From: Akebia trifoliata
Lineage: Eukaryota; Streptophyta; Magnoliopsida; Ranunculales; Lardizabalaceae
Direction of reading: 5' to 3'
DNA: 64,000 nt
Assembly: GCA_017979445.1 (NCBI GenBank)
Contig: CM030717.1
Coordinates: forward strand, 24,725,288-24,789,287
Shown here: positions 1 to 64,000 of the stretch, in pieces
Numbering within the stretch: position 1 is the stretch's first letter
Layout of the letters: each line of letters starts with the position of its first letter
Translations under genes and position numbers: made by a program
Notes under the pieces: generated by a model
Databases searched by the model: none
The model's input: only the letters and a program-made list of their open reading frames with translations
Told to the model about the DNA's origin: nothing

Positions 1-1006
1 GAACTAAATTTTCCAAATAAAAAAATTAAATTAAAAAAAAAAATAGAATTAAGCATTGAAAAATTCATCAAACATCAAAAAAAAAAATCTAGAACACCAA
101 AGATCAAACTAAACTTCATGCATTTCTCATTGTCTGATCTTTACATAAACGAAGAACTATAACTCAAACCAAACAAATCTAGATAAAAAATGCGACAAAA
201 AAATTAAAAATCAAACAAAAAACCAGTTATTTTTTAACTTAAAGCCCTCTACAACTAAAAACTAACCACATTGGAGAAAAAACATAATTTCAATATAGAT
301 TCAAAGTGATTTGCTACAAAATCTTTAAAAACTTATTGAAAATCTCTTTGAATAGTGAAAGAACTAGAGAACAAAAGTTGCAAAAGTGATTGCCTTAAAA
401 GTAGTTGAGAAATCGAGATTACTTCGTTGGGACTTCAGATCGATGATCCAATGAGACCAAGTTCTTGAAGCTCAAATAATGGAAATTCATTTTTTTTAAA
501 TAAAAAAAATTGGAGATTTTAGAAGATGCATCCATAAGAATACAGAGAAAATGATATTGATCTTACCTCACTTATTAATAGAAATTAACACCAATCATTT
601 CATATGGAACTAGTTCGATTGATAGATTTATAGTCAAGGATTTGGGGAAATCAAAGATGAGATATTGATTTATATTCGAATATTTGGGGATGAGAGATCG
701 ATTTACAGTCGAAGATTTATGGAAATCGAAGATGAGCGATCGATTTATAGTCAAAGATTTGGAGAATTGAAGATTTCTTTTGATCGTTCCATCACTCAAT
801 TCCTTCGGTCATCTCACATTTGCATTGTTCATTCCTAATTCCCACTTTGTTAGAATGCGAGACTCAGAAGTTTCTTTTGAGGTTCTAATATAAAAGCAAT
901 GTTAAGAAATGGTTTTCCATATAGAAAATGTTCAAAGCCATTTTTAATTAGAAACGGCTACAAACGTTTTACGATGTTGTTCCTAATTCCCTATTTTCTT
1001 GTAGTG
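1..1006. mobile_element. CACTA (En/Spm) transposon, right end
   Basis: Read on the minus strand from 1006, the sequence starts CACTACAAGAAAATAGGG, the terminal signature of CACTA-superfamily elements. The block TTCCTAATTCCC occurs at 980-991 and again at 832-843, as subterminal repeats of this superfamily often do. The left end lies outside the window. I find no transposase coding in the visible part, which is AT-rich and has no long frame, so it is either non-autonomous or only the end of a larger element. The 3-bp target duplication would be AAA after 1006, which cannot be tested here. Confidence 0.6.
612..775. repeat. Minisatellite, about 4 imperfect copies of ~42 bp
   Basis: Four imperfect units built on GATCGATTTATAGTCAAAG followed by ATTTGGGGAAATCGAAGATG lie head to tail inside the CACTA end. 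They make short open frames with repeated SLTIN/SLIFDF peptides, which I read as repeat translation and not genes. Confidence 0.6.
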
Positions 1007-1340
1007 AAAATTGTATTTTTCTGCTCTCCAACCCTTTACTCAAAGCTATACTAAATTGAGTTTTATACAAACTCAAGCTCAAATTGAAGGAGAGTTTGAG
1101 AAAAACTCCAAACTTCCAATGGCTCTATTTTAACCCAAAAAGTGTCAATGGAAAAAATGGTAAAAAGAATTTTATATAAAAATCCCCAATACCTTATTCT
1201 TTACTCCTCACACATTTTTTAATAACTTCTCCTCTACTCTCAGCTATGCATCATTCTTCAAAATTTAATCTTTTTGAAATTCTATATTTTATAAATTTTA
1301 TTTCATCTTTTATTTTCTTCTATTTTGTTAGTTTCTCTTT

Positions 1341-1491
1341 GAGCAATAGATTATGATTATCCAATGTTAGAGGATTCTCCAAGTTTGGAGGGATCTCACG
1401 CAGTTAAAATAATTTCTCAAAGTGGTCATGTTCGTGGTAAATCATTTAGTATAGTAGAAGATTAATCATTTTGTAGATCTTAGTTGGTTGT
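1341..1491 (+). pseudogene. Harbinger ORF1 (Myb/NAM-like), 5' part
   Basis: A plus-strand frame with several stops contains GKSFSIVED followed by a degraded Ser-Trp-Leu motif, in which the Trp codon is TAG. This corresponds to the start of the Myb/trihelix-like domain of the DNA-binding partner protein encoded by plant PIF/Harbinger elements. The reading continues directly at 7864, after the gypsy element, so the two pieces were one gene. Bases 1487-1491 (GTTGT) are the left target duplication of that insertion. Confidence 0.6.
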
Positions 1492-1821
1492 TAATAGGCA
1501 GAGACTATCTGATCGAGTCCCTAAAAAGAGCCCCAAGTTTTAATCTTGAGTTAGACCAAGTCTAAACCAGCCATTTATCTTATTTTATGCTATTATTCTA
1601 TACTTCTGCTCATTCAAAGTTGTTACAACTCATTTCCTTGAGTTTAGGCTAGTTAGTTTCTTGAGTTAAAGCTGATCTATTAAGCTTTACTTTATTTATT
1701 GGAACATTAGCAATGAATAAAAAAGTATATAATTTCCTTACAAACAATTGTGATTTATCTTTCACCCAAAGAAAGTAAGTATTCCTTAGAGTTATTTCTA
1801 TTGCTTGATCGGGACCTATCA
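1492..1821 (+). repeat. 5' LTR of chromovirus
   Basis: 330 bp, ending in CCTATCA directly before the primer binding site. It begins TAATAGGCAGAG where the 3' LTR begins TGATAAGCCGAG, so the expected initial TG has become TA. The rest aligns with the 3' LTR with many substitutions, which indicates an old insertion. Confidence 0.85.
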
Positions 1822-1822
1822 T

Positions 1823-1834
1823 TGGTATCAGAGC
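1823..1834 (+). other. Primer binding site (tRNA-Met type)
   Basis: TGGTATCAGAGC, one base after the 5' LTR end, complementary to the 3' end of plant initiator tRNA-Met. Confidence 0.9.
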
Positions 1835-1843
1835 TTCGCTACA

Positions 1844-4800
1844 ATGATGTCCAACAAAGAGCTAATCGAAGCTTTGGAGACTGGGCTTGGTGGAGTTCAA
1901 AATGGAATGCAACGATTAGAAGACACCATCAACAAGTTATCAAAAGCTATTTCTTTTAACCAGAGAATCCTCTAGCAACAACAACAATGAGCGAGAAAGA
2001 TCTTTCCATTTGCATTGAGAGGAGAACGATATCAGCAAGTAAATTTTCTCTTCCAATATGGCGAAGTTGGAATTTCCAAAATACTATGGAGAAGATCCAA
2101 CTGAATGGCTTAGCAGAGTAGCTCAATTCTTTGAATTTCAAGGCACAATGGACAGTCAGAAGGTTACTCTAGCATCTTTCCACCTTGAAGGAGAAGTTAA
2201 TCAATAGTGGCAATGGTTGCGTCGAGCTTACCAGGTGGAAGGCCGTTTGGTGACTTGGGAGTTCTTTGAAGAGGAATTGTGGGCTCATTTTGGATCGACA
2301 GAGTGTGAAGATTTTGATGAAGCTCTATCTAGAATTCAACAGGTTGGATCCCTTCGTGATTACCAAAAAGAGTTTGAGAGGCTAGGTAATCGAGTTCATG
2401 GTTGGACACAGAAGGCTCTCGTTGGCACTTTCATAGGAGGATTGAAACCCGAGATCGCCGATGGAATTCGAATGTTTAAGCCCAAAACATTGAAGGAAGC
2501 CATCAATCTAACAAGAATGAGGGATGACCAGATCGCAAGAACGAAGAGGTTCACACGACTTCCATTGCCTAACCGTGTACTTACCACCATCACTCCAATG
2601 AATCATTCTACCCCAACAGCGACACCCAAGAGATTGAGTTGGGATGAAATGCAGAAACAAAGAGCACAAAGACTATGTTTCAACTGCAACGACAGATTTA
2701 CCCTATAACACAAGTGCCAGGGACCTCAACTACTCCTTCTTGAGTGCCAAACCAGCAACCAAACCAAAGAATATGAGGTAGAGGGTGAAGAGTTGCAAAT
2801 GGAAACTACTCTGGGAGATCAAGCCGAACCAGAAATCTCAATAAATGCACTAACAGGATGGACATCTCCACGAACCATGGGAGTAGCAACTACCATCGGG
2901 TCTCAACAAGTGATGGTGCTGATTAACAGTGGTTCCACACATAATTTCTTGAGTGAGAAAGTAGCCAGATTGCTTCCACTTTCGGTGGTACCAACGAAGT
3001 TGTTTGTTGTCTACATAGCAAATGGAGAATGACTAATCTGTCGGGGTCACTTTGAGAAGGTACAAGTGAATTTACAAGGCATTACTTTTTCACTCACCCT
3101 CTATTCTCTACTCCTAGCAGGACTTCATATGGTGTTAGGCATCTAATGGCTGGATATGCTAGGCTCCATGGTCTGCAATTGGAAACAGTTAACCATGGAC
3201 TTCCATTGGGATAATCAAGCACGAAAATTACAAGGAATTAATCAAACCATTCAAGCAACCATTGGCGTCGGTTGTGAAAGAGTTGCGCCAAGGTCAAATG
3301 ATATTTCTTGTCTACCTATAAGCTACCGAGAAGTCCACATGGGCAGAAATCAGTCCTAACATGTAGCAGACATTGAAGGACTATACAGACCTGTTCAAGG
3401 AACCAACCACACTACCACCCTTAAGAGAAATTTACCATCACATTCCCCTCAAAGTAAGTGCTCAACCCATCAATGTTCGGCCCTATAGATATACATATTT
3501 TCAAAAAGCAAAAATCGAAAACAGGTCCAAGAGATGCTTAACATGGGAGTCATTCGACCCAACACTAGTCCATTCTCATTTCCAGTTTTGTTGGTGGAGA
3601 AGAAAGATAGCATTTAGTGATTCTGCACAGAATACCGGGCACTAAACACAGCCACTATCAAAGATCGATATCCCATCCTTACAGTAGATGATATGCTAGA
3701 TGAGTTGTATAGGGCAACCTATTTCACCAAACTAGACTTGGGAGCTGGATATCATCAGGTATGAGTACTACATGTTCCTGATATTTCAAAAACTGCCTTT
3801 AGAACCCATAATGGCCATTTTGAATATCTATTTATGCCTTTTGGTTTATGCAACACCCCTTCTACCTTCCAAGCCATTATGAATTCATTATTCCACCCTC
3901 ATCTTCACAAGTTCATACTGGTCTTTTTTGATGATATTCTTGTTTATAGTCCTACCTGGGAATTACATATAAAACATGTCAAAACAACATTAGATATCCT
4001 GAGACAACATCAATTTTTCATCAAAGCAAACAAGTGTGAATTTGGCAAACAAGAACTGGAATATTTGGGCCATATTGTGACCATCAAAAGGTAAAGGTAG
4101 ACAACAAAAAAATTGAAGCCATGGTAGCTTGGCCATTACCTGCTAATATTACTAAATTGCGCGAACTTTTAGGCTTGACAGATTATTACTGAAAATTTGT
4201 TCGGGACTATGGACTTTTGGCTTGCCTCCTTACTAATCTCCTCAAAAAATGAAGTTTTCAGTAGACTGGAGAAGCAACAGAGGCATTCAAACTGCTCAAG
4301 CAATCCATGACAACTATTCCGACTTTAGCCATGCCAAATTTTAATGACTCCTTTATTGTTGAAACTGATGCTTTAGGTGACGGGATCAGCGTAGTCCTTA
4401 CTCAGCAGGGCCAGCCAATTGCTTTTATGAGTCGCGCTTTAGGAATTAGTAAACGAGCATGGTCCATCTATGCCAAGGAAATGCTGGCATTTGTGGAACC
4501 AATTCTGACCTAGCAGCCTTATCTTTTGAGCAAGAAATTCTTCATTTGAACTGATCACAGGAGTCTCAAATACTTTCTAGATCAACGTGTTGCAACTACT
4601 GAGCAACAAAAGTGGGTAGCAAAGCTTTTGGGCTACAACTAAGAAATTCTTTACCGGCCAAGACGTGAAAATTCAACAGTCGATGCCCTCTCTCGCCTCC
4701 CTAACAGCCCTCCCCTTAATCCTTTGTTTGTCTCACAGGTTACTCTTTGGGATGATATGCGAAGAACAACACAAGATGTTCCGTATATGCAACAAGTGAG

Positions 4801-6235
4801 CCGCCAATCAACTACGGATCCCACCGGTCCATACTCAATGCAAAATGGTCTCTTTTTCTACAAAAAGAGAGTAGTTGTTCCACAAACTATCTGCAACCAG
4901 TTGCTAAAAGAATTTTATGACAACAAAATGGCAAGGCATTCTAGAGTATTGAAAAAGGTTAGCTCAATAATTTTATTGGCCATCCATGTACCAGTCCGTC
5001 CAAGACTATATTACGCAATGTGAAGTTTGTCAAAGAACCAAAACTAAAACTTTAGCCCTAGTGGGATTACTTCAACCACTTCCCATTCCTTGTCAAGTGT
5101 TGGATGATATCAGTTTGGATTTCATTGAAGGCTTTCCATCCTCCCACGGCAAAGATAGTCTTCTGGTGGTCATAGATAGACTTAGCAAGTATGCTCATTT
5201 TATTTTTTATCTAATATGTTTTCTACAAAGATTGTAGTTGCACATTTTGTAGAGCACATCATCAAACTCCATGGCATGCCAAAATCAATCATTAGTAACT
5301 GCGACCCTATCGTTATCAGCAAATTATGGCAAGAGTTTTTCACTATGTCAAGAACCAAGTTGAAATTGAGCTCCATTTACCACCCGCAGACTAACGGACA
5401 AACCGAAGTTGTGAACCGCTGTGTCGAGCAATACCTCTACTACTTTGTCCATCAATGGCCACGAAAATGGTATAGTTATTTACCTTGGGCAAAATTCTGG
5501 TATAACACCACCTACCATAGTTCAACAGGGATGACACCTTTCCAAGCCTTGTATGGTTGGCTTCCTCTTTCCATTCCATTTTATTTTGATGGGTTATCTC
5601 GGGTTAACGAAATCGATCAAAGCCTCTTACATCGGGATGAATTGCTCCAGCACTTGAAGAAGAATTTGGACATGGTAGCTAATAGAATGAAACAAACAAC
5701 AGACAAAAAGAGGTGAAATGTGGAGTTTCAAGCAGGTGATATGGTCTTTCTAAAGCTACATCCTTATCGCCAACAAACCGCCTTCAAACAAGTTCATCAG
5801 AAACTTGCCAACAAGTTCTACGGCCCTTATCTAATCGAGAAGAAGATCGGCAATGTTGCTTACCAACTACAATGACCAGTAGGCATAAAAATCCACCCTG
5901 TTTTTCATGTCTTTCTCTTGAAGAAATATGTTAGGGGTCCTCCACAAGTTACCTTAGAGCTCCCACCTATTACTGATGAAGGTGTAGCTTCCGTAGAACC
6001 AGAGAAAATCCTAAATACACACTGGATTAAACAAGGCAAAAAATTTATTGAAGAGTGTTTGGTGAAGTGGAAGCAATTACCTATTGAAGATGCTACATGG
6101 AAGGACACAACACTACTGCATAATCAGTTTCCTCATTTGGACCTTGAGGACAAGGATCCAATTAGTGGGGGGAGTATTGATAAGCCGAGACGATTTGATA
6201 GAGTCCCTAAGAAGAATCCCAACTTTTTAGCTTGA
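1844..6235 (+). pseudogene. Chromovirus gag-pol polyprotein, broken
   Basis: Gag begins near 1844 (MMSNKELIEALETG). The retrotransposon Gag domain runs from about 2058 to 2560 with a TAG for Trp at about 2206. A degraded zinc knuckle (CFNCN, then a stop) lies near 2680-2720. The protease at about 2920 reads INSGSTHNF, so the catalytic DSG has become NSG. RT spans about 3370-4095 and retains FFDDILVYS near 3928; RNase H is at about 4307-4513. Integrase includes the zinc-binding CEVCQ near 5020, a core from about 5090, and SNCDP near 5300 where family members have SDRDP, so an acidic catalytic residue is lost. A C-terminal chromodomain (about 5918-6150) contains VKWKQLPIEDATW. More than ten stops or frameshifts interrupt it. 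Confidence 0.85.
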
Positions 6236-6585
6236 GTTAGACCAAGTCTAAACCAGCCTTTTATTTTATTTTCTGCTATTATTTTATACTTCTGCTCATT
6301 CAAAGTTGTTACAACTCACTTCCTTGAATTTAGGCTAGTTACTTTTAAGGGTGTCAATAGATAGCCGAAATCCAAATTCAAATTCGAATTCGAATTTGAA
6401 TTTGAAAATCGAATATTATCCGAAATTTTCTAATATCAGATTCGGATTCGGATGTTATTTTAACATTCGAATGAGTTTCATATACGAATTCGGATGTTAC
6501 GAAATCCAACTCAATAATATCCGCTCTGAATTGAATATATGTGTTACGTATTCATGCTACTCAACAAAATTATATATATATATAT

Positions 6586-6950
6586 GAGTAGCGTTCAATG
6601 GCCAACAGTTTGGCAAACATTTTGGCAAACACATTTTTCAAAACATGGGTTAGAGGTCCTGGAATGGGCTGATTTTTGGTGAGGATGATCTCTATGGTGA
6701 GGAGATCATCATCACCAAAAATCAGCCCATTCCAAAACTTCTAACCTCATCAAAAATGGTTTACAAAAATGGACGGTTCACGATTTTTCAACTTGTAAAA
6801 TGGGGCTAGAAGTTTTGGAATGAGCTGATTTTTGGTGAGGATGATCTCCTCACCGTAGAGATCATCCTCACCAAAAATCAGCCCATTCCAAGACCTCTAA
6901 CCCATGTTTTGAAAAAGTGTTTGCCAAACTGTTGACCACGGATAGGGACC
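6586..6950. mobile_element. Foldback MITE with ~100-bp inverted arms
   Basis: The left arm from about 6600 (GCCAACAGTTTGGCAAAC) is repeated inverted up to about 6937. Each arm also contains a smaller inverted pair built on GGTGAGGATGATCTC, so four related blocks alternate in orientation around a centre near 6770. The whole unit can fold into one long hairpin. It lies between TA microsatellites inside the hAT-like element, and has no coding capacity. Confidence 0.7.
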
Positions 6951-6979
6951 CTATATATATATATATATATATCCGTGGC

Positions 6980-7027
<48 letters not shown>
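6951..7027. repeat. TA microsatellites flanking CCGTGGCCCC
   Basis: Two (TA)n tracts, 6951-6971 and 6984-7027, are separated by CCGTGGCCCC, which mirrors the CCACGGATAGGGACC just upstream. They encode only the YIYIYI-type frames seen on both strands. Confidence 0.85.
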
Positions 7028-7029
<2 letters not shown>

Positions 7030-7195
7030 TATTGTGTATACATGTTACACAACCAAATTTAATTTTCAATGGTATCTTCTCTCTCAACATAAACGCAAGA
7101 ACCAACAGCAGCCAGTAAGTGGGTTTCGTCGTTTCGACTATGCGAGTTCTGTAGCCACCCTCTTCTCCGGCGGCCGACGAGCATCAAGCTAAGTA

Positions 7196-7196
<1 letters not shown>

Positions 7197-7240
<44 letters not shown>
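7197..7240. repeat. CT microsatellite
   Basis: About 21 consecutive TC/CT dinucleotides within the hAT-like element. Confidence 0.9.
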
Positions 7241-7243
<3 letters not shown>

Positions 7244-7858
7244 GTAACACCTTTTTTTTCCCCTTCAATATCCATCGGCTTCAACCTCAATCAAAATAAT
7301 CTTGATTTATTTTTTAAAAATCTATTTCTTCAAGTTGATGTAAAAAATACTTGATGTTTTAATCGAATTTTTCATAAATTGTTTTCAAAAATTAAAGTTT
7401 ATTTGATTTAAAGACCATTTTTTTTTCAAAAAATCAAAGTTTATTTGATTTTAAGACTGAAATAGATTGAAGATTTTGAAAAAATAGGAAAATCGATTTG
7501 AATTTTATAGATTTGTAGGGTTTTTATCGAATCGGATATCCAATATATTTTTCAAATTCGAATTCGAATCTTGGTTTGTGATATACGATCGGATTCGAAT
7601 TCGAATTCGGATATCAATATATTTTTTTTTTTTTTCGAATTCGGATATAGCACTATCCGATCGGATATCTATCCGTTGACAACCCTAGTTAGTTTCCTGA
7701 GTTAACGATGATTTATTAAGCTTTACTCTATTTATTGTAACATTAGCAATGAATAAAAAATATATATAATTTCCTTACAAACAATTGTGGTTTATCTTTC
7801 ACCCAAGGATAGTGAGTATTCCTTAGAGTTGTTTCTGCTGCTTGATCGGGACCTATCA

Positions 7859-8694
7859 GTCGTCTCCCAAGACCAAGTTGTAGGCAATACTTAGACTATG
7901 ACGGTGTTTTGGGATCATGTTCATGTTTATTTCTCTTTCCAATTGAATGTTAAACAAAATAGATCAAGTATTTCTTTGTCTCATCGTTGGGTTTTAATTC
8001 AAAATGCAGTAAACAAATTTTTTGATTTTTATGATCAAGTGCAAATGAGGCAATAAAATGAAATTGGAAGAGCAAATAAAGTATTTATTTCAAATGTAAA
8101 ATTTAAGATAAAGTTTTGATTTTAGATATTAATTTTATTTATTTATTTTATTTTCAAATTGTCGAGGATAAACGCACGTATCATGCTATTCAGAAAAACA
8201 CTGTAAATGGGATGAAATTAAAACACAATGCAAGAAATCTATAGTCCAAGCTTCTTCCCCTTCAACTCCCTCTATTCCAAGTACTTCAATGTCTCTTGAC
8301 TTTGATTTAGATTTGGATCATTAGTCTTCAAGAGAGAAATTAAAATGACGTATTGGTAATAAAGTCGAGAAAAAGGTAAGAATAAATAAAGTAGTTAATG
8401 ATGAAAAATATGATGGTTTGGTAGCCTACCAAACTAAACTTATTGATGTTTTGATGAATATGTCCTTTAAAAATATGGAACGAGAATAATAAAAAGTTGA
8501 AAATCATTAGAGTAAGACTGAGAATAGGGAGATTCTACTACATATGTTAACGATGATAAATGAGAGAAAGTAGAGAAATGAAGATCATAAAATCATGTTG
8601 ATGGACATGGCCAATTTAACTCCTATGCAAAGATCATACTACAAAGATCTTCAATAGCAAATTATTACTCAAATTAGAAATAATAGATTTTGAA
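7859..8694 (+). pseudogene. Harbinger ORF1 (Myb/NAM-like), 3' part
   Basis: Translation from 7864 gives a broken but clear ORF1 protein: SQDQVVGNT, then TMTVFWDHVHVYF and SISLSHRWVLIQNAVNKF. These are conserved positions in the PIF/Harbinger Myb-like protein, related to the C-terminal domain of NAM-associated proteins. It ends with MLMDMANLTPMQRSYYKDLQ near 8600-8655, also characteristic. In autonomous plant elements this protein binds the termini and helps bring the transposase to DNA. Several in-frame stops and shifts (for example TAG near 7889) show it is not functional. It runs convergently towards the transposase. Confidence 0.7.
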
Positions 8695-8952
8695 TATTAT
8701 ATATTTATTTTTATCTTGTATTATTTCATCTATTATTGTAATAGTTGTTTAAGTAATGAATGCAATGGTCTATCTTTCAATGAGTAAAATATTGAAAATT
8801 CTAACAACTTCATTGATTGTTCCAATAATTTTTAAAAGTTACAATCATAAAAAAATGTAAAATGTTAGAAATTCAAATAACTTCATTGATTGTTTCAATT
8901 AAATTTAAAAGTTACATCCATAAAAAAAATCACATCCCTCCTTTGCCATAAA

Positions 8953-10230
8953 TGCTTAAAAATTAGTACGAAGGGTGTGATGAGCATTCTTATCTCTAAT
9001 TCTAAGATGAGGAGAAATGAAAAATTCAAAGTTGTTGGTACATTCTTGTGAAACTTCTAGTGATGGGTTATGTTCTGATGTTTCATAATCAAAATCCCTA
9101 TAGCCATTTTGTTCATCTTCGACAATCTTATTGTGCAAAATGATGCATGTCTTTGTAATGTCCCCAAGTGTGTCGGGATCCCAAATTCATCCTGGTCCAC
9201 AGACAATCTCAAATCGAGATTAGAGAACCCCAAATTCCTATTCCACATCTTTTCTCGCCAACTCTTACATCATAGTAAAATATTATTTCTTTGATCCTTG
9301 AAGAAAATAAATGGTTTGAGCCAATGTTGTCCATAGAAGATATATGTCATCAGCATCCCACGACATAATTGTGCCCATTTATGGAGTAATTAGCTATGGG
9401 ACTCGCTTTTTAGCAAGTTCAGAAAATAAAGGAAAATGATCCAAGACATTGAGATCATTGTGAGATCCTCGCATTCTAACAAAAAAGACATGTCAGATCC
9501 ACAAGTCATAAGAAGCTGCAACATCTAGAATAATAGTATGTTTTTTTACATGATCACAATATTGACCTTGTCATTCCATTAGACATTTTTTCACTCCCAC
9601 TGCATACAGTCCAGATTTCCCAACAATCCAGACAAGCCAAGAGCCTTTCCAACAACAAGTAATCTAGCAATATCATCTTGTCTTGGAGATCTGAAATGCT
9701 CATCTCCAAAAACTTCGATAACTGGTCGACAAAAATGCTTAAAGCTTAAGATTGAAGTGATTTCTCCAATTCACACATAATCGTCCACTGCATCCACTGC
9801 CATTCTATACGCGAGCATTCTAATTGAGGATGTCATATTTTGAAGAGAATCCAAGAACCTGGCATGCATCTTCTTTTTGAACAAAATAAAGATTGCATGC
9901 TTCAATAGAACTGAAAATTTTGCATAAACAGATCTCGCATCATGAGAAAGCATCTCCGAAATATTGAAGGCGGGTAAATTGAATTTTTGACAAAATAGTA
10001 GAACGAATAGTTGATCATTACCCTTTATTCTTTCACGGGGGATGTATTTTTATCCTACAATAGAACCACCATGTGTTCTGAGGTTGCTCATCCTCATACC
10101 ATAACATTTCCAACATTATGGCTTGATTCATCTTATAAACTGTACAATTGTCATTATTTCTTCATCGTCATCAGAATAAGAATAAGAGGAATATGAAACG
10201 GTATTAAACAAAATTAATTTTGAAGAATCC
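8953..10230 (-). pseudogene. PIF/Harbinger DDE transposase, broken
   Basis: Minus-strand translation, N to C: an N-terminal part (MLSHDARSVYAKFSVLLKHA at 9953 downwards) leading to SSIRMLAYRMAVDAVDDYV; FGDEHFRSPRQDDIARLL; GLLGNLDCMQWE (first catalytic Asp region); VAASYDLWI and GSHNDLNVLD (second Asp region); ELARKDVE-EFGVL (catalytic Glu region); and IILHNKIVEDEQNGY at the C-terminus near 9120. This order is that of the plant PIF transposase (DDE_4 type), normally 350-450 residues. At least eight stops or frameshifts interrupt it. Confidence 0.85.
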
Positions 10231-11149
10231 ATTATAATGACAATGTTGGAGTTGATGAGTTGAGTAATAACTGACATGAGAGGACTTATTTATAGAAGTG
10301 GAGGAAGGATAAGAGGGAAGGAAATTTGGGAGGCAAGATTTTAAAGGGAAAGGAAAATTGATGGGGAAATAGATTTTGGAGTTGGGAGGAAAAAATTTAG
10401 AGGAAAGGGAAAATTGAGGGGAAAATGGATTTGAAGGAAAACTAGAGAAAAGATAGGTGGGAGAAACAAATTTTGATGAAAATTGAAAGAAATGTCTTTT
10501 TGGATAAGATGGGAATTTTTAAAAAATATTTGAATAAAAATTGTAGTTTACCATTGGAGAGATTCATATCAAATGAATCTTTTACTCAAATTTGAGTAAA
10601 AATTCGAGTCGTGGCTGAAGATGCTCTAAACACATACAAAATATATTCATGCAAGTGAAAACATCAACTTAAGATCCACCTATGATCTTTCCAAAATTTC
10701 TCTAATTTTATTATAAAAAAATACTTAAATATCTCTAGTGGGGGCATTCCCCTAACTTTTAGAAAAGGAAAAAACATCTCAGAACATTTATTTTTGTACA
10801 AAAATCAAAACAACATGAAAAATCAATGCCAAAAGGTCCCAAAGCCTTAGGAACCACTCAAAAAATCAATGCTAGAAGGTCTCAAAACCCTAGGAACCAC
10901 CTAGTGCTTGTGCCCGCCGGGAGCGGATCTTCTATAGTCCGAAAAGGGTGTAGCTCGTCTACATTCCAAAATACATTACATTTAACAACAATAACAACAT
11001 AGTCCTCTTCTACTCATGGTTTAGATCAAGGGATATTCTTTGAAAAAGGGGAGAGAAAATGGAATAAAGTTGAAATTGTTCCTCTAAGATACATGTGAAA
11101 TTAACAACATTAGGACAAGACAAACATTGGAGGAAGGAAACCATTGTAT

Positions 11150-11330
11150 TATATATATAACCAAGGAGTGTTGGGTTTAATAGCCAAAGAATTCCTCCAC
11201 AAAGGAAGAGGTCTTGAGTTCGAACCCCCTCGTTGGCCACCCACGGGGATTTATCTCTGCTGACCTGGGGGGTATTGCATGTAGCTGGGGGATTTGGGCA
11301 AATTTCAGTGCTCTAAGAGTGCCAATTGCC
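11150..11330 (+). repeat. Possible tRNA-derived SINE fragment
   Basis: GAGTTCGAACCCC at about 11215 matches an RNA polymerase III B box (GGTTCGANNCC), and TGGGTTTAATAGCC about 45 bp upstream is a poor A box. The block has the GC-richer character of a SINE head, but I see no poly(A) tail and no target duplication. Tentative. Confidence 0.3.
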
Positions 11331-11410
11331 ATGCTCCCAACTTTTACTTATTACACCCCAATTTCCTAAATTATTTATCACACCCTAATTAAAGATTAAA
11401 ACACACCCAA
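11319..11410. repeat. Partial MITE of the 13572 family
   Basis: The block containing CCCAACTTTTACTTATTAC and AATTAAAGATTAAAACAC closely matches the left half of the MITE at 13572-13809. The right half is not seen. Confidence 0.5.
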
Positions 11411-13571
11411 AACTCGGACCAGAAACAGACAGAAATGGTTTTGAACCCTTTTGAGTAAGGTTCAAATTGAGGAATTCATAGATGGTCTGGGTTGAACCCA
11501 AACATGGTCAAACAAGTCATGATTTTATGTTAACCCAAAACTCGATCAATACGCAGTTTTTTTAATTTTGGTTCAGTGTAGATTACCCTTTGAACACACC
11601 TAAATTTGCAATTAAATATAATATGCATTGTTTTATAATATAATATTCATTATGGATCGCATCTCATCCTTATCAGAACTCAGATCCTTCATATGGATCA
11701 AGTTTTGTTTTTGGTAGATATGGACCAAGAGTTATTAGATCGAAAAGGATTAGATTTCGGGTATGATCAGATCCACTGATAATCCTACTTTATAAGGATC
11801 AAAATGATAGCCTATAGAGGTTTAGGGCGGAAAGTTAAATTTTGAGTCCAACTAGCCTTACTAAGGGTCATGTACTCATGTTGAGGCATTCAAAACCATG
11901 ATTTGATGCTTCATGCTTGTGGAAAAAAATATTTATTTTTCACCATTAAATTTTAATTTTAAATTTTGGAATTAGGTGGAAGTTCAATGGCCAGCCATCA
12001 ATTTTCAAAACCTTGGATTAAATCCAAAAGAAATCTTGTTTTGAAATTGAGTTTTTCCACGAAATCTTAAGGATTTTCAATGGGATAATCCATTCGAGTA
12101 AAACAATCCTTGGTAAGGCTTAAAATCTTACTGGTAAGGAAAGTGTTAGTATTAAACTTTCATGTGAAATTTTTTTATCTTGACCCCAATCAAGACAAGT
12201 TGCCTAGGTACTATGAAGGGCCATTGAAGTTAGCATGTCGCGAAACACAGAGTTCCATCTAAAAATAAAATCCTCAAAAAATGAAAAAAAAAATAGTATA
12301 CCTAATATGTAAATATGATTGCTCATTTTCTTCAAGTAATTTGTTCTTCTTAACCCTTGCAAATCCTCATAAAGGCATTAAGAGTTCCATAGGATTTTCT
12401 CTATTTAAGGCAGCGGTGGCGGCCGTGTTTTGCCAACTTTGAACAATGACATGATGCACTTGAGAAAGACCCAATTCGTATGCAACAAATGAGAGAAAAT
12501 GTGTATATATATGATATCGTCTGAGTTTTACCACCACCCCCACATGACTTTAAAACCCATTATCGTATCAAACAAGGTCAAGCTTGTCCTTATAATACAA
12601 TACAGGCTTTGAAAGTTCATCCATTCAATGTGAGACTAAACTCACAATTCCCCCTTCCCTTCCATTCCTTCCAGTACAAACCTCAAAAGGTTTCAGCAGC
12701 CATTTTCCCTTAAGACCAGGTAGTCACACAATGGAGGTCGTGCTGCCAAAAAATCCCTAACGAATGGTCTATGGATTACTAGAAGAGCATAGGGATGGAA
12801 GCAACAGCTAGCCTTGGTATCTTCTATAAAACTATTACCATAAAATTATCTCATCTCAACTTTCTTTCTTTCTTTCTATCAACCAATAGATTACCAGTTC
12901 ATTTTCCAGTTACATCAGAGTATATTTAGATTCAATCATGTTATGCAGACCTGAAATAGAAACAATGCAGAGATTGTGTTGATATTACACTATATTTAGG
13001 TGGGTGTGTGTGCATGTGAGATAACTGGGATGTACAGGATGCTAGCTCCAAATCCTGTCCACCCTTGAGAGCATTGTTCTTGGAATATTTAGGCTATATA
13101 TGCTCTTTCTTTTTTTCTTTTTTTAATTAAGTTTTTTGAATGTAGGTTTTAAGACATTTTTTTGTGTAATGGGCAATTTTGCATGATATTGATGTCTACA
13201 AGGATTCTTTCATTATTAATGCAATTGAGGTAAAATAAATAATAGCATTTGAAGTTTGAACTGAAATGGTTTTAGTGAATGATCACTTTGATTTTGCATA
13301 TATAAGACATATTTAAGTTAGGATTAAATAAATTTGTTGGGAAAATTCTGTAATAGAGTTTGGACCTATGAAGTACTTGAATGCAAACATGCTTCGATGC
13401 TTATTTAGTCTTCCTTCGGCTGCTATTCTACCCTCTTTGAACTTTTACTTCCAGCTGATTTATTCCATTTTCAAAATTTATTGCCAAAGACAGATATATC
13501 AGATGGGTATGAATTTGACAAATAAGTGAGATGCGACTTGAGAGCACACTTAATTTTTTATTTTTTTTAAA

Positions 13572-13809
13572 AGAGCTGCTATTGGTACCCCAACTTTTAC
13601 TTATTACCTCAATTAAAGATTAAAACACTTCTCCAAACAACAAAGGTTAGGCTCAAATTCTAATATCAACATTATAACACTCGTTCAAATAATTTCAGTA
13701 GTTGTTTACAACTATATCCCAATTTTTACATATTCTCAACCACTCACTTATTTTCTTTATTTTTAATAGGGGAGTAATAATTAAAAGTTGTGGTGCCAAT
13801 AGCAGCTCT
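13572..13809. mobile_element. 238-bp MITE with ~35-bp inverted repeats
   Basis: The left end AGAGCTGCTATTGGTACC and following AACTTTTAC-TTATTA are matched by the reverse complement of the right end, AGAGCTGCTATTGGCACC and AACTTTTAATTATTA. There is no coding. Flanks are A/T homopolymers, so I cannot define the target duplication or assign a superfamily. Confidence 0.75.
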
Positions 13810-13884
13810 AAAAAAACATGCATCAAAAGCTTATATGATTTCATTCTTGGAAATGGGGATTTTGATGATTAAGAAAGTCGTACA

Positions 13885-14345
13885 TGTTAGATATTTTTTC
13901 TGTCCCACATGACACTTTTAGTCTTTAATAAAAGGAAGTTACTGATCTAATCTCTAGAGTAGTGGTTACTAACATTTAGAGAAGTAGTTTTCCTCTATCT
14001 ATTAACTTCTAACTTTGATGGGAAGTGGAGGGGCAGTTACAAAAACTACTCAGCAGTTACTAAAGGAAATGGGTCCTCTCTCTACCCATTTTAAGAGGCA
14101 TCATACTATTTTCCATCATCAGTGAGTAAAATGCATTTTTTTCTTTTAAGAGAAAGGGTCAAGAGAGAGAAACTCATTGCCTGAAGAAATCCATATTTTC
14201 AGATCAACAATTAACAAAGAAATTGCTATGGATTCAGGTATGTTGTTTATCTTTATAAAATCATATATGTTATTTAAATTTGTATGTGAAAATCATGATA
14301 GTCAAGATCATAGAATATATTGATTGATGAATTTAAAATTTTACA
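13885..14345 (+). repeat. 5' LTR of intact copia
   Basis: 461 bp, TGTTAG...TTTACA. It contains ATGGATTCAG followed by GTATGT at 14228-14243, a good context for a start codon next to a splice donor. Purine-rich GAGAAAGGGTCAAGAGAGAG lies upstream and probably falls in the transcribed leader. Confidence 0.95.
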
Positions 14346-15409
14346 TGTGGTATCAGAGCCACAGGTTAAGACTTTCTTGATTTTCCATTATGATCTATTT
14401 GTTGCAATCAATTATTTGTGGAAGATTTCATATATATATATGATATGATTTAGTTTTGATTTTAATTTTTTCTTTTCCGCTGCGATTATTAAAGTTTTCC
14501 ACAAAATAAAATCTCATTTATTTTATACCCAACGTGTTTTCTATGGATTCTCATATATAAAGCATGATGTTGTTGGTTGCTTTAATTAATGGAGAAAATT
14601 ACATATTTTAGTACATTTTCTACTTTCCATTTTCAGCATGATGTTACATATCAATTTTATTTTATTTTTATTTTTATTTAATTGATAATATTGCTCATGA
14701 TTTGTTCTACAGTATAGAACACAACACACAAAATGTGTATCATTTATAAAAATCTGAATCATGTCCGAAATTTATGAGTAACATCTCTTGTATTGATTTG
14801 TTATAATAATAATAATAATTATTATTATTATTATTTTTTATAGTTTATTTGAACATGAAATTGTCATATGTATGAAACTGTTTAAATGATGATTTGATGT
14901 GATTAATGATAAATTATTTTACAAAGTGATTATTTCATCTTGAAATCCTATTTTATGAAATAGTTTGGTAATCACCAAAGTGATCCAACTAGAAAGTCAT
15001 AGGTTTCAAGTTGTAGTTTTGATCTTAATACTCATATCCCAAGTATTAAGAAAAATGACTTTGCAAATTTTGAATAGATATTTATATGTATTATTAATCA
15101 TGAGAATATTTTGGCTTGGCCCAAAGGTGCACCACTTTTCTTGTGATTAATATACTAAGGTAAAATAATTAATGTATATCCTTAATTGAGAAGTGGAATC
15201 GGATACCCAAAGGTAACGGACCTATCAGATTATGGATACATTATTAATTATTTATTTTATTTTAATAGGTGAAAGGGAATTACCATAATAGTTAAAAGTT
15301 TAATTTTTTGTATGTTGTAATTTTCATCCACAGATGTGTTACAACAATACTATTTATTGTTTATTATTTAACTCAAAGCATTAATGTGTGAGCATATATT
15401 TACTTGCAG
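14228..15409 (+). other. Predicted start exon (14228-14237) and 5' intron (14238-15409) of copia Gag-Pol
   Basis: ATG GAT TCA G at 14228-14237 inside the 5' LTR is followed by the donor GTATGT. A pyrimidine/A-rich stretch ending TACTTGCAG at 15401-15409 is a good acceptor. Joining them gives Met-Asp-Ser-Val-Ser-Ile-Pro in frame with the long Gag-Pol frame. Without splicing that frame opens after the TAA at 15382 and has no ATG until 15628, which would remove the conserved Gag N-terminus. The intron would remove the primer binding site. Sequence-based inference; no transcript was seen. Confidence 0.7.
14348..14360 (+). other. Primer binding site of copia (tRNA-Met)
   Basis: TGGTATCAGAGCC two bases after the LTR end. 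It lies inside the predicted 5' intron. Confidence 0.9.
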
Positions 15410-18400
15410 TTTCAATTCCTGTTTCGTTTCATTCACATGCTTCATCTGTTCCGATCCTTAATGGAGCAAATTTCTCAGATTGGTCTGAACAAGTCCAGTT
15501 TCACCTAGGTGTACTGGATCTTGATTTAGCACTTCGGACTGAGAAACCGCCTGCTATTACTGAAGTTAGTAGTGCGGAAGAAAAGACTCTAAGTCATTCT
15601 TGGGAAAGATCGAACAGATTGAGCATTATGTTTATGCGAATGAGTATAGCGAACAACATTAAATCTACACTTCCTGTACCTGACACTGCTAAGGAATTTT
15701 TTAAGACTGTGGAAGAACGTTTTCGTTCAGCTGATAAGTCTCTTGCTGGGACATTAATGGCTGAACTCACCACCATGAAGTTTGATGGTACTCGTGGGAT
15801 GCATGAGCACATCCTTGAGATGTCAAATCTAGCTGCTAAACTGAAAGCTCTTGGGATGAATGTGGATGAGTCTTTTCTTGTTCAATTTATTTTGAACTCC
15901 TTACCTCTTCAATATGGGCCATTTCAAATTCATTACAACACTATTAAAGACAAGTGGAATGTAAATGAATTGGCTAATATGCTTGTTCAAGAAGAGACAA
16001 GGCTTAAGCAACAAGGACATCATTCAGTTCACCTTATAGGCAAAGGAGCTAGTAAGAAGTGGAAGAAACCTAAGAAGGGCAAAATGGTAGAACCACCTAA
16101 ATTCAATGGGCCTCCTCAAGGTATAGAGGCTCATCAGAGGGGACAAAACAGTATCAAGTGCCGTTTCTGTAAGAAGTTTGGGCATGTACAGAGAGATTGC
16201 CACAAACGTAGAGCATGGTTTGAAAAGAAAGGTAAGCCTTTAGCTTACGTTTGTTTCGAATCAAACCTTACTGAAGTTCCTTCTAATACTTGGTGGATTG
16301 ACTCAGGTTCCACTGTTCATGTTTCTAATTCGATGCAGGGCTTCCTTACAATCCAGACTTTAAACCAAAATGAAAGTTCCATAGTCATGGGAAATGGAGT
16401 CAAAGTTCCAGTGGTTGCTACCGGAACATTTCGTTTATTTTTAGACACTGATTGTTATCTAGATTTGTTTCAGACACTTTATGTTCCTTCTATTTCTCGT
16501 AATTTGGTTTCCATGTCTAAACTTGACCTTGAAGGTTATTCTTTTTCATTTCGTAATAGAAGATTCAGTTTGTTTAAAAATTCTTCTTTCGTTGGTTCTG
16601 GTAGTTTATGTGATGGTTTATATAAACTAAATCTTAATAGTCGTTTTGCTGAAAGCCTTTTAACCCTACATCATAATGTTGGAACTAAACGTAACCTGAT
16701 CAATGAAAGTTCTTCTCACTTGTGGCACAGACGTTTGGGTCATATATCCAAAGAAAGAATTGAGAGATTAGTAAAAGATGGGATTTTGCCTAACCTAGAT
16801 TTTACTGACTTCAATGTATGTGTGGATTGTATTAAGGGAAAACAAACCAAACACATAAAGAAAGGTGCTACAAGAAGTAGAGAACTTCTTGAAATTGTCC
16901 ATACAGACATTTGTGGGCCTTTTGACTCGCCATCTTTTGGTAAAGAAAAATATTTTATCACTTTTATTGATGATTTTTCTCGTTATTGTTATATCTATTT
17001 ATTGCATGACAAATCTCAAGCAGTGAATGCTCTAGAGGTGTACATTGTTGAGGTTGAAAGGCAATTAGATAAAAAGGTGAAAATTATCAGATCAGATAGA
17101 GGTGGTGAGTATTATGGAAGATATGATGGATTGGGTCAACACCCTGGCCCATTTGCTAAACTCCTAGAAAAGCATGGTATATGTGCACAATACACTATGC
17201 CAGGTACGCCTCAGCAGAATGGAGTGGCTGAAAGGCGTAATCGTACATTGATGGATATGGTTAGGAGTATGTTAAGTAATTCATCTTTACCCATTTCATT
17301 ATGGATGGAAGCCCTTAAGACCGCTGTTTATTTATTAAATAGGGTTCCTACTAAAGCAGTTCCAAAGACTCCTTTTGAACTGTGGACAGGAAGGAAGCCA
17401 AGTTTAAGGCACCTACACGTTTGGGGTTGCCCAGCGGAGGCTAGGATATATAATCCACATGAAAAGAAATTGGATTTCAAAACCATTAGTGGTTACTTTA
17501 TTGGCTATCCAATGAAATCCAAAGGGTATAGATTTTATTGTCCTAATCATAGTACGAAGATTGTTGAAACGGGTAATGCCAGATTCATTGAGAATGGTGA
17601 AATCAGTGGGAGTAATCAATTACAAAAAACAAATATTCAAGAAGTTAGGGTGCAAGTCCCACAACCCATAACTTCTAAAGAAATTGTTGTTCCTATAATT
17701 GCAGAATCATCTGACAATGTTGAACAACAAATTATTGATCAATCACTCCCCAATGAGATTATCACTAATGAACCAATTATGGAAGAACCACAAGAATCAA
17801 CATTAAGAAGGTCTCAAAGAGAACGAAGACCTGCTATTTCTGATGATTATGTGGTGTATTTACAAGAATCTGATTATGATATTGGGACCAGTAAAGACCC
17901 GATTTCATTTTCACAAGCCATTGGTTGTAATGATTCTAATAAATGGATTGATGCCATGAATGATGAATTGAAATCAATGGATCAAAACAAAGTTTGGGAA
18001 CTTGTCGAATTGCCTGAAGGATATAAAGCAGTTGGTTGTAAATGGATCTTTAAGACCAAACGCGACTCAAAAGGCAATATCGAACGACATAAAGCCAGAC
18101 TTGTGGCCAAAGGTTTCACTCAGAAAGGAGGTATTGATTATAAGGAAACCTTCTCTCCTGTATCAAAGAAGGATTCACTTAGAATCATTATGGCTTTAGT
18201 TGCTCATTTTGATTTAGAGTTACACCAAATGGATGTGAAAACTGCTTTTCTGAATGGGAGTTTAGAAGAAAAGGTTTATATGGATCAACCTGAAGGTTTC
18301 TCCATAAAGGGAAAAGAACACATGATTTGTAAATTAAATAAGTCAATATATGGACTTAAACAAGCTTCTAGACAGTGGTATCTTAAATTCAATGATATTA

Positions 18401-19467
18401 TTACTTCCTTCGGATTTAAGGAAAACATCGTTGATCGGTGTATATACTTGAAGGTTAGTGGGAGCAAGTTTATATTTTTGATCTTATATGTTGATGATAT
18501 ATTGCTTGCCAGTAGTGATCTTGGTTTATTGTACACAACTAAAAAATTTCTCTCTGAGAATTTTGAAATGAAAGATATGGGTGAGGCAACTTACGTGATT
18601 GGAATAGAAATATTCCGTGATCGCTCACGTGGTTTGTTGGGGTTGTCTCAAAACCGATATATTGAAACAATCTTAGAGAGATTTGGTATGGAGAACTGTT
18701 CAGCTAGTGTTGCCCCAATTCAGAAAGGGGATAAATTTAGTCTCATGCAATGTCCACAGAATGAATGGGAACGTAAACAGATGGAAAGAATTCCTTATGC
18801 TTCTGCTGTAGGAAGTTTGATGTATGCACAAACTTGCACCAGGCCAGACATCAGTTTTGCAGTTGGTATGTTGGGCAGATACCAAAGTAATCCTGGAATG
18901 GATCATTGGAGAGCTGCAAAGAAAGTAATGAGGTACTTAAGGGGAACAAAAGATTACATGCTTACTTTTAAGAAGTCTGATAATTTGGAGGTGATTGGCT
19001 ACACTGATTCAGACTTTGCTGGATGTGTTGATAGTAGAAAATCAACTTTTGGTTATGTATATTTGTTGGCTGGAGCAGCAATTTCATGGAAAAGTGCTAA
19101 GCAGACTACTATTGCTGCATCCACAATGGAAGCTGAATTTGTGGCATGCTTTGAGGCCACAGTTCATAGTTTATGGCTGCGAAATTTTATCTCAGGACTT
19201 GCTATTGTCGACACTATTGAGAAGCCGCTGAGAATTTATTGTGATAATTCTGCAGCTGTATTTTTCTCCAAGAACGACAAATACTCTAATGGTGCTAAAC
19301 ACATGGAGTTAAAGTATTTTGCCGTTAAGGAGGAAGTTCAGAAACAACGGGTGTCTATTGAACATATTAAAACAGAGCTCATGGTTGCAGATCCACTAAC
19401 TAAAGGGTTACCACCAAAGACATTTAAAGAACATGTTAAAAGAATGGGTCTTGATTGTAACCTTTGA
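15388..19467 (+). CDS. Ty1/copia Gag-Pol polyprotein, unbroken
   Basis: Residue numbers count from 15388; real coding from this exon probably starts at 15410 after splicing. The Gag (UBN2-type) domain spans about 10-210. A zinc knuckle [14 protein letters not shown] is at 258-271. The protease WWIDSGS has Asp at 305. GAG-pre-integrase LWHRRLGH is near 445. Integrase has Asp507 (HTDICGP), Asp570 (SDRGGEY) and Glu615 (NGVAERRNR), the complete DDE triad. RT starts near 869 (VWELVELP) and has YVDD at 1034-1037. RNase H YTDSDFAG is near 1205. The C-terminus is DPLTKGLPP followed by [11 protein letters not shown]. Length (about 1,355) and order are those of complete plant copia polyproteins; there is no stop or frameshift. 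It supplies particle protein, processing, integration and reverse transcription for its own copying. Confidence 0.95.
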
Positions 19468-19863
19468 TGCCTGTTATGTTTTGGATTGCAATGTTTATGT
19501 TATTAGACATTTTGAGATCTCATTATTCATGTTTCTGATTTTTCCTGTTTTCCATTTTGTACGTACATCTATGAGAATGGATAAAAGATAACAGGAAGTC
19601 TTTTACAAAGACAATTTTGTCGGACCAATTATGGATACTTCTCATTTATGAACTATGGTTGATTGAATTGCTAGTTTTATAGTACATGGAAGGGACTATG
19701 TCGTCTTATTGATGTACAACCGCCATGACTTATACTAGTGATTTATTTAACTATAGTATTTATGATGACCAATTTAAGTTAGAGATTGATTAGTGTTTTA
19801 TGCGCATAATGTTTACTTCATTGAGGCTAAAATGAAATTAGTCATATGGGCCAAGTGGGAGAA
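19468..19863 (+). other. Copia 3' untranslated region and polypurine tract
   Basis: About 400 bp with no coding lies between the Gag-Pol stop and the 3' LTR. The last bases before the LTR, AAGTGGGAGAA, are the expected plus-strand primer. Confidence 0.8.
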
Positions 19864-20324
19864 TGTTAGATATTTTTTCTGTCCCACATGACACTTTTAG
19901 TCTTTAATAAAAGGAAGTTACTGATCTAATCTCTAGAGTAGTGGTTACTAACATTTAGAGAAGTAGTTTTCCTCTATCTATTAACTTCTAACTTTGATGG
20001 GAAGTGGAGGGGCAGTTACAAAAACTACTCAGCAGTTACTAAAGGAAATGGGTCCTCTCTCTACCCATTTTAAGAGGCATCATACTATTTTCCATCATCA
20101 GTGAGTAAAATGCATTTTTTTCTTTTAAGAGAAAGGGTCAAGAGAGAGAAACTCATTGCCTGAAGAAATCCATATTTTCAGATCAACAATTAACAAAGAA
20201 ATTGCTATGGATTCAGGTATGTTGTTTATCTTTATAAAATCATATATGTTATTTAAATTTGTATGTGAAAATCATGATAGTCAAGATCATAGAATATATT
20301 GATTGATGAATTTAAAATTTTACA
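19864..20324 (+). repeat. 3' LTR of intact copia
   Basis: 461 bp, identical by reading to the 5' LTR, including the internal ATG and GTATGT donor. Confidence 0.95.
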
Positions 20325-20329
20325 GTACA

Positions 20330-20857
20330 CAGATTGATTCACACTGAGGGAGATACCCCATCAAGGGAACATTTTTTGCAAGACCAAATATAATGACATG
20401 AGTAAATCTGGAAAGGGTTGTACCTGCGGTGGGGTCAGGGAAAATGCTTTCCAAGCTAAATAATTCAATCTTGCAGCAGTCGAAATGGCTGTAAATGTAC
20501 ATAGGATTAACATATAGAGTATCTCGGTGAAATTTTCATCAATGTTTTCCGAAGAGTGCATAAAAAGGAAACATCAACAATGGATTAATTCACATAAATG
20601 GCCCCTTACTAAAAATGGGTAAAATTCAATGTTGTATCTTAGAATTGGGTGAATAAATTGCAAAATTAAACACAAATTCTTTTGGAATGGTTGGAAGGTT
20701 ACCTTACCTAGATCGGTAGATGGCAAACCCACACTTTTCCAAGTGAACAAGATCCATTTCTGAGCTGCACATGTCAGGGGGAGGTATGGAGCACACAGAC
20801 CCCCAGTTCACATCAAAGCAGAAGACTGGCTATGGTACAATTAGACACCTGAACCAA
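20330..20857 (-). other. TRM1 downstream region (3' UTR candidate)
   Basis: 528 bp between the copia target duplication and the TRM1 stop. Short minus-strand frames here resemble nothing I know. The 3' UTR and poly(A) site must lie here or run into the copia element; I cannot place a confident polyadenylation signal. Confidence 0.4.
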
Positions 20858-20962
20858 TCAGCACTGTTGATATTCCTTTACTATACGAATCAACTCTGAC
20901 ATGGAGCAATTCGTCTTGATTGCATTAGAAGCAATGTGTGACCTGCTAGCGGCATATCCCTC
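20858..20962 (-). CDS. TRM1: TRM1 exon 6 and stop
   Basis: 105 bp after TTTATCTACAG. It encodes EGYAASRSHIASNAIKTNCS and 14 further residues, then TGA at 20858-20860. Confidence 0.92.
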   Translation of the reverse strand, partial: EGYAASRSHIASNAIKTNCSMSELIRIVKEYQQC

Positions 20963-23900
20963 CTGTAGATAAAAATTTGAATCATTCATCAACTGATTCC
21001 CATCAGAATAAACAATAACCAAACTAACTGCACACAAGCACCCCATCAGAAGTAAGAAGTTAAGGAAACAACTTGTTGTAAAGGGCTTATCAATCATTCC
21101 CATTATCTTTGGAATATTTGCAAAATTACAGGGAAGGGGTGGCTCGGTAGAACCCAAAACTCTTATTGTTCTTGCATCAAGCAGAAAGGTCTACGCTTAA
21201 CACCATAATAACTAAATTCAGATTCCGCAATATTAGTTGCCAAAGTTTCAGAAAATTTTGGAAAGGTTAGGGAATTATACAAAGTTTTACCCTTCAACCT
21301 GGAGATCCTATCTTCTTCAAATCTCAAGAACAAGATAGGGTTTTTAGGGAGGTTGAAGATGATGCTCTTTTAAGGGGGAAATCAAGTTTGCACAAAAGAT
21401 CAATAAACCTTAAAATAAAAGAAGAAGAAAAAAAGTAGAAGACGGATAAATACCATCAAAGCCCTCTGAAATGGGAGGGGCGGAATTAAATGATGCGGAT
21501 TAATCAGAAAATTGCAGTTAATTTTCTGATTTAATCGGCTGGTCCCTAATTTGGTGATTCTTCTGAATTTTCAGAAAGAATTGCTGAATTTTGTAGCGGT
21601 GCTTAACACACCATGATTAACCATGCTTTAACCAGCCTTACCATGCTCCAAGATTAAAAGCATATTTTTCAATTTAAGCACATCAATTGTTGTGCTATTA
21701 TCATATGTGAGTGCTGACTGCTGAGTGAGTGAAGATGGGGTTTCCTTCACAAATTTATCACACATTGACAACAGTGACCTCAAAGCATTTAATTTGTTTA
21801 ATAACATTGTATAGCTGCTCTACTGTGTTATAGCACAAGACCTTCACAAACAATATTTTCTAATAGGACTAGAGCTATGTTACCTGATTCATGGGTTCGC
21901 TCTGTTCGAATTTGGGGTCGCAGTTCGTGGTTTGCCAGTCAATAATGAACCCAGTTCATTGGGGTAGACAAAGATGAGGGTATTTGAAGGTTGAAGTGAT
22001 GAGTAGGGTAAAAAAGATATTGAAGATGATAGATTTTGGGGAAGAACAATCCAAAATCAGGTTTTTTTTTATTTACTGGTTGAAGATGAGGGCATTTGGT
22101 AATTTTCCATCAATCTATTAATAAAGACGAAGGTCAGAGGGCATGCTATCAATTTGAAAAGTTAGGGGGATATCTTAGATGTTATCAATATTTGGATGGG
22201 GGGGTGTAAAAAAATTAACATAAAATGAAGAATTTTGTTTGGTTCGATGCATTTCATGAACCAAGAGCAAACGGAACCACAAACTGGTTCGGTTCGAACC
22301 GGTTTGCGATTCAGTACCTTACTAGTGAATTAGGTAACCCTGGACCAGAGAAATACCTTGTGAAGGGTTCTCATCACGGATCTGAGGGGAGGAGAGTTTA
22401 CTTTTGCACGGCTAGCTACCTGGGATATTAAGAGCAAAGGAACCGACATATCATTTCAAGAACAATATAACTGCCGTTGAAATAGTAATACATTTTCCAA
22501 TAAAATCAATGAGTAAAAGGAGACAGAAAAAATTAGGATAAAAACCTCATCAAGTTTAGTGTAACCAAATGGTAATTCAGGATCACTTTCATCAATCATC
22601 TGTTTTAAAAGCTTCTCCAGATCTGTGCCTGTTTCTGTGCCTGCCCATCCCCATTGCTCGGCTAAGTTTAACATTTCAGTAACATAGTTAGTGCTGTGAA
22701 GAGGTCCAGTCCAAAGAGGGCCTGACACAACCAGAGAACGGGAAGCCTGCAGAAGTGCTATGAAAATTAGATATTCTTATGAAGGAAAACTAATCAAATA
22801 ATTTGACCTGATTTTAGAGTTAATAAAACTGGCATCCATTTTGTAATATAAAGATGTGTGGCACTCTGGACAGACTCAACAGACTTCAACGAAAAATGTA
22901 GGAATAACCCCACTATGTGATAAATTAAGGGAAAGTTGATCGAGATGATTCAGTCAAGCCAATGAAAACCAATAACAGTCCCATTTAGAAGGGATGTGCG
23001 AGTACAAGGTTATGGAAAAGGTGAGAAGAAACAAGGCCAAACCTCTCCTTTACAGAAAGGGCAACACATTCGCCCAACTTCATCCCAAGAAAAAGCTTGA
23101 GAAGTCCCGCATTTTCGGCAGTAGCTGATGAAACCATAATGCCTGTTAAAAATATGAAATGATCACAAATGTCAACTACATGTTTGTGCCAATTAAATTC
23201 GATTATATTAAAAAAAATAAAAAATACAAACCATATCTCACCTGCTTCCAGGAAGCTTCCCCCTATTAACTTGAAGCATGACTCTGAACACAGGTCCATG
23301 GTATGAATAGTACGAGAAAAGTGGTGAAACATGATAACCCAATATAGAAGAATCTCGCACAGCCCCACCTATAAGCATTCGCAAACCAACCTCATTCGAA
23401 TATGGCATAGGGCGAACAAATGCTCCATACGAAGCTAAAGAACTAAAAGAACAAGAAAAAAATAGTAATAAATGTCAAGTTGAAATTACTCCAGCGAACC
23501 AAACTACAGAACCCATCCATGGAATATTAATAACAACAAAGCTGTGAAACAATCACACATAAGCCAGCAAGCGTATTCAATCCAAAGGATTCTATAAATA
23601 AGTTCAAGTTCCGATATAAACTCAAGCATTGGTACAACTGAAAAATGTACAACCTTCTTATAAATGATTGCTCGTGTGCATACCCATGCACATGATGTGG
23701 ATGCACACTGAGAAATTCAAGTTTATATGTCCCCCACAATGTTGTCAGAATCAAATAAAATTGTTTTTGATAAGTGAGAATCAAATAAAATTGTACCTTT
23801 ATAACTTATTTTCTCGCAAGAAATGCGATTGGATTCAACTTTCTATTCAAATCTTTGGATTGTAATATTCAAAAAGATTTTTTCTTTTGAGTTCAAAAAG

Positions 23901-26900
23901 TATGAAATATTACACACACAAAAAAAAGTAACATCATCATCACCATCGAAACCTTATCCCAAAGATTTTGAGTCTGGTAAATGAAGGATGTTCCTCCATT
24001 CCACTCTATCCAAAGTATGTATGTGTTCACATATGTTTTCTCCATCTCCATCCACGTAATTTTGGTTTCTTCCTCTTGCTCTTTTAAAACCTTTAACATG
24101 GCTATTTATATAACTAGGTTGTTATCAACCTTCGTTGAACATGCTCAAACCATCTCCGCCAACTTTCATTTAGTTTATTATTATTTGAGTTACTCCAAAA
24201 TGTTCCCAAATGTGTTCATTTCTAATTTTATCTTTCCTAGTCTTTCCACTCAACCATCTCAACATTCTCATCTCTACTACGCTTAATTTATTAACATGAT
24301 GCTTCTTGACCGCCAAACATTCAGGTCCATAAAGCATAGTTGGCCTTACTGTCATCTAATAAAATTTCCAATCAAATTTGATTGGTAATATTCAAGTAGA
24401 AGACTAGATGCTTTTGATAATTAAAATTGTAGATGTTGGTAATTATCAAAAGCATCCCCAATTTTTCTTTTAATGTTTACAAAGGACAAAAAATTGCATA
24501 CATTTGTGGCTGTTAATCTAGGGTGCAAAGTGGGATGATTTCTTCTTATGTACTACCCCCCTCTTGGAGCCAATTCACAGGAAAGGATCATGTAGTTGAG
24601 AGCTACGAGTAAGGTTGGTACTTGAAAGAGGGATTATCTTTCCAAAGGAGGGAAGTTGACCAATACAAAATATACCTTATCTAGCTTGTTAGTTAATTGC
24701 ATGTACTTTAGTCTGATCCCAATGTTTTTGGCTAACAAGTTGAAAAGCCTAATGAAGAACTTCATGTGGAAAGATATTGTAGAATATAAGAAAATGTCTT
24801 CTTAAGAAGTGGGGTGGTTTGGGTTAGAACCACTAAAGATATAAATTTAACCCATCTAGGAAAGCAACTTTGAAGATATAGGGAAGAGGTGGGATTTTGT
24901 GGAGAAAGGTGTTAGAGCTAATAAAGGTGAAGTTTTGGAGGTCGCATAAGTAATATAAGCCAATATTCTTATAGCCATAGTGGGGGGCGAGATCTTCTAA
25001 GGGCATGAAAACCTTTGCAAAGTTCATGAACAGAAATGAGTTGTTGGATCTTCCCTTGGCAGGCAAGTGTTTCACTTGGTCTAACAACCACGAAAATCCA
25101 ATTGTGACCCAAATTGACAGATTTCTTATATCCCCGGTTGGGAAGAGTTTTTCGGATCAGTTAACCAGTCAACGCTACCAAGTTTAACTTCAAATCACCC
25201 TCCCATCCTTCTGGAGGCCGAGTTAATCTTGAATCGCAAAACTCTATTTCATTTCGAGAACACATGGTTAAAACACAAAGACTTTTCAAAGTTGGTGGTC
25301 TCGTGGTGGAACTCCTGTGAAGTTGATGCAAGGCTAGGAGTGAGGTTTAAGGAAAAATTGAAGAACCAAAAAACCAACCTGAAAGCATGGAACAAAAAGT
25401 CATTGGTCGGATTAAGGTAAAGAAGTACAATTTGGAAGAGATCCAAAAGATTGACAAGGAGGAAGAAGTTGTAGGAAGGGTGTCTACTGAGGTAAGAGTG
25501 GCTAGAATTAATCTGAGAACAGAGTTGCAAAAGATTGCCTTGATAGAGGAAATCAGTTGGAAACAAAAATCACAGATAAGATGGTGAAGGAAGGGGATAA
25601 TAATTCAAAATTCTTCCATCAGGTGGCAAACTTAAATAGAAGGCGCAACTTTATTTCTAAAATCATTGTTGGTGGATTCTGGTGGAAGACGAGGCCAAGA
25701 TCATGGATTCAATTGTGGTGTTTTATCCAAAACTCTATGCAAGAGAGTTTGAGAATATGTCAGTTTTGGGCAGCTTGGGGTTCGATGTTATTTCTTCAAT
25801 ATCAAAAAATTGGCTTGAAAGATTATTTGGAGAGGAAGAAGAAATGTTCCAAGCCATATGTTTGGGTCATCTCAGCCAATCTAGCTTTTATTAATGAATT
25901 CATACTTATCAAAAAAAAAAAAAAAAAAATCTCAATGGGAACAAGGCTCCTAGCCAAGATCAGGTATTCAATTGTAGCGTTTTATCCAAAACTCTATTCC
26001 GCAGAGTTTGAGAGTAGGTCAGTTTTGGGAAACTTGGGATTTGATGTTATTTCTTCAATATCAAATAATTGGCTTGAAAGATTGTTTGGAGAGGAAGAAG
26101 AAATGTTTCAAGCCATATGTGATCTCAGTGAGGACAAGGCTCCAAGCCCGGATGGTTTTTCATTGGCTTTTTTCAAATTTTTGGGAACACAATTTCGTTG
26201 ATTCCCAAAAAGGATGGAACTAAGGAGCTTTCAAATTTTAGACCCATAAGTCTAGTGTGTTCATGTACAAAATCATCTCAAAGCTACTAACCTTGAGAAT
26301 GGTAATGCTATACATAATCGGGAGAGAACAAGGGACGTCAAGGGTTGTCAAATTTTAGATGGGGTTTTGATTGCATGAGTACATTGACTTAAGAAAGAAA
26401 TTAGGAAAATCTGGTGTGGTTTGTAAAATTGAGATCGAAAAGTCACACGATCATGTTAATTGGAACTTCTTGTGGTACATAATGAGTTGTATGGGCATTG
26501 GGAAAAATAGATTGGGTGAATTAATTAAAAAATGTGTGTCCACAACTTCCTTCTCAATCTTGGTGAATGGGTGCCTGACTGGTGTTTTAGAAGCTCTAGA
26601 GGGGTAAGGCAGGGTGACCATCTGTCCCCTTTCCTCTTCAACATCGTGCTAGAACCATTGGGCAGAATTATCTCGAGAGCAATATTGGTAGGGGTTTTAA
26701 GAAGATTTGGGGGTGATTCCTTAGGGCCGATAGTCTCACATTTGCAATTTGAAGATAAAGCTCATATTCCTAAACAAATCAGGCATATCTATTTAAAGGT
26801 ATCTTGGGTTGTCTTAAAGCAGTGTTTGGTTTGCCCATCACTCGGTGTCACACCACAAAAATTCAACCCTAGGCACAAAATTTCGACAAAATAAATAAAA

Positions 26901-29900
26901 ACACAATTGAAGGAATTTAAATAACATAACCATCTGCCATACATGATCACTGCCCAAAAAAAACTGAAATAGACATGTGTCCTCAAGCATCATCACCTAC
27001 CTGACATATATACATAAACAAGAGTAGTGACATGTATCGTGTCCATATATACAAAGAGATATCCAAAAGACTCTTAACCTAACTCTAGTCTCAAGACTTT
27101 CATTAGTAATACTCAAACTCCTCTCCAAGAAACTTTGAAAAAATGTCTTGGGATTATGAGGATTAAGCGCTCTGGGCAAGTGGTTGAGGAGGTTTGGCAC
27201 AAAAAAGGACTTTTAGAGAAAAGTCATTAAAGCAAAATATGGTGAAGACCCAACGGGTTGGAATTGTCGCCAGACCAGGTTGCTTCATGGGTGTGGCATT
27301 TGGAGAGGGGTAGTAATCTGATCTCAGATTTCAATAAGCACATCAGGTTCAAAGTGGGGAATGGTAACCGAATCCATTTTTGGGAGGATTGTTGGTGTAG
27401 GAAGACTCCTTTGAAAGATGCCTTCCTAACTTTGTTTACCCTTTCAAACAAAATGATCCTTATTTCTTCCTTCCTAGTTTCTAATGGTGTAGTTAGTTAT
27501 TGGGACCTAAGTTTTAAGGCGAAGACTTCAATGATTGGGAAATTCAAGAGGTTGCTTCCTTAAAGAGCTTAATTTCTGATTATGCAAGTGACACCCAGGT
27601 AGAAGACTCTCCAGGCTTTGGAAAGGGACCTGTGACTATAACTTCTCTATGAGTTCCTTTTATCAGTCACTTGAAGGAGGATGGAAGGCAAATTTCCCGA
27701 TAAAAGCTATTTGGTATCATTTGAACCCATAAAAAATCTCTCTTTGTTTGGACTGCGTCATTGGGAAAACTCCCGACTTTGGATAATCTTAGGTTTAGTG
27801 GTATGTTCACCGCAAACTTTTGTTTATTATGTATGCAAGAAAATTGGGAAATCATTTGACACTTGCTCATTCATTGTTTATTATCCATCACTCGCAAGGA
27901 GGAGGGAAGGCAAATTTCTAGATAAAAGCTATTTGGCATCACTTGAACCCACATAAAATCTCTCTTTTTTGGAGGGCTTCATCGGGTAAACTTCCTTGTG
28001 CCTGGTTCCTCTTCAATCAAGTATAGTGTTTTATTTTATTCCCCTTACAGACAGTAAGTCAATGGCCAGGGCTGGATGCCCATTAAGACGGTGTTTCAAA
28101 ACTTGCAATTATGATTTATACTTCGCTCATGAAGTAGTGACCGATTGACCAATTCATAACGCCAGTCCCAACAAGTAAGTCATTAAAAGTCATTTAGAAC
28201 CTGGGCACACAACCCTTGTTGGTGATTGGTGAATAGCACACTGACTTGGCAACCTCCCTTGACTTCTTGTTATGCTTAGCCAATTATGGAAATGCGCACC
28301 GCGTAGTAAAAGTACACTTATCATAATCTTAGGTTTAGGGGTATGTTCATTGCACTCTTTTGTTTATTATGCAAGGCTAGTGAGGAATCATCTAACCACT
28401 TGCTCATTCATTGTACTTTTGCTACCTTGGTGAGGTCTCACTTCCTTTTATATCCCACATGTCTTGGTGCACCCCCTAGTCATTCTTTCAGTTTCTTTTT
28501 AGTTGGAGCGCCACAAAGTTGTCTGGTAGAGAGAAGTTTCTTTGGGACTTAGTACCTTATGCCATTTGTTGGGGACTATGGAAAGAAAGAAGTTGAAGGA
28601 TTTTCAACAGGGAAAGAGCTACCTATTCAAGATGTATTTTTTCTATTGTGGATTTTATTCATTATTGGTGAAAGAAAAATGTAGATTGTAGGGGCTTTCT
28701 TCTGAGCATTTTTTGTTTAGGTGGGATCTTGCTTGTGACAAGGGCAATTGTAGCCTTTATAATCCTTTCTTTTAAGGCTATTGGAAAATAGTAGATAGTA
28801 GTAGTCTAATTTTGTTATTTCTATGTTTCTGTTTCTGTGTAAGGACATTTATGTCCATTCACCTATGTAAGGGCATTTTTGTCCATTCACCTTTTTTATT
28901 ATTATATATATCTGCCAAGCTCTTAATTAGAGATTTGACAATTTTACAATTCTTCTTGGTATCAGAGCCATTAGAATTCCTCTATTGGTTCTCCTTCGAT
29001 CTCCTTCGTCTTTTTTGATCGCATGCTTCCATAACTCTCTGCGCTGTGTTTCATGCCCTATTTTGTTCATCGTTAACCTATTGGCTGGACTGTTAGGTCC
29101 CTTTTTTTATCTGCTACTGTAGAGTCTGCATCAGTTTCTCAAGCGACTCTTGGCACCATCGATTTGCAACATCTCCATACTCAGATTTCAGCCATTGTAC
29201 GGGATCAGATCCAGGCTCACACTTCCTCATCCTCGACTGTTACGTCGGTTATTATACCTCAAGGTACATCCTCTGCACTTCATGCTACTCAGTCTGGCTC
29301 TGCTCCACTGACATGAGTAATTGATTCTGGCGCCTCTGATCACATGACTGATGAGTCTAGTTATTTTACATCCTCTATTTTCCCTACTATTCATAGGGAG
29401 GTTCGTCTTGCTGATGGGTCCCTCACACCTATCCACAGTAAGGGTACTATCTCATTATCGCCTAATTTTTCTCTTGACTCCGTGCTTCATGTCCCTCACC
29501 TATCTCTTAATCTTTTATCTGTGAGTAGTATTACTAAATCTTTAAATTATTCTATAACATTTTTTCCTACTCACTGTATTTTTCAGGACCTGACTTCGAG
29601 GAGGATTTTTGACAACGGGTATGAGAAGGATGGGTTGTACATATTTGGATCTCAATCGATTGCGGCTCCAGCTTCTGTGCTTTCATCATCTGGGAGCCAC
29701 ACTTTTTCATCTGTCTTTAGATTTATGGCATGTTCGCTTAGGACATGCTAATTTTCAGCACTTGTATTCTTTATTTCCTGCTTTAAAAACTTCTTGTAGT
29801 AGGCACAAATTTCAGTGTTCTGTGTGTGAACTCTCTAAACACACTCGTACCTCGTATATTCCTCGTATGCATCAGTTTAATGCAATATTTGATTTAGTTC

Positions 29901-32900
29901 ATTCTGATGTTTGGGGGCCTTCCCCTGTTACTGTATTTAATGGTCACAGATACTATGTTACATTTATAGATGATTATTCTCGTTGCACTTGGGTTTATTT
30001 GATGCGTTCTCGTTCTGAGGTGCTTCCTATTTTTGTTAATTTTCTTAAGATGATTCAAACTCAGTACAACATCACTGTTAAATCTCTCAAGTCAGATAAT
30101 GGGGGGGAATATATTTCGGATGGGATTTCGTTCCCATCTTCATGAGAATGGTATGCTCCATCAGTTGACATGTCCATACACTCCTGAGCAGAATGGGGTG
30201 GCAGAACGTAAGAATCGTCATCTCATGAATACAGTCAGGTGTCTTCTTCGAGGCATGCATGTTCCTAAGGCATATTGGAATATGGCAGTTCTAACTGCGA
30301 CTTTTCTTATTAACCGCGTTCCGAGTCGCACCTTAGGAGGACAGGTACCTCTTCATGTTCTTCAACCCGACCGCGCTCTCTTCCCCATTACTCCTAGAGT
30401 CTTTGGGCGCACATGTTTTGTTCAAAATAGGACTCCCACTCGTACTAAATTAGATGATAAAGCCATTCGGTGCGTCTTCTTGGGTTATTCTACTATGTCC
30501 AAGGGGTGTCGGTGTTATGATCCGATTTCTCACCGTGTCATACATTCTCTTGATGTTACATTCTTTGAAAATATTCTATATTTTCGTACTACTTCTACTT
30601 TGCAGGAACCTTTTTCTTCGCAGGACCCATCACCTATAGTGCTACCCTCTCCGATCTTTCCTTCACCTCCGTCAGAGTTTCAGGTCTACACTCGTCGCCC
30701 TCGTCCATCTCCACCTTTGCCAACCTCCTCCTTGGACTCAGGTATATCATCTCCTACTCTTACACCTATACCTGCTCCTATTCCTTTTTTTTCTGACTCT
30801 CACTTACCTATTGCTCTTCGCAAAGGTAAACGAGGGTGTGTTACTGATCATCCCATTGCCCAATTTGTCTCCTATCAGGGTCTTTCTCCTTCTTATCAGC
30901 CTACCTTGCTCTTATTGATTCTATTCGAGTTCCTCGGTCTGTATCAGAGGCTCTGCAAGATCCTCAGTGGACTAGAGCTATGACTGTTGAGATGGATGCT
31001 TTGCAGAAAAATAATACCTGGGAACTTGTTACCCTTCCATCTGGGGAGCGAACCGTTGGTTGTAAATGGGTCTTTACGGTGAAATACCTCGCAGATGGCA
31101 CTGTTGATCGGTATAAGGCGCGACTAGTTGCTAAAGGGTTTACGCAGACTCCAGGAAAGGATTTTGGTGCCACATTTGCTCCTGTTGCCAAACTTTCCAC
31201 TGTTCGTCTTCTTATCTCTTTAGTTGCTTGTCACTCATGGCCTCTTCATCAACTCGATGTGAAGAACGCTTTCTTGAACGGTGATTTGACTGAAGTTATA
31301 TATATGGACCCCCCTCCTGGGTTTCATCTTCAGGGGGAATATTGTGGGAAGGTATGCCGCCTTCTCAAATCTCTGTATGGTCTGAAACAATCCCCGCGAG
31401 CTTGGTTTCAACGTTTTTCAGAAGTTATTTTGTCTATGGAGTTTACCAGATGCCACTCAGATCATACTTGTTTTGTTCATCGTGGATTAGATGGTCGATA
31501 TGCCATTGTTCTAGTATATGTAGATAATATTATCTTGACAGGAGATAATGCCCAGTGGATTGACAGGGTGAAGATGATATTGGGTCGTGTTTTTAAGGTT
31601 AAGGACTTGGGTCCTCTCAAGTACTTCTTGGGGATAGAAGTAGCTCGCTCTCGACGAGGTATTTCACTATCTCAGCACAAATACACATTAACCTTCTTCA
31701 GGATACTGGTATGCTTGGTTGTCATCCTGCCTCTTCTCCTATGGATCAGAATCATCGACTTCATATCGAATCTGGTGATCTATTATCTGATTCGGCTTCT
31801 TATCAGAGACTTGTAGGTCGTCTGATTTATTTGACTAATACTAGACCGGATTTGACCTTTGCGGTTAGTGTAGTCAGTCAGTTTATGCATGCTCCGCGTA
31901 CATCTCACCTTGAGGTCGTTCATCGTATTCTTCGCTACTTAAAGTCACGTCCTAGCCTTGGGCTTTTCTACTCATCCACTGCTCAACCACATTTGTCATG
32001 TTTCACTGATGCTGATTATGCGGGCTCTCTTACAGATAGGAGATCTACCTCTGATTTCTGTACATTCCATGGAGGTAACCTTATCTCATGGAAAAGTAAG
32101 AAATAAAGTGTGGTCTCTCGTTCTTCTGCTGAAGCCTAGTATCGTGCTATGGCTCTTGGGACATGTGAGCTTCTCTGGCTTCGATCTTTACTAACAAAAT
32201 TGGGATTTCCTCTTTCTGGTTCTTCCTCGTTGTTCTGCGACAACAAGTCTGCTATCATGCTTGCTTCTGACTCAGTTCTTCATGAACAAACTAAGCATAT
32301 AGAGGTTGATGTTCACTTTCTCAGGGAGAAAGTTCGATCTGGTGCCCTTCAGACAGTCTTTGTATCTTCTTCAGATCAACTTGCCGACATGTTTACAAAG
32401 TCTATTGGTCCTTCTATCTCTAACTCTCATCTTATCAAGGACATTTATGTCCATTCACCTATGTAAGGGCATTTTTGTCCATTCACCTTTTTTATTATTA
32501 TATATATCTGCCAAGCTCTTAATTAGAGACTTGACAATTCTACAATTCTTCTAAGGCCACCTAGGCCTCCTTTAATAAACTGACTTACCAAAAAAAAATC
32601 TTACAGTCATAGTGAATGGCAAGAGATTTGCAATGTCAGGATCATGTTCAGAACATAATCACCAAATTCAGTGACTTATTGAAAATGCCGCGATTAAATC
32701 ATGACTTTTTCTATTACCGATTGAATCATATGATTTGATAGCAGCTTTTTTAATAAGTAGCATTTTTTATGAACTCTACAATTAAATCGCAAACATCATG
32801 ATTAAATAAAATTTTTAAAAAATGGGGGCATTTCAATAAAATTTATTCCCATATCCAGTCCTAGATGATACCTAGTAAAAACTGTGAAGATGATGGTGAC

Positions 32901-35900
32901 CATTTAACCAATGAAGTATAAGAGAATGGGGATGACATTGAATTCAAGGATTTTTTATCAATTGATGAATGCTTAATTGGATTCATGATTGTAATTTTTT
33001 TTATATTTTGAATGATAAAAATCTTGAATGTGTTGTGGACCTATGGTTACTTTTTGTGGATACATAGATGACATAAATATGAGATTTGGTGATCTATTAT
33101 TTTAGTTTAATATGGTATTTGATGATAAAGTATGAGAACACCTATTAAGAAAAATTACACAACCCTAATCCTACCTTGATTTTTTCTCCTTTTTTCAATT
33201 TCTTGAATTTTGCAAATTTTCCCCTTGACTACTTATTCCTAAACCTTGATTTGATGACTATGGTTCTGAAGATTTATCAGGTTCAAGAGGTGATAGAGTT
33301 CTCTTTTAGGTCTCCCCAGAAAGTTGTTTTCTCCAATTTCTTTTGTTGTCAACCAAGAAATGAGGAGCAACGTAGACCTTTTTTTAAGGGATGATAAATG
33401 TAGACGAATTTGTTCATATCCATGATTTGAATGTAAATTGATTTTCTTGTATAAATTCTTCATTGTAATCGATCACTATATAAGATCTCTTTAAGTAGTG
33501 TTTAGCTTGAAGATCAAGCTCAAAGGAGGTGTCAAGAAGAGTGAAGGACAAATTCAAGATCAAGAAGAATGAAGGACAAGACCAAGATTCAACACACGAC
33601 AAAAATGGATTGAAGAAAATCAAGGTTAGTATGTGAGTATCATTGGTCGGTTGACCGACCCATGAGCGGTCAACCAAACCCAAAAATGAGTTTCTTTTTT
33701 TTCTTCTCTCTCAAGCGACCCAACATATTCGGTCGACCAAACCTAAAACTTGAGAACCTCTTTACTTGTTCACTCGGGCAACCGAACCCGAAAGTCTCAA
33801 AACCCTTGAGTTTGGTTCGCTCGGTCGACTGAGCGCTAAGAAGCAATCTTGCGACCTCTTCTAATTCTGTTTCAAACAATCATATTTTTTAGATAGATTT
33901 GGTCTTTTGGTTTCTTCAAACTTGTTAGACTCCTTTAGAATTGATCCTAGTTTGCTAGGATTTCTCATTCAAACCCTATCCCTCTTTCTCTTCTATAAAT
34001 AGAAGAGACCTCTCAAAGATTTTCATCAAGAAAAAAGAAAAGAAAATATATTTAGATCTGAGAGAAAACTTCTGAGTTTTTCATATCTTCTTTCTTCTTC
34101 TCTAATTCTTCTTTTAGTAATATTTTGAGTTAGAGAAAAAGCGAAAATTGCTTCATTTGTTATACTCCACTAAGATTTCTCGTTGTGAAGTCTTAGAAAA
34201 CCTTGGGTGAAAGTCCCTAGCATAGTATTGTGGCAGTGTGCTTGCTTTTCTGTGTAAACGGTTGTAATCCGAAAGCATTGAATAAAAAGACATCAGCTCA
34301 AGATTTTGAACTTTCCGAGAGTGGAGTAGGGATCGAGGTCACCGAACCACTATAAATATGTGCCTCTTGTGTGGTTTGAATTTCTCTTAACTCAACTACT
34401 GTATGTTGTATCTGCAAATCTGATTGTCTAATGTTATTATTACTAGGTTAAAAATTTTAAATAGACATGATTTAGCAGAATACCTATTCAAACCCCCCCC
34501 CCCCTCCCCTAGGTGTTCTTAATAGTAATTTCAATAAAGCTTTTCTAAGGATTCAAGCTTTTGAATAAACTTAAATGGTTGAAAGATGAATCCAATTGTT
34601 GTCCTCTTAATCATTTAGATAAATCCTCATTAAAGAAGACAAAAGAGTTGGCGGTTTGATTAGAATGGAGTTTTTTCTACATGTGCTTTTTACTTGACCA
34701 TAATTCATGTTTTGCTCATTCATGCGCCTCTTTCATTTTGGACTCTTTCACCCAAGGAGGCCTTTTTCATTTATACATATTGTCTATATAAGATTTTGAT
34801 GGGCTATGATAACAGATATCTTCAAATCTAATAAGAAGATTATTATAAAGAACTGTGTAATGTGCAAGAGTAGAAGGGAATCAATCAACAAGCCGTTCCT
34901 ACACTGTAACAAAGCTAGGGAGGTATAGGATCACTTCCATCTAGTTAAATGGGATTTTTAGGTCATAACTAAGAACATAGAGGTTTTGGTTCTTGGAATT
35001 CCTTTTCCAACGAACGGTTAGTTGGTTTATCTCCCTTTTGCAGTGTGTTGGGGCATTTGGAAATCGAGAAACAATCAATCTTTTGTAAAAATCAAGACAT
35101 GGAGAGGATTATCCTAGGTGTTACCAAGGTTTTTTTTATTAAGTTAAAGTTTTATTAATAAAAAACAAAGACAAGAATCTCCAAAAGATAAAACTTATCA
35201 AAATAACATAGAGTAAGACTCCTACTATGCAGCCTCTAAGTTACAGAAAAAATCCCACCTTACAACAAAGTCTTCAAAAAGATCCCTTTGCATTCTTTGA
35301 AGACTTTACGCCAAAAAAACAAGAGCCCCAAAATGGAAAAAATAATGTCTTGCAATTGAAATCCCTTGCCTTCAAAAATACGCTAGTTCCTCTCTCCAAA
35401 GCCCCTAGCAAACTGCAAAAGGAAGGATGCGCCACAGAATGCATTTTGAGGCTCTAAAGTAAGCAACCCACTCTAGCCAACTTTCAAACAACTCTTATTT
35501 TTTATAGGTAAACAAAATTTTATTAAAAGATATAAAAAAAAACGAACAACTCTTTGGTAGATCTCGGAAAACAACAACCAACCAACCAAAGAGACAGAAG
35601 TGAGACCACACCTTATGAGCACAATTGCAATGCAAAAGAAGATGATCCACTGTTTCCCCACTACTCATACACATCAGACAACAATTAGGGGTTTGGAGCC
35701 CTCTCTTTATCAATTGATCAAGCATAGTTAATATTCCCAAAATTGCATGTCACACAAACAATGAAATTTTGGAAGGCGCATTAGCTCCCCAGAAAAATGA
35801 AGCAAGAAAAGCATAAGTTATCCCCCAAAAGACAGCACCATACATGGATCTCACTGAGAAAACCTTGTCTCTCGTGCCATCCCATTATCTATGGTCCTCA

Positions 35901-38900
35901 GTGTGAACATAAAAAGAAACAGCCTCAACCAGCTCCAAAATTCTCCCCACACTCGTCACCTCCCAATCATCAAATTTACGTCTAAAGCCAGAATCCCATG
36001 ATCTATCAATACTGACATCTACTAAAAAGACTTTCATGGGCTTCCCTTTCTTAACAGATTGAAAAGAGATCAGGGAAAAACTCATTCAAAGGCGCTTTCC
36101 CACACCATCTATCCTCCTAAAAGCAAATCTTGTTTCCCCTCCTTAATTTGAACTTCACCTTCTTGCAGAAAGGAGTTCTTATGATGCCTTCCCACACACC
36201 ACAACCAAGCAGATCTTTAGCATCACCACTTTCCCAGCCAAACTCTTGAACCCCATACTTCTAAACCAGCACCTTCTTCCAAAGACTGTCCCCCTCCTCT
36301 CCAAATCTCCAAACCCATTTGGACAACAACGCCGAATTCATAGCAGCAAAACTTCTTATGCCTAATCTTTCATATCTCTTTAGCAAACAAATTCTCTTCC
36401 AACTTACCATGTGATATTTTTTTGTCTTGTTTTTCATTCCAGAAGAAATCTCTCCAAATTTTGTCTATCTTTAGCTCCACACTCCAAGGCAAAGAGAACA
36501 AAGAAAGAAAATAGTTGAGGTTAGTCAACATGCTCTTGATCAAGGTTAATTTCCCTCCCTTGGACAGAAACTTCGCCTTCCAAGGGCTTAATCTTCTATC
36601 CATTCAAGAACTGGATCCCAAATTTCCTTGCTCTTATAAGCCGCGCCCAAAGGGAGACCCATATAGGAGGTAGGCAAAACTCCTACCTTGAAACCGATAG
36701 AAGTTGCAAGAACATACACTCCTTGAACTGCATTTACCTCAAAGATCTTGATCTTGTTTAGACTAACTATAATACCTAAAACAGCTTCAAAGCACTCAAG
36801 AATACCAATGAGAAATCTCAATTTGTGGTCGAGTAGTCCAGAAAGACAAGAGTATCATCGGCAAAATGCATGTGAGAGAAAAGAGAACCCTGGCTACCTA
36901 CTTTGAAACCCAACAAATTCCCACTTAACACCCCTTTTGAGAACATCCTGTTGAGGGCTTCCATTACCACCGAGAATAAATATGGAGAATATTGTATTTT
37001 GTTGGGTTTCACTCCTTATTTAATACACATTTACCTTAGCTATGTATAATAACACATGCACAAGTCATTGTGTAAAAGGAATTGCATGATTTTTGTCCAA
37101 AAACATACATTAGATTCAAATTAATTAGATAATGATTTATTTGAATCATAAAATTTCAATCATAAGTCATAGTATTTTAAGATGAGAAAGATGCAATGGA
37201 TAAGTAGAAGATTAAGATAAAAACAAAAACAAAAGCAAAATAGAAATGAATGCATATGATAAAATGTCAAAGCAGCCCCAATAGTGATAAACTAGGGAAA
37301 AGCAACTAATATGGTTTACTCACATCCACTGAAGGTCAACTGTTGCCTCATTTAGAAGAAACATGCAAGTTGAAATTTCAGAAAGAGCGAGAAGACGACC
37401 AAGAAGAATAATGGATTGTAGTGAGTGTGCATGAACAAATTTTTATTAACAAAACAAACGGCTTTAAACACAAGTGAATGGAGTAACATGAATCGTTCAA
37501 ATGAATCCAAAATTTTATGGCTTTGATGAAAACTGCAATATTCATTTGACTTGTCTTGAAAAATAACAATATGGCAAATGGCAGCAATCAAGATGAATCT
37601 CATCACCATGCATGTATGTCACTATCCATTTATATTCATATTTAATACGATGGGAGTATAAGATACTAATTTTTTGTACAGAAAAAAAAAACGACCTAAA
37701 AATGGTTCCTACTCCAGCCTCCACTCACCATGGAGTCTATACTCTTTTAAATGATATACATGTGACTTTGATACAAATTAACAAGGTGTGAGAGCTACAA
37801 AATCTATCTTTACCGAGAAATTCAAAGGGAATTATTTTGAGCACTGTCACAAGATTCAGTGATTTTTTCCGATAAATTTAAATTTTCTTTTTTTTACTTA
37901 TCAAAAAAAAAAAAAACTAGCCCATCAAATCAATGAACTAATTAGCAAATTGCCAATTAATCATCCCCTCTCCTCTTCAACCTCAAGATTCTATCTTCTT
38001 CTACCTTCAAATCTCAAGAACAAGATAGGGCTTTTTGGGAGGTTGAAGTTGATGGATTTTGGGGAAGAAACCCAAGGACATCTTTTGTATAATAATCCTT
38101 AAAAAAATTCCCAAATTTTTCTGAAACTTTCCCAGATTTATCTGAATTAAACCAAACTAACCCGTCGAATAACTGTAAAAATTTTGAATTTATTACTATG
38201 CTTTTAAGCATTTTGTTTTTAGGTGGGAGTCCAAAATGTTTCAAGTTAGTCATTTAAGTTATTTAATTATTATTTTTTTTAAATTCTGGTGTGTTTGCTT
38301 GAAGCTTCATCATTTAAGTCATCTCTACTTCCATCATCCCAACCTTCTTTTGTAGCCCCTATTGGTGGCAATGAATTGGTCTATATTCATATAAATAAAT
38401 TAATTAATTAAATTAGAATTCATAATAATAATAAACCAACAGATGCTCATTTTAAATTAAATACACAAGTTATAACAGAAATAATCATGCAACATATAAC
38501 CATCTACTAACTAAAAAAAAAGTATTTAAAAATACATGCATGACCATCTTCTTTAAAAAAAAAATTGCAAACTTACTGGTGGGGCCGATGTCCACCTGAA
38601 GAATACCCATCAGTCGAAGTGGCATAAATCAACCCATCAAGCTTCAGAGTATCAAATGCAGACCTAAAAAATGAAGAATCGCTCCCAAACGAATCAATAT
38701 CAATTAGGTCAAAGAAATCCCTCTGAAGATAGCACTCCCTCATAACCCGATTCGCATCAAAATGCGTTACCACCCATCTTTTCTTTTCACCTGAAACCAT
38801 ATCTTCTCGTGACAAATTCAACATAATTGTCCTCCTGTAATCCTCATTTGCGTCGTTGGCCCAAACCAAGTCCGCTTCAGCTTGAACAAGATATCGAAGA

Positions 38901-39235
38901 GACCGAATTCCGCAACCACACATCGCATCAAGCACTCGTAGATTACCTTTTGATCTCTTGTAGAGAGACGCAGCGAGGACTCCAAGGTCTCTTCCAATTT
39001 CGCTCTCATGGCGGAAGAAGGACTCGCCGATTTCGAATTCGAGGCCCCTTTCGATTTCTTTCTTGGATTCGCAGCCCCCATTGGTTTCTATGGTTGTAAT
39101 TTGAGTTGAATTTCCTAGGCAACAGTTTTGCGGACTGATCTTTCTAGGGTTAGGATTTCGATACTGAGGTAATCTTTGACGTGGGAAGGAGAAAATTTGA
39201 GGATAGGATAGGATTTTTGTAACAGGAAATGTCAT
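20858..39235 (-). CDS. TRM1: tRNA (guanine(26)-N2)-dimethyltransferase, TRM1 family (6 exons)
   Basis: Exons 39235-38577, 23442-23242, 23142-23043, 22746-22546, 22419-22357 and 20962-20858 all have GT-AG borders and join to 1,329 bp in one frame, 442 residues. TRM1 enzymes transfer two methyl groups from S-adenosylmethionine to N2 of G26 in tRNA. Visible motifs: VLDAMCGCGIRSLRYLVQ (101-118, SAM motif I), ANDANEDYRRT (126-136), DLIDIDSFGS (176-185, catalytic acidic loop), GLIYATSTDGYSSGG (201-215), RPMPYSNEVGLRMLIGGA after it, Cys295-x2-Cys298 and Cys313/314-x2-Cys317 (zinc-like pairs), SGPLWTGPLH, and EGYAASRSHI near the C-terminus. Residues 1-60 are Ser/Pro/Arg-rich with few acids, like an organelle transit peptide (inference). 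Length is close to plant homologues. No break is seen. Confidence 0.93.
21290..21375. repeat. Dispersed repeat copy 1 (intron 5)
   Basis: ATCTCAAGAACAAGATAGGG and the flanking CTATCTTCTTC and GGGAGGTTGAAG blocks recur at 37980-38065 in intron 1 in the same orientation. The family is unknown. Confidence 0.55.
21879..22339. mobile_element. TIR MITE in TRM1 intron 5
   Basis: The left end GTTACCTGATTCA (21879-21891) is matched by the reverse complement of the right end, GTTACCTAATTCA (to about 22339). Inside both ends are related TTCG/GGTTCG and CGCAAACC/CGCAGTTCG blocks in opposite orientation. It ends 17 bp from the exon 5 splice donor. No target duplication was found, so the superfamily is unassigned. 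Confidence 0.5.
22357..22419 (-). CDS. TRM1: TRM1 exon 5 (63 bp)
   Basis: A 21-codon exon, VASRAKVNSPPLRSVMRTLH plus Lys, between TATCCCAG and GTATTTC. It bridges exons 4 and 6 exactly in phase, and its ASRAK-NSPPL motif is conserved in TRM1. Confidence 0.9.
22546..22746 (-). CDS. TRM1: TRM1 exon 4
   Basis: 201 bp, phase 0 at both ends, after CTTCTGCAG. It encodes SRSLVVSGPLWTGPLHSTNY and ends with GYTKLDE. Confidence 0.93.
23043..23142 (-). CDS. TRM1: TRM1 exon 3
   Basis: 100 bp after TTTTTAACAG. It encodes HYGFISYCRKCGTSQAFSW and the CCPFC motif, the Cys-pair module of TRM1. It ends GGAGAG before GTTTGG; the next exon continues in frame. Confidence 0.92.
23242..23442 (-). CDS. TRM1: TRM1 exon 2
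   Basis: 201 bp. It completes a His codon with exon 1 and encodes SLASYGAFVRPMPYSNEVGL and the following LFSYYSYHGPVFRVMLQVN, both conserved in TRM1. It ends before GTGAGA. Confidence 0.93.
23930..24355 (-). pseudogene. LINE (L1-type) RT C-terminal fragment
   Basis: The minus-strand frame reads RPTMLYGPECLAVKKHHVNK then MRMLRWLSGKTRKDKIRNEH. This is the well-conserved segment downstream of the RT fingers/palm in a common plant LINE family. It continues in other frames to a VEWRN-like terminal motif near 23950. It is 5'-truncated and broken by stops. Confidence 0.75.
24600..24940 (+). pseudogene. LINE RT thumb-region fragment
   Basis: Plus-strand translation gives WKRDYLSKGGKLTNTKYTLS, then LKSLMKNFMWKD, matching the region after the RT palm in L1-type plant LINEs. 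It lies upstream of an endonuclease segment (24990), the wrong order for one element, so it is a separate copy or a rearrangement. Confidence 0.6.
25700..26121 (+). repeat. Tandem duplication within the LINE
   Basis: About 157 bp at 25706-25862 recurs at 25966-26121 (FYPKLY...LGFDVISSIS then NWLERLFGEEEEMFQAIC in both), separated by a stretch ending in an A19 tract (25912-25930). A poly(A) at the junction suggests a retrotransposition product or template switch. Confidence 0.75.
28020..28325. other. Unidentified ~300-bp insertion in the LINE
   Basis: LINE coding resembling zf-RVT stops near 28020 and resumes at about 28325 with ATAATCTTAGGTTTAG, the same sequence found at 27782. The block between has no coding similarity I can recognise and no clear TIRs. 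Confidence 0.4.
28845..28955 (+). repeat. 5' LTR (111 bp) of the truncated copia
   Basis: Contains an internal near-duplication, ACATTTATGTCCATTCACC then GCATTTTTGTCCATTCACC, and a TATATATA box candidate near 28903. It is very short for a copia LTR. Confidence 0.8.
29100..32466 (+). pseudogene. Copia pol, frameshifted
   Basis: A Gag C-terminal remnant (LQHLHTQISAIVRDQI) leads to the protease VIDSGASDHMT (about 29320), whose preceding Trp codon is TGA. GAG-pre-integrase LWHVRLGHANFQHL (29727) follows after a frameshift. Integrase has HSDVWGPSPV, SDNGGEY, a frameshift at about 30115, and EQNGVAERKNR. RT begins near 30980 (MDALQKNNTWELV) after another shift; its YVDD box reads YVDN at about 31520. 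RNase H FTDADYAGS is at about 32006, then a TAA near 32104. It ends LADMFTKSI near 32400. At least four frameshifts and two stops make it non-coding. Confidence 0.85.
32441..32551 (+). repeat. 3' LTR (111 bp) of the truncated copia
   Basis: Same as 28845-28955 except for two T-to-C differences near the end. Confidence 0.8.
32557..32598 (+). repeat. 3' tail of the plus-strand LINE
   Basis: CCTTTAATAAACTGACTTACC followed by A9 is a typical plant LINE tail. It joins to 28840 once the copia element and one TAAGG are removed. Confidence 0.6.
32599..33393. other. Intronic DNA, nothing recognised
   Basis: AT-rich, with no frame, TIR or LTR that I can support. Confidence 0.5.
33399..34533. repeat. 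Solo LTR, 1,135 bp, copia-like
   Basis: It starts TGTAGACG and ends TAATTTCA, flanked by a perfect ATAAA duplication (33394-33398, 34534-34538). Its 3' part has an LTR leader look in plus orientation: GAGTGGAGTAGGGATCG, GAACCACTATAAA, then a C16-rich run at about 34493-34510 and CTAGGTG. No internal retrotransposon sequence adjoins either end, so it is a recombination product. Confidence 0.7.
33640..33845. repeat. Cluster of GGTCGACC-like near-palindromes
   Basis: Five degenerate copies, including GGTCGGTTGACCGACC, GCGGTCAACC, CGGTCGACC and GCTCGGTCGACTGAGCGC, fall within 200 bp of the solo LTR's 5' half. They are probably U3 elements; function unknown. Confidence 0.55.
34740..35112 (+). pseudogene. 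LINE zf-RVT fragment
   Basis: Plus-strand reading includes CVMCKSRRESINKPFLHCN (34856-34915) and PFAVCWGIWKSRNNQSF (about 35032-35083), the zinc-binding reverse-transcriptase-associated domain at a LINE C-terminus. Stops interrupt it. Confidence 0.65.
35115..35465 (-). repeat. LINE 3' end, minus strand
   Basis: On minus the block ends TTTTTTATTAATAAAACTTT, matching the tail style of the neighbouring minus LINE. The upstream part gives no long frame. Tentative. Confidence 0.4.
35497..37012 (-). pseudogene. LINE (L1-type), 5'-truncated
   Basis: Minus strand, N to C: SPYLFSVVMEALNRMFSKG then HMHFADDTLVF (RT palm with intact FADD, about 36850); VLPTSYMGLPLGAAYKSKEIW (about 36655); SPWKAKFLSKGGKLTLIKSM (36590-36530); DRSWDSGFRRKFDDWEV (about 36000); and LDQLIKRGLQTPNCCLMC with SSGETVDHLLLHC (35720-35630, zf-RVT). 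It ends in a poly(A)-like tail at about 35500-35540. It starts abruptly inside RT at 37012, as expected from incomplete reverse transcription. Several frameshifts. Confidence 0.8.
37013..38570. other. TRM1 intron 1, 5' part, little recognised
   Basis: AT-rich intronic DNA. It holds the second copy (about 37980-38065) of the dispersed repeat seen at 21290 and nothing else I can name. Confidence 0.5.
38577..39235 (-). CDS. TRM1: TRM1 exon 1
   Basis: 659 bp, 219 codons plus two bases. It starts at the first Met of the open stretch (MTFPVTKILS) and ends CAC CA before GTAAGT. It encodes the putative transit peptide and most of the SAM-binding fold. Confidence 0.92.
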
Positions 39236-41517
39236 GGCGGGAGAATAGAAAATTACGCTAGAGATGGTTATAAATTGGAAAAATTACTTAAGGGTCTGTT
39301 TGATATCGCTTGGAAAATAGTAGGGATTTGAGTTTTCACGGAAAATCTTAATTTGAAACGTTTGATTGCAGATTTTTCCGTGGAAATCTATTTTTTAACT
39401 CAAACAAAAGTTCTCCATTTGCAGAATTTCAAAATCCCACCCTCACCCTAATTAATATAATTTTCTAGGCAACACGAATTTTTCAGTCATTCTTTTTCCA
39501 ATTATTAGGTTACTCAATCGAACTTTATTTTCTAATTTTTTTCACAAATGACCCTTCAACTCCATCTTCCTCATCACAGGAATTTCAAAGAACAACACCA
39601 AGCTCGCTCCTCTCTCTCTCTCTCTCTTTTTAAATCCTAGATCTACTAATATTCGCAGAGGTCCTCAACGATCGATCTGGTACAAATCTTGGAATGTAAA
39701 CACGACGACGAACGAGAACCCTAATGTCTATTTTTTTTTCGATCTACCTTATTTTAGAAGTTATGATTCAGTTTTGTTATTTTGATATTTAGTGCAAAAA
39801 CTCACCGATCTTACAAATTACAATTTTTATTCCTCTCAAGGCCTGATATTTTTCTAGTTTTTGTGATTATGTTCTTTGATTTTGGTTTATGATGTCTTGT
39901 TTTGATTAATTAGTTCAGAGTTTGACTCTTATTGCGATAAAAATTAGATCTTGCTAACCCTAATTACAATATTTTCTGTGTTTTATGACTAAATTTGAGA
40001 TTTCTTAGGTCTAGAGTTATGGAAGTCAGATTTTGTTTAAGCCCCAGGGTAGATCTAACCCTGAAAGTTAATAATGCCAAGGTTAAACACATGGTTTAAT
40101 CTAAGATAGTATATATACCCCCATTAAGCCATTTAAACCCAAGACAGAGTTCAATCTAAAACTGGTATGAGCTTTACTAAACTTTTGAAGAAGCTGAAAG
40201 ACATTTCATTGCATACCAAGAGATAAACTTCATTTTTCAAGATAATTTTCAAAAGTAAAGTAAAATGAAATTAAACATGAAAGGGGGAATCAATAGTGCA
40301 ACAAATCACATGCAATTTTAGCTAGTGTTGTGCCTATATTTGTACTTATCTTTTTTAAGTTCATATAGGTCTTTGAGGCTGGTATGACTTAAGTAAACTT
40401 TTTCGAGTTTAATTTGGTAGGTAAGAGCAGATATATTTTTCATATTTGAGTAGACTGCAAATGATCAATGTATATTATTAGAAACAAGGATGTATGATGG
40501 GAAACTAAAAAATCTATCGAAAAGTACCTCAATTCCAAACAAAAGCCACATAGAATGGTTATGTTTCGTTTGACCCATTAAGGCTACAATTTTGTGCCTG
40601 TCATCACATATTATGGTGCAGCATAACCATACAATCCAACGACCCTAGTAGAAACATGTGTTTTATCCCCTCGCGGTCCAGCTCTTGCTAGACTGAAATC
40701 CGAGAGCTGTGCATTATATTCCTACAAAGAAAATTCTAAATCATAAATATAGAGAGAACAAAATCACAGCGGAATCAACAGTCCAAAAGTTTGGTAACAC
40801 ACCGAATCAAGCAAAATGTTTGAAGTCTTGGAGTCTATAAAAGACGGGTTCTGTGTCTCCATGGAGAAAGGCCAATCCTTTAGCAGCACCTAGTGCAATC
40901 TTGATCCTGTTAGACTATGGAAGAGGTTTCTACCCTTCAAGAATCCCAACAAAAAAAGTGTCATAAAACATGCTCGATCCAATAGTTATAGATTAATAGA
41001 TGATTAATGGTGCTTCAAAATAAGTATATTGGTTATGTTCTGTCACACCATGCTGTACAAATGGCGACCTAGTTGTATAGCCTACCAAAAAGAAAGCTAT
41101 GCTTTGTAAAGAAGCTCTTTAAGCTAAGCTTTCTCAACAAAAAAAAAAATCATTTACTCTTTTACTATTATTCTTAATGATATATTAGTCCAATCTTCGA
41201 TACTTGAACATGAGGATGCTCAAGACAGTTTGCTATACTATAAAGTGCTCAAAGATTTGTGAAAAACTTCCATAATTACTGGCCAATTCATTGGGAATTG
41301 AAGGTCACAAGAAGCCAGAATTTCCCTCCAAAAATAATCCACCAAAGAACCATTAGCATTGAACAAGGATGTCCACCAGAATAATTTACGGCTCTACAAC
41401 TACACAAGTATAATTGAGAATTAAAAAAAAGTTGCTAAATGTTTAGGATGAGCAATACATCACAATGGTGATGGTGCTAGTGATAGTGAGTTTCACACAA
41501 TGTTGAAGAATCACTTC
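39236..41517. other. Intergenic region upstream of TRM1
   Basis: About 2.3 kb with no coding that I recognise. It must contain the TRM1 promoter (minus strand, leftwards). A CT-rich leader-like stretch at 39596-39630 followed by AAATCCTAGATC and GAACCCTAATG resembles a 5' UTR facing right, but no protein follows it. The remainder looks like ordinary intergenic DNA. Confidence 0.45.
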
Positions 41518-42630
41518 TGTAGACACTCCAATTCGAACGGGCCCTTACTCGAAAGGACCCAAAAATACTGATTTTTCAACAAAATTTGTCAACGGACCTC
41601 AAAGGCCCAAATCAATGAAATGCGACATTTTGATCGATTTGGAGAGGCCCACCCAAAAAGATTTGGTGTAGGCACCTTCACCGCTTCGCTCCCGAAACCA
41701 AAAATATCGGATTTCAATAAAAGTCGCCAACGGGCCTAAAAAGCCCAATTTTCTAACACGTGGCATTTTGATCAATCCAATGATTCCAAAAATTCTTTAA
41801 AAAATTAAATAAAAAAAAATGTAAAATGAGACTTGGGATACTCACTACCTTCCATCGCTCCACCTCCAAAATCCGAAAAAATCTAAGCCGACCTAAAGCC
41901 TACAAATCCTCAACACTCATAAAATACATTTCTCACCTTATCCAAACTTAATCTTACATCACCAAAAAATCTAAAACATACTCACCCTCAAAAATCCAAT
42001 CCAAAATAACCTACAACCCTCCTAAAACCCAAGCCCAGTATACTAAAAACCCACAAACCATTATCCATATCCAATACACCTCCATACCCATAGCCCTAAC
42101 CCACTAACCATTATCCACACAACTAATCATCATTTTGATCATAAAAAATGACACATGTCATCACCACATCTCACCTTCCTCATCTAACCACCTACCTCCA
42201 TCACCTTTCTCTAATAATATATCTACCCACATCACTTCTCTCCAAAAATCATCTCAACCCATACCCTTCTCTAACCTACCTACCTCACCCTTCTCTAACA
42301 CAATCAACCACCCACATCACAACCCATATCTCTTACACCTTAAACCCATCACCTTTCTATAAACACTCCACCAACTCACATCACAACCCACAACTCCCCT
42401 CATCATTTCTTACAAAGTCATTTCTACAAATCAAACCTATACCCCTCATATCCAATTTAACACTCCTTCTCACCAATCAACTCATCTAATCAACCCATCT
42501 CTCCTTCTTTTTGTCACATGCCATCATCCCCTCAACCCTCCTAAAAACTCAAACACCTAACCATTTACACTACTCATTCTCCTAAATCTAAACACATTAC
42601 CTCTTGAATCAACCTGAAAATGCCCTCGAT
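41518..42630 (+). repeat. Tat/Ogre-type LTR fragment (A)
   Basis: It starts TGTAGACACTCC and follows the same course as the first ~1 kb of the 46758 LTR: AACGGGCC, GGACCCAAAAAT, CGGGCCTAAAAAGCCC, ACACGTGGCATTTTGATC, then a C/A-rich tract. Similarity stops near 42610-42640, where an oppositely oriented LTR begins, so A was interrupted by B. Its other part would lie beyond the window. Confidence 0.7.
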
Positions 42631-44213
42631 CTGCGAAGTGTGCGGATCCGCTTTTAACCTTTGAGATTTAGAAGTCGACACCTAATTATTACGATCTAAT
42701 AATCAAACATCGACTCTAAACGGATAAAAATAACTAATCTACTTAAAGAATACTGAGTCCGGAGATCATATTACATAGTTGGAAGGTGTTAGGCACCAAC
42801 CCCGCCCAGCAAACGCCGGTCTCTACTAATTCCCAAATAAGACTACATTGTTAAAAAGACCTAACAGTTAAAAAAATTAAGAAATATATACATTTTCGAA
42901 AACAACGATCTTGTTCCCTCAGATCTGGTAGAATAGTTCTTCGAACAACACTCCTCGTTTCGTTCTGTCACCGGATTTACTTTAGATTTCCAAGACGAGG
43001 TAATTTATTCTTAGATCTGAATTTTTTTGACTTCTTTCTGAATTTTTGGGTGTTTTTGAAGAGCTTCTAGGTATTTTTTGAACTAAAATTAGGGTATGGA
43101 TGTTAGATAAGGAGTTGGGGCTTCAAAACTAGGGTTTATGAGAGACTAGGGAAGCTTTTTGACCTATTTTTTTTAGGATTTATTTTTTCATACGAAAATA
43201 AGTTGTAGGGTCCCTTATTTATAGATTTTTTTAAATGCTTTTTAGATAGAGTTAATGTTTAATTAGAATTATTTTAGGTAAAGTTAGTGTTTAATTAGAA
43301 TTGTTTTAGGTAGAGTTATATTTTAATTAAAATTGTTTTAAATAGAGTTATAGTTTAATTAGAATTGTTTTAAATAGAGTTATTGTTTAATTATAATTCT
43401 ATTAGGGTTTTGACTTTTAGTTTCACTTGATTGACTTGACTTTAATATTTTGACTTGAGTCTTACCTGATTGACTTGACTTTAAGATTTTGACTTGAGTC
43501 TTACTTGATTGACTTTAATTTTATTTTGACTTGAGTCTAACTTGATTGACTTACTTTAAGATTTTGACTCGAGTCTTACTTGATTGACTTTAATTTTAAT
43601 TAGAATTTCACTTTACATTAATTAATGTTTTAATTATTAATTTTTAAATTGTAAAATTATCGTTTTGTCCTCGGAGAGGACTTTTTGCATTTTAAGTCGG
43701 TTTTCAATGTTACAGGATGTTTTAGAATCGATTTTTCATAAGGAATTCAATGAGAATATTGGTTTTTATCATTTATGAAATTTTTTGTGTGAAATGGTCG
43801 TGAATTTTATGAGGGGTATTTTCATAATTTTATCGAATTTTGTGAAAATTGGCGAAATGATTTATTTGATTACGATTTATTATTTTATGTGTTTGAAAGG
43901 GTTTTCCTAAGCGTAACATAGGCTCTAGGGATGTTTTGAGGTTAGGGGTATTTTGGTAATTTGATCATTTTTAGTGATTTTTATCGTGAAGCTTCTTTTT
44001 ATCTGAAAAATGATGATTTCTATATTTTTTGGGTTACATTTTCCTAGCATAACATGATTTTTACAATTTTATTTGTTTGAGATACCTCATCTAAATTTCT
44101 GAAACATATCTGATAACAAATTGAGCATTGGAATAATCATCCATCATTGGGAACCGTTGCAATCGAGTTGACGAGTTGATTAATCAGGCGAGTGCAAAAA
44201 TAGGGTATCTACA
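42630..44213 (-). repeat. 3' LTR of Tat/Ogre-type element B
   Basis: On minus it starts TGTAGATACCCTATTTTTGC at 44213. Its inner part holds the reverse complement of GGAAGGTGTTAGGCACC (about 42780), a motif shared in inverted form with the C LTRs at about 48510. The inner end is not sharply defined. Tandem TTTAATTAGAATTGTTTTAG and GACTTGAGTCTTACTTGATT repeats lie at about 43250-43600. Confidence 0.65.
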
Positions 44214-44576
44214 GATGCTCCTCTTTAGTAGAGGGTTGAAGCAAACTAGATAACAAATATATTTTAGTAGATAGTACGATATCTGAATGCCAAAACTAGT
44301 GACAGTTCATTTTGTAGCCTGATTTAGCAATTCCTCTGGGCATTCGGATCCTTGACGTAAAACTCTCCTCAAACAAAAATATGTTAGGTCCTTGAGCACG
44401 AGCTCTCACTGACGGTGTCAGATCCTTGAATTTTAGAAAATTCTCCTTAACTAATGAAACAAATGTGCACGTGCGTATTTGAGATGAATATCATATGGTC
44501 TGAGTAAAAATTGAGCATAATTTGAGTAAAATCTAAGCAAAATCTGAGCATAAACTGAGCATAAACTAAATATAAA

Positions 44577-44780
44577 CTGAGCATAATTCCGAGAAAACCC
44601 TCGGCAGTATCTGAGCATAATTCTGAGAAAACCTCGGCGGCATCTGAGCATAGTTCCTAGAAACCCTCGACGGTATCTGAACATAATTCCGAGAAACCCT
44701 CGGCGGCGTCTAAGCATAATTCCGAGAAAATCTTCGGCGACATCTGAGCATAATTCCGAGAAAACCCTCGGCAGCATCTG
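44577..44780. repeat. Six 35-bp tandem units with a CCGAG/CTCGG stem
   Basis: Units of the form CTGAGCATAATTCCGAG plus AAAACCCTCGGCGGCAT repeat head to tail. Each can fold through CCGAG...CTCGG with a 6-base loop. Shorter CTGAGCATAAACTGAG-like repeats precede them from about 44500. Confidence 0.75.
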
Positions 44781-44805
44781 GCTAAGTAAAACTGGGAAGG
44801 AAGAA

Positions 44806-45035
44806 ATAAATCTAGGAAAAAATAATTAAAAATGAATCTGGAAAATAGTGATTGAATATGGGAATGAATAGATCTGGGAAAGAATGATTGAAAATCAATC
44901 TAGAAAAGAATGATTGAATCTGGGAATGAATAGATCTGAGAAAGAATGTTGAAAATTAATCTGGAAAAGAATGATTGAATTTGGGAGTGAATAGATCTGG
45001 GAAAGGATGATTGAATCTGGGAAAGAAATAATGCC
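44806..45035. repeat. Tandem ~70-bp repeats (AATCTGGGAATGAATAGATC type)
   Basis: Three to four imperfect copies of a unit containing GAATGAATAGATCTGGGAAA and GAATGATTGAA lie next to the hairpin repeats. Confidence 0.65.
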
Positions 45036-46757
45036 CTATCTTCTATTTTAGGTGAATGGGTTATGAGTTAATCTCTGGGCACAACCAAATGTGAGATAAA
45101 AAACGCTTCTGTTTGAACCTCAAGGTTTTTTTTAAATTTTATGAATTTTAACTTCATTTTAACCTCAAGGGTTTTAAAAAAAATACTATCAATAGGGTAA
45201 CCTTAAATTAGGGATTCCCATTATCTTTTAGGATTAACATTGATCAGGCTTGAAATTAAAAATGTGCCTAGTTTGACAGGAAACATTGTATTGACCACAT
45301 CTTGTAAAAAAAATGTCCTAGTATAAGGGAGAAACTACATATCAGAGAAGAAAGAAAATGCCCCTTGTATGAAGGTTTGAAATATTTGATTACCACAAAC
45401 GCAATAAAGATTCAACTTTTAATTAATTTTATTGAAGATTTTGAGTCAGGCTCAAAAGAATAAAATATTTCCTTTTGAGACTCATCATAGAATTCACCCT
45501 TCTCCCCCCTTGGTTCACTTGGAGAAGTAGAAAATTTTCAGATCCATCATAGACAAGATACTTGTGACTTCTAAGTCTCTGCCTGGTTTAAGCTAAGTGT
45601 TGAACTTGATTATTTTGACTTCAAATGTCTCGGTTCGAACCTCCTGAGATTTTCTTCTATTTTTATTTGTTGCTCTAACTTTTGCCTAGATCGCCTTTTC
45701 AGGTTTTCGATCTAGCGAGCTTTTTTCTTTTTTATTTGCTTTAATTATTGTCAAAGTCGTCCTTTCAGATTTTCAACCTTGCGAGCTTGCCTTAATTTTT
45801 GCCTAAGTCACCCTTTTCAGGTTTTCAATTTAGCAGGCTTCGTTTTTTTTCTTTCTTCCCTTCTGAACTTCTAGAGTTACTGTTTGATCATGTTTTCCTA
45901 CCTTCCTTGACTTTTTCACACGGTACTTAAGAGGACTTTTATAGGTAGGCTTAGGACTGGGCATAAAAAGAAATGAATTTTGAGGCTAAAAAACCCAAAT
46001 GCCCCTTGTGTGGCATTTCTTTTAAAAAATTTCTTTTTTTTTTAATTTTCTTCCCCACTTTGACAATATTTCATTTTTTGGATTTTTTTATGGTAATCTA
46101 TTTTTTCATTTTGATGTGATCGAGCCTGAAGTAACTTCTCAGGTTGCCTACGTACCCAGAACTTTGGGATCAAACCAAAACGTAGTTCAAATCTTCCCTC
46201 CCCTAGGTTAGGTGATCAGGCTGAGAAAGGAAAAGGCATCATTTTTTTTTGAAAAGGCTGCAAAGGACTGAGAAATGAGATATTGAATTGGGTAGCAGGA
46301 AAATTGATTCGGCCAAAGATGGCCCCCTTAAATGTAGTACCACTTGATCTAGTCAAGGTTGGTTGACTCTAGTAGTTCAATTCTATCATGATATTGAAAT
46401 TTGACGGTTTTTTAAAGCAGTATTTTCTTAATGAATGAATCTCCCCAATTAGGTTTGAACTTCCCTCTAAGGTCAAAAATAGGTACTCGATTCTCTTTAA
46501 AATCTGATGGTTTTCCAAAGTAGTGTTTCCTTGGTAATGGATGAATCTCTCCAATTAAGTTCAGACTTCCTCCTATGGTCGAGGAAGGGTGGTCAATTTT
46601 TTCGAAGTCTGATGGTTAAATCATTGACTTGTAAGTAGTAAACTTTGACCTTCGTGTAGGCGACTCTTCTCTGATAAGTTTGCACGTGGTACAAAACTCT
46701 AAGTTATTTTTCTTCAATCAAGTTTAGCTCTTCATACCCAATACTGAACCTAATATG

Positions 46758-48729
46758 TGTAGACACCTCAATTTGAACGGGTCACTTCTCGAAAGGGCCC
46801 AAAAATATCGATTTTCCAAATAAATGGGCCAACGGGCTTTAAGGGCCCAAGTCATTGAAAAGTGACATTTTGACCAAACCGAGGCCCCTAAGACCTCTCA
46901 ATGGTTTAAGAGGCCCACCAAAAGGACTCGGCCTACCTTACGCTTTCCCAATATTCACCGCTCCGCTTCCAAAATCAAAAACGCCAAATTTTCGATAAAT
47001 TTCACCAACGGGCCTAAAAAATCCGATTCGCCAACACGTGGCATTTTTTTATCAAACTAATGATTGTAAAAATCTAAAAAAATTAAAAAAAAATTAAAAA
47101 TGTGAGACTTGGGATACCTACCCCTTCTCTACTACCACCGCTCCGCCTTCGAATTCGCAAAAACCATAGGCCCACCTAAGGCCCACAAGCCCTCAACACT
47201 TTCCTAAATCAATTTCTCACCTTACTCCTAACCTAAAATCAATCCCACATCAACTAAAATCTAAAATCAACCTATACCCTCAAAATCCATTCCAAAATAA
47301 CCATTAACCAATCCTAAAACCCAAAACCATTTCTAAAACCTAAGCCCAACACTACAAAGCCCACAAATCATTAACCATATCCAATTCATTATCCAACCCA
47401 CAATCCTAACCCATAAACCACAACCCACATCAACCAATCACTCTTTTATCATCAAAAGATGACACATGTCATCACCCCATCTCGCCTCCCTCACCCAACT
47501 ACCTACCCCATTAATTTTATTTAAATCTCATCTACCCACACATCAACCCATCACCTTTTCTCTCAAATCAAACACATCTACCCACACCCCTAACCTATAC
47601 CTCCCCTAATCTACCCATCTCATCATCTCACTCTCAACCAAACACTCAACCTCTCCTCAATCAACCTATCAACCCTCATTTCCAACCCTTCACAACCATG
47701 GCATCATCTCCCTCACCCTCCCAAAATATCATCAACCACCTCTTTAAATCCTCCATTCTCTTAAACCAAATACCATTTAATCACAACCACCATCTTAAAC
47801 TCACCTCACCAAACACTCCACCCAAATGGGTTGGGTAGGATCCAAACCATTTGGGTCAAAACTCACCCATTTAACCCCCCTTCCCTAAATACCCTCCAAT
47901 CTCCTCTAAATTACACCCACTTCTTTCTCAAACTTATAACCATTCTATCATTTTTCTTCATTTCACCCCATTATATCCCTAAACTAACCCTCAACATCTA
48001 TAAATACCCTCCTCCTCTTCCTAAAAAAGCCCCCAACTTTCACTACAAAAATTCTCCCCTCCCACTCTTACAAAAAAAATACTACCAATTCTCTCCCCCA
48101 AGTCTCACAAAAAATTTATTATACTCCACTCATCTCTCTCATCATCTCTTCTCTACTCCTTCAACCATACAAGAATTGTATTTTCATAAAATACTAAGGA
48201 CTCAAGAAAAGAAAAGAAGAAAGAAGATACAAGGTGGGTTCAAGGCAATCCCCCCCTCTCTCTTCTACACTCTCTCCTTCCTCTTCTATCACCCCTCTCC
48301 CCTTCATTTTATTTTTTAGGATGAATGGACCCCAAGGCTAAAGGTCTATAAGGGTCATTTCCATCAATGGAATGACCCTATGATCAAGCCGAAAATGAAC
48401 CCCTATCTAGGGTACAAATGCACCCACGTGGCACGTTGTCTTTCACATCTCTTTAAATAAAAAATGACCGAGTTGAGTTGAGGTTACCACTATTTAGTGG
48501 TGAGAAAAGGGTGCCTAACACCTTCCATTTTCTCTAATCGAGCCGCTTACCCCGAATCTCAAAGTTAGATTAGTTCCTATCCATCGAGAGTTAATAAAAC
48601 GTCAAAAATGTCACATTTTCTAAAAAATGCACATCGGGTGACCATTCACACCCACTTACAAAAATGAATGGTGGCGACTCCTAACCTTAGTAGATGTGGT
48701 CATCGTAATGATAAAATCACGTGTCTACA
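46758..48729 (+). repeat. 5' LTR of Tat element C
   Basis: 1,972 bp. The middle is strongly C/A-rich on plus (few G), which makes a long low-complexity frame at 47831-48319 that I do not treat as a gene. It aligns with the 3' LTR throughout, with scattered substitutions and small indels. Confidence 0.9.
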
Positions 48730-48732
48730 GCT

Positions 48733-48750
48733 TGGTGACTCCACTGGGGA
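48733..48750 (+). other. Primer binding site of element C (tRNA-Arg-like)
   Basis: TGGTGACTCCACTGGGGA. The complement ends GGAGTCACCA, fitting a tRNA with a GACTCCA acceptor strand, as in plant tRNA-Arg. Confidence 0.7.
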
Positions 48751-51059
48751 GTGAAGGCTCTACCCTCGTGTCAACTCGGTTATTTTGAAAAAAAAAAAAA
48801 AGGTTTCAAATTTTTTTTTATTTGTAAGCTAACAATACTTGTTGTATTTGTTGTATTTATTTTTTAGGTAGGTTTCTTTTATTTATTTACTTACTTGAAA
48901 AAAAAAAAAAAAAAAAATCCGGTTTTTACTTTATTTATCCGATTATGTCCTTTTAAGCATGCATATTATCAAACAAATGAAATTTTTTTTTCCTAGCCAA
49001 AAACCAGAGGCAATGTGCCTCAAAATGGGTATAAAAAAATAAAAAAATAAAAAAAAAGTTGTTTTTCTACTTTTTTGGCCGAATGGACAGTCGAACTTAA
49101 ACTGATCGTAACTTTCTCGTCCGATCTCTGATTAGCTACTAGTGCATATCGATTTGAGGTAGAATAAAATTTTTACAAAATGTGACAAAGTCAGCAACAT
49201 TTTATCAAGTCAGAATCGATTTTTGAGCTCGTTTACTATCGGTTACGCTATCATTTCCGTTTGACGTCTCGTCGCAATACAAAATGAGTAGGAAAAAAGA
49301 GCATAAAAAAAGAAAAAAAAATTGGCCCAAGCCAAAAACCAGAGGCAATATGCCTCAAAATGAGCACAAAAAAATTATTAAAAAAAATTTAATTAAAAAA
49401 AAAAAAAAAAAATTTTTGCTCAGCTTGTTCCTTACATCAGTCTTGGAAACTTTCCTCTTGGAATTTATTTTTATTTTAAGTTTTAAAGCTGCAAAAGATC
49501 AAACGGATCACCTTTTTTAAACTCAGGGCGTACCGCTCGCCACTTTTTGATTGATCAAAATGAAAATTCAAAGCGATCATCGGTTAGACCATAAAAATAT
49601 ATAAAAATAAAAAGAGAAGTCCTCTTGTTATTAGTTCATTCGTTAAAAAAAATTGATTGAAAAAAAAAGTGATGAAAAAAAAAAAAAAAATTCGATTGGT
49701 TGATGCGTAACCATGAATGTGCTATCCTTGCGGACTGATGATTTCTATAGGTATATTTTAATGTGCCTACATGATTGTAATGTGGATGTAATAGATTTAG
49801 TACTCTTTGAGCTATGTGGTACCCATGTAGAAATGATTTGATCTGGCCAACGGGCCCACTTATCTGGAAAATGCCCCGAGCACACCCTATCCTATTTGCA
49901 CACACCACTAGCACGTCTACTTTACTGTATTGCACGCTTGCACATCCCTAATAGCCAACGTGGCACTAGTGCGTGGCCCGGTCTCCTCGGAGATGCGACG
50001 TAATTCATGAAAACCACAACTCCAGTCACGTACCTCAAGGTATATCAAACTGGGACATCAATACCATCTGATCAGGTGATTCTGAGAAGTATATTGATGC
50101 ACCCAGGCTGGAGCGACCTGAGCCTTTGACCTATTGTGAGCCACACAGTCATATGTCTCGATTGCCAACGTAGTACTAGTACGTGGTCGGTCCCCTCGCG
50201 GGATGCGAAAACCATTTATAAAAGCTACAACTTCTGACTCGTACCTGTAGGTATACAAAAGATAATCCAAGTACATCAATTACACTTCTTGGTCAAAACC
50301 AGTGCCTAAGCAAGATCCTACCCCGCTGTACCCTACTGTACGAGGGGGACAGACTACGTCTATTCTAGACGAGAGGTACTTAAGTGGGCCCTTACTCAGC
50401 ATCGTGCGCCACCTCTCAACTGGGGATCAAACTGGCTATTTTTGGCTTCAGAGAAGTGAATTGAAGTTTTAGATTATCACCTATACGGTATATCAAACCA
50501 AGTCACCACGTACCGTCTGATTGAGTACGCTTGAGAGGTATATAGGTGTGTTTGGGCAAGGGTGGCCAGATAAAAATGCATTGCACGTAGTAAGCTTAGA
50601 GTCTAGAAACCTTCCTTGTAAGTCACGACTCGAACTTATCGCGGGTGTTCCCGGGTTGTTGAATGGAACCTGATGATTGATGTATGTGAATGATGTGAAT
50701 GATGAGATCAGAGTTTATGATTGTCCTCAAGGATCAAAATTTTGTTTTCAGAAATTAAAATGGGTGCACCGACCCAGTAAAGAATCCATTTCTTGCAAAA
50801 ATTCAATAATGACCCAGTCCATCTCGATCCAATGATCATGATAGGCCGGGCCATTTAAATCAAAATTTTCAAAAAAGAAAAGTGGTTTACAAAAGAAAAA
50901 TATTTTTTAGAAAGTAGATTTTCCAAAAGGAGTGTTCTCTAGGGAAAAAATGTTTTCAAAAAGAAAAGTGTTTCCAAGAAAGTAGTTTTTAAGAAGAACA
51001 AAATTTTTAAAAAGAAAAGTAATTTTACATGGACCTTGGAAATGTACTGAACTATTCTT
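48751..51059 (+). other. Element C leader with internal repeats
   Basis: No long frame. A block with AAAACCAGAGGCAAT and GTGCCTCAAAATG occurs at about 49000 and again at about 49335. Three related ~200-bp units containing CCAACGTGGCACTAGT or CCAACGTAGTACTAGT, then a TACGGTATATCAAAC-like motif, lie at about 49950-50560. Poly(A) tracts are common. Gag would be expected downstream of here and is not found. Confidence 0.6.
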
Positions 51060-51074
51060 TTGTGCCAACTCAAG

Positions 51075-52242
51075 ATGCTGGCTGCAGGCAATAACCCAAT
51101 CGACCAATTGGTCAAAATAACCATCACGGGGATGCACACCGTAGAGAAATTCAACTTTGAAAAATTCATGTTGAGATGCGCTCTGTACTTCCACGAGTTT
51201 GAGATAGATTGGAACCTTTTGCACGCTATGGCTAAGCGTTGGAATCCTTATCTTCACATCTTCCACATTGGGCATATGCACTTGTGTCCTACTCATGAAG
51301 ACTATTATGGTATCATGGGGATATCTACTTCAGGTCCTCTAGTCAGGCCTTCATTGAAGACAAGATATTCTGGTGACCTCGCCACAGGCCTAAACATTTC
51401 AAAGGAAGAAGCCAAGGCCTTAGTCTATAACGGGAGATTGGATTTAGTACCCTTATTGAGTCCATACCACTCCCGCAGTCATCTCATCAATGTAAAATCG
51501 GAAGCTTGGAGATCCACTAGAGACTATCGGTTATGTTTAGGGATCATAGCCCAATACATACTGACCTCCAAAAGTGAGGGTCAAATCGTTCCTGAGTCTT
51601 TCATAGACATAGCTTCCCAGCTCTCTAGAAAAGCCAACCCTGTGCCTCTTATTCTAGCTGAAACCTTCTCAGGTTTGGATGCCATAAAAAATGGTGAGGG
51701 AAGGGATTTCAAAGGAAGCCCTCACCTACTTTATATGTGGCTTTGCGATCGTCTTAAAATTGTGGACATTCCTTCAACCCTCGAGTATAGGCCAGAGCAC
51801 TTTTCCAAGAGAAACATGTTAGTGCGTCACAACTCAGTCAAGGCTTGGAGTAAATGGTTGGATTCTCGCCTTGCCCGTCATATTGGTTTGAGATGCCCTT
51901 GGTGGATGACGGACTACCCTGTTTTAGGTACTAAAGGATCCTATTACGTCCATTTGATTGGAGGAGACATCTTTTTACCAACCTGCTTTGATCCCAGAAC
52001 AGTACGGAGTACCTATAGAGTTTTCGCTACCTCAACACAAACAATTCTTTTCTCCCGAACCATTGACTGAAAAGTTAGTGCATCTCATTGAGAAGGCTTG
52101 GAACAAGCGCATCTTAGGATATCCAGATGGACCAGCAGAGTTCAAAGAGTCAACCGTTAGAACCAAAAGAAGCAAGCCTAATTGTCCTAGCAATCCTGAT
52201 GACGATCAAAACAAATCCAAGCGTCCATGTAAAAGAATGTAA
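51075..52242 (+). pseudogene. Plant-mobile-domain-like (DUF7745-type) ORF in element C
   Basis: The main frame runs from ATG 51075 to 52070 (about 331 residues). A second frame overlaps from 51958 to 52242 (FSLPQHKQFFSPEPLTEKLV, then a basic KRSKPN...KRPCKRM tail), so a single frameshift near 52020 probably split one ~390-residue protein. Recognisable features are LCPTHEDYYGIMGI, SKEEAKALVYNGRLDL, GIIAQYILTSKSEGQIVPES, and LAETFSGLDAIKNG with LLYMWLCDRLKI. These resemble the plant mobile domain proteins carried by several plant TEs and by host MAIN-like genes. Role in the element is unknown; ORF1 of Ogre elements occupies this position. No other stop in 330 codons. Confidence 0.65.
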
Positions 52243-52404
52243 GACAGAGTTATTGAAAGTTGTTATTCAATAAAAATCTTATCTGTCAAGCAATTTTCAA
52301 ATTGTTCAATAAAATTTCTTTTAGTGGATAACCATGGCATAAATGAGTTGTTTAATGGGTCGGTGTACAAAATTCAAAATGTAATATTCTTTTTCAAAAT
52401 GTCA

Positions 52405-54310
52405 TACCGACTCCATGTCGATGCCAGCTCCGTGCTGATGAAATCACTTTTAAATGTTTTACCGACTCCGTGTCGATGCCAGCCCCATGCTGATGGAATT
52501 TTTTTTTATCTTACCGACTCCGTGTCGATGCCAGCTCCGTGCTGATGAAATTTTATTTTTCAAAATGCTTTACCGACTCCGTGTTGATGCCAGCTCCGTG
52601 CTGATGAAATCGTTTTAAAATTTTACCGACTCCGTGTCGATGCCAGCTCCGTGCTGATGAAATCGTTTTTTTACCGACTCTGTGTCGATGCCAGCTCCGT
52701 GCTGATGAAATCATTTTTAAATTTACCGACTCCGTGTCGATGCCAGCTCCGTGCTAATGAAATCTTTTTAATTTTACCGACTCCGTGTCGATGCCAGCTC
52801 CATGCTGATGAAATCGTTTTAAAATTTTACCGACTTCGTGTCGATGCCAGCTCCGTGCTGATGAAATCTTTTTAATTTTACTGACTCCGTGTCGATGCCA
52901 GCTCCGTGCTGATGTAATCATTTTTAAGTTTACCGACTTCGTGTCGATGCCAGCTCTGTGCTGATGAAATCGTTTTTAAATTTTACTGACTCCGTGTCGA
53001 TGCCAGCTCCGTGCTGATGAAATCATTTTTAAAAATTTTATCGACTCCGTGTCGATGCCAGCTCCGTGCTGATGAAATCTTTTTAAGTTTACCAACTCAA
53101 TGTCGATACCAGCTCCGTGCTGATGAAATCGTTTTAATTTTACCGACTCCGTGTCGATGCCAGCTCCGTGCTGATGAAATCTTTTTAATTTTACCGACTC
53201 CGTGTCGATGCCAGCTCCTGCTGATGTAATTCTTTTTCAAAATCTTTTTTACTGGTCCCGTGTCGATGTCAGCTCCGTGCTGATGAAATCTTTTTAATTT
53301 TACCTACTCCGTGTCGATGCCAGCTCCTGCTGATGTAATTCTTTTTCGAAATGTTGTACCGACTCCGTGTCAATACCGGCTCCGCGCTGATGAAATCTTT
53401 TTAATTTTATCGACTCTGTGTCGATGCCAGCTCCGTGCTGATGTAATCTTTTTAATTTTACCGACTCCGTGTCGATGCCGACTCCTTGCTGATGAAATCG
53501 TTTTTAAATTTTATCGACTCCGTGTCGATGCCAGCTCCATGCTAATGAAATTTCTTTTTCAAAATGTCTTACCGACTCCGTGTCGATGCCAGTCCCGTGC
53601 TGATGAAATTTCTTTATGTTTTACCGACTCCGTGTCGATGCCAGCCCCGTGCTGATGAAGTTTTTTTATCTTACCGACTCCGTGTCGATGCCAGCCCCGT
53701 GCTGATGAAGTTTTTTATCTTACCGACTCCGTGTCGATGCCAGCCCCGTGCTGATGAAGTTTTTTATCTTACCGACTTCGTGTCGATGCCAGTTCCGTGC
53801 TGATGAAATTTCTTTTTCAAAATGCTTTACCGACTCCGTGTCGATGCCAGTTCCGTGCTGATGAAATTTCATTTTTTCAAAATGCTTTACCGACTCCGTG
53901 TCGATGCCAGCTCCGTGCTTATGAAATCGTTTTTAAATTTTACCGACTCCGTGTCGATGCCAGCTCCGTGCTGATGAAATTTTTTTTCAAAATGCTTTAC
54001 CGACTCCGTGTCGATGCCAGCTCCGTGCTGATAAAATTTCATTTTTTCAAAATACTTTACCGACTCCGTGTCGATGCCAGCTCCGTGCTGATGTAATCGT
54101 TTTTAAATTTTACCAACTCAATATTGATGTCAGCTCCGTGCTGATGAAATCTTTTTAATTTTACCGACTCCATGTCGATGCCAGCTCCGTGCTGATGAAA
54201 TCTTTTTAATTTTCACCGGCTTCGTGTCGATGCCAGCTCCGGCTGATGTAATTCTATTTCAAAATATTTTGACAGTCCCGTGTTGATGCCTACTTCGCGT
54301 TAATGTCGGC
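52405..54310. repeat. 36-copy tandem array of paired mini-hairpins (~53-bp unit)
   Basis: I count 36 units by hand. Each has a conserved ~35-bp core and a T-rich, variable 12-25-bp linker. The core contains CGACTCCGTGTCG then, after ATGC, CAGCTCCGTGCTG: two 4-bp stems (CGAC/GTCG and CAGC/GCTG) sharing the loop TCCGT. Units 14 and 33 are degenerate in the first stem. Long frames across it (LPTPCRCQLRADEI repeats) are translations of the array. It occupies the place where gag and protease would be expected. Confidence 0.9.
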
Positions 54311-54696
54311 TCCGAACCACCAACCAAATCACCCAACACATCACTTTCACATCTCATCCGCCCCTTTAGAGAAGGGGAAATTCTGAACAATTAGGAAGAA
54401 TTCCCTCTAACCCTCGAGGCTACCATAGCCTCCAAAAAAAAAACGCCGTTAGGCAACATCAGCCTACCCGAGGATCATAACGAGCCCTCGTCCTCGGGTA
54501 AAGACTGTTTTGAGGGCTCCCTATCTTTACTAATGCATGACTGCTCTTCTTATTTCAGATGTCCGGAAAATAGCACTTAAAAACCAAAAAAATAAAAAAT
54601 TCTTCAAAAATCAAAAAGTCTGCAAAAAATAAAAAAATCAAAAAGCTTTCAAAATTGTAAAAAAATATTTTTCAAAAACCAAAAAAAGAGTTTTCA

Positions 54697-56139
54697 ATGG
54701 ATCTGTCTCCATCAAATGAGTATCCAGATAAAACAGAATTTGAAAGGGACGAGTATGATTTCTATCTTGAACTCGACTTTGACCTCATGGGGATCGAAGA
54801 AGAGTTTGAGGACAAAATGGAGTACCCGCCTAAAGAAATCAAAGACTTGGTAGAACATCACGAGAGAGGTGTTCAGCCAAACATTGAGGATACAGATTCA
54901 ATTAATCTTGGTACCGAAGAGGACCCACGAATCGTCAAGATCGGAGCCTTGTTAACGTCGCAACAAAAAGAAGAAATGGTCGAATTCCTACGAAAGTATC
55001 AGGACGTCTTTGCATGGTCATACAGGGATATGCCAGGTTTAGATACAGATCTTATTGTGCACAAGCTACCAATTGCCTCGGGAAGCAAGCCGATCAAACA
55101 GAAACTGAGAAGATTGAAGCCAGAATGGACCCTCAAGGTCAAGGATGAGGTCATGAAGCAGTTCGAAGCCAAATTTCTAGCAGTCTCTACATACCCGGAG
55201 TGGTTGGCTAACGTCGTCCCAGTACCCAAGAAAGATGGAAAAGTACGCATGTGTGTTGACTACCGAGACTTGAACAAAGCCAATCCCAATGACGATTTTC
55301 CACTTCCACACATCGACACTCTTGTCGATAGTACAGCAGGGCATGACATGTTCTTTTTTATGGACGGTTTCTTAGGCTATAACCAGATAAAAATGGCAGA
55401 AGAAGACCAAGAAAAGACTGCATTCATCACATCGTGGGGTACTTTCCACTACAAAGTCATGCCATTCGGGTTGAAAAACGTAGGGGCGACTTACCAACGG
55501 GCAATGACCGCACTATTCCACGACATGATCCATAAAGAAATGGAGGTCTACGTAAACGACATGATTGCTAAATCCGACATTGAAGAGGACCATCTGGTGA
55601 ATCTGAAGAAATTGTTCGACAGGCTAAGAAAGTACAGTTTAAGGCTTAATCCGGCAAAATGCGTATTCGGGGCAACATCAGGCAAGCTACTGGGTTTCAT
55701 CGTCAGCAGAAGAGGTATCGAGATAGATCCTGCAAAAACTAAGTATATCCTCGAAATGAAGGCACCGATCACAGAAAAAGACGTTCGGGGATTTCTAGGG
55801 AGAATACAGTATATCAGTCGGTTTATTGCTCAACTAACGCCTATCTGTGAGCCGGTCTTCAAACTATTGAGAAAGGATACACCAAAGAAGTGGAACAAGG
55901 ACTGTCAAGAAGCATTCGATAAAATCAAGCAGTACCTACTCAATCCACCAGTCCTAATCCCTCCTACTCTAGGGCGACCTTTGCTGATGTACATCTCGGT
56001 GCAAGAAACATCAATGGGATGTGTGCTAGGGCAACACGATGATCAGGACGGAAGGAACAGGCCATCTACTATCTCAGCAAGAAATTTACCGAGTATGAAG
56101 CAAAATATTCAGCGCTTGAGAAAACTTGTTGCGCATTAG
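54697..56139 (+). pseudogene. Tat element C reverse transcriptase and RNase H, mutated
   Basis: A 480-codon frame. It has VFAWSYRDMPGLDTDLIVHK (pre-RT), VVPVPKKDGKVRMCVDYRDL (about 180), FFMDGFLGYNQIKM, VMPFGLKNVGATYQRAM, then the catalytic box as YVND (285-288) where YVDD is required. The RNase H region starts well (LGRPLLMYISVQETSMGCVL) but a frameshift near 56055 ends the frame, and the remainder continues in another frame to about 56290 (YYLSKKFTEYEAKYSALEK). The N-terminal ~100 residues are acidic and not recognisable as protease. Confidence 0.85.
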
Positions 56140-56389
56140 TCTGGGCTTCTCAACTACTACGTCACTATTTGCTTAGTTACTCAACTATGCTTATTGCAAG
56201 AATGGACCCCCTGAAGTACCTTTTCGAGAAACCGGCATTAACAGGTCGCACTGCAAAATGGCAACTATTGTTATCTGAGTTTGACATCACCTAATTCACT
56301 CAAAAAGCCATCAAAGGGCAAGCAATAGCCGACCACCTAGCCAAGCACCCGTTGCCTGACTACGAGCCATTAAAGACAAACTTTCCTGA

Positions 56390-57008
56390 TGAAGCCATAC
56401 TGATCACTGAGATTGAAGACGATAATGATGAACCAGGTTGGAAAATGTACTTCAATGGAGCAGCCAATTAGAAAGGAAACGGAATAGGGGCAGTTCTGAT
56501 GAAGTTAGATGGATCCCACGTGCCAATCGCAATCAGACTAAAATTTCAATGTTCCAACAATGAGGCTGAATACGAAGCATGCATAGCCGGGTTGAAGGCA
56601 GCACTAGATCTCGAGGTAGATGAGATCGATGTTTGCGGAGATTCAAGCTTAGTAGTCTATCAGACGACTGGAGAATGGAAGACCCGAGAGCAGAGATTGG
56701 TTCCTTACCACGAGTATCTGGAAGAACTAAGCTCGCGCTTTGATAGGATTTCATTTACGTACATGCCGAAAGCTAAGAATCAATTTGCAGATGCACTAGC
56801 TACACTTGCTTTTATGATCAGTATCTCGGAAGACCTAATCATCGACTCTATTGAGATTGGAATTCAAGATGAACTGGCTTACTGTCTACTTATTGAAGTA
56901 GAAGAATCTGAAGAAAAACCATGGTATTCTGACATCAAGGCATATCTTGAAGATCGAACGCTCCCTCAGATGCAACGCCAAATGATCGAAGAACCATTCA
57001 GAAGCTAG
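56390..57008 (+). pseudogene. Second (archaeal-type) RNase H of element C
   Basis: WKMYFNGAAN, a stop, then GNGIGAVLM (about 56440-56505), followed by FQCSNNEAEYEACIAGLKAA, ICGDSS-like VCGDSSLVV, YLEELSSRFDRISFTYMPK and NQFADALATLA. This is the extra RNase H found only in the Tat lineage. The first catalytic Asp (usual YFDGA) is Asn, and a stop follows it. Confidence 0.8.
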
Positions 57009-57013
57009 CAGGG

Positions 57014-58168
57014 CAATTCTTTTTAAGCAATGGTATTCTGTACAAGAAGTCGCACCATGAGGTCTTACTTAGGTGTGTGGCAGAAACAGAAACGAAACGA
57101 CTAATTGAGACCGTTCACGGTGGAGTCTGTGGGCCCCACATGAATGGTCACATGCTGGCCAAGAAGATCATGAGGATGGGATACTATTGGTCGACAATGG
57201 AGAGTGACTGCTATCAGCACGTCCGCAAATGTCATTTATGCCAGATTTATGTCAACAAGATCAACGTTCCACCTTCAGAACTACATAACATGACTACTTC
57301 TTGGCCTTTCTAGCTCTGGGGCGTGGACGTCATCGGTCTGATCTCGCCAAAAGCTGCTAATGGGCACCGTTTCATTCTAGTTGCCATCGACTACTTCACA
57401 AAATGGGTAGAAGCGGCGTCCTATGCTAATGTCACCAAAAACAATGTCTTGAAGTTTGTCAAGAATAACATCATCTGCCGGTATGGACTTCCCAGCGGAT
57501 TGGTAACTGACAATGCTAAAAACTTCAAAAACAAGGACATGGTCAAGATGTGCAAAGACTTTCAGATCACTCATCACAACTCTGTACCCTACAGACCTAA
57601 GATGAACGGAGCAGTCGAGGTAGCCAACAAGAATATCAAGAAAATCATCGAGAAGATGGCAGTTACGTACAAAGACCGGCACGACATGTTGCCTTTCGCC
57701 CTTCACGCTTATCGGACTTCATTTCGAACTTCAACTGGGGCAACTCCGTACTCATTGGTGTATGGCATGGAAGCAGTCTTACCCGTAGAGGTTGAGATTC
57801 CTTCCCTCCGAATCTTAAAAGAAGCAGAGTTAGATGAAACTAAATGGATTCAAGCTCGGTTCGATCAGCTGAATCTGATTGAAGAGAAACGCCTTGCAGC
57901 CATTTGCCATGGACAGATCTATCAGCGACGAATAACTCGTGCCTATAACAAGAAAGTTAAGCCTAGGGATTTCTCACCAGGAGACCTGGTCTTAAAGAAG
58001 ATTCTGCCAATCCAAGAAGACGCCAGAGGAAAGTTCAGACCAAATTATGAGGGACCATTCATCGTGCAGAAGGTAATGACGGGAGGAGCTCTGATTCTCA
58101 CAGAAATGGACGGACAAGTCTTCCCGCAACCAATCAATGCTGACACTGTCAAGAAATACTACACCTAA
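57014..58168 (+). pseudogene. Tat element C integrase
   Basis: The zinc-binding part ends KCHLCQIYVN (about 57225). A TAG at 57313 replaces the conserved Trp before LWGVDVIGLISPKAANGH. The core then stays open for 281 codons: the first Asp in GVDVIG, VTDNAKNFKN (second Asp), PKMNGAVEVANKNIKKIIEK (Glu), YRTSFRTSTGATPYSLVYGM, and a C-terminal part with DLVLKKILP and KFRPNYEGPFIV. The catalytic triad is present, but one stop separates it from the zinc domain. Confidence 0.85.
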
Positions 58169-59619
58169 AATTGATCTTGAGACGACGAAAGGCCATCTTT
58201 GCTATCCCAAACAATCCATCACACCCTAGTCAACTCTTTTGAGCCATCACGTTCATTTCTTAACCTAAGACCGGGGCAAGTCAACAACTACAAAAAAAAA
58301 AAAGATCAGAAAGAAATAGAAAAATCAAAAGCATCAAAAGTACTCCTGGCCCGTATGAGGATAAATTGTGAACGGCTAAAAGTACAAAAAAAAATCAAAA
58401 AAGTCAAAAACTTAGACACTTGATCTAAGTTCGACCCAAATCTCCAGTCTAAATAAGTTCGAGAGACGTTGGGAGGAGACATAGATCCCCTTTTCGAAGC
58501 AAAAATAGACAAATCCCAAGTCTAAACCACTCTAGACAAACCTAGACCTTAACCTTTTTGTAACCTTCCATTACCATAAGCCTAAGCTAACGTTTCGTCT
58601 TACTTAAAGTCCTTTTTGATCAGGAAATATTCTAGGGCAACATAATGACAGTGGCAGTACCAATGATCTTGCAACTTGGTCCGAACCTCAAAGTCTTGTT
58701 AGTCGTTGAAAAACTCGAAAGGGGATCTAGATCTATTACTCAAGAAAGAGTGCCACTACAAGAGTAGAGTCACCGATCTCGCAGCTCAACTTGAGTCACC
58801 AAGCCACAAAGACACAGTGACTCCGAGCAGAATTGTAATGAAAAATCTAGAAAAATACAAGCATGGTCTGAAAAGGCATAGTGAAAACCTGAAAGGGCGC
58901 TATGAGTAAAAGAATCAACTATGGCAAGATCAAAGCCACTAGCACGATGAAAATCCCAAAAAGGACGTCGATGCGTAAAAATGTGGAAACCGGGTCTGAT
59001 GAAAATCGTAATTGGCATCATGGGCAATAAAGGTTAACAAAAAAAAAACAACTCCTGGCCCGCAAGAGTATAAACTGTGAACGGTAAAATCTTTCCAAAA
59101 TCCCGAGACCCAAACGGATAATAGTCTTCCAATACCAGGGCACTGGGAATGACTCTAAAGGAATCAAAAGAGCAATTGACGTTTATATCCTCTATGATTG
59201 GCAAAAACACCAAGATCGTCACAACCAAAGATTTTAAAAATTCTGAATTTATCTTATTCATTTGATAAAGATATTTCATAAAATTTCAAAAAGAAAAACT
59301 ATTATTTTGGTCGATGATGAAGAATCTAGGACTTATTCAAAACTTCAAGTTTTCAAAGCATTAGATACACCTGAGGCCAAGTAATTACAAAACCTATTTT
59401 CTTTGCATTTAATCTTTCAATGTTTTGCAATAAAAAGAAAATACAAAAAGAGTTAATACAAGGCAAAAAGAGTCAAGGCGTTCTTCCAAAGCACGGATCC
59501 GGACAGCATGACTCATCATCACTTTTCCAGCGTCCAAAGCATTACGACTCACTAGACAAGACGCGAAGGCATCGAAGCAGGGACCCCAAGCAAGCTCCTC
59601 CTGAGCTCACTCCCCGAGC
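58169..59619 (+). other. Element C 3' non-coding spacer
   Basis: 1.45 kb between integrase and the captured segment. A duplicated phrase CTCCTGGCCCG...GTATGAGGATAAA / GTATAAACTGTGAACGG occurs near 58345 and 59050. A short lysine-rich frame (58706-58909) looks coiled-coil-like but has no known relative I can name. Confidence 0.5.
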
Positions 59620-61091
59620 CTACTGAGGTAGATAAACAATTGATCATCGAACTCGCAGTTGTAGCAATGGAAGAGTTTATAAGAATGACCCAACTAGGGA
59701 AACCCTTATGGATGCATAGCCTTGATCATGCTTATGAGATTCTAAGTGAAGATGAGTACGGGTGAACATTCCCGAGGGGAGTTGGGCCAAAACCATTTGG
59801 ATTGAAATCAGAAGCTTTTCGAGAAACTGCCGTTGTTATCATGAATCACATTAACCTTGTTGAGATCCTTATGGATGTGAATCAGTGGTCCACCGTGTTT
59901 TCTAACATTATTTCAAAAGCAACAACTCTTGAGGTTGTATCAACAGGCTAGCAGAAAACTATAATGGAGCTCTTCAAGTGATGACAGTAGAATTTCAAGT
60001 CCCTTCACCTCTTGTTCCGACTCGAGAGAGTTTCTTTGTAAGGTATTGTAAACAACATGCTGAGGGAATTTGGGTGGTGGTCGATGTTTCCTTGGATCAT
60101 TTGCGTCCTAGCCCGATATCGAGATGTCGAAGAAAGCCATCAGGTTGTTTAAATCCAAGAAATGCCAAATGGTTACTCCTAGGTTATATGGGTCGAACAC
60201 GTAGAAGTGGATGATAAAGTAGTTCATAGTATATATAAAACACTGGCTAACTCCAGCCTTGGGTTTGGCGCAAAGCGTTGGGTTGCTACCCTAGATCGAC
60301 AATGTGAACGCCTTGCAAGTGTTATGGCTAGTAACATACCCGCTGGAGATGTTGGTGTGATCACAAGTCAAGAAGGGCGAAAGAGTATGTTGAAGTTAGC
60401 TGAGAGAATGGTGATGAGTTTTTGTTCTGGTGTAAGCGCTTCTACTGCTCACACATGGACAACATTATCGGGAAGTGGCGCTGAAGATGTAAGGGCCATG
60501 ATTGGAAAAAGCATAGATGATCCCGGCAGGCCTCCTGGTATTGTGCTAAGTGCAGCTACTTCTTTCTTGCTTCCAGTCCCACCAAAGAGAGTTTTCAATT
60601 TCCTTCGCAATGAGAACTTTAGAAGTGAGTGGGACATTCTTTCTAATGGCGGTGTTGTTCAAGAAATGTCACATATTGCTAATGGCAGAGATCCTGGTAA
60701 CTGTGTTTCTCTACTGCAAGTTAATACTCCAAATTCCAGTCAGAGCAACATGTTGATATTACAAGAGAGTAGCACCGATGCAACGGGTTCTTTTGTAATC
60801 TATGCTCCTGTTGATATTGTTGCAATGAACGTGGTTCTAAATGGGGGAGACCCAGACTGTGTAGCACTCATTCCCCCTGGTTTTGCTATACTCCCCGATG
60901 GGCTAACAGTAAATAGAGGTAGAATTACTAAAGTTGGGTCTGGTAGATCCCTATGGACTGTCGCATTCCAGATCTTGGTCAACTGTGCTCCAACTGCAAA
61001 ACTTTCTCTTGGATTTGTGGCTACTGCTAACAACCTCAGTGCTTGCACCATTGAAAGGATCAAAGGTATCAAGGGACAATGCATGAATTGA
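59620..61091 (+). pseudogene. Captured HD-ZIP IV (PDF2/ATML1-type) START-to-C-terminus segment
   Basis: Plus-strand reading from about 59622 gives [100 protein letters not shown], then after a 1-bp shift [15 protein letters not shown], and from 60207 an open 294-codon frame with [40 protein letters not shown], and [19 protein letters not shown] to a stop at 61091. This is the lipid-binding START domain and conserved downstream region of class IV homeodomain-leucine zipper epidermal regulators. Homeodomain and zipper are absent. About 490 codons run with no intron although host genes of this family are split, so it came from spliced RNA (inference). Five stops and one frameshift lie before 60207. 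Confidence 0.88.
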
Positions 61092-61491
61092 GAGGTTTAG
61101 CTTATGATAGAAACATAGCAAGATCAACAAAAGAAGGCAATGAAGAGCAAATAAAAAAAAATCAAAAAAATCAAAAGAATTTCAAAAACCTTTCGAGTTG
61201 CACTCAACTCTGATTTATCAAAACACGATCGAAGAAATAATCGGATTTCAAAACTCATCAAATTTTCATCAAATCAAAGATCTCACACGAGCTCCGCGCC
61301 ATCGAGATCAATGAATTAATAAGGCAAAACTCTGTCAGACCCCGTGCTTGAGTAGCCATTTTCCACAAAAATCTTCAATACAATCGATAATTCAAGATCG
61401 TGTTTTTACAGAATTTTTCTGGCCCGTACAAATAAGGGTTTAGTCTATTCTTTGCAGTTCTTTGCATGCAATTCCTGCAAAGAAGGGCAGC
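61092..61491 (+). other. Element C 3' end before LTR
   Basis: 400 bp with no coding. AAATAAAAAAAAATCAAA-type A-rich tracts are followed by CGAGCTCCGCGCC at about 61290 and the polypurine stretch at 61479-61490. Confidence 0.6.
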
Positions 61492-63497
61492 TGTAGACAC
61501 TTCAATTTGAACGGGCCACTTCTCGAAAGGGCCCAAAAATATCGATTTTCCAAATAAATGGGCCAACGGGCCTTAAGGGCCCAAGTCATTGAAAAATGAC
61601 ATTTTGACCAAACCGAGGCCCCTAAGACCTCTCAATGGTTTAAGAGGCCCACCAAAAGGACTCGGCCTACCTTACGCTTTTCCAATATTCACCGCTCCGC
61701 TTCCAAAATCAAAAACGCCAAATTTTCGATAAATTTCACCAACGGGCCTAAAAAGCCCGATTTGCCAACACGTGGCATTTTTGATCAAACTAATGATTGC
61801 AAAAATCTAAAAAAATTAAAAATGTGAGACTTGGGATGCCTACCCCTTCTCTACTACCACCGCTCCGCCTTCGAATCCGCAAAAATCATAGGCCCACAAG
61901 CCCTCAACACTTTCCTAAATCAATTTCTCACCTTACTCCTAACCTAAAATCAATCCCACATCAACTAAAATCTAAAACCAACCTATACCCTCAAAATCCA
62001 TTCCAAAATAACCATCAACCAATCCCTAAAACCCAAAACTATTTCTAAAACCCAAGCCCAACACTACAAAGCCCAACACTACAAAGCCCACAAATCATTA
62101 ACTATATCCAATTCATTATCCAACCCACAACCCTAACCCATAAACCACAATCCACATCAACCAATCACTCTTTTATCATCAAAAGATGACACATGTCATC
62201 ACCCCATCTCACCTCCCTCACCCAACTACCTACCCCATTAATTTTATTTAAATCTCATCTATCCATACATCAACCCATCACCTTTTCTCTCAAATCAAAC
62301 ACATCTACCCACACCCCTAACCTATACCTCCCATAATCTACCCTCATCATTCCCTACAGAACCCACATCTACAACCTAAACCTATACCATCCTCTCAAGT
62401 CAAACACTCAACCTCTCCCATCAACCTATCTTAACCCTTCATTTCCAACCACTTTGACACATGGCATCATCTCCCTCACCCTCCCAAAATATCATCAACC
62501 ACCTCTTTAAATCCTCCATTCTCTTAAACCAAATACCATTTAATCTCAACCACCATCTTAAACTCACCTCACCAAACACTCCACCCAAATGGGTTGGGTA
62601 GGATCCAAACCATTTGGGTCAAAACTCACCCATTTAACCCCCCTTCCCTAAATACCCTCCAATCTCCTCTAAATTACACCCACTTCTTTCTCAAACTTAT
62701 AACCATTCTATCATTTTTCTTCATTTCACCCCATTATATCCCTAAACTAACCCCTCAACATCTATAAATACCCTTCTCCTCTTCCTAAAAAAGCCCCCAA
62801 CTTTCACTACAAAAATTCTCCCCTCCCACTCTTACAAAAAAAATACTACCAATTCTCTCCCCCAAGTCTCACAAAAAATTTATTATACTCCACTCATCTC
62901 TCTCATCATCTCTTCTCTACTCCTTCAACCATACAAGAATAGTATTTTCATAAAATACTAAGGAATCAAGAAAAAGAAAAGAAGAAAGAAGATACAAGGT
63001 GGGTTCAAGGCAATCCCCCCCTCTCTCTTCTACACCCTCTCCTCCTCCCTCTTCTATCACCCCTCTCCCCTTCATTTTATTTTTTAGGATGAATGGACCC
63101 CAAGGCTAAAGGTCTATATGGGTCATTTCCATCAATGGAATGACCCTATGATCAAGCCGAAAATGAACCCCTATCTAGGGTACAAATGCACCCACGTGAC
63201 ACGTTGTCTTTCACATCTCTTTAAATAAAAAATAACCGAGTTGAGTTGAGGTTACCACTATTTATTGGTGAGAAAAGGGTGCCTAACACCTTCCATTTTC
63301 TCTAACCGAGCCGCTTACCCCGAATCTCAAAGTTAGATTAGTTCCTAACCATCGAGAGTTAATAAAACGCCAAAAATGTCACATTTTCTAAAAAATGCAC
63401 ATCGGGTGACCATTCACACCCACTTACAAAAATGAATGGTGGCGACTCCTAACCTTAGTAGATGTGGTCATCGTAATGATGAAATCACGTGTCTACA
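61492..63497 (+). repeat. 3' LTR of Tat element C
   Basis: 2,006 bp, TGTAGACAC...GTGTCTACA. It differs from the 5' LTR by scattered substitutions and by indels, including a local duplication of CCCAACACTACAAAG near 62055-62088. Confidence 0.9.
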
Positions 63498-64000
63498 ATA
63501 TGTTTCTAGTAATTGATTTTCCATCAAGACCTTGAGATATGGGACTTCCTTTTCAACTGGTAAGACTGTTTCTGTACCCCCATAGTGTGAATGGTAGCTT
63601 CTCTAACTAATCCTGGTGCAATTGACACATTTTCACAATGGTTATTTTGAAACTATTATTAATTGGTTGCTTCAACCTCTCTATTAATCTGAGGACGATA
63701 GGGAGATGATGCCAAATCTTGAACTTTAAACATAGAATAATAATCTCGATTTTTAAGTATGACTCGTTATCAGAGATCAATTTCGCTTTAACCATTTCAT
63801 TAGTCTGAGAATGTAATCTATTCTGGGAGCTCTACCATGTTGAGAAGTCCAGTATTGATACATTTTGTAACGTTTTCTTTGATCTCATTAGTATTTCCAT
63901 TTTATGGAGTGAGTATTTATTCCGTGTCGAATAACACCCAAGCTTACATCCTAACATGTCCTCATAGGACCATGCGAACCAATCTTTTGAAATTTCTGAG
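63498..64000 (-). pseudogene. Integrase region of Tat element B, continuing past the window
   Basis: On minus, from about 63795: KAKLISDNESYLKIEI (second-Asp region), then after a frameshift SPYRPQINREVEATN (Glu region), LEKLPFTLWGYRNSLTS and PVEKEVPYLKVLMENQLLET at 63560-63500. The sequence resumes at 46757 with EELNLIEEK, exactly where an integrase should continue, so element C split it. Beyond 63800 similarity is unclear. Confidence 0.75.

Follow-up and report, generated by a model that had tools for sequence, protein, structure and literature searches.

In a 64,000-nucleotide stretch of the Akebia trifoliata genome (contig CM030717.1; hereinafter the window, taken as a whole), a young Ty1/copia element appears to carry the start codon of its Gag protein in its LTR, separated from the rest of the reading frame by a predicted intron that contains the primer-binding site (PBS). 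Very probably, two spliceosomal introns enable this single element to yield three kinds of RNA, namely a genome, a Gag-Pol mRNA and a Gag mRNA. In the mechanism that we propose, the first intron would start three codons and one base past the Gag AUG in the LTR and end in codon 4 of Gag. RNA retaining this intron would keep the PBS along with the full leader and would constitute the genome; in it, the AUG of exon 1 would lead to a dead end, many more AUGs would precede Gag, and the ribosomes on the dead-end frame would stop short of a primer at the PBS. Removal of the first intron would join AUG-GAU-UCA-G to UU-UCA, generating a Gag-Pol messenger that could not be primed, while removal of both introns would end the frame 10 codons after Gag, generating a Gag-only mRNA of the kind known from BARE1 and EVADE. 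A split between messenger and genome would follow from this layout, from which we infer splicing in vivo, its partial extent, the exclusive use of the RNA classes and which of them is packaged. The long-standing question of how a retroelement divides its RNA between protein synthesis and reverse transcription is called a major one in work on the barley BARE elements (PMC3735527); in the present element, the layout itself would provide the answer, and any plant transcribing such an element would be informative.

The element and its predicted exons

The element looks complete, occupies positions 13885-20324 of the window on the plus strand (as do all of its parts described below), and is flanked by the target-site duplication GTACA on the left (13880..13884) and the right (20325..20329). 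Its 5′ LTR (13885..14345), of 461 bp and with TG...CA ends, is identical to the 3′ LTR (19864..20324) at 461 of 461 bp in a pairwise comparison. The PBS, TGGTATCAGAGCC, is found at 14348..14360, and a polypurine tract, AAGTGGGAGAA, recognized by eye, lies at 19853..19863 just 5′ of the 3′ LTR. We take this PBS to be of the initiator tRNA-Met type; an identical one is reported for a grapevine copia element (PMC2576258). The open reading frame for Gag-Pol runs from 15385 to 19467, and exon 2 would contribute its part from 15410..19467 as a single frame, amounting with Met-Asp-Ser to about 1355 residues by arithmetic. Pfam models fall on it as PF14223 in the first of three pieces, PF22936, PF13976 and PF00665, in this order, in the second, and PF25597 and PF07727 in the third; no model for the protease catalytic core or for RNase H was reported on this frame in the domain search. 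The copia assignment is based on a copia-type Gag and an integrase placed ahead of a copia-type reverse transcriptase in one frame, together with the TG..CA LTRs, PBS, polypurine tract and 5-bp target-site duplication. DNA-level relatives were absent from the viral_contigs, genome_contigs, plasmids and phages collections. We designate the family of this element F1, the letters F1, F1b-F1d and F2-F5 being our own naming within one genome. A pattern scan finds TATA-like sequence patterns in the F1 LTR.

The first methionine of the 15385-19467 frame is residue 82, in agreement with the sequence-only reading, which had noted that the frame has no ATG for 80 codons. The conserved N-terminus of Gag begins about 70 residues before this methionine and is preceded by nine open codons (15385-15411). 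The putative coding part of exon 1, ATGGATTCAG (14228..14237), lies inside the 5′ LTR and encodes Met-Asp-Ser from the start ATG (14228-14230) on, its last base opening codon 4. It abuts the splice donor GTATGT (14238..14243, with the GT at 14238), which opens the predicted intron 1 (14238..15409), 1172 nt in length with 42% T, enclosing the PBS together with the 3′ portion of U5 and closing with the acceptor TTGCAG (15404..15409). These observations bear out the sequence-only reading, which had placed ATGGATTCAG|GTATGT in the 5′ LTR and an acceptor ending at 15409, and had stated that their joining brings Met-Asp-Ser in frame with the Gag N-terminus: both sites are exactly where it put them, the predicted junction reads M-D-S-V, and the predicted exon 1/exon 2 product starts M-D-S-V-S-I-P-V-S in frame with Gag. 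Its statement that the intron contains the PBS likewise agrees with the coordinates (14348-14360 within 14238-15409), and loss of the PBS would follow from them if splicing occurs. The 3′ LTR carries the same ATG and donor (20207-20222). On unspliced RNA, the exon-1 AUG would be read for 31 codons (14228..14323) up to a stop at 14321-14323, 25 nt ahead of the PBS. Altogether, 37 ATGs are present within 14131-15384; a further ATG relative to that of exon 1 lies upstream of it, at 14131, and its membership in the 5′ UTR depends on the transcription start.

At the zinc-knuckle end of Gag, we predict a second intron of 107 nt (16232..16338), bounded as AAAG|GTAAGC ... TTCGATGCAG|GG, with the codons at its donor reading GAA AAG AAA G|GTAAGC. 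Beyond it, a tail of (G) plus 10 residues and a stop (16339..16373) is read in a frame different from that of pol, so that the predicted Gag-only product after removal of both introns comes by arithmetic to 288 residues. As judged from sequence, this would be a Gag-end intron that truncates the frame after Gag, as in elements of the shGAG type. Donor- and acceptor-like sites at similar spacing were found in five of six relatives from the same genome (two of F2, two of F3 and one of F4); the F5 locus is the one without them. The tail frame was considered as independent proof of selection and set aside, as it overlaps the conserved pol frame.

Recurrence of the predicted start exon

A Gag protein search of the window's own genome returned at least 131 matches, of which 22 copies (L009-L030, L013 being the window element) make up the F1 set. 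All four sites (ATG, donor GT, PBS and acceptor AG) are kept in 15 of the 22, and exon 1 is unchanged in 12 of these 15. Losses of sites are seen in L023 (ATG to TTG), L024 (acceptor AA) and L025 (donor CT); exon 1 was not found in L022, the LTR of L021 lies outside the fetched stretch, and L026 and L028 gave no usable alignment. All six copies with a stop-free Gag match keep every site, though these six are near-identical and hence not independent; none of them lacks donor or acceptor, a lack that the sequence-only reading had named as speaking against it if found in family copies with intact Gag-Pol. Base changes were counted in 17 of the 22 copies (leaving out L013, L021, L022, L026 and L028), giving 1/102 in the donor, 6/170 in exon 1, 2/221 in the PBS and 8/340 in the acceptor, as compared to 52/815 in the 5′ UTR, 81/1588 in the rest of U5, 667/17254 in the intron and 27/527 in exon 2. 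As a possible sign of selection these counts point in the expected direction, but the copies compared are related to one another and we place no weight on them. One F1 copy, L010, has an extra ATG with donor (at position 60) and a one-mismatch PBS (at 180), 257 nt upstream of an intact set (at 317), and thus appears to carry or adjoin a partial duplicate of its own LTR end.

Beyond F1, 60 loci were chosen by hand from the rest of the at least 131 matches, most of them matching from near the Gag start. Leaders were obtained for 40 chosen loci, 30 of which have a PBS within one mismatch, and in 19 of these 30 the pattern ATG-N6-G|GT[A/G] occurs 107-143 nt before the PBS. By family, the 10-nt phase-1 exon is present in 10/10 loci of F2, 4/5 of F3, 1/1 of F4 and 4/6 of F1d. 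The Gag proteins of these exon-bearing families are 40-55% identical to that of F1. Among the exon 1 variants, such as ATGGATTCAG, ATGGCACAAG, ATGGCGGGAG and ATGGATCCAG, the sequence differs while length and phase stay constant, and the predicted joined starts include MAGASQTANFSD, MDPALNNPANI, MDSVSSSTTN and MAQV. A script located an acceptor in 17 of the 19 loci, with the joined product entering Gag (e.g., MAGASQTANFSDIRC, MDPALNNPANITANI, MDSVSSSTTNIIASI and MAQVFGSLHSHASTI). When the 400 nt before the PBS are compared between F1 and F3, the one significant alignment spans 22 nt and corresponds to the exon plus donor (E 1e-5); between F3 and F4, which are closer relatives, 76 nt align. In F2, codon 2 is GCG, GCC or GCT, all encoding alanine, in 9 of 10 loci (GTT in L050), and this synonymous variation is the behaviour expected of a coding exon. 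The F2 copy L048 has no ATG between a TATAAAA box and the exon-1 ATG. The dead end of the exon-1 AUG stops before the PBS in 11 of 13 loci and runs past it in L054 and L064.

When the 400 nt before the PBS are shuffled with dinucleotides preserved, ATG-N6-G|GTR arises by chance in 18-60 of 1000 shuffles for each of 18 loci. Its actual position is confined: in F1 it precedes the PBS by 120 nt, and in 15 of the 16 PBS-bearing loci fetched from F2, F3 and F4 by 107-133 nt. At two other PBSs of the same kind in the window (1823 and 28957), no AGGTR was found 95-145 nt upstream, suggesting that the geometry of donor and PBS is not a general property of such sites.

In other plants, three overlapping protein searches gave the best 120 of 689, 120 of 236 and 120 of 158 Gag relatives, or 301 different proteins, which were sorted by script on the residues preceding the conserved Gag start; the 'TNT 1-94' of database names is treated as a generic label. 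Among the 301 listed, 33 have a short M[D/E/N/A] start, a loose class with some false members, and 61 appear to start by reading through the tail of the intron (e.g., VSIYLIAV and MTQSINVRHVLIAV), with the rest comprising 63 other starts, 28 long extensions and 116 that start inside the domain or gave no alignment. Applying by eye a strict start of exactly four residues, M-x-x-[V/L/F], retains 14 of the 301 listed, from nine genera and two 'lgn' contigs: Vitis (P0001), Malus (P0009), Zingiber (P0011), Phoenix (P0046), Mangifera (P0082), Cajanus (P0093 and P0227), Carex (P0115), Ricinus (P0229, P0236 and P0237) and Glycine (P0279), along with P0013 and P0033 on the short 'lgn' contigs that have no gene name. 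Valine at position 4 would be expected of a phase-1 junction, as G|TN across it gives V. The 'lgn' contigs are presumably assemblies of public reads, RNA included; that of P0033 has 1179 bases, 303 beyond the 876 of P0033 itself. Because families with a contiguous start exist, the contigs of P0013 and P0033 are no proof of intron 1 splicing.

The second intron leaves a comparable trace. The zinc-knuckle end AWFEKKG, with close variants, is seen in 92 listed relatives. Past it, 65 of these continue and 27 terminate within 60 residues, 11 of the 27 (picked by eye) with a tail like IPYDPNFKSK. In P0009, P0013, P0033 and P0035, an exon-1-type start (MDQV, MDQV, MDKV and MANKV, respectively) is combined with the intron-2 tail in proteins of 288-291 residues, as compared to the 288 predicted for the window element. 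P0042 has the intron-2 tail with an N-terminus resembling read-through of intron 1, as would a partly spliced RNA. Taken together, these comparisons support the interpretation of the layout offered by the sequence-only reading, since families with distinct LTRs in the same genome share the length and phase of the exon, its donor and its position before the PBS, and since other plants have gene models that open with residues of the predicted type.

Exceptions and alternative readings of the predicted leader intron

The 10-nt exon is missing from 11 of the 30 PBS-bearing loci: the five loci of F5, five with stops in Gag (L059 of F3, L041 and L056 of F1d, L044 of F1b and L047 of F1c) and L078. 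F5 (L072-L076), whose Gag is 36-37% identical to that of F1, has no ATG in exon 1. Instead, its predicted leader intron runs from the donor CCAG|GTATTT to the acceptor TAATGCAG|CTATGGATGG, and the Gag ATG stands two bases into exon 2. The intron spans 1.8-1.9 kb, and the donor AGGT precedes the PBS by 103 nt, each as measured in two copies. As L072 and L073 have no ATG between TATA and donor, splicing would make the Gag AUG the first. Accommodating F5, the wider common feature is a putative PBS-containing leader intron whose removal would make the Gag AUG the first one, the start codon being placed within the LTR in most, not all, of the families seen. L078 combines a 391-nt leader and a one-mismatch PBS with an AGGTR 100 nt before the PBS, a TTTGCAG just upstream and a stop-free Gag match beginning at an in-frame methionine; we regard it as an exception and do not class it as a decayed copy. 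In L062, an F4 locus, a second in-frame ATGGATTCAG occupies the 3′ end of intron 1, so that its unspliced RNA could make Gag (M-D-S-V) as well. An origin of L062 from a spliced cDNA returned to the genome was rejected, as inspection by eye shows that upstream of the junction only the 10-nt ATGGATTCAG matches and not the 5′ UTR.

The alternative that fares best, which we hold to be possible but clearly the lesser prospect, accepts splicing of the leader as real and assigns to it only the clearing of upstream AUGs and help in export or translation, with the loss of the PBS a by-product and the spliced RNA having no exclusive role. F5 fits this well, having retained the leader intron even though its Gag start is in exon 2, and so do the numerous ATGs between donor and exon 2: 18-32 in the 12 loci of other families that were counted and 21-22 in two copies of F5. 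However, in six family groups (F1, F1d, F2, F3, F4 and F5) the donor AGGT precedes the PBS by 99-135 nt, although a donor behind the PBS would still clear most of the AUGs. This constancy is compatible with a by-product too, but it is the argument for which we favour a switch between messenger and genome over an intron that merely clears AUGs.

Two further alternatives dispense with the first intron. One holds that Gag starts at a non-AUG codon or by internal entry in 15385-15411, with the ATG and donor in the LTR coincidental; the frame is indeed open over that stretch, which the 61 listed relatives noted above seem to read through, but in F2, F3, F4 and F1d the exon recurs with its length of 10 nt, its phase and its spacing to the PBS, and gene models of other plants begin as splicing predicts, which makes this a very improbable account. 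Equally hard to credit is the use of intron 2 (of the shGAG type) only, intron 1 being an artefact of gene predictors that must find some ATG: most triticale Gag RNAs did have a single intron (PMC7765848), but exon 1 is conserved in the DNA of the window's genome independently of annotation and the joined start occurs on the short unnamed contigs of P0013 and P0033.

Returning to the messenger/genome switch, we incline, with less assurance than for the three RNAs of the window element, to the view that it extends to a large group of angiosperm copia elements. Across this group, one splicing decision would act as an irreversible switch making each RNA a messenger or a genome, never both; the donor would lie about 100-135 nt ahead of the PBS; and every LTR, solo ones included, would be a portable promoter, start codon and donor able to trap host exons. 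If the layout is common, the annotated Gag N-termini of many copia elements would need correction. Each LTR could also equip host genes with a promoter, a start codon and a donor. In this regard, the ATG and donor stand behind the promoter region in LTR copies (20207-20222 in the window element; 32 matches in the genome), forming a possible trap for host exons 3′ of an element.

Comparison with known retroelements and other features of the window

Ty1 of yeast has its Gag start codon in the LTR and its PBS inside the translated frame, and foamy viruses place a splice donor ahead of the PBS. Foamy virus RNAs spliced from such a donor would be without the primer site, as would the predicted spliced RNAs here. 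Ty1 shares the start in the LTR with the Akebia element, but it has no intron and keeps the PBS within what is translated. The GAG AUG of Ty1 is in the 5′ RNA (PMC5454406). In foamy viruses, it is Pol and not Gag that needs the splice, and both family and host are different (PMC7828637).

That spliced copia RNAs are known in plants, as the sequence-only reading had stated, is confirmed by reports on BARE1, EVADE, triticale and sunflower. The barley copia element BARE1 has a 104-nt intron at the end of gag that produces a Gag-only mRNA, and intron 2 of the window element (107 nt) looks like the same device; BARE also maintains separate RNA pools for translation and replication from two promoters, with TATA1 giving uncapped and TATA2 capped RNA; an intron holding the PBS or providing the start of Gag does not figure in the available portions of that report (PMC3735527). 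EVADE (ATCOPIA93) of Arabidopsis makes a spliced short Gag mRNA, its unspliced full-length RNA being mostly nuclear, but the intron lies between GAG and the rest and is coupled to premature polyadenylation, with no splice-supplied start in the sections available (PMC8892269). Long reads from triticale revealed one intron in 13 of 15 Gag RNAs, the accessible text giving no place for it relative to the PBS (PMC7765848). The sunflower copia elements Tyran and Varan have short isoforms with two introns, detected by direct RNA sequencing; these differ in encoding a truncated Gag, and the accessible text does not position the introns relative to the PBS or Gag start (PMC7730604). Outside copia, Ogre, a gypsy-type LTR element of plants, depends for its coding frame on an intron that is partially spliced, as the window element is predicted to do (PMC6317226, PMC12786077). 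According to a 2025 review, plant LTR elements are intronless with exceptions that include Ogre and EVADE; it cites BARE1 for splicing at the end of Gag (PMC12786077). In the literature surveyed, mostly superficially and including excerpts of PMC6712407, PMC11718148, PMC5014426 and PMC5668417, we found no description of a PBS-containing intron that also brings in the Gag start from the LTR.

Elsewhere in the window, 28957-31813 probably represents the remains of another copia element, with a PBS at 28957 and a match to a reverse transcriptase model at 30848-31813. The segment 51051-58165 has a frame with weak plant mobile domain and DUF7745 matches, followed by frames matching RVT_1, RNase H-like and integrase models. 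On the minus strand, a frame at 38576-39283 matches part of the model of TRM, the N2,N2-dimethylguanosine tRNA methyltransferase. Finally, a frame at 60183-61088 has a PDF2_C domain and part of a START domain, an arrangement that we take to match the C-terminal portion of HD-ZIP IV genes.
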